Below are positions 1-64,000 of a stretch of DNA of 64,000 nt, piece by piece; position 1 is the stretch's first letter; each line of letters begins with the position of its first letter. Origin of the DNA: Chlorella sorokiniana (lineage: Eukaryota; Chlorophyta; Trebouxiophyceae; Chlorellales; Chlorellaceae); the NCBI GenBank assembly GCA_025917655.1, contig CP084611.1:2108001-2172000 (forward strand), written 5' to 3'. A program made the translations under genes and the position numbers. The notes under the pieces were generated by a model, which saw nothing but the letters and a program-made list of their open reading frames with translations, was not told the origin of the DNA and ran no database searches.

Positions 1-1084
1 CTGCCGCCTGCGGAGGCGGGCGTGGCTGCGGGGCCAGCACACGCGGCGGCGTGCGCGCTGCTGCTGGCGCTGGGGTGGGAGGCGCAGCAGCTGGGCGGCC
101 TGGCAGCACCGGGCGGCAGCGGCGACGCCGAGAGCAGGCTGCGCCTCGCGGTGCTGCTGCTGCTTGGCGAGCGCGAGCGGGCGGCGGCGGAGGCCGGGAT
201 GGTCCCGCAGGGGCGTGGCGGCGCAGAGCGGGAGGAGGAGGAGGCTGCCTGGCAGCAGCCCCTGGCGCGCTGGTGCCTGGCGGACCTGCTGCATCGCTAC
301 TGCTCTGTGCCAGCTGGCGCACAGGCGGGCGCTGCCGCGGCCGCATGGAGCGAGCAGGAGCGCGGCAGCTGGCCCAGCACTTTGCCGCGATCAGCTACGG
401 CGACCACCTGTTCGGCGCGGCGGTGGCAGCGTTGCTGCGGCGCTCCGTGGCGGCGAGCGTGCAGCTGGAGGTGCTGTCCAGCCTGGCGGACGAGCAGGCG
501 CTGCACCTGCTGCCCCCGCTGCGCTGCCTGCCGGGACCCGCGGGCGCTTACCTGGCGCCGCCTCCCCAAGCGAGCGAGGCGAGCGGAAGCGGCGGCTACG
601 CCCAGCCCTGCTTTGGAGGCGTGCCAGGGGCCAGCGCCGGCGCCAGCGCAAGGGCGGAGCTGGGCCTGTACCTGCGGTTGCTGGCGGAGGGGCCCCTGCA
701 GCGTTGCCTGGAAACCAGCAGCGGCGCCGGACGCTCGGCTGCCGCCCAGGGCGTCAGCGGCTGCCTGCGCGACTGCTCGGCGGCTCTGCACGTCGTCCTC
801 CACCGCCTGGCCTGCGCCTGCTTCCCGAGGGCGGCGGGTCGCCAGGTGGCGCGCAGCAGGCACAGCAGCAGGCCACGCTGTGCAGCATCCTGCTGCGCTG
901 CGGCGCCGCCCAGCCGCCGCCCGCGCCTGCTGCGCCCCTGCTGGGCCTGCTGCTGCGCTGGGACACCGCAGCAGGCGGCCCCTCGGACGCCGTGCCGCTC
1001 GGGCGTGTGCAAGCCATCGAGCAGGCCTGCGCCGCTGCTGGCGTGGATGCGAGCCGGGTGCTGGGAGCGGTGCTGGAGGCGTGA
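1..1084 (+). CDS. RPAP1/MINIYO-like RNA polymerase II-associated protein, C-terminal part
   Basis: This is the 3' end of a gene that begins left of the window. RPAP1 (MINIYO in Arabidopsis) helps assemble or import RNA polymerase II and supports elongation. The clearest signal is QHFAAISYGDHLFG at about 365-415, which resembles the HFAAVSFGDPLFG block near the RPAP1 C-terminus. It is followed by a leucine-rich helical stretch (RRSVAASVQLEVLSSLADE) and by AELGLYLRLLAEGPLQ, a position where animal RPAP1 has a similar helix. The stop is TGA at 1082-1084. The reading frame moves twice, near 340 and near 830, without clear splice signals, so indel errors are likely. The assignment rests on remembered family motifs; another HEAT-like helical protein is possible. 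Confidence 0.6.
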   Translation, partial: CRLRRRAWLRGQHTRRRARCCWRWGGRRSSWAAWQHRAAAATPRAGCASRCCCCLASASGRRRRPGWSRRGVAAQSGRRRRLPGSSPWRAGAWRTCCIATALCQLAHRRALPRPHGASRSAAAGPALCRDQLRRPPVRRGGGSVAAALRGGERAAGGAVQPGGRAGAAPAAPAALPAGTRGRLPGAASPSERGERKRRLRPALLWRRARGQRRRQRKGGAGPVPAVAGGGAPAALPGNQQRRRTLGCRPGRQRLPARLLGGSARRPPPPGLRLLPEGGGSPGGAQQAQQQATLCSILLRCGAAQPPPAPAAPLLGLLLRWDTAAGGPSDAVPLGRVQAIEQACAAAGVDASRVLGAVLEA

Positions 1085-1246
1085 GTGTGGCGGCACGTCA
1101 CCCCATCATTGTGCCGTTGACTTGTGGCACACACGCTGAGCGATTCAGAAAGCCTGCTCGACCTTGTTTCAGCTGTGCAATCACACGAGCAGACGTAGGG
1201 ATTCTGACACAAGATGAGATGCAAGGGCACATGCCGGGCTCAGCCT

Positions 1247-7658
<6,412 letters not shown>

Positions 7659-8082
7659 GCCTGGGCCTCGTGATCGCCAACGCTATCCTGTAATTATACA
7701 GTACACGTTGCTCCAATAAAGCCGAAATGACACGAAGCCGAGGCAATGCTTCTGAGCGGTGGTGATGGCCTGGGAGTCAGCACTCCCGGTTGTTGCTGGC
7801 TCACGACAGGAATTCTAAATCAATCCATCCAGAATGTCTCGGGGCCACCTATCTTTCGTTCTTTCCCTAAAGAGGCCGGGGGCAGTACCACAAGGATGTA
7901 CATCAGTGTTCGTGTCCAACACGTGCAGCAACCTTTGTCCGCATCGAGTTCCAGACCTGCATTCCTCTGAAGGTTGACATAAGACGGTTGGGGGCGAGAC
8001 GCGGGCAGATCAGTCTTCCCCGTCCGCGACGTCGATAGACACGGCTGCTTGCCCGGCTTGAGGAACATCCACTGTTCCAAGC
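7659..8082. other. Shared upstream region of NEMF and PDI
   Basis: These 424 bases separate two divergent start codons and must hold both promoters. The part near NEMF is more AT-rich than the surroundings and includes an imperfect palindrome, CTGTAATTATACAG, at about 7688-7701. I see no recognisable factor site. Confidence 0.5.
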
Positions 8083-11000
8083 ATGGCTCGGTGTAGACTC
8101 GCAGCCGCCCTGCTGGCGGTCGCCTGCGTGGCCGTCACGGCCCGTGGCGCCGACGATGTGATTGCCGTGAGCGGCATGGACGAGCTGAAGGAGCTGGCGG
8201 CCAAGCACCCCTTCCTGGTGGTTGAGGTGAGAGAGAACATCTGGGTTTGCTGGCTTGCGCGAGAGGATGAAGCCTGGGCTGCTGGCTGGTATGCAGGATG
8301 ATCATAAGCAAGCGCTTGCCAGCTCCATGCGCTCTGGCGTCCCTGCTGCCGACACGCTGCCCCGCCTGCCTGCAGCTGTACGCCCCCTGGTGCGGGCACT
8401 GCAAGAAGCTGGAGCCAGAGTATGCCAAGGCGGCGGCGGCCTTGAAGGACAACGACCCACCCATTGTGCTGGCCAAGGTGCTGACCCTTCCGCAGCGCAT
8501 GGAGGGGGCGGCACTGCACCCTCCCTTGCCCTATACCCCCACCCCACACCCATCCCCACCCCGCCCAGGTGGACGCCACCGCAAAGGAGAACGAGCCCAT
8601 CAAGCAGTTCTTCAAGATCAGCGGCTTTCCAACGATGAAGATCATGTGAGCGGCGGGCGGCTCGGGAAGGCGCTCTTGTTGTTGTTCCACGCGCTTGCAC
8701 ACTCTCACCCCAGCTCGCCTCCCCCTGCGCCCCTGCCCCTCGCAGCAAGGGCGACATCGACAAGGCGCTGGCGTGAGCACGGCGGCTGAGCTGATGCGTA
8801 GCAAGTGCCTGGCCTCGTGTCACCCGACGTCTGGGTGGTCAGGGTGGGGCGCCGCTGCCGCATCCCGCTCACTGCCGTTGCGCCCCTTGCGCCCGCTTTT
8901 CGCAGCTACGAGGGACCCCGCGACGAAGCCGGCATCGTCAAGTACCTGAAGAAGCAGGCCCTGCCCGCCTACTCTCAGCTGACCAGCGCAGAGGAGGTGG
9001 CTGCTGCCAAGAACGATGCAGGTGCGGCGGCCGGTCACCCGAGTTTCTGCACAGCCTTTGGCCTTACGTGCGAATCGCCACCCCTGAGAGCACCAGGGGA
9101 GAATGCGCCGCGCATGGGTTGGGTTCCCCTGCTTTCTGCGGCCTGTGCATGCCGGGACGAGCTTCCCAGCTGCCGGCACGTGCCTCGGCTGAGTCGCTCC
9201 CCCTCTCCCCACCCCACATCACACCCCCACCCACCCACCTACGCAGACGTCCTGGTGCTGGCGTACCTGGACTCCAGCGATGGCCCCCACTTCCAGGCCT
9301 TTGCCCAGGTGGCGGACCAGCTGCGCAACGGTGAGCACGCGCGGGGGGCGTGCTCCCCTGCAGGCGCCGTCCCCGCACCACGCTGCCTGGTTGGCCGGGG
9401 TGCTGGCCCCGGCCGCGCTTGGCAGCGAGCGCCCCTGTGCACCCCGGCGCAGACATTGACTGGGCGTACGTGACCGACCGCTCGCTGCTGGAGCAGTGCA
9501 CCTCGGACTGCGCCTCGCCCGTGGTGGTGATGCACAAGAAGGGGGAGGGGGACGTGCCGCGGTACGAGGGCGAGCTCACGCCCGACCTGCTCCAAACCTG
9601 GGCCGCCGCCAAGTCGCTGCCCCTCGTCATCAAGTTTGGGTGAGGCGGCGCCTGGAAGGGAGAGAGGGCTGCTTGTGCTGCCCCCTTCCCTCCCTGACTG
9701 TGCCTGCGTGTGCCTGCTTTGGTGTTGGGATTGGCGCGCCTCCCCTCACGCTGCGCACCCTCCCCTCCCCACCCCACCCACCCACGCGCCAGGTCCCCCT
9801 CGGGCATGAAGCACCTGCAGAAGGCGTTCAGCTCGCCGCTGCCGCGCCTCATGGTGGTGGTGAAGGAGGAGAGCGAGGAGCTGGTGCAGCAGCTGCAGCA
9901 GGCCTCCGCCGCCAGCGACGGCCTGACGGTGGTGCTGGCGGTGGAGAAGGACTCCAAGCGCCTCATCGACTACTACGGAGTCAAGGCGGGAGAGGGCGCC
10001 ACCCTGCTGCTGGAGGACCCCAAGGCCGCGGGTGGGGCGGCGGCAAAGGGGGCGCGCCAAGGGACCAGGATGTGCGGCGGCCTGGGGGAGGGGCTGCAGT
10101 GCAGGCCGCTCGGCCGCATGCGAGGCAGGTGTGCTGCGACCTGGGCGCCCAAGCATGCGTGAGGCATGGTATGTCCCAGCCAGCCAGCCTGCCCCGCCCC
10201 GCTGCGGCCCCCTGCAGCCAAGTACCTCAAGGAGGGCGCCAAGCCCAGCGACGTGCCCGAGTTCCTGCGCGAGTTCCAGGTGGGAGGCGGCCGCCGCTCT
10301 ACCGCCGGCACGCCGCAGCGTGCACCCCTCCCCATGCAGGGCTGCGCTGGCCTCTTGCCGCCGCCGTGGCGGCTGCCGCCTGCCCAGCTGCCGAGCGCGT
10401 TTCCCACGCTGCCGTGCTGCGCCCGCAGGAGGGCGTGCTGGAGCGGTGGCTCAAGAGCGAGGAGCCGCCCGCCGACAACAGCGGCCCTGTGCGTGTGGTG
10501 ACGGGGAGGACGTTTGAGGCCGAGGTGTTTGGCTCCGGCAAGGACGTGTTCATCGAGTTCTACGCGCCCTGGTGGTGGGCTGCTGCTGGGGCTGGCTGGG
10601 GCTGGGGGAGGCTGCCAGGTGGCCACCTCGCCCTGCTCTGTGTGGCTGGTGGGCTGGTGCGGGGGTGAGCAGGGGGGCTCGGCAGGGACCTGCCTGCTCT
10701 GAACTGCTCCCTCAATCCTTGCGCGCCTGCCCGCCCGCCTGCCGCAGCGGCCACTGCAAGAAGCTGGCCCCCATCTGGGAGGAGGTGGGCAAGGAGCTGG
10801 CGGGCGACGGGGGCGTGGTGGTGGCCAAGCTGGATGCCACCGTCAACGACGTGCCCTCCCCCAAGATCAGCGTGCGCGGCTACCCCACCCTGGTGTTTGT
10901 GACCGCCAAGGGCGACGTCATCCCCTACGGGTGCGCTGACGGGCTTGCCCCGGGATGCGGCCTGGCTGCTTGACACGCGCGGGCATGCACGCTCCCCCCC

Positions 11001-11183
11001 CAACACCCACCCACATCGCATCGCCCCCGCCACTCTGCCATCCGCAGTGGGGCTCGTGAGAAGAAGGACTTGCTCAAGTTCATTGCCGAGAAGCGCACCA
11101 CCCCTGCCAAGGGCGAGGAGGATGAGGTGGAGGACGAGGTGGAGGGCGGGGAGGAGGGCGAGGAGGCCAAGGACGAGCTGTGA
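8083..11183 (+). CDS. PDI: Protein disulfide isomerase with KDEL tail
   Basis: An ER-lumen thiol oxidoreductase that forms and rearranges disulfides in secretory proteins. ATG at 8083 opens a signal peptide (hydrophobic core [14 protein letters not shown]). The first thioredoxin domain carries [15 protein letters not shown]. Two redox-inactive domains follow ([13 protein letters not shown], then [13 protein letters not shown]). The last thioredoxin domain carries [31 protein letters not shown] and a Gly/Pro turn. The tail is acidic ([17 protein letters not shown]) and ends in KDEL, the ER retention signal. This is the full a-b-b'-a'-c order of classical PDI. About a dozen introns are present. 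The second active site is interrupted by one: the Cys codon is TG at the exon end (donor gtgggc near 10575) and C after the acceptor near 10746. Confidence 0.96.
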
Positions 11184-11579
11184 GCGGTGAAGGCGCGGCG
11201 TGCCCCGCTCGTGCGCAGCCTGTCCAGGCCCTGGACCCAGCAGTCACTGCGGTTGTGAATTGCGTGAAATGCACATTGTCTTCGCAGCCAGTCGTCGATG
11301 GTGCAGTGGGATTGAGATGCGCAGCGGCGCAAGGATGTGTGGCGCCAATGTGGCAGGCGCCAACACCAGGAAGGCGCATCAAGCGATTTGTTCCACAAAC
11401 AATTGATAGCGTCCTTCCAACCGCCAGTGAACTCGGTCACTATGACCAGCGAGCTCGCGGTGAGGGGGGTCCTTGCTCAATACACAACGAATTGGTGCTC
11501 GGGTGGGGTCATTAATATCGTGCCGTCAGCATGAATAAATAAGAAAACACCGGCATCATGGGGGTCGACATACGCCACC
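11184..11579. other. Gap between PDI and the dioxygenase
   Basis: It holds the PDI 3' UTR and the upstream region of the next gene. It is more AT-rich toward 11510-11560. I recognise no gene or RNA here, and no clear polyadenylation motif. Confidence 0.4.
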
Positions 11580-12973
11580 ATGGGCAACCCTAACCCTTGT
11601 GCACAGCACGACAGGGCAAGGAGCCAGCAGGTTGGAAAGACTCGCCGGCGGGGATCACCAGACGCCGCACTTCCCCCAACGCAGGTGCCCTTGGTCAGCC
11701 TGGCCGCCCCGGAGCAAGAGGCGGCGCAGGTGCTGCGCCGCGCCTGCCTGGAGCACGGCTTCTTTTACCTGGCAGAACATGGCGTGCCTGACGAGGTGGT
11801 TGCGGAGGCGCTGGAGCAGCAGCGCAGGTTCTTCGCGCTGCCGCTGGAGCAGAAGTTGGGCATCAAGGCCAACAGCGACTACCGGTGGGTGGCGGCCAGG
11901 CACAGCCAGCGGCCATGTGCTGGCTCACGCGGGCCTCGCATCGCTGGCGCTGGCGCAACTGCTGCTGTGATGCGCCCCCTTACCCTCCTCCGCCCACACA
12001 CACAGAGGCTACACGCCCATGCTAGAGGAGACGCTGGATCCGGGCCGCTCGCGGCAGGGCGACACGCACGAGGGGCTGTACTTTGGGCGGGAGGTGGCGC
12101 CGCTCAGCGAGGAGGCCAGCCTGCCGCTTCACGGCCCCAACCAGTGGCCTTCAGAGGTGAGTAAGTGGACGTCCATCTCCATGAGAAGTGGTGGGGACCC
12201 CTGCGGCCCGGCGCCCTGACATCGGCGCCCCCTCCCCCGCGCTGCGCAGGAGTTGCTGCCTGGGTACCGCGCCGCCACGCAGGCGTACATCGAGGCGCTG
12301 GCGGCGCTGGGCTTCCGCCTGCTGCGCCTGCTGGCCCTCAGCCTGGACCTGCCCCCGACTCCTTCGACCCATCCTTTTCGCGCCCCATGTACTTCCTGCG
12401 CCCCCTGCACTACAACGCCCAGCCCTCGGACGAGTCGCAGGGCCGCTTTGCGGCGGGGGCGCACAGCGACTACGGTGGGCGAAGGGGGCCGGGGTGTGTG
12501 CACTGGCAGCAGGCTCCCCGCTGCCCCTGCCCTGTCCTGCATGGCTGTGCGGCCGGCCCCGAGGTCCCATGCTCGCCCCCGCCCCCTCACGCGCCAGCCC
12601 CCCCCACAGGCATGCTGACCATGCTGACGACCGACGGCGTGCCGGGGCTGCAGATATGCACCGACGGCACCAGCTGGCGCGACGTGCCCCCTGCCCCACG
12701 CCTTCATCGTCAACCTGGGCGACATGCTGGCCCGCTGGACCAACGGCCGCTACCGCTCCACGCTGCACCGCGTGATGGGACGCGGGCGGGAGCGCCACTC
12801 CATCGCCTTCTTCTTCGAGCCCAACTTTGACGCGCGGGTGGAGGCGCTGCCGCAGTGCCTGGACGGCGGCCAGCCGCTCTTCCCCCACCACCGCGGGCCA
12901 GCACCTGCTTGACAAGTATCACGCCACGCATGCGGGCTACGCAGCGGCAGCAGCGGAAGCAGCGCCTGCCTGA
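11580..12973 (+). CDS. 2-oxoglutarate/Fe(II)-dependent dioxygenase, isopenicillin-N-synthase-like fold
   Basis: A soluble oxygenase that couples 2-oxoglutarate decarboxylation to oxidation of an unknown substrate. The N-terminal non-haem domain shows [18 protein letters not shown] and [19 protein letters not shown]. The catalytic core has AHSDYGMLTML (the HxD iron ligands), STLHRV (distal His) and RERHSIAFF (Arg and Ser that bind 2-oxoglutarate). The C-terminus reads [15 protein letters not shown], which is typical of the plant/fungal family, so I place the stop at 12971-12973 rather than the in-frame TGA at 12910. Three frame changes fall at the C run 12352-12356, the C run 12687-12691 and near 12890. 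Each restores a conserved block, so sequence error is likely. The start at 11580 is tentative; acceptor gcag just before GTGCCCTTGG suggests a short first exon. Confidence 0.88.
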
Positions 12974-13168
12974 CACAGGGCAAAGCGTCCCTGCATGCCC
13001 TCCCGGCAGCAGCGGCCCGCGGCCTGGCGAACACCGCCTCGGGCTGCATGCCCTTCCCGCCGCGCGTATGTGGTATCTATACATTGGTGAGCATGGGTGG
13101 AGGAGCAGCTGCAACACGCAACAAGCCACAAGCAAACATTTGCGTGTGCAGTACGTGAAATAAGCAGA

Positions 13169-16100
13169 TCAGTGGAAAGGAATACGCAGAGAATGCCAGG
13201 GGAGGGCCACACCCGTGCTTGCCTTACGAGAAGCTGGCGGCTGCCACAGCGGGGGCGGCGGCGGCGCGGAGGCACGGTCGGGCGGCGGCAGCCGCTTGAT
13301 GTCGTGGAACAGCTCCACCACCTGGCCCGGCAGCTCCGCCAGCAGCTGGCAGGCCAGCTCTTCCATTGCCTCGCGCTGGCGGGGCGGCAGGGTGGGGGCG
13401 CAGGGCGGCAGGGTAAGGGGGGCAGCTGCGTGGCAAGCTCCAGCGCTGCTGCACGGCCTGGCATCAGCTGCGCAGCGGCTCACCTGGCCCCTGCGGCCCG
13501 CGGGCCCCTTGAACACCTGGTTCAGGGGCACGAACTGGACGAGGTCGCGCGCGGCCAGCCTGCCGTTGGGGGCGCGTATCAAGCCGTCGTCGCCGTCCAG
13601 GCGCTCCATGGCTGAGAAGTCTTCGTCCCCCACCCCCACGATCAGCAGCGACAGGGGCAGCTGCGAGGCATCCACGACGGCCTGCAGCGTGTTGTTCATG
13701 TCCATGATGCAGCTGCGGCCAGGGGGCCAGGTGTGGAGCAGGTGGGGGAAGGTGGGGGGGGCACAGGGCAGGCTGGCGCGGTGCACGCGGGGCTGTGCCG
13801 CCGGGCTGCCGCTCCCGGCTGGGGCCGGGGGTGGACGCGGCAGGGTGGCCCCCACCCGTCTGTGATGATGAGCAGCACGTAATACTCCAGGTGGGACGAC
13901 GGCTGGCTCGCCACCTGCACGGCCAAGCGGCGGCACCAGCAGCCAGCAGGTGGAGGCGCGGCTGCGGAGCCCGCGTGGCCGCAGCGTGGTGTGCAGCGCA
14001 CGCCGCGCAAGCTGGCGATTGTCCTTGTGCGCATGGCGGCGCCGGCCCCAGGGCGCCTCACGGTGCCGCGGCTGCGCACTGCACCCCCGAGCGCGCCGCC
14101 TCCCACCCACCCGCGCCGCCTCCGTGATGATGGGAGCAAAGAGGGTGGGCCCCGACAGCCGCACGCTGCGCACGGTGGCGCGATACGCCTCCAGCACCCC
14201 CGCCACCCCCTCCACCTCGGGGCTGGCGGGCACGCCGTTGAGCGGGAAGCAGTGGCTGGCTGTGCCGGAGGGCGGCAGCGCCGCACCAAAGCCGTAGCAG
14301 GGGAAGCGCCTGTCGGTGTCGTAGTGCTCCAGCACCGACCCCACGGCCTGGATGGCCCCTGCACGCCGCGCAACCGGAGAGGGGGTGGGGGCTGGCACCG
14401 GGGGGCTGGTGCGGGCGCCGACGCCGCGTCATGCACACAGGCAGCAGGCAGGCCCCCTCCCTTGCTCACGCTCGTACACGCTCTGCCCGCTGCCGGTGAA
14501 ATGCAAGGAGGAGGGGTCGGCGGGGTTGCCGTTGCTGGCGGTGAAGTCAATGGCCACCTGGAGCGTTGTTTGGGGGCGCTGTGAGTCAGGAGGGAGGCCA
14601 GCGGGCCGGCCCAAGGGGCGTGTGTGTTTGGCTGGCAGGGGACGCCGCCGGGCGCGGCTCACCAGGAAGTTGAGGAGCAGCCGCCGCGCACGTAGTCTAG
14701 GAAGGAGGGGCGCTCCTGCACCGTCACGCTGCGCGCCAGCAGGAGCCTGCAGGGCGGGAGGGCAGCCGGCGGCATGGGGCGCGGGCTGGCGGCAGTGCCA
14801 CGCCAGCATGGACAGTGCACGCTCGAGCGGTGGCAGGTGGGGCGCGCTGACTGGGGTGAAGGCTCTTCACCCGAGGAGACATAGCCGGCCTTGGCCGCCC
14901 GCTTCTTCTCGTTGACAAGCGGCAGCGGCTGCCCCGCCTCCGCCGCATCCCTCAGCGCCTGCAGCGAGCCCTGCCAGGCGCCGATCAGGCGGTGTGCGCC
15001 GCTCGCCTCCGCGTCAAACACCTGCGGGGAGGGGGGCACGCGGCTGGTTGGACACTTGGTCCGCTGTGCAGCCTGCGCGGCCATGGGCGGCTGCCGTGCC
15101 GGCCCTGTCTGGTGAGGGGCGCGGGCGCAGCCCTCCCCCAGCCTGCCCACCTCGAGGAGCAGCGGGCGGTGCGGGTCGCAGTTGCAGAGCTGTGACAAGG
15201 CGGCGCGGAAGGGGCGCCACGCGGGGTTGAGGTTGTTGGGCACCACCTCCGTCTTCAGCACCGGCACCCACTCGCCGTTCTCCCGCATCTTGCTGATGCG
15301 CAGGAAGGGGTCGCTCCTGGAGAAGGTCTCCAGGTTGTCCAGGCGGGAGGCCGACAGCGACATGGACACCTTCGGGGGCGCGGTGCGTGTGCGAGCGACG
15401 GGAAAGGGGCAGCCTTGGACGGTTACAGGCATGCAGATGGGCAGCTGCGCCCCCGCGCGCCTGCCTCCACCCACCACAGCGTTTGTCTGCGGCAGCTCCT
15501 CCCCGGACAGCAGCGCCACGCAGCCGGGAGCGGCCGCCCTGCTCATCCCGCAGCTGCACCCTCAGAGACTGGCCCTGCGCCGTCAGCAGGTCGGACAGCA
15601 GGAAGTCGGCCTGGCCTGCGGGCAGGCAGGGGGCGCGGCAGGCGGCAGCCAGGACCGGCCCGCAGCAATGCTCGACTGAAATGTCCAGCTGGCGGTGCGT
15701 TGCATGCAGCAACTCTCGCCTGCCACCAACGCCAGGCTCGCTGCGTTCGCCTGCTGTCGCCTGCCTCCAACATCCCACCCCCGCACACACGACACAACCA
15801 CACCCCCAGCCCGCCCACCCACCCAGGAAATCAGCCTCGGCCAGTTTGACGGCGGAAGAGTCGGTCACATGCTGGTCCACGTCGTACACCACTAGGCGCA
15901 TCGCCTGCAGCCGCTCAAAGTTGTATGTGACGCGTAGGGGAGTGGGGAAGTCGGGATCTGCAGCAGGGGGCGGCGGCCAGAGTAAAGCGGGCGTGCTGCT
16001 CGCACAGGATGTGCAGGCGGCTTGCCTCAGACCCAGTGCAGAGGTACGCACATGCAAGCGGGCAACCGGCGGTGCCGCAGGGCGCAATGCGCCCCACTCA

Positions 16101-16648
16101 CTCAGGTTGTTGGCGACCACGTCAGAGCGGTCCACCTCCACCCACTGCTTGCTGTGCGGGCTGCTGCTGTCGGCGATGAGCAGTACCGCCATGGGGTCGC
16201 TCTTGGAGAAGGTGTCCTTGTCCGGCAGGCCGCGGCACTTGATCGACACCTCCACAGGCACGCTGGTGCCCGGCCCCAGCAGCTCGGCCACCGCCGCCGC
16301 AGCCTCCGCAGCCCAGTGCCCGCTGGCAGCGCCCTTCACGGCGTTCAGCGTACCAACCGCATGCTTGTCCTCCACGGAGTTCACGCAGCCCCTGCAGCGC
16401 GCGCAGGGACGCTGGGTGAGGCTGGAGTCCTGGCGGCAGCGGCGGCAAGAGAACAATTCCCGTCTGAACGTGCAGCTGGTCGGGGTGGGTCGGCCTGCCG
16501 CTGATCTAAGGCGATCAGAGGGCTACAACGCTGCGCCGGTGTCGTCAGCGGAAAGCCTCCGAGACAACCTTGGGCTTTCGAGGCGTCTCACGACTAGATT
16601 GGCAGACAGGTTGCGTGTGCTGTAGCCGATGCGCAATGCAGCTCACAT
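13169..16648 (-). CDS. Copine / BONZAI-type Ca2+-dependent membrane-binding protein
   Basis: Copines bind phospholipid through tandem C2 domains and use a VWA-like domain for partners; plant BONZAI proteins are N-myristoylated and act at the plasma membrane. C2A shows KCRGLPDKDTFSKSDPMAVL and NPDFPTPLRVTYNFE. C2B shows SASRLDNLETFSRSDPFLRI and LNPAWRPF. The VWA domain shows FLVAIDFTASNG (MIDAS-like DxTxSN), YDTDRRFPCYGFGA, YYVLLIITDG and LSLLIVGVGDEDFSAMERLD. The C-terminus has LAELPGQVVELFHDI. The N-terminus reads MGCVNSVEDK, a myristoyl/palmitoyl-type start. Its ATG appears split by an intron: AT at 16648-16647, donor gtgagc, and G at 16391. One frame change lies near 14690, within DYVRGGC. 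The gene diverges from the expansin-like gene. Confidence 0.92.
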
Positions 16649-17513
16649 TCGGGCGACGCGGAAGGCTTGAAGAGGGCCTGACGGTGTCCCAAGTCCCTGC
16701 AAGTCCCGGCTGTTTTCGTTAAAACTGTATCTCCAAATATATCTGTCAACTTCGCGGCGACAAACTGGAGCCTGTGGGCGAACGATACGAACGCCATGGC
16801 AGCTGTAGGCGTCAACCCGCAACTGCACGCTGCGGCGGCGCCGAATGGCACATGCGCCTTTGCCCCTGCTTTTTCAAATTTTCAACTCTGAAACAAGCAA
16901 GCGTACAGCAACACACCTGTTTGATATTTGCAAAGTATTCCTTTGGCGGGAGCGTTATTAAACCGCCGCTACACGGACAGATGCACCCAACAGCCCAAAT
17001 AGACGAGGTGGGCAAGGCCTGCGGGCCACTGCTGTGCAGCACCGCGGCTTTTGTTTCTGGCCGACTCTGCAGCCCTGGGGTTAACTTGCATTGGAGTTGC
17101 CTGCTGACAGAGTCAGTGCAGGTGCCCAGCAGTTCCATCTCAGGCCACCCCAAGCCGCCGCCCGCCGCCGCCAGTGCAAACACTGTTGCTGTTCACTCCC
17201 CAACGCCCAGGTGGCCATTTCGCTACCTTGTCACATTTGGCGTACCATGCACAGCTTAGGGAGCTTTGGGTAGGTCGGTTGCGCTGCAGCCAAGAGCACC
17301 CTGTGCTGGCGACCGGAACCCAAAGGCCAAGTGCGATTGCACACCCATATTGGGGAGGAATCCGATCGCAATCGCATCCCCCAAACCCATTCATGCCATT
17401 CCATGAACTGCGAAGTGTGCCATCTTGGTCCCTTGGTGTTCCCAGCCAGCCGCAGGCTTTTTATTGGTGCCGTCCATGTGTGTACCAAGGAAAGAGCAGC
17501 AGCGACCCGTATA
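16649..17513. other. Shared upstream region of copine and expansin-like genes
   Basis: These 865 bases hold the 5' UTR and promoters of a divergent pair. They include AT-rich stretches (around 16715-16750 and 16865-16965). No open frame shows family features, and no tRNA or snRNA motif was recognised. Confidence 0.4.
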
Positions 17514-20043
17514 ATGCGAACCGCTTTAAGGGCCTGCGCCGTGCTCCAGCTCCTGCTGGCGCTAGCTTGCAGGGGCCAGCAGCAGAAGTTCACCGGGTAT
17601 GGGACGACATACACATGTGAGCAGGCCGGAGGGCTGAGACTGTGAACTGGGGGCTGGGACGGAACACCTCCCGCATGGCATGGCCCCCGCCCTGCGCGAG
17701 CTGATTGCCCGGAGCTGCTGAGATGTGATCCCCAAGGCCGATGCCGAGGCTTTACCACGGGATCGGCCTTTTGCCGGCCAAGTGTGCGGTCACTTTCTGC
17801 TGCACCTGCCGCCGCTGCCTACGTCAGCTGCCTGCCCCTGTGAAAGTCGTCGATGCACCAGCAGGCTGGCTCCTGCCTGCAGCATGTTGGCCACCTGTTG
17901 TTGCGTGTGGTCAGTGCTGCCGCGTAGGTCCACCATGCATCCCGCCTGCCCGTCCGGTCAGAACCTGCCTTGACCGAGTGTGGCCCCCATGCCCCTGCCG
18001 CCGTAGGGCCGGGCGAGAAGAACAGCGCGTTTGCGGGCGGCTTCAACGCCTGCCAGTTCGGCCGCCTGTCCCCCTACTTCGAGACCTACTTTGTGGCGGT
18101 CAATTCCGCCCAGTTCAGCATGGGCATCTGCGGGCGGTGCGTGGCGGTGCGTGGCACCGGGCCCCGCGCCACCGGCCTGGTGGTCACCATGAAGGTGTGC
18201 GACGAGTGCGCCACCTGCGACTACGGCGACCTCGACTTCACCACCATGGTGGGCGGGGGCCCTGCCAGGGCCAGCGCGCCGCCGCAAGCCGCGCTCGCAC
18301 ACCCTCGCGCCCGCACCTGGCGGCGGGCGACGGTTTTTCCTGCTTGGGCCTGGGCACGCTGTGCCCTGCTGGGCCCGCTGCGCGCGCCGCCTGGCTGTTC
18401 ACGCGCCGCTCCGCCGCCCTGCGCCCAACCCCGCAGGGCGCCAACGCCGTCACCGGCTACGCGTTTGACAGGCAGCCCATCGAGTGGTGGTGGTGAGCGC
18501 GCAGGCGCCCGCCGCTGCTCCGCGCTGCCGCCGTCGACACAGGGGCTGGGCTGCGGCCTCCTGCATGCCCCGCCGCCCACAGCCGGGCCTCCAGCGCATC
18601 CACGTCCCCCTTTTCCAAGGAACACGCACGCTTCGTTCCCCCTCCTGCGCCGCAGGACCGACTGCGGCAGCCCGGTGTCGCCGCCGGTGCGCTCGTACGA
18701 CTGGGCGGGGGCGCGCCTGATTGTGGGCAAGGCCCAGGCCCAGGGCTACGCCGTGAACATGCAGATGATGTTCACCGACCTGACGCGCACGGGCGGCGTG
18801 ATGATGAGCCCCACCAACCAGGGGGCCGTGGCCACAGCGGCGGCCAGCGCCGCGGCCGGCGCCGCCAACGCGCGCGCGAGGCGGCGGACGCCAGCGCTGA
18901 AGCGCGTCGCAAGGCGGCGGCAGCGGCCGCTGCGGCGGCAGAGGCGGCGCGGCTGCAGCGGGCCGCTGCTGCGGTGGACCCCGCACGGCCGGGGGAGAAG
19001 CGGGCGGCGGAGGCGCAGGCGGTGGCCAAGGCGGCTGAGGCGGCCAGGCTGAAGAGCGCGGCAGACGCCGCCGCCGCCGCCGCCCGCTCCAAGCAGCAGG
19101 CGGCAGCCGCCGCTGCGGCCAACGCGCGAGCCAAGCAGGCAGCCATCCCCGCGGCGCGGGCGGCCGCTGCCGAGGCTCGGCGCAGGCAGGCGGCCGCTGC
19201 GGCGAGGGCGGCTGCGGCGCGCGCCGAGGCAGCGGCCAAAGCCGCCGCTGCCAAGGCCGCCCAGGCGCGGCAGCAGGCGGCCGCGCAGCAGGCGGCAGCG
19301 CGGCAGCAGGCAGCAGCGCAACAGGCGGCTGCGCAGCAGGCGGCGGCAGCCAGCAGCCAGGCGCAAGGTGGCAGCCGCACGCCGGGTGAGTGGCCAGGCG
19401 GGGAAAATGGTGTTTGGGGGGTGGGAGGGGCGGCGCTCTCTCTGCACCCGCTCGGCGCTGGCTGCAGCTCCAGACTGCCGCGCTGACCCTGCTGCGCCGG
19501 CCCCCCCCCGGCCCCTTCCCGCTTGCAGCGCCCAAGCCCCCCCCCCCCCCCCCCGCCCGCCCCGCCCACGCCCGCCGCAGCCTCCCAGCCCCACCCCGCC
19601 CCCATCCCCGCCGCCGCCGCCCTCCCCCCCCCCCGCCCGCCCTCCCCGCCCTCCCCCGCTGCCGCCCGTCAGCCCTCAGGAGCTGCAGCGGCTGATGGCG
19701 GTGCAGGAGCAGCGGGATGCAGAGGCGCGGCGCCTGGCGCTGCTCAACACCCCGGCCGGCGCGCCTGGCCCCCTCCCCGCCCGACCTGCCACGCCTAACA
19801 GCCTACCTGGATGCCATGGCGGCGCCGCCCGGCCCCACTCCGGTGGAGGGCGCTGTGCGGGCGCAGAGCTTGGAGGGTGGGCAGGCTGGCCCGCAGGCGC
19901 AGCAGCGGGCGCAGCCGCCGCCAGCGCCCAAGCCCTCGCCGCCGCCCCCTCGCCCACGGCCCCCTCCGCCGGCTTCGCCGACCCCAGGCCCCCCCAACAG
20001 GCCAGCAGGGCCGGGCGCCGGTCAGCCGCAGCAGGGCAGGTGA
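17514..20043 (+). CDS. Secreted expansin-like (double-psi beta-barrel) protein with Ala-rich and Pro-rich tail
   Basis: Probably a cell-wall or matrix protein. ATG at 17514 opens a signal peptide (ALRACAVLQLLLALACRG). KFTGYGTTYT follows, then an intron of about 390 bases. The barrel domain carries KNSAFAGGFNACQFG, FVAVNSAQFSMGICGRCVAV, GLVVTMKVCDECATCDYGDL and DRQPIEWWW, the Gly/Cys pattern of expansin domain 1 and EG45/RlpA barrels. No expansin domain 2 was seen. After TDLTRTGGV comes a helix-forming run of roughly 170 residues rich in Ala with Lys, Arg, Gln and Glu. A Pro-rich, extensin-like segment follows (SPQELQRLMAVQEQRDAEAR lies within it). Frame changes near 18886 (GC repeat) and 19770 (C runs) are probably sequence errors. 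The wall role is inference. Confidence 0.78.
19537..19554. repeat. Homopolymer of 18 C
   Basis: An uninterrupted run of 18 cytosines lies in the Pro-rich coding tail of the expansin-like gene. Its exact length is unreliable in most sequencing chemistries, so the reading frame downstream is uncertain. Confidence 0.9.
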
Positions 20044-20470
20044 CGCACCGGCTTGGTGTGCATGCTGCCACTCAGAACGCGTGCTCGCTGCTTCCTGGCG
20101 GCACCTGCTTACCAGCACGTGGGCGGCCCCCAGCACGTCCTCCCCACACAGCGTTTGCGCGGATGCCGCGCAACGTGCTGCTTTTGCTCGCTGCTCCAGA
20201 GCGCTCCTCTCGCTGTGTGAACAAACCCCTGGGGCGCCGCGCATTGGCGCGCCCCTCCCCCAATAAAAGATATGTTTGTCCATCTGTCCCCATTTCATCC
20301 CCTCCCCCTCTGGGCCCCTGCACAGCCTCCATGGCCCTCTAGACTGCTGTGTAACAGGCATAGCAGTGTATCGGGGCAAGCAACAAGCCAGGCGCAAGTG
20401 TGTTGGAGCGGCTGCAAGGGGCGCGGGTGCCGGCTGCCCGTGGGTGCAGGCCGGAGCAGCACCCGCCCCC
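20044..20470. other. Convergent 3' region, expansin-like and SulP genes
   Basis: The two genes end toward each other here. A TGTAA pentamer, the usual green-algal polyadenylation signal, occurs on the + strand at 20350-20354, 307 bases past the expansin-like stop. Nothing else was recognised. Confidence 0.4.
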
Positions 20471-23400
20471 TCACACCCGCGCCACCGCAAGCTCCGCCGC
20501 CTGCCCCAGGTCCACGCACTTTGCCCGCAGCACCACCGCCTGGGCAGGCAGGGGGCGCATGCGGGGTGTGCTGCTGGCAGCCTTTGCAGCCTGGGGAGGC
20601 GGGTGCTGCAGGGCGGCGGCGCCCTTGCCGCGGAAACCGCAGGAGCAGGGACATGCCCCCCACCCCCCTCACACACCCTCCCACCTGCAGGAAGTGCAGC
20701 GCTGCGGGGTCCTCCTCCGCCATGCGCCCCAGCGCCTCGCGGGTCAGGCGCAGCACGCGGCAGGCGCCCCCCGCCGGCGCCGCCCGTGCCGCTGGCGGTG
20801 GCTGTGGAGGAGCGGGGGCGGGCGAGGTAGAGGTCCACTGCCCCCGCCACGCACCCCGCACCAAACTCAAACACGCGCGGCCGGCAGCCCTGCGACCCGC
20901 CGCTGCCGTCCACCCCCTCCTGCTGCTGCCCCTCCTGCTGCTGCTGCTGCTGCCCCTCCTGCTGCCCCTCCTGCTCCTCGAGCAGGGTGGCTGCCGCCGC
21001 CTGCCGCTGCTCCACCGTCACCCGCCCCTGCTCCACAATGAACAGCGCATCGGCGGGGTGGCCCCGCTCCCACAGGCGCTCCCCAGGGCACAGGCGCAGC
21101 GTGTCGGCGTAGCGCTGGATGGCGGCGGCGGCCCGCGCGCTGCCCTCCCGCGCCACAAACGGCAGCGTGGCTTGGCTGAGCGCGAGGGCGGGCGGGGGGG
21201 GCAAAGGGTCCAGGGGTGGATGCGTGGCAAGCAGGGCGTGATTCCACTTGCCGCAGCAGCGCGGCCTGCTGCCGCAGGAGGGAGCCTGCCCTGCAGCAGC
21301 CAGCGCTGCCCAGCCATTGCCTTTGCCTGCGCTGCAGCTGCGGGGACAGCTGCGGCTGGGGACCGCCCTCCCCCCCACACACGGCAGCCGTGAACCCCCT
21401 GCCAGTCTCCCCACCCAGCATGCTTGTGCTCCGTCCAGCCTCCGACGCCCACCTGGCATGCGCTCGCAGCACCTGCTCCAGCGTCAGCCCCTCGCTGGGC
21501 GGCCGGCACAGCCCGCGCCTCACCGCCACCGCCAGCAGCTGGTGCTCCGCGTAGCGCACGCCCTCCTCGTAGCTGGCAAACTCGTGGCAGTGCAGGGCCA
21601 GGTCGGCGGCGGAGCGCAGCAGGAAGGGGAGGCGTCGTCGGCGCGCTGCGCGGGGGCGGGGGCAGCGGCACGCCGTGCGCCACCAGCAGGCGGCGGGCGG
21701 TGCCGCCGCCCACCCCGTCACCAGCGGGGTGACGTCCAGCTGGGCCAGGTCCCTGCATTCCGTTCGTTCCATGGGGGAGGGGGCCTGGTGTTGGTGCGAG
21801 AGCAGAAGGAAAGGCACTTCACGGCTGGCACGCTGCATGCCCAGGCCGCCCCCAGCTCGCCTGAAGAGCGTGCCCAGCGTGCGCGCCGCCGTCGCGTCCA
21901 CCCCCTTGGCCTGCGACAGGTCCAGCACCAGGAAGCGGGGGCGGCGGCGGCGGCCCGCCCCGCGCCCCACCCGGCGCCGCCCTCCCCCGCATGCAGGCGC
22001 TGCGCGGCGCGGTGCAGGCGGCTGCTGACGGCGTTGGCGCAGCCGAAGAAGAGGAAGCCGCGCAGGCGGGCGGCGGTGAGGTGGGCGGGCGCAGCAGGTC
22101 CAGCGCAGCCTGCTGGTCGGGGCGCGCACCACGCCGCTGCGGGCCGGGCCCAGGCTGAAGGCCGACAGCTGGGAGCGGGAGTAGGCGAACACAAAGTAGA
22201 GGGCCGCCGCCACGCAGCCTGCGCGCAGCAGCGGGGCATCCTAGGGGGCAGCACAGCGGGCCGACGCGCGCGTGTGTAGGCTGCCGCTGCGCCCACCGCC
22301 CGCGCCGCGCCCCGCACCCGCGGCCACGCCCGCCTCCAGGCCCCAGCGGAAGATGGCGCAGAAGGTGGCCCACAGCAGCGCGTACTCTGCGGCGCAGTAG
22401 GGTGTGCAGTGGTGGGTGAGGGGTCGGGGATAGAAGGGGGAAGGCGGCATGGATTCTCTGCGTGCAAGCAGGGGGCCGCCAGGTCCCGGCCAGGACGCCT
22501 CCCCGATGCACCAGGCTCTCCGCACAGCAAAGCCAGCAAACACGCCGCCAGTGCTCCACCTGTCTTGCTGAGCTTCTGGTAGGAGTGGAACATCCAGTCA
22601 ATCAGGATTTCCACGCCAAACCTGCGGCAGTGCGGTGCTGGGCGCTGAGCGGAGACGGCGGGCGACGAGCTCCACACGCAGCGGCGCCGCCCTCACCAGA
22701 CCAGCAGGCCGCCGAAGAAGAACCTGGGCAGGTACTGGACCACCGAGAAGGGGGTGGCAAACAGCGCCAGCTCGCTCAGCGCGATGACTGCGAGGGGCGG
22801 GGCGGGGGTGGGTGGGCCGGCATCGGCGTGCACACGTGCGGCGTTGGGCGGGTGGAGGGGCGGGCGGGGGATGGTGGGTTGTGCCTGAGACGCATGCCTG
22901 CCTGAGGCCTCCAGCGGCAGGAGCAGGTGAGGTTCGTTGCCGACGCGTGCACACAGCACGCCGGGCGACACGCGGGCCAGGGCAGCGGCGCGGCCCACCT
23001 GCCCCGTTGAGGCGGCTCTGCACCCCCGCCCCGCCCGTGAAGATGGTCTGGCTGCGGCGCATGGAACCAGCAAGGGGCCGGCTGTGGCAGGCGGCCAGGG
23101 ACCAGCTGGCAGGGAGGCTGGCCGGCGCGGCTGGCCCCAGCTGTCTGCACCAGCGGTCCAGCACCCATCCTCCCCGCCACGCAACCACAACCCGCTGCAC
23201 CGGCTGCCAACGCCCCACCCCGCGCGGCGCCCACCTGAATATGAATGAGCCTGTGAAGCCGGCCCCCAGCGCGCCGGTGGCCACGTTGGACAGCCCCACT
23301 GTCGCCAGCTCAGCGTTGAAGTCGAGGCGGAAGGGGTGCCCGACTGGATGGCGGCGATGTCCATGCAGCACCCAAAGGTCACCAGGATGAAGAGGCCCAC

Positions 23401-25514
23401 CAGCTGGGGGGGAGGGGGCGAGCTGGACCACACTGAAGCGAAAAACGGGCTAAACAGTGTTCTATATTTACATTACCCCAACACGAGACGCCTGCACCGC
23501 CGCGAGAACTGCAGCCCCGCCTGCCGCCCATCCCCACCTTGCCGCCCTGCGCCAGCGCCGCGCCCAGGTGGAGGCGCTGCAGGGAGAGGCCCGGCATGTC
23601 AAACAGGCGCCACAGCTCCCAGAAGCGGCCGCTGGAGGCCTGGTGCGCAGGGAGACGCGGGGGCGGGCAGGCAGCGTGGCGGCGAGTTGAGCGGGCGGCT
23701 GCCTGGCGGGTGCTGGGGGTGTCAGGGGGCCTGGCAGCGTTCGCCTGCAGCGCACCCAGCAGCGGCTGCGCAGCGCTCACCGCAGGCTTGAGCACCCAGC
23801 CCGCCTGCTGGGCCTGGGCCAGCGACACGCCCGCCGCCAGCAGCACGGCGTGGAAGATGGCCACGATGGCAGCCAGGGTGGCGGGCAGGGCCGCCGGGTG
23901 CTTGCAGCGCGCCATGACGAGCATGCAGGCCAGGCAGGAGGCCAGGGTGGGCGCAGCGCGCAGCGCGGCCTGCACAGCGGAAGACGCAGGCAGGCTTGGC
24001 GACACGCAAGGCGGGGCGAGGCGGCTGGGTGGCGCTCAGCAGCCGTTGTGAGGCAGATGGCGGCGAGGCCTTCGCCCGCACCTGCTTGTCCCACAGCAGG
24101 GCCCAGGAGGCCAGCGGGCCCAGCTCCACCCCGCAGCCCAAGCCCAGCCCAGATGCAACGCAGAAGTAGCCTGTGCAGCGGCGGGGCAAGGGGTTGGGTC
24201 GTGCAGGGTCGCCAGGCAGCCAAAAAATGCACTACGGCCTCCAGGCACAGGCAGGCACACAACCCGACCCGTGTGCACCCCCTTTGCCCCGCCCGCCCAC
24301 GCGCCCGCCCGCCACGCACCCGCCCACGCGCCCACCCTCCCCACCCACCCACGTACGACAGGTAGCCAGCCACCGCGGGCAGCGGCAGGTACTGCACCAC
24401 AGCCGCCATGCGTGCCCTGGCTGCGGTGCGGGGTAGGGGGCACGCAGGCGTCAACCAGGGGGCAACCGCGCCAAGGGCCCCCAGGGCCCCGCACCGGCCC
24501 AGCAGCATGCATCTGGCTTGGGCACCGCCGCCCCCCCTCCCGCATCCATCAGGCCTGGGCACCCCCTCCCCCAGCGCACCCACTGCCAGCAGGCCCAGGC
24601 CGACCAGGAGCGTGGAGACGGCCAGCGTGAGCAGCGAGGTGCCCAGGGCGGCGGCGGCGCCCAGGCCGCGGGCGGTGCACGCGTCGGCGATGGAGGAGGT
24701 CTGGAGCATATAGGGACAGGGAGTGGCGCCGGCGGGCAGTTTTGAATGGCGGAGTGGACGGCGGCGCCCGCGATAGCGGGGGACGGAGAGGGGCGGTGGC
24801 CTGATGCGTGCACCGGCCTGCCAGCCGGCACGCCAGCCGCAGCCTCACCATGGCTGACAGGAAGATGAGGCCCACGTCCTGCACCTGCCCCACCGCCCAC
24901 GGCACCGCCGACCGCGCGCACACCACACCCTGGTGCACCGCGCTGCTCAGGAACATGAGGCGGCAGAGGGGATCCAGCCAGGGCTCATACACTGGGTCCT
25001 TAAAGACGACGGCGCAAAAGGCGATGAGGGCGGGCTGCAGGCACAGGGCGCGAGCGCCGGGGGGTGGGGCACGGGTCGCGGCCGGTTGGGGCCGGCACTA
25101 CACACGCGTGCCAGGTGGCAGCGCGCACCCCAGCTGGCCTTACCACCCCGCGCAGGTGTTGATGACCCCAAAGGTCATAGCCTTCAAGGCGGCGCTGCCC
25201 GCCGAGCCCTCTGCCTTCAAGCCGCCGCTGCGGTTGGCAGCCAGCAGCGGCGCCTCCAGGTCATCGCCCTGCCCCGCCGTGTGGCGAGGGGAGGCCAAGG
25301 GTGTGCCTGCCGGTGTGCCGTTGTGCAGCACGTAGCCCATGGGCGCTGCCCGGAACGGGCCGCTGGCGGTCCAGCCGTCTGAGAGCGCCGCCACAAACCC
25401 CGCACCGCTGCCGGTAGGGCTGGGAGCCTGGGTGCGCACGGGAGCCAAGTTGGTTCGGTCATGAACTTCACCGGCATCGCAGGCAAGCTCCCCGCAGCTG
25501 GGTGGGTCGGCCAT
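20471..25514 (-). CDS. SulP/SLC26-family transporter with STAS and cyclic-nucleotide-binding domains
   Basis: A multi-pass anion-transporter-like protein. The cytosolic N-terminus begins MADPPSCGELACDAGE. Membrane segments include VGQVQDVGLIFLSAM, LLTLAVSTLLVGLGLLAVG, AAVVQYLPLPAVAGYLSYVG, LVGLFILVTFGCCMDIAAIQ, and ALFATPFSVVQYLPRFFFGG. The core motif region is ELATVGLSNVATGALGAGFT. A STAS domain follows (FLVLDLSQAKGVDATAARTL). The C-terminus is Crp-like: LRLCPGERLWERGHPADAL, FIVEQGRVTVEQ, then VLRLTREALGRMAEEDPAAL. This SulP-STAS-cNMP order is known from fungal YGR125W/Vsb1, a vacuolar protein linked to arginine storage; substrate here is unknown. A Gln/Glu-rich insert interrupts the nucleotide-binding barrel (20910-21010). 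The stop is at 20471; the start is ATG at 25514. Confidence 0.87.
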
Positions 25515-26091
25515 GTCCAGCAGCTGTTCAATCTTGTGCCGCCAAGCCTGCCAACCCTCAAGCGCTAGTTGATGCAACGCCCCATGCCAAGATACTGCCC
25601 GATGAATTTGAGTATGTGCGAGGGGGACGCGAAATTGAGGAAGCTGGCAGTCCTTGCCACGTCAAGGCGCCGAAACAAGCACTTGGGCGGGGGAAAACAA
25701 TCGAGGACCTTCTCATCGCGTCCTTGTGCCTACCACATCACGCTCCAGACTTTCCAGACTTGTGAACGGCTTGCCATCAGCAAAAGAGACCCCTGCCACC
25801 TCAAGTTTCTAGACTTTGGCGAGGTTCACCCGGCATAGCGAGATAATCAGTTTGACATCGTAATCACAGGTAAAAACGGCATTCCGATGCCGCTGGAGAC
25901 CTTACTCCAGCCCTGTCGAGGCGTGCTGCCTCTCTCCGCTGCGTCCCGCACCCCGTTACTGTCCACGAGTTACTGCAATGTCTGCGACGGGGCTGAAAGG
26001 CAGCAGCCGCGCTGTTAGGCTTTGCTGAGACGTGCTGCCGCCCCGCTCGCTGCCGCTGCACGTCACTGCCCCAGCTTTGCACAAGTGCAGG
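25515..26091. other. Shared upstream region of SulP transporter and PRP31
   Basis: These 577 bases separate divergent start codons and must carry both promoters. An AT-richer centre lies around 25600-25880. No gene or RNA was recognised. Confidence 0.4.
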
Positions 26092-28528
26092 ATGGCAACG
26101 CTGGCAGAGTCGTTCCTTGCGGACCTAGAGGACCTGAGCGACGTGGAGGAGGAGGAGCCGCAGCAGCAGCAGGAGCAGCAGGATGACGATGACCAGGCAA
26201 GCTGCAGTTGGGCCAGCAGGTGCTGCCCAGCCGGCCTTCCGTGCGCTCCGCACCGCTGCCTGCTGACGCGTCGCTGGATGCGATGCAGATGGGCGACGAC
26301 CTGGAGGCCCTGAACTATGACAACCTGGAAGCAGTGGCGCAGCTGACCTCCAGCGAGCGGTACCGCACCATCATGGCGGCCGTGCGGCAGGCGGAGCAGG
26401 ATGATGCCGCAGGCACCACCACCGCTTGGGCGGGCCCCACTGAGGAAGACCCCACCTACAGGTGAGGCGGATGTGGTTGGGCGGGCGACTGGAGGCCGCT
26501 GGTGGCAGGACATCTGGTGAAGGCCGCCTTGCCCGTGCTGACTGCCCGTGCTGACGCCAGCGACCTCCACTTTGTCCCCCCCCGCATCACAGGCTGCTGG
26601 TGGACTGCAACCAGCTGGCGGTGGACATTGACAACGAGATTGTGGTGGTGTACAACTTCCTGCGCGACAGGTACAAGACCAAGTTCCCGGAGCTGGAGTC
26701 GCTGGTGCACAGCCCGCTCGACTACGCGCGTGGTGCAGGTGGGGGCGCTGGGCAGGGCAGGGCAGGCCGCCAGCGGCTGCCGCCAGACCTGCTGGCACCT
26801 GGCAGCGGCCTGTGCTGGCCATGGCCGCCGCTCACCCACCCTGCCACTCCTGCACGGTGCACTGCCTGCGTGGTGCGCCCCCTCCCACTCACACACTGAG
26901 ACACACCGACACACACTCTGACCGCCACGCAGGCCATCGGCAACGAGGTGGACGTGACGCTGGTTGACCTGGACCGCCTGCTGCCCCCGCCACCGTCATG
27001 GTGGTCACCGTCACCGCCACCACCACCTCGGGCAAGCCGCTGAGCGAGGAGGACCTCAGGCGAGCGCTGCCCCCACGCATGGCTGCCTGGGCTGCGTGGT
27101 GGGTGGGTGGGTGGGGTGGAGGAGTGGGAGGTTTGGGGCCGCACACGAACCCCCCTTCCCTCCACGATGCCCGCAGGAAGGTGGAGGGCGCGTGCGCCAT
27201 GGCGCTGCAGCTGGAGGAGGACAAGGGCGCCATCCTGCGCCTGGTGCAGCTGAAGATGGACCGCATCGCGCCCAACCTCAGCGCCGCGGTGGGCACCGAA
27301 ATCGCGGCGCAGCTGATGGGCGTGGCGGGCGGGCTCATCAGCCTCTCCAAGATGCCGGCGTGCAACGTGCAGGTGGGTGGGCGGGTGGTGGGTGACTGTG
27401 CAAGGGTGAGCGCGGCAGTGGCAAGCAGCATGTTTCAGCTCCCAGCTAGTGCGCTGTGTTTGCGGCCTGATGCAGTGCTTCCCAGCGTGCCCCAGTCGCA
27501 TCGGTGCAGCCAGGCTCGCCGACGGCGGCCCCCTCGCTTCCTGCCTCTCACCCCGTGCAGGTGCTGGGCGCCAAGCGCAAGAACCTGGCTGGGTTCAGCA
27601 GCACCACCGCCCAGCCGCACCAGGGCTTCATCTCCGCCTCAGACATCATCCAGCAGACGCCGCCCAGCCTGCGCAGCAAGGCAGCCCGCCTGGTGGGCGC
27701 CAAGTGCACCCTGTTGGCGCGCATCGACGCCTACGGCCAGGTGTGGCCCCCTGCTGGAGCTGGGCCAGGTCGGGAGGGCTTGCCCGTTGCCAGCACCGGC
27801 TCCAGGTGCAGGCCACCGCTTCTGCCCCAGCACCTTTCCCCCTCCCCTGCAGGACCCCAGCGGCGCGGCGGGGCGGGCCATGAAGGAGGAGATGGTGAAG
27901 AAGATTGAGAAGTGGCAGGAGCCGCCGCCCGCCAAGACGGCCAAGGTGCTGCCGGTGCCGGATGCGGAGGTGAAGAAGCGGCGCGGCGGCAAGCGCTACC
28001 GCAAGATGAAGGAGCGGTTTGGCATGACGGAGCTGCGCAAGCAGGCCAACCGCATGATGTTCAACCAGGCGGAGGAGGAGTTCATCGACGGCGAGGATAC
28101 CATCGGGCTGGGCGTGATTGGCAAGGAGGGCAGCGGGCGCCTGCGCGCCGTGGCCCTGCAGCAGCGGCAGAAGCTGAGTGCCAAGGCGCAGAAGAAGGTG
28201 CGGGTGCGGGGGCGGGGGCGGGGCCGCCGGGACACCCCCACCCACTTGCTGTGCCGCCAGTGCGTGCACATAGAAGCTGCACCAAACCGCAGCCGCTGAT
28301 CCACTGCCCCCCTCCCTTCACCGTCTGCAGTTTGCCCTGAAGAACTATGGCAGCAGCGGCGCCACGAGCGGCCTGTCCTCCAGCCTGGCCTTCACCCCCA
28401 TCCAGGGCATAGAGCTGGTGAATCCCAACCAGGCGGCACAGGACGATCGCATGCGGGACGGCACCGAGTCGTACTTCTCTTCGTACAGCGGCTTCCGCAG
28501 CAGCAGCGTGGCGCCCGCCAAGACATGA
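26092..28528 (+). CDS. PRPF31: U4/U6 snRNP splicing factor PRP31
   Basis: PRP31 holds the U4/U6.U5 tri-snRNP together by binding the 15.5K protein and U4 RNA. The N-terminus MATLAESFLADLEDLSDVEE is acidic and matches family starts. The NOSIC/Nop domain runs from LLVDCNQLAVDIDNEIVVVY and DRYKTKFPELESLVHSPLDY, through GNEVDVTLVDLD and DRIAPNLSAAVGTEIAAQL, to FISASDIIQQTPPSLRSKAA and VGAKCTLLARIDA. The C-terminal PRP31 region has KKRRGGKRYRKMKERFGMTE, ANRMMFNQAEEEFIDGEDTI and TPIQGIELVNP. The length of about 490 residues is usual. Two frame changes, near 26190 and at the C run 26984-26988, lie in otherwise intact sequence. It diverges from the SulP gene and precedes MRS2 by 211 bases. Confidence 0.95.
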
Positions 28529-28739
28529 CGCTTTCGCCCGCGCTCCCTTTGCTTGCGCTTGTTCTCCCATGCGTTGCTGCTTCTATGCTCTGACCACCAA
28601 TCTGAATCCTATTTTAACAGTCACTTTCATGAAGAGATAAGCCCGCCCGATTCATTGTGCGGCTTGCATGCTGCGGCAGCCGAGCCAGGTGGCGATGGCA
28701 CAGTGACTGTGTTTGGGCCCCTCCCCGTGCTGATCCTCA

Positions 28740-31700
28740 ATGGATTCGCCGTTGCGACGAAGAGATTACGAGCCGCTGCTAGGCATGGCTTACGCGGCGA
28801 CAAAGGAGGAGGGGTGCGATGCGAACGGAACACAAATTCCTTTGCTGTGGAGCGAGCTGATTGAAACAGGGCTCGCTGAAGTCCAGCAGGTACTTGAAGG
28901 CAAAGGAGCGCCAGGGTTGTACTTGGGGGAGGCCGGCGCCCACCTCCGCCTGAGCGTGGGCTGCCTGCGGGGCCTCTGCAGACCCTGGGCGCGGTCATCT
29001 CCAAGCGCTGGCTGCATGTGGATCACTCGGGCATACCGACGCTGGTGGAGGTGGACAAGCACCGTGTTGTGCAGGAGCTGGGAATACGGTGGGGCGGCGT
29101 TCGTCTGGGTGCATGGAGGGGGCGGGGTCGCAACCCGTCTCCCGTGGCGAGCTTCAACCCTTCTGCTGCCCAAGAGATTAGCTAACTTGTGGGTTGAACC
29201 GTGCACGCTGCCCCCCTTCACACCCAAACGGAAGGTACCGGGACCTGCTGATCCTGGACCCCTCCATCCCCACACCCTCCCCCTCCACGCTGCTCATCCG
29301 CGAGCGAGCAATGGTCGTGAACCTGGAGGCGGTGCGCATGATCATCACCGCCAACCAGGTCTTCCTGCTGTCGGGTGGGCGGGCTTTCGGTGGAGGGGGC
29401 GGGGACCACGCCGCGTGTGGAAAGCCAGGCGCCGGTCTGCTCTTTGCGCTGATGGCTGGCGGGGTTCACTAGTGCGGCCACGCATGGCTATTGATGGCGC
29501 GCTCCCCTTCTCCCGCATTCCACCCCCGGCCCCCACCTTTAAAACTCTTCTCCTGTAGTGCCCAAGGCGAGCGACCCCCGGGTGGCGGCGTTCCCCACCC
29601 TGGACAACCCGTTTGTGAGGCAGCTGTGCAAGTGCCTGCGCAGCCGTAGCTCAGCCTCGCTCCACGACCTCAACAGGCGGGTGCCAGGGGGAGGGCAGGC
29701 CGGCAGGGGAGGCAGGGGGTTGGGGGCCATGGAGGCCAACAGTCGGCCGTGGTCCTGCTGGGTGGCTTGCAGCAGGTGGCTCAGACAGCTGCGGCGGGGT
29801 GCCGACACGCCGCCCAGCCCTGCATGCCGCCCCCGCAGGTCGTCCCTGTTTGACTTTGACGCCCCCTACGAGCTGCGCGCGCTGGAGGTGGGCCTGGCCA
29901 CCGCCACCAACCTGCAGGACCGGGAGGTGTACGAGCTGGAGCGCGCAGCCTTCCCGCCATCGGTGCGGCGGCGGCGGCGGGCGCGCGCTCCGCCCCGCCC
30001 AGCACAGCCACAAAGCTTGGTTGCCAGGGGCGGCGCCAGGCTGAGGACGCCGCGGCCTGCTGCCGCTGCGGCCTGACGCCTTGCCTGGCTGCCCTGCCCC
30101 GCCCGTGAGCGCAGACCGCCTGGCCAACAACGTGAGCCGGGGGTGCTGGAGGAGGTGCGGCAGGTGAAGCAGCAGCTGGGCAAGCTGATGGCGCGGGTGG
30201 AGCGGCTGAAGCAGGAGCTGGTGAGCTGGCGTGGGGGAAGGGGGTGCAATGCAGGGAAGGGGTTGTGGTGGTGGGGGCACGATGGCAAAAGGGGCGGGGG
30301 CCGGTGCGCACGCGGCCACCGCCTGGGCCTGCTGCTCCTGACGGTGCACAGGTACTGCCCTGCCGCCCGGCTGCCCGGCCGCCCCGATCTGGCTGCGCCA
30401 ACCTCTGCCCATCGCCTCCCCCGCCCCCCTCCCCCAGGAAGAGATTCTGGAGGACGACATGGGTGGGCGGGGGGGGCGCTGCTGCCCTTGTGGGGCGCTG
30501 ACGCTGCCAACTGCAAATCCGCGCTGCTTTGCGCGCCTGCCCCGCTGCCGCTGACCCGCATGCCCCTCCCCCTGCGCCCCCTGCGTGCGCGTGCCCCCAG
30601 ACATGGCGGACATGTACCTGGGCCGCCGCGCGCTGCTGGGGAGGCGCCGCCAGACCCGCTGGGCCTGGCCGTGGGCCACTCGCAGGTGTGTGTGTGTGTG
30701 TGTGTGTGTGTGGGGGGGGTCGTCAAAGCTCAAGCTGCGCATTGGGCTGCCAAGCCGGCGTGTCCCCTGCCCTGCCCCAACACACCGCCCTTCCTTGCGG
30801 GGGTGTGGGCCCCAGTCGTGCACTCACGCAGCCCAGCGCCCCGCACCACCCCTGCTGTGCTGCAGTCGGCCCAGTCGGTGCTCGAGGCGGCGCCAGCGAT
30901 GCGCAGGGCGCACGCCAGCGAGGCAGACGTGGCAGGGCGGGCACACAGGCAAGGAGGCCACAGCCGACCCTCCCGCCGGCAACGGTGCTGCATGGTGCCC
31001 ACGCCGCCCTGCGACTCATCCCCCCCCGTCCTCCCTCCCTCACATGCACCCGTCCCGCAGTCCCGCCTCCCGCCAGGCCGTGCCGCATGCCCCCTCAGCC
31101 TCCTCCCTGGCCTCACACCCCTCCCCCAGCGCCAGCGCCGCGCACCTCGACGCCTCGACGCGGCACGCGTGGCCCGAGGGCGGCGCGGCGGGCACCCACG
31201 CTCGCCACGGCGGCGCGCTGGGCGGCAGGGGAGCGGGCCACGGCGGCGATGCCGACATGCACTCCCCGCCCCTGACCACCTCGGCCACCTCAGCACCCGC
31301 GCGGATGCTGGCCGGGCGAGGGCAGCCGCCACGGCAGCGCTGCCGCCCAGCAGCGCTGGCACCGCGCCTCCACCGTGGTGCGCACCGTGCGCACGGTGAA
31401 GAAGAAGAAGAAGGGGCCGGCGCAGAGCAACGCGGCGGCCACGCAGGACGCCGCGGCCGCCGCCGCTGCAGCGCTTGCAGCGGGGGCAGCAGGCGGCCAG
31501 CTGGAGGGGGAGCCGCTGCTGGAAAAGGCTGGCTCCGCGCCGCCCGCCATGGGTAGGTGACGTGTGCCTGGGGGGAAAGGTGGGCGGCAGCCGTGCTCTG
31601 CGGGCCGTCAGGCATGCCAGCGCCGCCTGCCTGCGCCCCCCGCCTGCAGAGAGCACTGCGGGTGAGGACGAGGAGGGCGACGACTCCGACGAGGTGATTG

Positions 31701-32634
31701 AGACCATCTTTGAGCAGCCCTCTGTGCCCGCTGTGGACCCCCACGACATCCAGGACGCCGAGGACCTGCTGGAGAGCTACTTCATTCAGGCGGGCGCATG
31801 GGGGGAGAGGGGGGCAGGGGGGCAGGTGCCCCCGCCAGCGCTGGTGCTCGCTTGAGATGCGTGCAAGCAACCCAGTGTCTGGCGTGTGTGTACCTGCTCA
31901 CGCGGTCCAGCTGCAATCCCCCCCCCAGGTGGACCACATTCTGCGCCGCCTGCTGGCTGTGAACGAGCGCATCGACGACGTGGAGGACCTGGTGGCCATC
32001 GAGCTGGACCACCGGCGCAACGAGCTGGTGGCCATGGACCTGCTGGTCACCATCGGTGGGCGCGGGGGGCGCGCATGGGCGAGGGGTCCCCAGCCATGGA
32101 GCCATGCAGTCATGCAGCAGACCTGCCCCGACGTGCTTGCACCCCTGCACCCCTCCGGCGAGCTCAACCGCACTGCCTCCCTCCCCCGTGCAGTCTCATG
32201 CGGCCTGGCTTTCTGCGCGGCGGTGGCAGGGTGGGCGGGCTGTGTGCATGGGGTGGACCTTAGGTTGGGGGCAGGTGCAGGCCGCGGGGTGCCTGGCGGC
32301 CGCGCGCCTGCTGCCGGCTGCCGTGCGACTCGCGGCGATGCTCCCTCTCCTCCCGCCATGCAGGGTGTTTGGCATGAACCTGATGCCCTTCTCGCAGACC
32401 AAGGGCTTCTTCTGGGGCCTCATTGTGAGCGCCCCCACGCTGGCCCCGCTGCCCACGCTGCCGTGCTGCATGGGAGCACGCACAGCATGGGCACCCGCTC
32501 CACTCCACCCACATGCCCGCTGCCTTCCCGCCGTCCGCATGCAGGCCGTGATGACGCTGGCCGCAGGAGCCGTGGTCGGCGGCTGCATCTGGTGGGTGCG
32601 CCACCGCCGCCTCCTGTTTGTGCCGCAGCTGTGA
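28740..32634 (+). CDS. MRS2: MRS2/MGT-type CorA magnesium transporter
   Basis: A Mg2+ channel of the Alr/Mrs2 group. Conserved blocks in order: WLHVDHSGIPTLVEVDKHRV (N-terminal Mrs2 block), RYRDLLILDPSIPTPSPSTL, IRERAMVVNLEAVRMIITA, LPFELRALE-like YELRALEVGL, then helices with VRQVKQQLGKLMARVERLKQ and EILEDDMDMADMYL. A long low-complexity insert follows (Ser/Ala/His-rich with KKKKK), then DPHDIQDAEDLLESYFIQVD and RIDDVEDLVAIELDHRRNEL. The pore signature is VFGMNL (GMN), followed by a second membrane helix and a basic end, WWVRHRRLLF. Most family members lack so long an insert between the helix bundle and the stalk helix. One frame change falls at the G run 30139-30143. The organelle is not evident. 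Confidence 0.92.
30686..30719. repeat. (GT)n microsatellite followed by a G run
   Basis: About thirteen GT units followed by eight G lie in a probable intron of the MRS2 gene, just after the exon ending GLAVGHSQ. A simple repeat. Confidence 0.85.
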
Positions 32635-32975
32635 CAGGCCCTGCCAGGCAGCCGCAGCGCCCCAGCCAGCAGCCCTCACCCCTCCCATTGCGACGTGACC
32701 GACTGCTCATTTTACAATCGCATATGTACACACACTCGAGAAAGGAACACAAAAATGGGGCGAAAAGGGAAGGAGGGGGGGGGGGGGCACCAGGGCTTAC
32801 GTATGTTGGTGAGCGCTCAAAACAAGACATGGTACATTGCGAGGGCGCCGTGCCGCCGCACTTGGAAAGTCATGGGCAATGGCATGCGCGGGCCGGAAGA
32901 GTGGCGTGCGCGCACAGCGCGGGTGCCGCCAGCTGGCCCTTGCCGCTGCACGGCACCCTCGGTGAGACGTGCGGC
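32635..32975. other. Convergent 3' region, MRS2 and FLOE-like genes
   Basis: The region includes a run of 13 G at 32775-32787 and a TGTAA on the minus strand (TTACA at 32712-32716), about 260 bases past the FLOE-like stop, a possible polyadenylation signal. No gene was recognised. Confidence 0.4.
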
Positions 32976-34868
32976 TCACTCCCGCGCCGCCAGCCTGTCC
33001 ACCACCACGTTGATGTCGATGCTCTGCCCGCGGCTGGCCATCTCCTCGATGACGCGGCGCACCTGCGGCACAAGGGGGTGGGAAATGGGGCGGCGCGGGT
33101 CGGGGGCATGCGTGTGGCCCCAAGAAGCGCGTCTACGTGTGACAGGTGAGACAGGGCAGGCCGGGCCAGCAGGTGACCAAGCAGCCCTGCCCCCAGCGCC
33201 CAGCATGCGGGGTGGACGGAGCCTCACGTCTGCGCGGGAGAAGCCCATGACTGCGATGTCGTCCACCACCTTCTCCAGCGGCACATTCTGGGTGCGGGCA
33301 GACACCTGGGGGGGGCGGGGGGCACGCAGGAGCTGGGTCGAGGGCAGGAGCTGCCCATTAGCCCGCCCCCGGTTGTGAGCGGGTCCAGGCAAAGGCACAC
33401 CCAGCCATCGCTGCCCGGCAAACCCAGCACCCGCACCTGCTGCGAAGGCTGTGAGGCCGAGGGCCGCGAGGGCGGTGGGGCGGCGGGGCGGCCGTAGCCG
33501 GGTGGCGGGGGAGGGATGGGGCCCAGCCCACCGCTGCCGTACGAAACAGGCGGAGGCGGGTAGCTGGTGCCGCCACCAGAGTACGAGGGGGAGAAGTTGG
33601 TGGCTGGTGGCGGCGGGGGCCCATGGTGTGGTGGGCGGGCGGCGGCCCGCTGGACGCCACCGGTGGCGGCGGGGGCATGGGCGTGGAATGCGGCGGCGGC
33701 AGCGGCGTGCTGTACGGAGAAGGTGGCTGGCCATACTGCTGCTGCTGCTGTGAGGGCACCGAGGGCGGCTGAACCTGCACCGGAGGCGGTACAGGTGGGC
33801 CGTAGGCCTGCCCTGGCGGCAGCTGCGGCGCCTGCTGCTGCTGCTGCTGATAAGGCGGCGGGGCCTGGTGCTGCGGCGGCTGGTGGTGGTGGCGTGGGGC
33901 ATAGCCCCCGCTGCTGTAGTCAGGCTGGGGCTGGGAAGTCGGGAGGGCAAGCTGCTGCGGGGCTGGCGCAGTGGGCTGCGGCTGCTGCATGGGCTGGGGC
34001 GCGGGGGTGCGGTGGGCGCTGAAGAGTAGGCTGGCGACGGTGGCTGGGCAGCCTGGGGGGCTGGGAGGACCGGGGCAGGAGCCACGGGCAGCGCAGCGCT
34101 GGTGGCTACAGCTGGCGGAGCCACTGCCAGGGGCGCTGGCGTCGATGCCAGGGGTGCAGCAACGGGGTCGACGACGGGTGCGGGAGAAGGGGCCGCATCT
34201 GCGGGCTGTGCCGGCGCTGCCGCGGCCGCGTTGGCCGCCACCGCCGCCTCAGGGGCAGCTGGCAGCGTCCCGGCGGCGCTGGCGCTGGCCAGCTTTGCCA
34301 GCTCCGCAGTTGCCTCTGCCAGCTCCTGCTTGTCGCGGATGATCTGCACAGAGCGGTGCACCTCTCGCAGCGTCTTCTCTAGCCCCGTGAGCCGCTCCTT
34401 GGCAGCATCCTCGCGCAGGCCCGCCACCGCCTGCAGGTCAGTCACCACTTGACTGATCTGTTCCGTGCGGTTTTCCAGGCTCTCCAGACGCCGGTCGATG
34501 TCCTCCAAAATCTTCTGCAGGCTGCCGCTGAACTTCTGAAACACCTGCTGCACGGCTCCCTCCAGTTCTTTACTGGAGTCTTTGCGCTGCAGGGAGCAGG
34601 TGGGCTGGGGATGAGGCACAGCAGGCTGGGCGGCCATGGGCACTTCGGGGCTTGCGATCACGACCGAAGACGGCCCAGACACCGCCCGCACGCACCATAG
34701 GCAGGCCGGGCATCGCAGCCGTGCTTGCGGCACGGGTGGCCTGCGAAGGAGGATCCGAGGCTGCTGTGGGGCTGACCAGCACGTCATCGCCCGAGGAGGG
34801 GGCTTCTGCTGGCCCCCGTTCGAGGCGCCCGGCTGCTTGGGCAGCAAGTCCGCAAAAAAATCGGCCAT
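32976..34868 (-). CDS. FLOE-like DUF1421 protein (prion-like, coiled-coil)
   Basis: This resembles Arabidopsis FLOE1, a seed protein that phase-separates on hydration and tunes germination under water stress. Order of parts: an N-terminus rich in Ser/Asp/Ala (MADFFADLLPKQPGAS, then SGDDVLVSPTAASDPPSQ); a coiled coil (FQKFSGSLQKILEDIDRRLE) with the hallmark EVHRSVQIIRDKQELAEA, nearly identical to the EVHRSVQILRDKQELAD region of FLOE1; a Pro/Ala stretch; a Gln/Pro/Ser/Tyr-rich prion-like domain (PYQQQQQQAPQLPPGQAYGP); and the terminal DUF1421/UBA-like block VPLEKVVDDIAVMGFSRADV with RVIEEMASRGQSIDINVVVD and a final RLAARE. Frame changes near 34798-34802 (G run) and in the Pro-rich middle probably reflect sequence error. 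It diverges from the UUAT-like gene. Confidence 0.86.
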   Translation of the reverse strand: MADFFADLLPKQPGASNGGQQKPPPRAMTCWSAPQQPRILLRRPPVPQARLRCPACLWCVRAVSGPSSVVIASPEVPMAAQPAVPHPQPTCSLQRKDSSKELEGAVQQVFQKFSGSLQKILEDIDRRLESLENRTEQISQVVTDLQAVAGLREDAAKERLTGLEKTLREVHRSVQIIRDKQELAEATAELAKLASASAAGTLPAAPEAAVAANAAAAAPAQPADAAPSPAPVVDPVAAPLASTPAPLAVAPPAVATSAALPVAPAPVLPAPQAAQPPSPAYSSAPTAPPRPSPCSSRSPLRQPRSSLPSRLPSPSLTTAAGAMPHATTTSRRSTRPRRLISSSSSRRRSCRQGRPTAHLYRLRCRFSRPRCPHSSSSSMASHLLRTARRCRRRIPRPCPRRHRWRPAGRRPPTTPWAPAATSHQLLPLVLWWRHQLPASACFVRQRWAGPHPSPATRLRPPRRPTALAALGLTAFAAGAGAGFAGQRWLGVPLPGPAHNRGRANGQLLPSTQLLRAPRPPQVSARTQNVPLEKVVDDIAVMGFSRADVRLRPPRMLGAGGRAAWSPAGPACPVSPVTRRRASWGHTHAPDPRRPISHPLVPQVRRVIEEMASRGQSIDINVVVDRLAARE

Positions 34869-36199
34869 TTCGTTGATCGCAAGTGGGCAAGCCAGGCCTC
34901 AGCGAAGCTGAAGGCTATCCTGGAAAGGGTGGGACACACGTGGCGGGCGGATGGTACAGGTGCAGGACAGCCCATTTGCAGCCTTCAGAACACCTCCCTG
35001 GGAGTTTTGGAGACTGATCATGGATCATGCTTGAACTGCAGCACGGTAAAGCAGCGCCATGACCTCTTGCGCTGTCATGACTGCCGGTCTGCCTGCCAGG
35101 CTGTGGAGCCAAAGGTGCAGCAGCCCCTGGCGGCACCTTCGGCAGCTCTCCCGCCACTGAAACACAGCAGCAGCACCACATCTTACATATATGCTGTCGC
35201 TTCTTGCCAGTGGCACGGCTAAAATGCCTGCACACTTGCAATAGTGTGGACCTATAACCTACCGCCAGGTGAGGACAGCCTGTTTCATTTCCGTGAATTC
35301 TTCGCTCCCTGAGTGATGTGTTGCGAGGTGGGCAGCAGCTTGTGGTAAGCAAGCAGGTGCAGAAGTCGCCCTTTTGCTTGGCTGCCACACTCCCTGAACG
35401 CCACTGTCGGCCAGCTCATCGTGTGCCCACCGTCCTCAATGCCGCTGCTCCCACCGCCGCTGCCCCTGCTGCTGCAGTACGGACAGGGGTTTATGTCGTC
35501 GGTGCTTCTGCTGTGGTAGCAGTGTGCTCTGCTGCCCAGCAATTCATGTGATGCGGGGCTTTCGCATCCTTGTTGGGGCTGTCCGTTGCCGGTGAAGCGC
35601 GGCATTGTTTCTGCTTCTGCATGCAACCCAGGCAATGCAGGGACAGATGGCGCAATGACATTGGCACTAGAAGCGGCTTGATCGATATAATTGGCTTCAG
35701 AGAAGCACGTGGAATGGTTTCAGCTGGTCCAACTGGGTTGTGTTGCACCGGTCACACGCCGCATCGTCAGGGGATGCAGCAGCGGCAGGGTGGGCCATCC
35801 TACCCCTTGCAGCGGGCATGTAACGCGCTTTTACACTAATCCAAACTGATTGTTCATCCGATCGTGCTTTGGGCTGCCTGGGCCAAAGCACGAGTGAGAG
35901 CCCCAGGCTGACTCCATCATGGAATGCATGTGCATCATGGCACTGTCAAGGCGTCCGCGTTGCATTGTTTTTTGTTTGTTCGTCAATCTGTTTGCAAGGC
36001 ACGTCTGCCTCCCCGACAACCGCCCGCAAAGCTCCGACCTGTCCACCGCAGAAATCGACGGCTGTCGCGCTGCCGCCATGTCGTGTCCCGCTTGACCAAA
36101 CAGCAGCTTACACATAGGACTGCAACCTGAGAAGGGCCGCAGTGCCTGGGAAGACGGCTGCCCACAGCGGTTGCGTCAGGCTGGTGAAACCAGAGAGAG
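34869..36199. other. Long non-coding gap upstream of FLOE-like and UUAT-like genes
   Basis: This is the largest gap in the window, 1331 bases between divergent starts. It is AT-richer than the coding DNA. Open frames on both strands here are short, have no family features and no consistent splice pattern. No tRNA, snRNA or repeat was recognised. Confidence 0.4.
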
Positions 36200-38056
36200 A
36201 TGGGCACTGTCACAACCGCTTTTGTTATAGCATCATGGTAAGTGGTTGACAGCGATCTCCTTGCGCCCCCTGCATGGCCGATTGGAAGGGCATGGCTGGT
36301 TTCGTCTTGCCCCCCGCTGCCGCCAGCTAGATACCAGCACGTCTTCAGCCCTTACCTTGCTGGGCTTGCTTTGCGTAGTCAGCCCTGTTTGCCTTATCTC
36401 ATGCAGGTATGGCAGCAACATAGGCGTCCTCCTCCTCAACAAGTACTTGCTGACCATTTTTGACTTCAAGTGAGCGGCAGCTGGGCGGCGTGCGGGAGGG
36501 AGCGCCTGGCGCTCCACGCCTGGCGCTCCAACGTGCCTGTCCCGACTGCGCGATGCAGGTGCCCCGTGTTCCTGACGCTGTGCCACATGGTGGCGTGCTC
36601 ATGCATGAGCTACGGCGTGGCGGCATCGCGCATGGTGCAGCTGCAGGCGGTCAAGTCGCGGCAGCAGTTTTACAAGATCTCGCTGCTGGCCCTGGTCTTC
36701 ACGCTGACCGTGGTGCTGGGCAACGTGAGCCTGCGCTTCATCCCCGTGTCGTTCAACCAGGCCATCGGCGCCACCACGCCCGTCTTCACCGCTGCGCTGG
36801 CCTACGCCATCATGCACACGGGAGGCGCCCGCGTCTACCTCTCCCTCATCCCCGTGGTGGCGGGCGTGGTGGTGGCCAGCGGCGCGGAGCCGCTGTTCAA
36901 CATGCTGGGCTTCCTGGCGGCGGTGACGGCGGCGTGCGCGCGCGCTGAAGAGCGTGCTGCAGGGCCTCATGCTGGCCGACTCGCACGAGCGCATGGACTC
37001 GCTGTCGCTGCTCATGTACATGGCACCCGTGGCGGTGGTGGCCCTCATACCCACCACGCTGCTGTTCGAGCCCGACGCCCCCTCCGTGGCAATGGAGCTG
37101 GGCAAGAACGGGAGTGAGTGGCGCCGCTCGCGACAGCACCCCGGGGGCGTGCAGCCCATCCCCGCTGCATCGCGGCGTGTCGCGCTCACGCTGCCCGCGC
37201 GCCCGCCCTGCCCGCCCCCTGCTGCCAGGCTTCTGGGTCCTCCTCTTCCTCAACTCCTTCCTCGCCTACTTTGTCAACCTCACCAACTTCCTGGTCACCA
37301 AGCACACCAGCGCCCTGACGCTGCAGGCACGCACAGCGCTTCCGCCAAGGCCACGCAGACGCGCCGCGCCTACGCCTGCGCCGCCACGCAGCAGCAGCAG
37401 GCAACCACCCAGCCTGCCTCCTGCCCGCCCCCTGCAGGTGCTGGGCAACGCCAAGGGCGTGGTGGCGGTGGTGGTGTCGCTGCTCTACTTCCGCAACCCC
37501 GTCAACTTCTACTCCGTGTTTGGCTACGCCATCACCGTCACGGGGTGGTCATGTACTCACAGGCCAAGAAGGCGGCCAAGAAGGCGGCGCTGCTGCAGAG
37601 GGTGGCCAGCGGCGACCCCGGGGTGGCGGCAGCGCTGGACCGTGCGGAGCAGCTGGCGGCGGGGGAGGGCAGCCAGGCGGGGGCGGCAACGGCGGCGCAG
37701 CGCACGGCGCAGTGGCGGAGGCTGCGGCGTTGCTGCGCTCGGCTGACAAGCTGGGAGCCAAGTGAGTGATGGCTCCAGGATGCAGGGAGGGGTGTGGGAT
37801 GCCCCTAGCCACTGCTGCTGGCGTGCGCCAGCCAGAGGTGCCCAGCCAGCGGTGGCGGTGGCGCACCTGCCCAACCTGCCTGCCCCCACCCCCCAACACC
37901 CATCCCCTTCCTGCTTGCAGCGGGCTCGCCGGCCCCACCCTCATCAACATCCCTGCCAATGGCTCCGTTCGGGAGCAGCAGCTGTCGCGGGCGCCCATAC
38001 TGGCGCCATCCGCGGGCCCCATGCCGCGCGGCTTCTCATCTGTGTATGAAGTCTGA
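36200..38056 (+). CDS. UUAT-like nucleotide-sugar / triose-phosphate translocator family (KT group)
   Basis: A ten-helix DMT-superfamily carrier. Arabidopsis relatives At5g04160 (UUAT1) and At3g11320 move UDP-uronic acids into the Golgi for wall polysaccharide synthesis; the substrate here is inferred. Exon 1 is only 38 bases ([12 protein letters not shown], then TG before donor gtaagt) and joins to give [17 protein letters not shown]. Then [94 protein letters not shown] (Lys-Thr signature), and [20 protein letters not shown]. The C-terminal tail is long for the family and begins [13 protein letters not shown]. Frame changes near 36940 (GC repeat) and 37542-37545 (G run) are likely errors. 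Stop is at 38054-38056. Confidence 0.9.
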
Positions 38057-38502
38057 TTTGCAGCGGCGCTGCACCGCATGGCCCTGCCCCAGGCCAGGCC
38101 AACCAGCACCCGCGCAGACCCGCAGGACGATTTCTGAAGCGCGTTTGCATCCGTTGCGCATCCTTCAGCTTTCATGGCAAGCACAGCAGGAGGTAGCAGG
38201 CGACCGGCGGCGGCGTGTGTCAGACTGGTGCACTGCAGCGCAGGCGGCATGGCCCAGGTGCAGGTGATAGGCCAGGCATGGGAAGGCAAGCACTCTGCTC
38301 TGTCCAGCCTTCCCATAATGCCCGCCTCCTCTTCTGTTGCTTCACTTGCTGTACCTGTGTTTACCTTCTATCACTCTTGGTGGACCTGCCAAACTCGTGA
38401 GAAAAATCCTCCCTCACTTGCCGCCACAATAGGCGTATCACTGCTCGTCATGCGCCCTCATTTGCAATGACAAACACAATGGATAAAGACGCTGTGCAGG
38501 CG
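38057..38502. other. Convergent 3' region, UUAT-like and GNAT genes
   Basis: These 446 bases hold two 3' UTRs. Nothing else was recognised. Confidence 0.4.
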
Positions 38503-39542
38503 TCACAGCTGCTTGTGCATGAGCGCACGCGGCGTGATGCCACGCAGCCGGGCCAGCGGCGAGTCCTGCTGCGTTGCCTGGTAGGCGCACGAGTCGTACA
38601 ACATGCGGGGCGCCTCGTCACCCAGCCGCACGTGCAGGCAAAGCTCGGGGCAGCCGCGGGCCGCCGCCAGCGCCTCTGCCGCGGCCAGCATGCGCCGCGC
38701 GTGGCCGCGGCGGCGCTGCGACGGGTCCACCGCGATGTTGGCTAGGTAGGCGGCGGAGTCGGGTGGCTGCAGGCTGGGGAACTGCTCGCGAGTGGCGCGG
38801 CTGAAGGACAGGCTGGCAGTGACCACCAGGAGCGCCTCCCGGCCAGGGCGGAGCGTCGAGGGGTCTGCAGCTAGGACAGGAGGCAAGAGAGGGGAGTGGT
38901 GGCCCGCTGGTGGCCCGCTTTGGATCGGTTTCAAACCCAGGGGCACATGCCCACCCTGCTCCTAGGCGTCGCACCTGCAGGATACAGCAGGCCCACAAGC
39001 AGTACGCCGTCTGGCGGTTGCCGCAGGCACTCCTCGCAGTACTTTCGGCCGTCTGTGATGACCACGCCCTGGGGCGAGGCAGCAAAGGCACGGGTGAGCA
39101 GCACGGAAGCAGCACCCACGTCTGCCTGCCGTGCTGGACGGATGACCAGCCGGCCCTGTGGCAGCTCGTGCTCCACCACGAAATTCTCTACTACAGCTGC
39201 ATGTGGCAAGCGCTCCGCCTGCACTTGTTACAAGGCGGGTGCAGGGGCAAAGAAAGGCTGGATGCTGAGCAAGGCGTCGCGTCAGGCGGGCCGGGCGTCG
39301 GTTGCGAAGGAGGACCACGCTCGCATCCCACCCACCTCTGCATCCGCTTCTGCTGCTGCCGCTGTCGTTTGCACGTATCTTCTACGTGCTGGGTGCGGCA
39401 AGCTGGCGAAAGGAGCCGCCTGTCGCCTGGTTTTGCTTTGCGCGGCTTGCAGCGCCAACGACGGTGCATTATGTTGCCAAGAATTCGTAAGTGGGCATTG
39501 CTGCAATGCTGCTAGCCGGCACGCCTGCGAGACGGAGTGCAT
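38503..39542 (-). CDS. GNAT-family N-acetyltransferase, probably plastid-targeted
   Basis: It transfers acetyl from acetyl-CoA to an amine, in plants usually protein N-termini or lysines. Exon 1 (39542-39336, 69 codons) opens MHSVSQACRLAALQQCPL and is rich in Arg, Ser, Ala and Gln with few acids before its end, like a transit peptide. Exon 2 starts at 39218 and gives GRLVIRPARQADVGAASVLL. The acetyl-CoA site is YLANIAVDPSQRRRGHARRM (motif A, RRRGHA), followed by CLHVRLGDEAPRMLYDSCAY (motif B), a pattern shared with the plastid GNAT group of Arabidopsis. The stop is at 38503-38505. It converges on the UUAT-like gene and diverges from the small membrane protein. Confidence 0.85.
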
Positions 39543-39863
39543 GGAGAACGGTCTGCGCAGCTCTATGCTCTACAGCTAGCCAAGGGCCCAAGATTGTGTC
39601 AATAATTGTGTATATGATGAACAGAAGGTCGGGATCGAAAAAGGCGGTGAAAGAGTGAGTTCAGCGCCTTTGACCTGGCAGCGCTGGGCGCGCTTCCTGC
39701 CAAGAAGGGGCGCAGCCTCTGCATTCTTCCTGTTTGCCACTTTGAGTATGTCTACTGCTTGACGTGCCTTACTCTTGAGAGCGTCCGAGTAATCCAAGGC
39801 CCGCTGCACGTCGGATTCCACCCCGAGTGAGGGTGCCCCCAGCTGTGGTGAACCTTGTCCACC
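39543..39863. other. Shared upstream region of GNAT and small membrane protein
   Basis: 321 bases between divergent start codons. An uninterrupted minus-strand open frame crosses most of it, without a proper ATG or family features (see rejected items). No regulatory motif was recognised. Confidence 0.35.
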
Positions 39864-40519
39864 ATGCCTGCTGGCGGCGGTCTGCCGTGGCAAGTGAGGT
39901 AAGCAAGGTGCTCCTGGATCCTGCAGACCTCACGCCAGCTACCCCCGCAAGCGCATTCTAACCTGTGCTTCCTGCTGGCCCCCTGCTTGCGCCCATGCAG
40001 GGCGTTTGCCGGCGGAGGCCAGCACCGCATGCCCATGTACAAAGGTGGGGCCAGACCAAATCCGTATGTGTTGGGGTCGACGGACGCTCCCTGAAAGCAG
40101 CTCCCCGCCCCCCCTCCACTTGCACCGCAGTGGCCATGGTGCTGGGGCTGGGCGGCGCGACCTGGTGGTGGTTCTACACCAAAAAGATCTAGAACAGAAG
40201 CAGGGTGAGGGGGAGCGCTCGGGTGGAGCGCTCAAGCGGGCGGCGGGGCCCAGTGCACCACGGCAAACTTGAAGGGGGAACAGCAGCTGCACCTGAGCTG
40301 CACTGCTGCCGGGGCGGATCCAAGGCAGCCCCGCTGTGCCCGGTCTTCCCTCCCTCCACCACAGCGGAAGCCGTGGACAGGTTTGGTGCGCACGGCGAGA
40401 AAGTGCAGTACGGTGACGAGAAGAGCTTCAAGGCCGGCGTGCACGGCGAACACTTCCCCGGCCTGCCCACCACCGACACCAACGCGCCTGGGGGCCATGC
40501 TGGCGGCACCAAGCCCTGA
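39864..40519 (+). CDS. Small single-span membrane protein, possibly mitochondrial
   Basis: I do not recognise the family. Four exons fit by splice phase: 39864-39898 (MPAGGGLPWQV), 40001-40044 (AFAGGGQHRMPMYK), 40131-40204 and a last exon from about 40365. The third exon encodes one hydrophobic helix, VAMVLGLGGATWWWFYTKK. As written, a TAG at 40190-40192 ends the protein after about 46 residues. A one-base change at the A run 40181-40185 would let the frame continue through KDLEQKQ into the last exon, which is open in a clean frame (EAVDRFGAHGEKVQYGDEKS, ending GGHAGGTKP). A total of about 100 residues with one helix and a hydrophilic tail fits small respiratory-chain or assembly subunits, but this is only a guess. 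Confidence 0.5.
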
Positions 40520-40746
40520 GGCAGGCGCGCCCAAGCAAGGCGGCCCTGCTGCTGCAGGCGTGCCGCTCCATCCAGCTGCTGTCGCTGGGACGTGGATCAC
40601 AGCACCTGGTCGGCAAGGCGTGCTCGTCTGTGAACAAAACTGAGTGGGAAAAATGCTGGCAGGGTCAATGAAAGGCAGCAGACCAGGAGGCATAAGGAGT
40701 GCGGGGGAGAAAAGACCTCGGGTGTGCGCGTGTGGAGCGATCTATA

Positions 40747-42630
40747 TCATGATGGGGTGCAAGGCGTGGAGGGAGGGGTGCACAGCATGCACGGGGAGCC
40801 AGGGTCCCCCTCAATCGGCCGCCACCTCGCAGCCAGGCTGGCGAGTGCTGCTATGTACCCGTCGGGCAGGTGGTGGGCCGCCGTCTCCAGGGTGACCAGG
40901 AAGCGCTGGAAGGCGGAGGCCTCGGTCTCGTACAGCGCCAGGCCGCCGCCGTCGCTGCTGGGCAGCATCCACAGGATGCGTCCAGGGGGGTACATGGGTA
41001 CCAGCCCGGCCGCCTCCAGCCCCGCCGCCTCGCCCTGGCCCCCTCAGAGGCAAAGGCGGCAAGGCTGGAGGTGCTGGAGCAGCTGCAGGCGCTGGCGCAG
41101 CGCTGCAGGCAGCCGGGGGGCTGGGGCCCGCCCGCGCGGCCTCCTCAATCTCCGCCAGGTCAGCCGCGCTGCCCGCGACCGCTGCGCCGCAGGGGCCGCG
41201 CCAGCCTGCAGCCCCCTGTCTGCTGCCGCCGCTTGCCGCGCTCGAGGTGCGGGCCAGGCCGGAGCTGGGCCCGCGCGGCGCCAGGCCCAGCCTGCGCGCC
41301 AGGGAGGCGGCGCTGCAGCGGCCCTGCTGCTCGCTTGGACCTCAGAGATGAGCAGGCGTGCACCCAGGGCGCTGAACATGGGCAGGCAGTCGGCGCTGCA
41401 GGGGGAGGACGACAGGGGGGTCCAGGGGGATGAGTGGGCAGGGTGCTGGAGGGGCGGCAGCGGTGCAAGAGGAGCAGGAAGCAGTCCTGGAGCCCACCCG
41501 CGGCACATGCAGGAGCAGGCAGGCGAGGCGGCGCAGTGCGCGCACCCGTAGAGGAGGGAGGTGACGTGGCCCGTGCAGGCGCCGCCCAGCTGGCGGCACA
41601 GCGCGGCCGCCGCGCCCACGCCCACGCAGCGCGACTCGCCCAGCCGCCGCCAGTCGTGCTCCCCCAGCCGCCCTCCCGCATCCCGCAGCAGCAGCGCCAG
41701 CACCGCCGCCACGCCGCCGCCCAGGCTGTGCCCCGTTATCAGCACCGGCCAGCCGGGGCAGGCGCCCGCCGCAGCATGCAGCGCGGCGGCCACCGCAGGC
41801 AGCAGGCTGCGCGCGGCAGCCAGGAAGCCGGCGTGCACGTGGCCGTCCACCCCGCCCAGCGTGGCGGCCGTCGGCTTGGCGTCCAGCACGGTGCAGAAGT
41901 CGCCCAGCTGCAGTGTGCCGCGCACCGACACCACGCAGCAGCGGCGGCGGCGGTCCAGCGCGACGTAGAAGGCGGGGCGGTGGTGGTGCGCCTGCCACTG
42001 CGCCGCCAGCACGTCTGCGGGGCGCACCCCGTCAGGCTCTGCACCGCCGCCAGGTGCTCCGCTGGAGGGATGCGGCGGGGGCGCGCGACCTGCACCCAAC
42101 AGCGAGAGCGCAGTCGAGGGTGACGTCGGCGGCGCATGCAAGGCCCGGGAGCAGCTGCTGCTCCTGCACCCGCCGCTCTCGGCAGCGGCCCCCCTCCCCG
42201 GCTCACGTCGCTTGGTGCACTGTGACCACTTTCAGGAATCCTGCTGCAGACGACACGTGACCGCTGGCCGCGGGTGCGCCGTATGCCGCCTTGGCATGCA
42301 CGGCCGCGCAGCGCAGCAGCGCCAGCTCCTCGGGCCCGGCTGGGAGCAGCGGCTGGTGGCGGTGTTGGCGGGGTCTGCGGCGGCGCGGCGCAGGCTGGCC
42401 GCCGCCGCCGCCTCGGCGTGTTCCCGCTTGTGCCGGCGGGCCACCGCCCAGATGGCTCCCACATCCAGGAAGGCCAGCCATGTCCAGGACGACTTGTTGT
42501 GGAACACTGCCGCGTACGTGTTCAACACGCCTGCCGCTGCCGCGGGCGCGTAGGCCACAACCGACTGGCTGGCGTCTCCAAGCGCCAGGGCCAACCCCGT
42601 ACGCAGGCACCGCGCCACGCCCTGCAGCAT
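40747..42630 (-). CDS. Class 3 lipase, diacylglycerol-lipase-like
   Basis: An alpha/beta-hydrolase that probably cleaves an acyl chain from di- or monoacylglycerols. The N-terminal part has SVVAYAPAAAAGVLNTYAAV and LAFLDVGAIWAVARRHKREH. The lipase-3 core has RPAFYVALDRRRRCCVVSVR, then DGHVHAGFLAAARSLLPAV, and the nucleophile elbow VLITGHSLGGGVAAVLALLL (GHSLG, Ser nucleophile). The C-terminal block has YPPGRILWMLPSS and ASAFQRFLVTLETAAHHLPD followed by GYIAALASLA, a pattern of sn-1-specific DAG lipases in algae and plants. The start at 42630 (MLQGVARCLRTG) is uncertain because an acceptor-like ctgcag lies inside it. Frame changes near 42360 and 41020 are probably sequence errors. The stop is at 40747. 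Confidence 0.83.
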
Positions 42631-42738
42631 GGGGCAAACATCGGGAGTTGGGCACGCTCAGTTGATCAATGCCGGCACCGCGCTGCGCCCTGCAGCATGG
42701 TGCAAGCATGGGGGAGTCGGGCACGCTCAGTTGCTCAA
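42606..42738. repeat. Imperfect tandem duplication, about 68-base period
   Basis: Copy 1 is 42606-42669 and copy 2 is 42674-42738. Both begin GGCACCGCGC and share CCTGCAGCATGG and GGGCACGCTCAGTTG. It covers the proposed start codon of the lipase gene and the sequence just upstream of it. Confidence 0.85.
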
Positions 42739-43227
42739 CGAAAGCAGACCGCAAGGAGAGGACGGCGGCGGCTGTCACCAAATCTCAACGCACTCTCGCC
42801 CCGACCGCATTGACCTCTGCTTATTCAAGCTGGCACCGGCAGAGTTTCATGCAGGGGCAAGTTCAGATTGCAGTCGGCAAAGTTGGTGGGCGTGCAGGGT
42901 GCCATGCCACGCCCCGCTGCGGCTCACTTTTCCGACATTACCGACGGCCCCTTGCAGCAATGTGTGGCAAAGCTCTAAAGCCACCGTGTAAGCCGCCGCT
43001 ACAAGTGCTGCAAGTTCAAGCGCGACAGCCCCCACTGCTGTTTGCATATTCGAACAGTGGCAGCACGTGAGTGCGCGTGAGGCAGCAAACAATGGGAGGT
43101 GTGGCGGAGCGGCAGAGGGCTGGCAAAGATTGCTGCCAGCTGGCTTCCAGATCACGCTAAAGCCAGTCATACAAGGCATTACAGGGAGCAGTGGGGGAGG
43201 GGGGATAGAGAGGGGAATGATTGCATT
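42631..43227. other. Gap between lipase start and Tyr/RS protein stop
   Basis: Lipase upstream region on the minus strand. Apart from the tandem duplication at its left end and a likely polyadenylation signal for the next gene, nothing was recognised. Confidence 0.4.
43179..43183 (-). promoter_or_regulatory. TGTAA polyadenylation signal for the Tyr/RS protein gene
   Basis: The minus strand reads TGTAA here, about 45 bases past the stop codon at 43228. TGTAA is the common green-algal poly(A) signal. Position and strand fit; a chance match is possible. Confidence 0.4.
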
Positions 43228-46200
43228 CTAGGCATGCAGTGCGTTCGTGCCGGCGCCATCTCCGTCGTCCAGAAAGGCATCCCAGTCGTAGGCCGCGGGG
43301 TTGTAGTCGGCCAGGGGCTCTTGCTCCGCTTCCACTGCGCCCGCAGCCAGGGCCGCCGCAAACTCTGCTGCCGCTGCCCAGGCAGCTTCATCCTCGCCAG
43401 CGTCTGGAGGATGCAGGGCAGCCTCCTGCTGCCCGCTGCCCGCACGCTCCTCGCTGAGAAGCTGCGAGCTACGGCGGCGCTTGCCACGGGACGCGGACTG
43501 TGAGCGGCTGCGGCTGCGGCTGTTGCGCTTCTTATCCCTTTTGGACCTGCAAAGCATGATAACAAGTTTGGGCGGAGGCGCACATGGTGCGGCAGGCAGC
43601 AGCGATGCCAGAGCATCCAGGGCAAGAAACCACGCACAGAGCAAGGTCACCCACTTTTTGTGGCGCTTGTCCTTCTTGTGCTTGGAGTGCTTGTGGCTGC
43701 GACCGCTGCTGGGTGCGTCAGCTGCGGCATGAAGCGCCGCAGCAGCGCTGCCATTCGCATTGGCCGCTGCAGCTGCCTGCCCTGCCTGATCCGCACCGGG
43801 CGCAAGCTCCTCAGGCTGCCCCTCGCCGTCTGCTGCCTCCGCGTCCCCGTTCAGGAAGGCATCCCAGTCGAAGCTGTCCGGGTCGTAGCCAGCCAGGTCA
43901 TCCTGGCTGTCGCTGCCCGCAGGAGCAGCGGCAGTCGCGGCCGGGTGCAGCTGAGGGCGGGCATAGCCAGGGGAAGCCGCCATCTCCGCTGCGCTGCCGG
44001 CGCCCTGGTGGTGCTGCTGCTGGCCAGCCCGGTGCTTGGCCACTGCCTCTGCTGCAGCCCGGCGCAGCTGCTCCTGCACACCGTCGTCGCTACCAGCCTT
44101 GAGCCGTGTCGCAGCCTTGGGCGAGGGCGGTGCTGGCTTGGGGGCTGGGGCAGGCACGTTCCAGCGCGGCACAGGCGTCTTCTGGCGCCGCTTCCGGCTG
44201 CGGCTGCGGCCGCTGCTGCTGCTGCTGTGTCGCCGGCCGCGGCGGCCTGTCCGGCTGCGGGAGCGCCGCCTGCCCCTGCTGCCGCGCGAGTAGCTGCGAG
44301 CCCGGCCGTGGCTCCTCCCCCGCCTGCCCCGGCTCAGGCTGCGGCTGTGGCTGTGGAAGCGGCAGCGCTGCTGACCTCGCCCCCGGCTCCTGCTCCTGTT
44401 CCTGCTGCGGCTGCGGCTCAGGCTGCGCCCACGACGACCAGGGTCCCCAGATGGCCGGGCGTTGGAGGGGAGTTGGGGCACGGGCGGCAGGGCGGCAGCC
44501 GCTGGAAATAGCGGCTGGGGGGCACAGGGAACATGCTGGGCTGCGGAGGCCTGCAGGCGAGACAGCAGCAGGAAGAGCAGCAATGAGCAGCAGGCTGCGG
44601 TGCGGACACGCAGGTAAGTTGGGTGTGCGCATGGCGAGGGTCGCTTCATGTGAGCACAAAACACGGCACCCACCTCATGGTGGGAGGCAGGAACAGCGGC
44701 TTGGGCCCCGGCTTAGAGGTCGGAGGTGCCCCGGTGGCGGCAGGCGCTGCAGCAGGCTTGGGCAGGGCGGGGCCTGGCGGCTTGGGCAGAACGGGTGTTG
44801 GCGGCTTGGGCGACTTGGGGGGCTGCATCTGTGGAGGAGCCTGGTGGCGGCGGCGGGCCCACCGCCAGCTTGGCGCCCTTGAGCGTGGGCACCACAGGGG
44901 CACGCTTCTCCTCCTGCAGCCATGGCATGTCAGGCACGTCCGTCACCCCTTGGCTTTGCGAATGCTGACCAAACAGGTGCATCCTCTCAAGCGTGGCTCT
45001 CCAAGCCTGGCAGCGGTGCTGCAATGCTTTGGCACCCACCCAACCCGTCCCGGCGCGCACCTGTTTCTCCCCATCCTCCTGGCCCTCCGCCGCCCCTGGC
45101 ACCCGCTCCTTGAGCATGCGCATGAGCTCCTCCTGGGTGGGCTCCGGGCCCCCGCCGCTCTTCAGAGGCACCTCCTGTACCACCAGTGGCTTTGCGGGCG
45201 CTGCAGCCTGCGTGCTGCCCTGCTCCGCGGCTGCCATGGCGGCGTAGTAATCATAGCCAGCGCCATAGTAGGCGGCCGCGGAGTAGGGGTCGTAAGCTGC
45301 GCACGGGGCGGCGGGGCAGGGCGGGCCCGGCGTCAGCGCAGCTGGCAGCAAGCGTCGGGAAAGAGGAGGGGCCCACCTGGGGGACTTACCACCACCTGAC
45401 TGCGGGAAATTGGGGACAGGCTGGCCTTTGGCCTGGGCCTGCCAGCCTCACAGCACGACCAGCGCAAGCGTGGCAGGGCGCACGCCCGCCTGCCACAGCG
45501 CAGCGGGCGCCTCCCGGGTGCTGTGTGCAGCAGCTAGCAATGTTGTCTCAGTCAGACTGCACAGCGGGTGTTGCCAGGGAGGGGGCACCCACCTGCGTAG
45601 CCGTAGCCATAATACGCGCCGTAGGCTCCATAATAGGCGGCGGCGGCGGCGCCGTACGGGTCAGCTGCCGCGTAATAAGACGCCATGTAGGCGGCATAGG
45701 CCGAGGGGTCGTAGCCAGCCGCCGCCCACTGCTCCGCGGTGTAGGCAGGGGCCTGCTGCTGCGCTCCTGATGCACCAGCAGCAGTGGCTTCGGCAGCCGC
45801 AGCGTCGCCCTCGGTGCCGGCACCTGCACTGGCGCCTGCGCCGTCTGCTGCCGTCGCTTGCGCGCCGTCAGTCGCCGCTGCTGTGGCATTCGCGGCTGCA
45901 GGGGGCCCTGCAGCAGAGTCGGAGGGCTCCAGCCAGGCCTGGGGGGCTGCACCTCAGGACCACCATCGCCGTTGCCAGAAGCAGGGTCGGCGGCACGTTG
46001 TTGATCGTCAGGTGTGCATGCTGGAGCAGCAGCCTCGCTTTGCTGCTGCGTTTGCTGCTGTGCTACAGGTTGCTGGTCGAGGCCAGGGTTGTGAAGCGAG
46101 GTGGCGGCGGTGGGTGCTGGTCCTGCGCTCTCCACTGCCGGTGCTTCTGCCTCGCCTGCGACGCCCTGCTCCACCTCCTGGCGCCCGTCATCCTGCTGCT

Positions 46201-46413
46201 GCAACTGCACCTCGGCTGCAGAGCCGGGGCGCCACAGAGCCACGGGCTCCTCTTCTTCCAGGCCCTGATTGACTTGCGAGCCTTGCGGGGAGTTGGAAGG
46301 TCGCCTCCGCTATCTGCAAGCCGCAGAGCCGCTTGTTTGGCGGCAAGCAGCGGATCGAATGCCTCGCTGGTCTGTTCCCCGTCCGCTGCAACAGGCGTCG
46401 CCGCGTCCTCCAT
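43228..46413 (-). CDS. Tyr-rich low-complexity plus RS-domain protein, splicing-factor-like
   Basis: I recognise no single named family. ATG at 46413 gives MEDAATPVAADGEQTSEAFD and DPLLAAKQAALRLADS. Gln- and Ala-rich sequence follows, then a Tyr-rich prion-like region: YTAEQWAAAGYDPSAYAAYM, AAAYYGAYGAYYGYGYAG, and, after an intron, AYDPYSAAAYYGAGYDYYAA. Next are PTQEELMRMLKERVPGA, DVPDMPWLQEEKRAPVVPTL and a Pro-rich stretch. The C-terminal half is a strong RS domain (GRSLSRSRSRNRSRSRGRG; SRTGRRGRRHSSSSSGRSRS). A motif occurs twice, GYDPDSFDWDAFLNGD and DYNPAAYDWDAFLDDGD, the second copy at the very C-terminus, with HKHSKHKKDKRHKKW and more RS between. RS domains are typical of nuclear splicing factors. 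No RRM was seen. Several frame changes occur in low-complexity parts. Confidence 0.75.
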
Positions 46414-46605
46414 GTCTCCAAAATCAATTGCGGACGCTGCCAGGCGCGGACGCGAGTGGGTGCGGAGCTGGAAGAAGAAGAAGGAAGGGCATGCGCCATG
46501 CATTCTGAAGTGCTCCCGATGGGTGCCCTGGAACACACTTGTTTGCTTAAACAATTTAAGAAGCGCAATTCGCCCATTCTGGGCTCCAGCTGACGCCCAT
46601 CAAAC
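46414..46605. promoter_or_regulatory. Short bidirectional promoter, Tyr/RS protein and FMN/riboflavin kinase
   Basis: 192 bases lie between divergent ATGs at 46413 (minus) and 46606 (plus). The minus strand carries a pyrimidine tract ending in CAG near 46465, which looks like a splice acceptor, so the Tyr/RS gene may have an additional 5' exon. Confidence 0.45.
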
Positions 46606-48997
46606 ATGGCCGCCCCGTCCTCCTGCGAAACGAGTGGTGCACGGCCCGTGAAGGCCGTAATTTTCGACTTGGATGGTAAAGCGACTCACCGTGACTAATC
46701 AGTGCACTGTCTGGCGTGTGCTTGGAGATGCTGCCGCTGTTCCCGCCGCTGCCTGAGGTAGGCGCGCTCCCCGCCCCTCGAGCAGGCACTGTGCTGGACA
46801 CAGAGAGCCTCGTTTTGGACGTGGTTAAAGTTATTGTGCAGCAGCACGGCAAGACGCTAACAGCAGAAGCGGCAGCGCAGGCCTTGGGCATGCGACCTTT
46901 GGACGCCTGGGCAGCAGGTGAACCGGCTGCGGGGTGCTGCCGCCACTTGCATGCGCCCGGCACCGGGGCCCTGCCCTTCAACTGGTAGTTGGACAGCCGT
47001 GCGGAATCTCACCCGCGTGCCCCCCCCACCCGTCCGTCTACCTCAGTTGCGCGCACCCTGGGCATTGAGCAGCCTGCTCAGCTCCTTTACGACCAGTCTG
47101 AGCCGCTGCTGCGCGACAGGTGGGTTGAACGTGGGCAGAAGGGGTGGGGGTGGTACGTGTGTGCGCGCAGATGTGTGGTGATTGTGGGTGTTTGGGTGGG
47201 TGGGGGAGGGGTCAGGCACCCTTGGGCGGCAGCACAGCGGCTCCCTTCCATGCAGCTGGCACGCATGCCAGGTGAGCGAGTGGCGGGCGAGGCAGCGCTC
47301 CGCCCTGGGCGCCCTCCAGGCAGCACCGCCGCATCCACCCAGGCTGCATGCCCCCACGCCCCCGCAGGTGGCACGAGGCGCCGCTGCTGCCGGGTGTGGC
47401 GCGCCTGGTGGCCCACCTGCGCCTGCACGGCGTGCCGCTGGCCCTGGCCACCTCCACCCCGCGCGCCACCCTGGAGCGCAAGCTCAGCGGCAAGGCCGAC
47501 CTGCGCGCCGCCTTTGCCATGGCCTGCTGCGGCGACGAGGTGGAGGCGGGCAAGCCCGCCCCCGACTGCTTCCTGCACCTGGCCGACCGCCTGCGCCTGC
47601 ACCCCGCCGACTGCCTGGTGGTGGAGGACGCGCCGGCGGGGGTGGCGGCCGCAGCCGCAGCCGGCATGCGCGTAGTGGCGGTGCCCAGCATGCTGGACGG
47701 CGGCAAGCCCAGCGGCCTCTACGCCCAGCCGCAGCCTGGCGCCGCTGCAGGCTGCGTCGAGCTGCTGCCCTCGCTGCTCGACTTCCGGCCAGAAGCGTTT
47801 GGGCTGCCGCCGTTTGCGGGTGGGTGTAGGGGGTGGCGGGCGCGCGCTTGGAAGGCTGCGCACAGGGGCTGGGGCCAGACTGGTGGTGCAGGCTCTACTC
47901 TGGCCGGGACATGTGCAGAGGCGAGGCGTGCAGGAAAGGGAGCCCCCAACCGCTCACCTGGCTGCGGACCCCTGGCTGCCACAGACCGCGTGGGCGACAC
48001 GGTGCCGCTGCACCCGCTGCTGCGCATCCGCGGCACCGTGGTCAAAGGCTTTGGCCACGGCTCCCGCCAGCTCGGCATCCCCACCGCCAACATCGACGCC
48101 GACTCGCTGCGCACGGTGCTGGCAGAGGCGGTGACGGGTGGGCGGGCGGCGCAGCGGGGCCAGCGCCGCGGCACGGCACGCTTGCGACCGCGCGCCCCCG
48201 GCTGATCCAAGGCCGCACGCCCCTGTTCTGCCGCCCCCTCCTGCTGCGCGGCTGTGCAGGCATATTTGCGGGGTGGGCCTCTGTGGGAGACTCAGCCGAG
48301 GTGTACCCCACAGCCTGCAGCATTGGCTGGAACCCGGTGTTCGGGTGCGGCATGCGCCGCTGCCCCGCCACGCCCTCGCGCTGCTTCTCCCCTCGCTCTG
48401 CGCCGCACGCTGCACAGCCCGGCCAGCACGGCGCCCCCCTTCCAATCGGCTGCGGCTGCTGCAGCTTTGACGTCCTGCATGCGCCTTCGGCGCCTCCCAT
48501 CCTTGCCGCAGCAACAACGAGAAGACGGCTGAGCCGTGGCTGCTGCACGACTTTGGAGAGGGTGCCAGCTTTGTGGGCCAGCAGATACGCGTCCTGCTCT
48601 GCGCCTACATCCGGCCAGAGGCAAGCTGGACTGGGGGAGTGGGGTATGGCGGCGCCGCTCGGTTTCGCAATCCCCCAGATGCAGCTGTGCATACGGCTAT
48701 CAGCCCTCCCCAGCCTCCCGCCCAGCCCGTCCAAACGACCCGTGAATGCCTGTAGTGTCAGCTTCTGCCGCCCTGAGCTGACTGAGCGCCCCCCTCTCCC
48801 CCCGCCCGCCCCCGCTTCAGGCCAACTTCCCCAGCCTGCAGGCCCTCATCGACCGCATCAACCGTGATGGCGAGGTGGCGCGGCAGGCGCTGAGCAGCGC
48901 GGCCTACAGCCGCCACAGGAACGACCCGTTCCTGGCGCCGGGCCCGCAGCAGGCAGAGCAGGCTGTGACCGGCAGCGCAGCGAGCGCCGAGTGCTGA
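46606..48997 (+). CDS. FHY: Bifunctional FMN phosphatase / riboflavin kinase (FMN/FHy type)
   Basis: The N-terminal HAD hydrolase dephosphorylates FMN and the C-terminal domain phosphorylates riboflavin, the same fusion as Arabidopsis AtFMN/FHy. ATG at 46606 leads to VKAVIFDLDG, interrupted by an intron after GAT G, and resumes GTVLDTESLVLDVVKVIV, so DLDGT (HAD motif I, Asp nucleophile) is split by a splice site. HAD motifs II and III are PLALATSTPRA and VEAGKPAPDCFLHLA; motif IV is CLVVEDAPAGVAAA. The kinase domain has GTVVKGFGHGSRQLGIPTAN (the flavokinase PTAN motif), GWASVGDSAEVYPTACSIGW and EPWLLHDFGEGASFVGQQIR. The tail is ANFPSLQALIDRINRDGEVA. The fusion is complete and in frame by eye. 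It converges on Barentsz with 141 bases between stops. Confidence 0.94.
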
Positions 48998-49039
48998 GGC
49001 TGCAGCACGATGAACTGCCTGTGGTTGCCGTGCAGCAGC

Positions 49040-49044
49040 TTACA
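49040..49044 (-). promoter_or_regulatory. TGTAA polyadenylation signal for the Barentsz gene
   Basis: TGTAA on the minus strand, 95 bases past the stop at 49139. It lies beyond the convergent neighbour's stop codon (48997), so the 3' UTRs of the pair may overlap. Confidence 0.4.
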
Positions 49045-49138
49045 AACGCAACACCCCCAGCTGAGCAGGGCGACAGGATGGTGCAACAGTGAAGCGGGGT
49101 GGGGGCCCTCACAGCAACATCAACGGCCGGGCCACCGG

Positions 49139-51771
49139 TCACATGCCCTGCCGAGCCACCGCCGAGTAGCGCCTGCCGCCCGGCGCGGCGCCCGCCCGCT
49201 GGGGCAGCGCCTCGTCGCCGTAGGCGCCATACCCGCCGGCATGGTAGTGCGCCGCGCCCAGCGCCGCGCCGGCCTGGGGGTGGGCCAGGCCGGCGGCGCC
49301 GCCGTCGTCGGGTGCCGAGATGGTGAGCGGACGCTTGACGGGCTGAGGCGGCAAGGGGGCCGAGGGCACCTGCGCCGCCTCCATGTGCTGGTAGCTGGGC
49401 TGGTAGGTGGGCACCTGCATTGCCGGCACCTGCATGCCTGCGCAGGCATCAAAGGGGGCCGTGGGGGGGCTCTTCATGCGCCACGCGCAGCAAGCAGGGA
49501 CAAGCACCCGCGGCCAGGGTGCCTTAGCACACACAGCGCACACTCGCAGCGCTCCCTGGCCACCAGCGCGGCTGCACAGAGCGCTCTGGCCGCAGCGACG
49601 CCGGCCCCCACCTTGCGCCGCGGAGTAGGGCACAGCGACGTACGCGTAGCCTGGCTGCATGCCCGGGGGGGTGCGTACTGCAGGGGCTGCTGCACCATGT
49701 ACTGCACCCCGCCCTGGTGGCCCCCGCCCCTTGCTGCTGCATGGGCCCGACTGCTGCACCGCCTGGTGCATCAGCGCCGGCGCAAAGCCGCCGCCCATGG
49801 CTATCTGCTGCAGCGCCGCACCAGACTGCTGCGCCCCCATCTGCGCGGCGGTCACCGCCGGCGCCGGCTGCTGCTGCAGCTGCTGCGCAGCGGGCTGCTG
49901 GGGGTGGTACGCCAGCGATTCGGGCAGGTGATAGGCGGCGTGAGAGGAGGCGGGGGCGGGGGCGGGAGTGGGAGCGTAGGGCGCCGCATACGACAGAGGG
50001 GGGCAGGAGACGGGGCGCGTGCGGGGCGGGGGCGGGTGCTGCCGCGGGGCGGGCGCAGGGGCCTCCGCCGCGGCCGGCGCCACCGGCTGCCCGGGCTGGA
50101 AGTTCTGGGCGCCAACATTCAGCTGCTTGCCGCGCCGCCGTCGGGCGCCCGGGGACTTGGGGGCCTGCTGCGGCGGCGCTGCAGGGGCGGGCGCGGCGCG
50201 GCCTGGCCCCGCTGCACACGCAGCACCTTGGGGGCGCCTGCGGGGGCCACGCCCAGCTGCGCGCCCGCGCCGCGCCCGTTGGCAACGGCGGCCGGCGGAG
50301 CGCCGTAGCCGCCACGTGGCTTGCGGTCAAAGCCGGGAGGGGGAAGTCTTCGTCGTCGAGAGGCGGCACGGCGGCGGCGGAGCTGCAACACGGGGCGGAG
50401 GGAGTCGTGAGCCGAGGGCGGCAGGCGGGGGAGCAATGGCGCGAAAGCAGAGAACCGAGTGGCGCAGCAAGGCTCACCGAGGCGCGGGCCTGGGGCGCGG
50501 CGCCGCCAACACCGGGGCGCTATAGCCGTCGTCGCGCGCATACTGAGCGGGGCCGCCGCCCCGCCCGCTGCGGCCAGAGGCAGGGCCGGGCCCGCCCCGC
50601 CCGCCGGGTCCGCCGCGCCCGCCACGGCCGCGCCCAAGGCGCATGCGCCCAAACGTCTGTGGGAGCGCAGGGCGGGGGGTGGTTGGGGGGCTCATCTGAC
50701 GGCGCGCGTGCTGCGCTGGCGGGAGGCAGACAGGCGGCCGCCAGCAGGGGCCCCTGAGCGTCCCACTGCAGCCGGGGTGATGCCCACCACCGCATCATCT
50801 GCTGCGCACCTCGCTGAAGTCGGTGGTCGGCTGCTCGCCGCGCTCCAGCGCCTCAAACGCGTCGTGGCCCCAGCGCTCGCCGCTGGCTGGGTCCCACAGC
50901 TTGCCGCGCTGCCTGCGTCAGGTAAGGGAGCAGCAGGCGCGGGCGGGGCTGGCGGTGGAGCAGCCACCGCAGAGCCCCTGGGAAGGCACAGCCTTGCACA
51001 CGCGCGCAGGAAGGCCGCAAGGAACAGGTGCACGCGGCGACGCGGGCAGGCAGCCTCAGAGTGGCGGCCCACCTCTGGCGCTCGTCCAGCGGCTCGTCTG
51101 CCTGCTCGCTGCGCATGCCACCCTCCCCCTTCCGCGCCCTCCCCAGGGTCGAAGCGGTCGTCGTGCAGCCAGAAGGCGCCGCTGGTGGGCACCTCAAAGG
51201 GCTCCAGGCGCTTGCGCTGCGGGGGAGGGGTCCGCAGAGAGCGCGGGCTCGGCTGGCTGAAATGCGGCCGCTCCTGCTCCCCCAGCGGTGCAACTTGAGC
51301 CGGAGCACTGTGCGATGTGGAGCAGCTTGTAGGACAGGAAGAGGAGCGAGCGTGGCTGGGGTGGGCAGGCCCCCAGCTTCCCCCCCGCACCGCGCACCTG
51401 TGGCCTGGGCGCCGGCGCAGGCTGGTCCTCTGCCTCAACCTGAGGCCCTTCCTCCTCTTCACCTTCCCCTTCATCGCCATCACCCTCCTGAGGAGTGGAC
51501 CGAAACAAGGTGCTGCCGCTGTCGAGGCAGGCCAGGAGGCAGACGATACCTGCAGACGGCGCGGGAGCGGGCAGCAGCTCCCCCTCACTGCTGCTATTTG
51601 AGCGAGCCTTACCTCGGCCTGAGCTTCCTCTTCCTGTTCTTCCTCTGCTACAGCGCCCTCCTCCTCGCTGTCCTCATCCCCACTGTCACTGAACTCGCCA
51701 ACCTCCTCTTCCACCTCTGCTTCCTCCCGCTCTGAAAGCTCCTCGTCGCTGGCAGCATCCCGTTTCTGCAT
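49139..51771 (-). CDS. CASC3: Barentsz/MLN51 (CASC3) exon junction complex subunit
   Basis: Barentsz clamps eIF4A3 on spliced mRNA through its Btz (SELOR) domain. ATG at 51771 opens an acidic N-terminus, MQKRDAASDEELSEREEAEV, and more Glu-rich sequence. The Btz domain reads LEPFEVPTSGAFWLHDDRFD, then (after a short acidic/Arg insert, DEPLDERQR) KLWDPASGERWGHDAFEALE, with the conserved HDDR and W-HD-F residues. An RGG-like region follows (MRLGRGRGGRGGPGGRGGPG), then GYSAPVL. The long C-terminal half is Pro/Gln/Ala-rich and disordered (YHLPESLAYHPQQPAAQQ; VPTYQPSYQHMEAAQVPS), ending RRYSAVARQGM. Frame changes in Gly/Pro-rich parts are probable. The family call rests on the Btz residues. It diverges from the C1-FDX-like gene. 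Confidence 0.8.
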
Positions 51772-52258
51772 GGCGTTCAATCAACCTGCACGCGAGAAGA
51801 CACAAACAGCCATGTAGGGGTGATGCCCGCCACCACGCTTCCCTCCCTATGCGGAAAGGCATGGTGTGATAGTAGGCCTAATTGGTGCACCTGAGACTGC
51901 TACAAGCTTGTTCAAGGAACTCTTTCAAGTTTACGAAGGGGAGTCAGCGCATCGACTGTGATCAGCGTATCCCAGCTCTACAACAAGGGTGGCATAACTG
52001 TGGGAACACAGCGGCAGGACATCAATGGCCCTACGATGCGGGACTTGCCACGGCACAGCAGGAACCCACAGCATGGTGTGTGTGGCTGTCTGAGGGGGCC
52101 GTGCACACGGATCGCTGTCGATGTGTTCTTAATAACACTTTCCAGGCTCAGACAGTTCTTGCGCTTTCGTCGCGAGCACCTTTCCCAACCCAGACTTTTC
52201 GGGTTCATCTCCACTCGAGAAGTGCTGTTTCTGTGTTGCCGTAGCCCGAGGGGGCCAG
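51772..52258. other. Shared upstream region of Barentsz and C1-FDX-like genes
   Basis: 487 bases between divergent starts. No gene, RNA or defined motif was recognised. Confidence 0.4.
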
Positions 52259-53265
52259 ATGGCGCTGCGGCAGCTCGCCCAGCGCCTCAGCCCAGGCCTC
52301 TTGCGCCCCTACTCGACAGCACCTAGCGTTTATGACAAGCTGTGAGTGATGCTTGCGACGGGTGAAGGGCGGACTGCGTAAGCGAGCCCTTCATGTCGTC
52401 TTTTGTTTGCCCTGGCGTTGCTGCCAGCGGGTCAGCAACGGCCTCTCAAGCACTGAACGATTATGATACTGTTAGTGAGCAGCGCATCGATGTTGTCTCA
52501 TGCGATTGCAAACTCGTAGCTTTGCTGCACGTTGACCCGCTGCAGGGTCCAGCTGACGGTAGTGGATCTGGATGGACGGCGGCACATCGTGCGGGGTCTC
52601 GAGGTGGGCCTGCGTTCCCCGCCCGCATGCGCAGTGCACGCGCAGCCCCACCCCTGCAGCCTGCGCAACCAGGAGCCAAAGCGCGCGCGCTCGTGCACAT
52701 ACATACCGCAGGGCCAGTCTGTAGTGGATCTGCTGGAGGCTCACATGGACACGCTGGGGGAGGAGGGTGCGCCGCTGCTGAGGCTCCTGGGGTGCTGGCT
52801 GCGCTGAAGGGGTGCGGGCACTGCAGCCGGAGCAGGGCAGCTGGCAAAGGTGTCCCCGTCTTCACCATTCCCCCTCTTTGCGCAGCTGTGTGCTTGTCGC
52901 CGGAGGGGCGTGATGCGCGCGAGGCGCACATCAAGCTGCCCAATGAGCTGCTGGCGGCGTACCCGCCCCACACGGGTGACGACGCACGCAGCCTGGCCGA
53001 CATTGCAGACCCCAAGGCAGTGGACGCTCAGTGAGTGCGATAGCAGGGGGTGCAGTCGGGAGGGTGGGCGGCACATGCTGTGCCCGAGGCCAGGCAGCGA
53101 GCGCGTGCTGACGCCGCTGCCCGTGCGCTGCGTGGTCCTCATGCTGCATGGTGCCGCCGCCCCCTTCCTTGCAGCTCCCGCCTGGGCAGCAAGGTGGTGC
53201 TGAACAAGGCGCTGGACGGCACCGTGCTGGCCCTGGGCGCAGTCTACCCCTGGAAGTCGCTTTGA
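52259..53265 (+). CDS. C1-FDX-like mitochondrial ferredoxin-fold subunit of complex I
   Basis: In plants and Polytomella a ferredoxin-like subunit (C1-FDX) bridges the carbonic-anhydrase and membrane parts of complex I. ATG at 52259 gives a mitochondrial-type presequence, MALRQLAQRLSPGLLRPYST. Splicing by phase then gives VQLTVVDLDGRRHIVRGLE, GQSVVDLLEAHMDTLGEE, VCLSPEGRDAREAHIKLPNE, DDARSLADIADPKAVDA and HSRLGSKVVLNKALDG, ending VYPWKSL. The fold order (two strands, helix, loop, final HSRLG strand) follows 2Fe-2S ferredoxins. The four-Cys cluster loop is absent: one Cys is seen at VCLSPEG and HSRLG-C is replaced by HSRLG-S. It is therefore unlikely to carry a normal cluster. The complex I assignment is by resemblance to At3g07480 recalled from memory. 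Confidence 0.75.
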
Positions 53266-53358
53266 GGACGGTGGGTCCTCGCCGTGGCCACCATGGCTGT
53301 CAGGGTGCACGCGCAGAGGCGTCCCCCTTGGCATGTGCACTTTTGCATTGCACGCCCG

Positions 53359-53363
53359 TGTAA
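53359..53363 (+). promoter_or_regulatory. TGTAA polyadenylation signal for the C1-FDX-like gene
   Basis: TGTAA on the plus strand, 94 bases after the stop codon at 53263-53265 and before the convergent gene's stop. Confidence 0.45.
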
Positions 53364-53451
53364 CTGTGAGCACCGAATTGAATGGCACAGCAAGGCATGG
53401 TGGCAGTACGTTCACACCCCGTCGCGTCACGCAGGTGCCGGGTGTTGCAGC

Positions 53452-55494
53452 CTAGCAGCCCGCCGCCCCCGCCTCTGCCAGGTCCAGCACGCTCACATAG
53501 TCCTTGGCCAGGTTGCCCAGGTAGAGCTTGCCGGCGTGCTCGGTGACGGACGAGACGTGGGAGACGTGGCTGCCGTCAGGGTCCATCAGCACCTGCAGCA
53601 CCTGCCCCTGGGGCTCACCTTCGCCACGCAGCCCCACTGTGGCTTGGGAGGCAGCAGCCACTCGGGCAGCTTGGCCACTATGCGCCGCAGCCAAGGCCTG
53701 GGCAGCACCTTGTGAGCCTGTGGGGGTTGGGTGAAGGGGTGGGGAGCGTCTTGGTGCAGCAATCGGGGGCGCCCCCAGCAACCGACAGCGCCCCTTCCTC
53801 CTCCCCAGGACAGCAAGCAGGCGCCCGGCAGCGGCACATCACCAGCGGCTGGTCAGGCAACACCAGGCACAGCCAGAAGTTGCCGTCGCTGGCCTCCACA
53901 ATATTGTCTGGCCAGCCGGGAGCCGGTCAATCAGGGTGTCCAGGGTGCCGGCCTGCGCATGTTGCCGGCGTGGCAGGACACTCGGGTTGCGTCCTCAAGT
54001 TGCATGATTCAGTACACGCACATCTCAAATCATGCACGTGTGGCGCAGAAGCGGCGTGCACCCTGCTCCCAAGCGCCCCACTCCCATGCGCAGCCGACCT
54101 TGGGACCCTTGAGCCAGCGGCGACGCACACGCATCGAGCACGTCTCCACCACTGCCACAAAGGACTCGTCAGGCGCTAGCGCGACACCGTTGGCATACCT
54201 GGGCATCAGAACAGAAGGAACACATGGCGGCTGATCAGTGCAGCTGGTAGTACTGCAAGGCAAAGCAACAGCACGCCCCTCCAACTTCTGCCAAGCAAGC
54301 AGCCCGCCCACCCCAACCCACAACCTCACCACAACTTGTCCGCCAGAACCTCTGTCAGGCCGTTGGCAGGGTTGTGACACAGGAGGCGGCCGGTGGGCTC
54401 GCCGTGCCACATTGTCAGTAAGTAAGAACGCATGGTGTCATACCTGGAGGGAAACGGCAACGGCAACGGCCAATTTGCACCTAAACGCCAGCAGCGGCTT
54501 TAAGAAAACCTGCCAGCGCACGGCCCAGCCATTCTGGCCCCCACCCGCAAACACACACACCATGGCTTTGGGCTGGCCTCATTGATCGCTGGCCCAATGA
54601 CCGAGGAGTCTGAAAATAGATGCAGCCGTTGCGCGCAATGGCGAGATCGTTGGCATAGGAAATGGGTCGTCCGCCAGCATAGTTGGCCAGGCAGCGCAAG
54701 CGCCATTGGGCGCCATGCGTAGCATCTGATTGTTGTTCCAGCAGCATCAAGCCCTGCTCCAGGTTTCATCGAGGGCCGCACAGACAGTGTAAACAACACG
54801 GCGCACAGGCTTCAACTCCAACCCCGACCCAGCAAGGATGTTATTGTCTTGCTTTGCATCAGCTGCATGCACCACTCTGAGCACCAACACTGCCCCACTC
54901 GTTTGTGCGTCCTGCCTTGAGTGAATCGCAAATGATTAAATCGCCAGTGGGTGTGTGGTGGAAGCCCAACGGGCGCCCGGCCCCACATACGCCAGCGGCT
55001 GCCCATCCAGATCATGTTGGTCGCCGCTGGCAGTCCACACGTAGCCATATCGGTCCAGCATCCACAACCGGCCATCCGGGGCAACAGCAACTGACTCTGC
55101 ACGAACACTGGCACAAAATATAAGGAAAGCCAGCGGAGCAGCCAAGCTGCAGCAAAGATGCGCACCTGAGCCCACCACCTGGCCTTCAAATAGGCGGCGG
55201 GCTTTACGCAGCAGCGTGTTGGGCGCAAACGGGCCCTCCGCCTTGCAAGGCTTGGGCAGGCGGTCCAGCGCAATCGGTACAGGGAAGAAGTTGTGGGCAG
55301 GGAACGGCAAAGGCATACCTGCATTCATTGGATGTTGAAAGGCATAACTGTGGCAGCATGTCTTCAAGAAATAAGGTTCTGTGAAGCAGCGTTGCACCAG
55401 AAAGCTGAAACAAGAGTTGCACCTGAAACTCCTATTATGCCCGACAGAATTGTGATCAGTGTATCTCGCTGCTTTTAGCACACAACGCTTTCAT
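53452..55494 (-). CDS. Strictosidine-synthase-like / APMAP beta-propeller protein
   Basis: A six-bladed propeller of the SMP-30/strictosidine synthase group; plant and animal members are usually membrane-anchored hydrolase-like proteins. ATG at 55494 followed by a hydrophobic stretch [17 protein letters not shown] gives an N-terminal signal anchor, if one A is missing in the run at 55473-55476. Then [74 protein letters not shown] (the YFSDSS family hallmark), [56 protein letters not shown] and [18 protein letters not shown]. It ends with [20 protein letters not shown]. Domain order and length match the family. True strictosidine synthase activity is not expected. It shares a 100-base promoter with GET1. 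Confidence 0.9.
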
Positions 55495-55594
55495 CCTGGT
55501 TTAAATCGCTCGCTCGCACGGACGGTTGTACGGATGTACCCGCTTGATTGGCACGAATGGATTCGATTTGATCATCACAGCAGTGGCCGATAAC
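55495..55594. promoter_or_regulatory. Compact bidirectional promoter, strictosidine-synthase-like and GET1
   Basis: Only 100 bases separate the two start codons (55494 minus, 55595 plus). Both 5' UTRs and core promoters must fit here or overlap the first exons. Confidence 0.5.
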
Positions 55595-56474
55595 ATGTCT
55601 GCGATTGCCGAGCCGGCGCCCACTGCAGCAGCACGGCTTGCTGCCGTCACCTTGGCAGTCGCCTTTGCTCTGAACGTCCTCGATAAAGGATTGCGAAGAT
55701 GGCTGGTGAGATGCTCGAAAGGAACATTAATGACTGCCGCAGTGTTGACACTACACTGCACTTAGAGTCAAGGCCCCTCTCTCGCGTAGCAGCTCGTTTT
55801 ACTGAAGCTCGAGGCCAGATTGCAGGTCCCAGACACCCGACGGCAGCAGTTTGAACTACAACAAGAAATAGCCCACCTGCAGCGGCAGGCGGCAACGTTG
55901 AACCACCCCGACACCTTTGCTCAGGTCCGCTACCAACATCTGCAATCGATTGCCAGCCCTTGGGATTCTCAGCAATGTTCTGCTGTGCGTGCAGAGCGCG
56001 AAAGCTGAGCGCAAGGCGATCGCCCTGGACAAGGAGTTGTCCAGGCTGCGGCAGCAGGAGGCAGAGGCCAGTGGTCGACGCGTGCTGGGCTTGCCACTGC
56101 TGCTGCGCATCCTTTTCTTTGTCTGGCTGGCGCTTCAGTCAGGTTTGTAAGGCCTCCTGTCCTTATTGTGTCGGACAGATTCCTGCCTTGTGTTTGAGTG
56201 AGAGCTGCCGCTGTGTGCAGGGAAGATACCTGTGGTGGGCCAGCTGCAACCAGGTGTTGTGTGGCCGTTGGGGCGGTGGCTGAGCGTCGGCGCTGGTGAG
56301 CAGTCCTTCATTGTGCAGAAGCTGCAGCAGACTCTGGCATTGGCTTGGTCGATGCATCTTGCCCCGTTATTGCTCACTTCTGCAGGAAAAGCTTGGGCAC
56401 CAGGCGCCGTGGGTTTACTTGCATGGGCAATGTTGTGCCAGCGTCTTTCTGTGGCCATTTTGGGTGGGACATGA
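55595..56474 (+). CDS. GET1: GET1/WRB-like receptor for tail-anchored protein insertion
   Basis: GET1 (WRB in animals) with GET2/CAML receives tail-anchored proteins from GET3 at the ER. ATG at 55595 (MSAIAEPAPTAAARL) leads into membrane helix 1, AAVTLAVAFALNVLDKGL. A cytosolic coiled coil follows: VLLKLEARLQVPDTRRQQF, ELQQEIAHLQRQAATLNHPD with TFAQ, then KAERKAIALDKELSRLRQQE. The PDTFAQ-SAKAER junction is the family signature (xSTFAQ-AKL). Helix 2 is GLPLLLRILFFVWLALQ, then VWPLGRWLSVGAG and, across a last intron, GAVGLLAWAMLCQRLSVAIL as helix 3. About 180 residues and three helices fit the family. The stop is at 56472-56474. Confidence 0.85.
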
Positions 56475-57609
56475 GGCTGCCCATGTGATGTCGCCAGCTC
56501 ATATGCTGATATTGTAGCATGTGTTAAGTGTTGGGCACAGGTTGCGTACAAGGAGACAACGCAAGCGGTGAGAACTGTGAGCTTTGAGCGCATTCAATGC
56601 AGCGCCAGCGTTTGCAAGCGTGGGCGGCCTTGACGACACCAGTGGCCTTGCGGTTGCCTACACTTCAAGCAGACCCTCGTCCATCCAGCACTGCACAAGG
56701 AAATCTACCATCTCCTGCAAGAATATGCAGTCAACGGTCTAACCCCAAAGCCAGCAACACAAACGCAACGGATGTGTTGTACACATGGTGCGGTGCAGTT
56801 CTCACCTTCAACGGTACTGGGCTAGCAAACGATGGCTATTACCCATTATATCCTCATAGGAGGCATGCAGAGGAATCACTCGCTGCCTGTCCCCCTGTGC
56901 TCTCGGTTCTTCTTCTCCTCTCCGCTTGTGACGCCACTGTCGCCGTTGAACCGCCCATGCTGCCGGTCCATATTCCATGGTGGTGCCGCCCAGCACCTGT
57001 TCCTGGCATGCATCAGACAGCTGGACTGTTGATTGTGCAGCTAGGGAAGCTGCTGCTGGTCCCACTGCGGCAAAAAACTGCTGCTCTTCTCGGAGGGCGT
57101 CCGCTGCGCCCGCTGCTGACCCGGTCCCTGCAACTGCACCTACTGCAGGGTGCAACGCTGCATCTGCAGGGATAAAAGGCTGTGAAGGACAGTCGATTGC
57201 TGTTGACGCTCCCGGTGGGCCGGTCATACCCTACAGGTTGGTTTGTGGGAACCGAGTGTTTTCTGAGGTCGGCCTGCTCAATTTTCACGATACAATGCTG
57301 GAATTAGTGACGGCGCTCAAACTTGGGAGAAGGACAAGAACTGAAATGCTGACTTGGAGCTCCTGTTCACTCTGCTCGTGGGAGGCCACTTCGATGATTG
57401 CTTGACTGATGGATCATTGGCCAAGATAACTTGCTTCCCTTCAAATGCTGCTACACGCCCTATACCAACGGTTGACGAAAGTCCACTCTCTGGACGCAGC
57501 TTGAGTCACTCAGCCTAGCACGCGGACCTAGAAGTGCAGGAACCGGAGCCCCGCCAAGCAGAGGCCCGGCTTCAGCCGGCAGGCGTGCCGCCGCCGCTAC
57601 TGACTGTGG
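56475..57609. other. 1.1-kb gap between GET1 and the DHHC-type gene
   Basis: It holds the GET1 3' UTR and the upstream region of the next gene, both on the plus strand. The only frame worth noting is a minus-strand 139-codon open frame at 56808-57227, listed separately. Confidence 0.4.
56808..57227 (-). CDS. Hypothetical 139-residue protein, unproven
   Basis: An intronless frame from ATG at 57227 (MTGPPGASTAIDCPSQPFIP) to the stop at 56808. The middle looks protein-like (ADALREEQQFFAAVGPAAAS, then VQLSDACQEQVLGG) and the end is basic (RRQWRHKRRGEEE). No domain is recognised and no splice sites are needed. In this GC-rich genome long chance frames are common, and the opposite strand is also open for about 190 codons, so it may not be a gene. 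Confidence 0.25.
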   Translation of the reverse strand: MTGPPGASTAIDCPSQPFIPADAALHPAVGAVAGTGSAAGAADALREEQQFFAAVGPAAASLAAQSTVQLSDACQEQVLGGTTMEYGPAAWAVQRRQWRHKRRGEEEPRAQGDRQRVIPLHASYEDIMGNSHRLLAQYR

Positions 57610-59538
57610 ATGGACGCGCCCAAGCGCTCTCGGCCTTTCATCCTGCTGCTCAGGCGCTTCTGGACTTGCATTCTCAACATGGATGTGACACAGCTGGACG
57701 TCTTTCGGCATTGCCGCTGCTTGCGGCATGTAGGCAAGGTGTGACATCAGTTTCCATCATCAGCAAAGAGGCCTGGCACGTTGAAACCCGCCGCCGCTGC
57801 CTTGCAGGTCATGGTGCTGTTTGTGCTTGGTTTGGTGGCCTGCATATACTATTCAACTGTTACAAGGTGAGACAACTGTGGTCTTGACTGCGCTTGAAAC
57901 CTCTCCAGCGTCGGGAGCCTGCTCATACGTGCGCCCTGCCGCAGCGGCATCGCCCGGGCCTGCACTCTGGTCAGCCTGGTGTGGCAGGAGCCGCTGTGCT
58001 GGGCTTCCTGCTGTACACGGCCCTGGTGGCGCTGGTGTTGTGGAGCTACCTGGCCTGCTTCCTCACGCAGCCCGGCCATGTGCCCCACGGGTGGCACCCC
58101 TTCCACGACGCCGAGGCGAGGCCACCCCGCGGTGGCTCACGCGCAGACCTGTGCACTGCATGCCTCCACCCCTGCCCAGCTGATGCGCGAGCTGCTGTGA
58201 AGCCTGTCTGCAGGGCAGGCAGCATCCATCCCCGTTTGTCACCCGCTGTGCAGCAAGCCGCGGCGGAGTTGGAGGCCTGGGAGCAGCTAGCCTATGAGCA
58301 GCAGCAGCGGCGGCAGCCAGAGTGGGGCCTGGAGGCTGGGCGTGCGCACGTCAGCCGCCCTCGGTACTGCCGCAAATGCAAGGCGTGGAAGCCGCCGCGA
58401 GCCCACCACGACAGCATGACGGGGCGCTGCGTGCTGAAGATGGACCACTACTGCATGTGGGTGCACTGGTGCTGGCGCAGCGGCTGTGCTGGCATGCCCT
58501 TGAGCGCCGGCCTGCATGAGCAGCTGCCGCAGCTTTAGCCATGCTGTCTCCACCATGCTGCACGTGTGCCCACCCCCGGCAGCTGGGTTCTCAACTGCGT
58601 GGGCCTGCTCAACTACAAGTTCTTCGCCCTGTTTCTGCTCTACGCATGCGCTGCGTGCACAGCCAGGTGGGCGTCGCCGCTAGGCTGGTTGTGTGAGGGG
58701 CACAAGCCAGCGCCAGCTCACACCCGGCACTCCTTCCCTCAACTCGCAGTGCCGCGCTGCTGGTGCGCCCATGCATTGCTGCCTTCCGCAGCCCCGGCCC
58801 CAGCGTGGGCGGCCTGGTGTTCACCTTTGTTTGTTTTGTGTTCAGCGTAGCCTTCAGGTGGGAGCGGGGGCCTGCATGGCAGCTGCAGCGCTTGCAACCG
58901 CGCTCACAACCAGGCCGCCGGGCAATGCAGCTCCCGCTCCGAGCGGCGCCACCCCGACCGCCTCCCTCCTTTTGCAGCCTGGCGCTGCTGGGTTTCGTGG
59001 TCATGCACGCCCGCCTGTGCGCCCTCAACATGTCCACCATCGAGGCCTACGAGAAGCGGCCCGTCAAGTGAGCTGGCCCTGGAAGCCCCTGGACTCGCTG
59101 TGCTGCCCTGGACTGCTGTGGCGCACCAGGATCTGCCCCCTTGCTGGCTCGCTGCTGATCTGTCGGTGTTTGAGGGCGTGGCACCCCATATGCAGACCTT
59201 GGCCATACGACCGCGGCCGGGCAGCCAACCTGATGGATGTGTTTGGGCGTGACCGGCGCTACTGGCTGCTACCCATGCATGCGCCACACTTCACACGCAG
59301 GTAGGCCACCGCAACACTGTGACATGTAGCGCCTGTGTGGTTCGCTTTGGGGCGCATCCCGACTCATCCCCCTAACCCCAGCGCTTCTGTGTCCTGCAGC
59401 CTGTTGGAAGACGCTTTGCGCATCCCCCGGCGCCAGACCAGCTCCTTGAAGACAGGGAAACCGTGTGATTTGCCACTGAACTGTACATGGGAGTGCATGC
59501 AGCTGTGCTCTGTAAGAAAGCCATCCATACCTACCTGA
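57610..59538 (+). CDS. DHHC-family protein S-acyltransferase with DHYC motif
   Basis: A polytopic enzyme that attaches palmitate to cysteines. ATG at 57610 gives a basic start ([17 protein letters not shown]). Helices are [16 protein letters not shown] and [20 protein letters not shown]. The Cys-rich domain reads [20 protein letters not shown], then [19 protein letters not shown] across an intron (donor at 58457, acceptor before 58583), and [12 protein letters not shown]. After more helices come the [10 protein letters not shown] (TTxE-like) block and [15 protein letters not shown], then [15 protein letters not shown]. Two changes from consensus stand out: the Cys of HHCS is Asp (58410-58412), and DHHC is DHYC (58443-58454). 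DHYC is known from active yeast Akr1. The final exon past RRQTSS is less certain. Confidence 0.87.
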
Positions 59539-59678
59539 GCCTGTGACATCCGGCTTGCCTGCTGCGGCGATACCGCTGATATCGAATCCGGGGCAAACAC
59601 GCCCCGCACGTCCCCTTCGTCTTCCTTGTCTGTTTGTTTCATCGAGATTACAGTACGGCCCCTATATGTGACCCAAAC

Positions 59679-61107
59679 ATGGCAGCTCCTGCTGCCGAAG
59701 TGAGCTCCCCTTGTCTGGCTCCGTTGCTTGGCTTGCGTTGGCCTTTAAACTCGCTAGCCACCTTGCAAGCCAAGCGCCGGGGACGCGTAGCTCGGGTTCT
59801 GTCGCACTTGCAACGGCGCCTGCCCTGTGCCGCCTTGCCGCTGCAGGTTTGTGACAACATCCTCGACCTCCCTGATGCTATCCTGCTGTCCATCTTCAAC
59901 TGTTTGGACGCGTATGATCTTGCGAACCGTGTTGCCTTCGTCAATCAAAGGTTCCGTCGCCTCCTAGCCTGCCCCTTTGTGTGGCGAACGCGACTGCCGC
60001 AAGCTCTTGGAGTACCCAGCGGAGACTGCCAGCGGCAGCCCTGCCTATCGCAGCTGTGGTTCACAGTGTTCAACAGCAATCTTCTCAGGAATCCCTGGCT
60101 GTCACTGGATCATCAGAAAGCGTTGCCATGCGCCAGGGTCTACGGGGCCGTGGGGTCATCCCGCGGCCGGGTCCCCTGGCTTGCGGTGGGTGGCGGCCAC
60201 CAGTGGGCTTGGAGCGCCAGCACATGTGGAGGACTGAATGGGGACTCAAGCGTGGAGCAGCCCCCGCCACCCATGCCGCTCCCTCCCTTGGAGCAGGCAC
60301 GCTGCTGCACTGCCGGTTGCCTGCGTCCTTCTGCTGCATGCCACCTCTGCCAGCCTGGCACCCGACACGATATCGAGTGGCTTTGCTGCCGCCGTGGTCT
60401 CTGTGCCAACTGCCATGCAGGGCTCGCGGCCCGCCTGGCACCCCCAGCTGCGTGGCAGCCGTGCATGGCGAGGGGGCCGTGGCCCGCCCTGGTCCAGGAG
60501 GTGGACCTGGTGGGGGAGCTGGGCAGGCGCGGCGTGGGCCCCGCGGCCGCCTGTGCATTCCTCGACACCAGCCCCCAATCGCCCTCCAGGCAAGTGGCAT
60601 GCCCTGGTGCTGACGCTATTATCGACTGGTCTGGTGGAGGTTGTGCGGTGGCAAACAGAAAGCGAGGTGCTGCCCGGGCTGTTTGGCCGGCTTGCGTGCA
60701 GGTGCACGCGGCGACACACACAGCCGGCGAGCAGTGCGAAGCGCTGCTGGTCCTGGACGGCAAGCAAGGCCCAGTGCCCGTGGGCTCCGTGGAATGTGAG
60801 CAGGTTGCGGGCTGCTGCCGTGCCCTGGCGCTCCACTAAAGAAACAACCGCTGCCTCTGCCCGTGTTGCAGTGCTGGCGTGGCTGCAGTCGTGCGATCTG
60901 CGGTGCGACGCGCGCCTGGAGGGGCCACCCCGCCGCTGGTGCCCCCTGGACCTGGTGTGCAGAGGCTACGGCGCTGGAGTGCGTCGAGCCGTGGTGGTGC
61001 TGCGTGCCAAGCCCCCGCAGCCCTCCCCCAGCCGTGCCGGGCCCAAGCTTGCCTGCCCGGTGCTTAGCTTCCTGCCGCCGCCCAGCCCCGCATCGCCAGC
61101 CTGCTGA
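59679..61107 (+). CDS. F-box protein with F-box-associated (FBA, sugar-binding-like) domain
   Basis: Likely the substrate receptor of an SCF ubiquitin ligase. Exon 1 is 21 bases (MAAPAAE, 59679-59699); exon 2 starts at 59847 with VCDNILDLPDAILLSIFNCL, DAYDLANRVAFVNQRFRRLL and ACPFVWRTRL, a clear F-box. Next, SQLWFTVFNSNLLRNPWLSL carries the NLLRNP block that opens the FBA domain of FBXO2/FBXO6 proteins. VQEVDLVGELGRRGVGP, WCPLDLVCRGYGAGVRRAVV follow, resembling the VDL and YGPGVRFVRF blocks. The last FBA strand (GWYG type) is not found, so the 3' end may lie in a further exon reaching about 61180. An alternative reading frame in the Pro-rich middle is possible. Animal FBA proteins bind N-glycans; the ligand here is unknown. 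Confidence 0.75.
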
Positions 61108-61299
61108 CTTCCACCTACAGCCCGGGCGGTGTGTGCTGTGCTGGAAACGTGCAGAGTTGCAGCTCATGAACACGGTGTGACAAATGCGAACCTGTTGTTT
61201 GGGCTAATCACTGAGATGGAATCATGTGTGAATCGGGGTGGGCAAGAGTTCATCAGGCTTTGCAGGGGGATAAAGCGGGGGAGGGGTCTCTCGTTCGGC

Positions 61300-63962
61300 T
61301 CAGGGACGGCTGCTATCGGCAGCCTCGACCCTGCCAGACGCGCTGGCAGAACTGGCAGCCCCGGTGGAGGCTTCCTGAGCCGCGCTGGCGGGCTCCTGCT
61401 GACGCAGCAGGTCCAGGCAGGTGCTGACATCGCACTGGCCGCCCGCAGCGGCAAAGGCCGTGGCGATGGAGGTGGCTGAGGGCTCCTCCTTGGCCAGCTC
61501 GTCGGAGCAGAGCTTGGTGCAGTCCACGGTGGCCTCGCTGGGCTCTCTCTGCTGTGCCGGCTCCCCCTCAGCGGGCTGGGTGCCCTGCGGCAGGGATGTG
61601 TCTGGTGCCTGCTGGACCAGCCCAGAGGGCTGCTGGGACTGGGAGCCGGGCCGGCCGGCAGGTTGCTCCTGGGGGCTATCTTCCTGCTGGCGGGCGGGTT
61701 GCTGGAACAAGGGCTGGCTGCGGGACTGACCAGCCTGGCGGGACATCCAGCTGGACTGAGCCTGGGCGTCGGCTGATGCGTCGGCAGCAGTGGAGCCTCC
61801 GCGCCGCTGGCCCTGAGCCTGGGCCTCGGCAGACGCGTCGGCAGCAGCGGAACCTCCGCCCTGCTGGGAGCCTGAGAGGCCTCAGCCGCAGCAGAGGCCT
61901 GTGCGCTGGTAGAAGTGGAGGCGCCCCTCACGCGCGCAGCTGCCTCAGAAGCAGCAGAAACAGCGGAGAAACCACCGGCGGACGCCGTTGCCTGGGCTGC
62001 TGCAATGGCAGAGGCGGTGGCGGCGTTGCCGCTCACGCCGGCCTGAGCTGCAGCCTGAGCCGCTGCTGCAGCACTGGCACGGGCCTCGGCGTAGGCGGAC
62101 ACAGCAGCGCGAGCGGGCGGCACAGCCTGCAGGGTGGCAAAGGAGAGGATGGGCGATAGGGATGCTGTTTTGGCTGGCACAAGTGTCGGACAGGGGCAGA
62201 GCAGGCTCAGGGGTGCAGCAGAGCAGCCCACCTGCTCAGGCTTCACCGGCAGCCCCGCCTTGCCGCAGATGTAGACGACCTTGGGCTGCACGTTGCACTG
62301 CAGGCCGGGGATGCAGGACAAGGGCGAGGGCAGGTGGCGTTCAGCTTGCAGCCTGCTAGGCCATGCCGACCTTGGGTCCGGCAGCCTCTCTGACATTGTG
62401 AACGACAGCCCAAACCCCTTTGCCCACCCGCCCACAGACCAGCCAGAGCCGCACCTTGGCCAGCACAGCGTACAGCGTGGCGCGGCAGATGTGGGACACG
62501 ACGTACGGGGCCACGTACACGCAGGAGATGGGGAAGAGGCAGGCGGGCAGCTGGATGCCCAGGGAGTCAGCGGCCTGGGGAGGGGGAGGGCGCAGTCCGC
62601 GGCGGACTGGGTGGGCTGTGGAGTTGTGGAGAAGCACAGCGGCACAGCACACGCACCACTGCGATGGCCTCCAAGAAGAGGCGGGTGCTGTCGGGGCCGA
62701 GCTCCGCAAGCGCCTGCACGCAGGGAGGGTCCAGCATGAGGCGGGGCACTGCCAGGCAGTGAAGCCTGGCTGGGCATGCAGCCTCTCGTGCGCAGCACCT
62801 GCGCAATGGCCAGGGAAGGGTTCTGGCAGCCACACGCGTCCACCGCCTCTGCCAGGGCCTGCACCGTGGCCAGCGCAAACTTGGAGGCGGCGCACGACTG
62901 GCCGCAGGTGGCGGCATCGTAGGCCAGGGCATCGCTGCACTCCAGGGGGTGCAGGGGGGGGGGTGGCATGGCGGTGGTGTTCAATTGCATGTTGCGGTGG
63001 GAGGAAAGTGGCAGCGGCAGGCTTGTTAATGATACAGCCTGGCTTCACCTGAAGGCCACCGCCAAGGCAGCGCCGGTGTTCACGGGGTACTTGCACAAGG
63101 ACTCGGACAGGGTCTGCAGCAACAGCGGGCATCAGCTTACGATTCGGTTCGCACAAGATGTCCTGCAGGGCTCTGCACTGCGCGCCGAAGCAGCCAGCAT
63201 CACTCACCAGCACCCAGCACTTGGTCAGCACTTCAACATCGGCACTGGCTTGCGTGAAGGCATGCGCCACAGAGGCCGCGGTTGCCAGGGCTGACGAGTA
63301 GCTCTTGGCGATAGCCTGGGCAGCAGCCTGTGCTGCAGCCTCGACTCCTGCACAATCAATGCTTGTTGATAGCGTTCTTAGGAACCTTGTGTGGAAGCTG
63401 TACATCTCCTCCCTGCTGTGTTCTGCAGTTTAAGGAAACGCCACCTTACCTGACGCAGCAGTGGCCCGCGCAAAGGCTCTGCTGGCAGCTTGACTGCCAG
63501 CGCCCAAGGAACCAGCGCTGGCAGCAGCGTTGGCCGCGCCAGAGGCAGACATGCCGCTTGCTTCGGCTTCAGCTCGAGAAAAGGCAGTTGCTGCATCAAG
63601 GAAGAGAGTGTTGGTTCAAGAGGGCGGTGACTGGCGTCCAGGACAGCGGTGCTTGAAGCAGCAGGCACAGGCAGCATGACAGGCTCTCAGAAACCCTTTG
63701 CTACCTCACCCAGTCCAGAGATGGTGCCAGCACTAGCACCAGCAGAGGCAGAGCTCCTCGCCTGCAGGAGCTCTTTCGAGCCTGGGCCAGGTTGGGCGGA
63801 GTCAGGAGGGGCTTTGTGAAGCAGTGGTGGCCGGCCATTGCTGTCGAGCGTCAACCATGAGCAAGCAAGCAAACTCACGAACTGCAAACGCCTTGGCTCA
63901 CCATGGGCACTAGAGAGGGTCAAGCCGACCAGCAGCAGCATGATTGAGTGCGACGCCCTCAT
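61300..63962 (-). CDS. Secreted Ala/Ser/Gln-rich repeat protein with Cys-rich core
   Basis: I recognise no family. ATG at 63962 opens a signal peptide (IMLLLVGLTLSSAHG). Ala/Ser/Gly stretches follow (SSASAGASAGTISGLG; SGMSASGAANAAASAGSLG; VEAAAQAAAQAIAKSYSSAL). A central part carries regularly spaced Cys: VEVLTKCWVLVSDAGCFGAQ with CRALQDILCEP, then AATCGQSCAASKFAL, VDACGCQNPSLAIAQVL, LQCNVQPKVVYICGKAGLPV. After that come long Ala-rich repeats (GGSAAADASAEAQAQGQRRG, then GGSTAADASADAQAQ), a Gln/Pro-rich stretch, and a final Cys segment (DCTKLCSDELAKEE; CDVSTCLDLLRQQEP). The composition recalls structural or silk-like matrix proteins. At least one frame change near 61870 separates the Ala repeats from the Gln-rich part. 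Introns are numerous. Confidence 0.65.
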
Positions 63963-64000
63963 GGCAGCGAAATTCTTCTATCTTTAGGGATTGAGAGACA

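Follow-up and report, generated by a model that had tools for sequence, protein, structure and literature searches.

The minus-strand gene that runs from an ATG at 34868 to a stop codon at 32976 is probably a green-algal gene of the FLOE (DUF1421) family, apparently present in a single copy, whose product would act as a cytoplasmic condensate scaffold, a role suggested by what is reported of the family. All coordinates refer to the window, i.e. the whole stretch of 64,000 nt of Chlorella sorokiniana DNA that was analyzed, and published work is cited from retrieved passages. Membership in the FLOE family is well supported by the sequence.

The DUF1421 domain and the gene model

The first-pass annotation had placed a DUF1421 block at the C terminus, and this was borne out by the Pfam profile. 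When the exons 33305-33228 and 33062-32979 were joined, the spliced C-terminal domain gave a significant match to PF07223 (DUF1421), scoring 43 bits where the cut-off is 22.8 (E 4.2e-11). The unspliced frame scored 28.5 bits (E 1.4e-6) and covered profile positions 17 to 43 only. Splice ends and phase point to three likely introns of 109, 131 and 165 bases, each with GT...AG ends, and the gene is read as follows.

34696..34868, minus strand: exon 1, start codon, then a short N-terminal part of about 59 residues spread over two frames
34587..34695, minus strand: intron 1, 109 bases, GT...AG, placed by splice ends and phase
34290..34586, minus strand: exon 2, coiled-coil part, 99 residues, contains EVHRSVQIIRDKQELAEA, two long helices predicted
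34003..34289, minus strand: exon 2, Ala/Pro-rich linker, assigned by composition
33437..34002, minus strand: exon 2, Gln/Pro/Ser/Gly/Tyr-rich low-complexity part, frame 2 then frame 1
33306..33436, minus strand: intron 2, 131 bases, GT...AG, placed by splice ends and phase
33228..33305, minus strand: exon 3, start of the DUF1421 UBA-like domain, MGF motif
33063..33227, minus strand: intron 3, 165 bases, GT...AG, removal completes the DUF1421 match
32976..33062, minus strand: exon 4, remainder of the DUF1421 domain and stop codon

Intron 3 is the firmest of the three, because its removal extends the DUF1421 match to profile positions 4 to 43. Introns 1 and 2 are placed by splice ends and phase only; when the low-complexity part is read as Q/P/S-rich, the intron 2 donor keeps phase with exon 3. 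The positions 32976 and 34868 thus hold as the stop and start of the gene, but since three introns are likely, they do not delimit one uninterrupted coding sequence. The N-terminal part is predicted to be short, with Asp and Ser making up 20.3% of its 59 residues, and a DS-rich domain is not clearly visible in it.

A profile search of the assembly (38.8 Mb in 15 contigs) located DUF1421 at one place at E <= 0.001 and in none of 14 control genomes. By this search, the gene is single-copy in the assembly. The chlorophyll a/b-binding family matched 41 stretches of the assembly, counted exon by exon and with a Synechococcus control also matching, and the host is therefore taken to be a green-type photosynthetic eukaryote. 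A search of the assembly for LEA_4 gave no match, but with the control genomes equally silent this is no evidence of absence.

The MGF motif occurs in UBA domains. As the C-terminal domain scored below the cut-off of the canonical UBA profile PF00627 (12.4 bits vs 22.4), this UBA-like domain is at most a candidate ubiquitin binder. Nothing of note came from a PDB sequence search with the domain (two rows, best E 0.11), and an NCBIfam search returned one row at E 0.076, far below its cut-off.

Two plus-strand genes lie nearby. The convergent neighbor at about 31930-32634 matches the CorA-like Mg2+ transporter family (PF01544, 32.1 bits vs 27, E 1e-7, from exon pieces joined by eye) with a GMN motif, and is presumably MRS2-like. 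On the other side, a gene of the triose-phosphate-transporter (TPT) family at 36464-37117 and 36945-37115 matches PF03151 (E 2.1e-22). The TPT gene shows an apparent frame change near 36930-36945, within a GC dinucleotide run, and the piece after the change has no Pfam match by itself.

The coiled-coil exon

The exon that starts at 34586 encodes EVHRSVQIIRDKQELAEA at 34364-34311, so that the coiled coil with this peptide, as first described, was found in place. The peptide may be a coiled-coil hallmark of FLOE1, as the first-pass annotation proposed. Folded alone from its single sequence, the exon product was modeled with helices at residues 2-54 and 59-104 (mean pLDDT 79.1, pTM 0.43). A coiled-coil or putative nucleation region, consisting of two long predicted helices, is thus present before the disordered stretch.

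In a DNA search of the assembly with this exon, its own locus was the sole match. Foldseek with the model gave 797 matches at E <= 10 and none at E <= 0.001, and the titles of the 50 listed of these 797 suggest helical segments from proteins that are unrelated. Among Pfam families, 56 matched at E <= 1; the 25 of them that were listed all fell below their cut-offs and were judged generic coiled coil, the best being DUF4363 (23.1 bits vs 27.5). The PDB sequence search yielded eight rows of no note (best E 0.14), and a text search of papers for the peptide found no match. No relatives of the exon were found among 40 pattern matches in viral contigs or among 532 in prokaryote genome contigs; as these collections are viral and prokaryotic, the result has no bearing on the distribution in algae.

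Placement within the FLOE family

FLOE proteins are described as having a nucleation domain, a coiled coil, a C-terminal UBA domain, and DS-rich and QPS-rich disordered regions (PMC12448315). The order of coiled coil, Gln/Pro/Ser/Tyr-rich middle and DUF1421 block that had been noted in this gene matches the order given there for the family. Arabidopsis FLOE1 has, by published description, the same domain set as this gene if the Q/P/S reading of the latter is right (PMC12448315, PMC11435361). In PMC12448315 (2025), FLOE1-like proteins are reported only from seed plants and monilophytes, whereas FLOE2-like homologues were found in some green algal lineages and form a clade with Arabidopsis FLOE2 and FLOE3 and Physcomitrium FLOE2L-1. 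Because the algal members are placed in the FLOE2-like clade, 'FLOE1-type' is probably the wrong branch for this gene, and the role of FLOE1 in seeds cannot apply to an alga. The proposal of a FLOE-type homologue therefore stands for the family, on the DUF1421 profile and the published domain order, but probably not for the FLOE1 branch. Set against the published description of the FLOE2-like clade (PMC12448315), this gene shares the coiled coil, the C-terminal UBA/DUF1421 domain and, in the reading that crosses two frame changes, the Q/P/S-rich disordered stretch. It differs in that its N-terminus is short and shows no clear DS-rich domain, and in having an Ala/Pro-rich linker between the coiled coil and the Q/P/S stretch.

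The occurrence of a member in a seedless alga was already on record: in addition to the green-algal homologues, Dorone et al. 2021 are credited with showing, in a transient assay, that representatives from algae and bryophytes phase-separate (as cited by PMC12448315). The genomes listed in PMC12448315, not all of which need carry the gene, include Chlamydomonas, Volvox, Dunaliella, Coccomyxa, Botryococcus, Micromonas and Ostreococcus. In the text retrieved, PMC5485742 mentions FLOE/DUF1421 genes solely in a cloning list, and the retrieved parts of PMC12173016 and PMC10010603 hold nothing on algal FLOE. Among the listed matches of an open-licence literature search with FLOE and alga terms, we found no FLOE protein tested inside an alga.

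Membership in the family leaves room for more than one job. Rather than sensing water, the protein might have a job linked to ubiquitin or proteostasis, to nutrients or to cell division, with condensation that is constitutive or triggered by a signal other than water; we rate this a little short of an even chance, and it is compatible with the scaffold reading rather than exclusive of it. We take the Arabidopsis DUF1421 protein At4g28300 to be FLOE1. Phosphorylation of At4g28300 rises upon TOR inhibition (PMC7584452), which favors a job unrelated to water, as does the role of a moss FLOE2-like protein in the 2D-to-3D growth transition, for which the authors propose UBA-mediated protein degradation (PMC12448315); it is with the FLOE2-like proteins that the algal members are reported. 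On the other hand, FLOE1 itself forms hydration-dependent condensates in seeds (PMC10473230, PMC10713925, PMC11435361).

Reading frames of the low-complexity region

The Ala/Pro linker comprises 95 residues (A 40%, P 24.2%). The low-complexity stretch after it is 189 residues long and contains 33.9% P, 15.9% Q, 10.6% S, 8.5% G and 5.3% Y; in it, Q, P and S together account for 60.3% and only 4 residues are charged, in a reading that spans two frame changes. The Gln/Pro/Ser/Tyr-rich middle of the first-pass annotation is thus present, but it does not share the frame of the coiled coil: whereas the latter lies in frame 0, the Q/P-rich part is read in frame 2 (34002-33615) and the P/G/S/Y-rich end in frame 1 (to 33437). 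A third change is required in the N-terminus, ahead of intron 1. For each of the three, a run of five C residues is available as the site (34802-34798 in the N-terminus, 34007-34003 and 33619-33615); as the gene contains 15 G/C runs of five or more, this placement is partly a choice.

Frame 0 is open all the way from 34868 to the stop at 32976, and if the middle were truly in this frame, it would be Arg/Ser-rich and devoid of a prion-like domain. A synonymous-codon score, trained on 400 codons that include the coiled-coil and DUF1421 exons of the gene itself, prefers frame 0 in all five windows of the middle (34028 to 33788), against the Q/P/S reading. In the end part, however, the same score favors frame 1 in 3/3 windows (33608 to 33488), as the Q/P/S reading predicts. 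Frame 0 is preferred in none of the four windows of the Ala/Pro linker (34268 to 34088), inside or just before which the other two frames, 1 and 2, run into stops (34108 and 34251), and the N-terminus gave a mixed result. The codon-score windows did not settle the choice of frame.

Other measures speak for the Q/P/S reading. The third-base profile of the middle diverges least in frame 2 (0.07, vs 0.20 in frame 0 and 0.58 in frame 1) and is nearly even in the end part (0.13 vs 0.16 for frame 0), but this test is unreliable too, because it picks frame 1 in the linker, where frame 1 has a stop. Amino-acid entropy in the middle is 2.99 for frame 2 and 3.19 for frame 0; frame 1 has 2.96 there, yet is broken by a stop at 33922. 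For the end part the values are 2.97 for frame 1 vs 3.39 and 3.13. Moreover, an uninterrupted frame 0 would split the DUF1421 domain with an insert of 55 residues that has GT...AG ends, and removing this insert lifts the match from 28.5 to 43 bits. Taking these results together, we regard a frame-0 middle as improbable.

Homopolymer runs and the frame changes

We took 20 stretches of the assembly, 200 kb in all, and compared the lengths of their G/C runs with one order-2 Markov simulation. Runs of five were in excess (712 observed vs 476 modeled), while runs of six (92 vs 132) and seven (12 vs 38) were scarce. Runs of eight or more were not lacking (34 vs 15), and run lengths are therefore not simply capped. 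Within the 64-kb window, an order-1 simulation gave the same direction for C runs of five (156 vs 91.4) and six (17 vs 29.2); G runs of five numbered 151 vs 99.2 and those of six 29 vs 28.4. Given the excess of five-runs and the scarcity of six- and seven-runs, miscalled homopolymers are the likely, though not proven, cause of the frame changes. By the same pattern, further genes of the assembly may also contain miscalled homopolymers and frame errors.

That the changes are genuine and the gene is decaying, as three of them in one gene and the presence of runs of eight or more might suggest, is a shade less probable still than a frame-0 middle, given that the run-length pattern fits miscalling, that the neighboring TPT gene likewise changes frame, and that coiled coil, DUF1421 domain and splice ends have all been retained. 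Because of frame changes near G/C runs, the prion-like stretch may be overlooked or corrupted when this assembly is annotated automatically.

A candidate condensate scaffold

As a member of the FLOE family, the protein would act as a cytoplasmic condensate scaffold. By analogy with the family, the coiled coil would self-associate and seed assembly, the low-complexity stretch would drive reversible condensation, and the UBA-like domain would recruit client proteins, perhaps ubiquitinated ones. Water sensing, on which the sequence itself has no bearing, may be one input; the moss work and the TOR link suggest others. For FLOE1, condensation requires the QPS region (PMC10473230, PMC11435361), and condensates formed without the DS region are solid or gel-like (PMC10473230, PMC10713925, PMC11435361). 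A more specific proposal, doubtful in our estimate, is that the sole FLOE protein of this alga scaffolds condensates in response to osmotic state or hydration and has a DS-rich brake that is slight or missing. If it were true, water-dependent condensation by the FLOE family would predate land plants and seeds. As a chlorophyte-type gene that is apparently single-copy, it may allow the ancestral job of FLOE to be tested without paralogues and without seeds.
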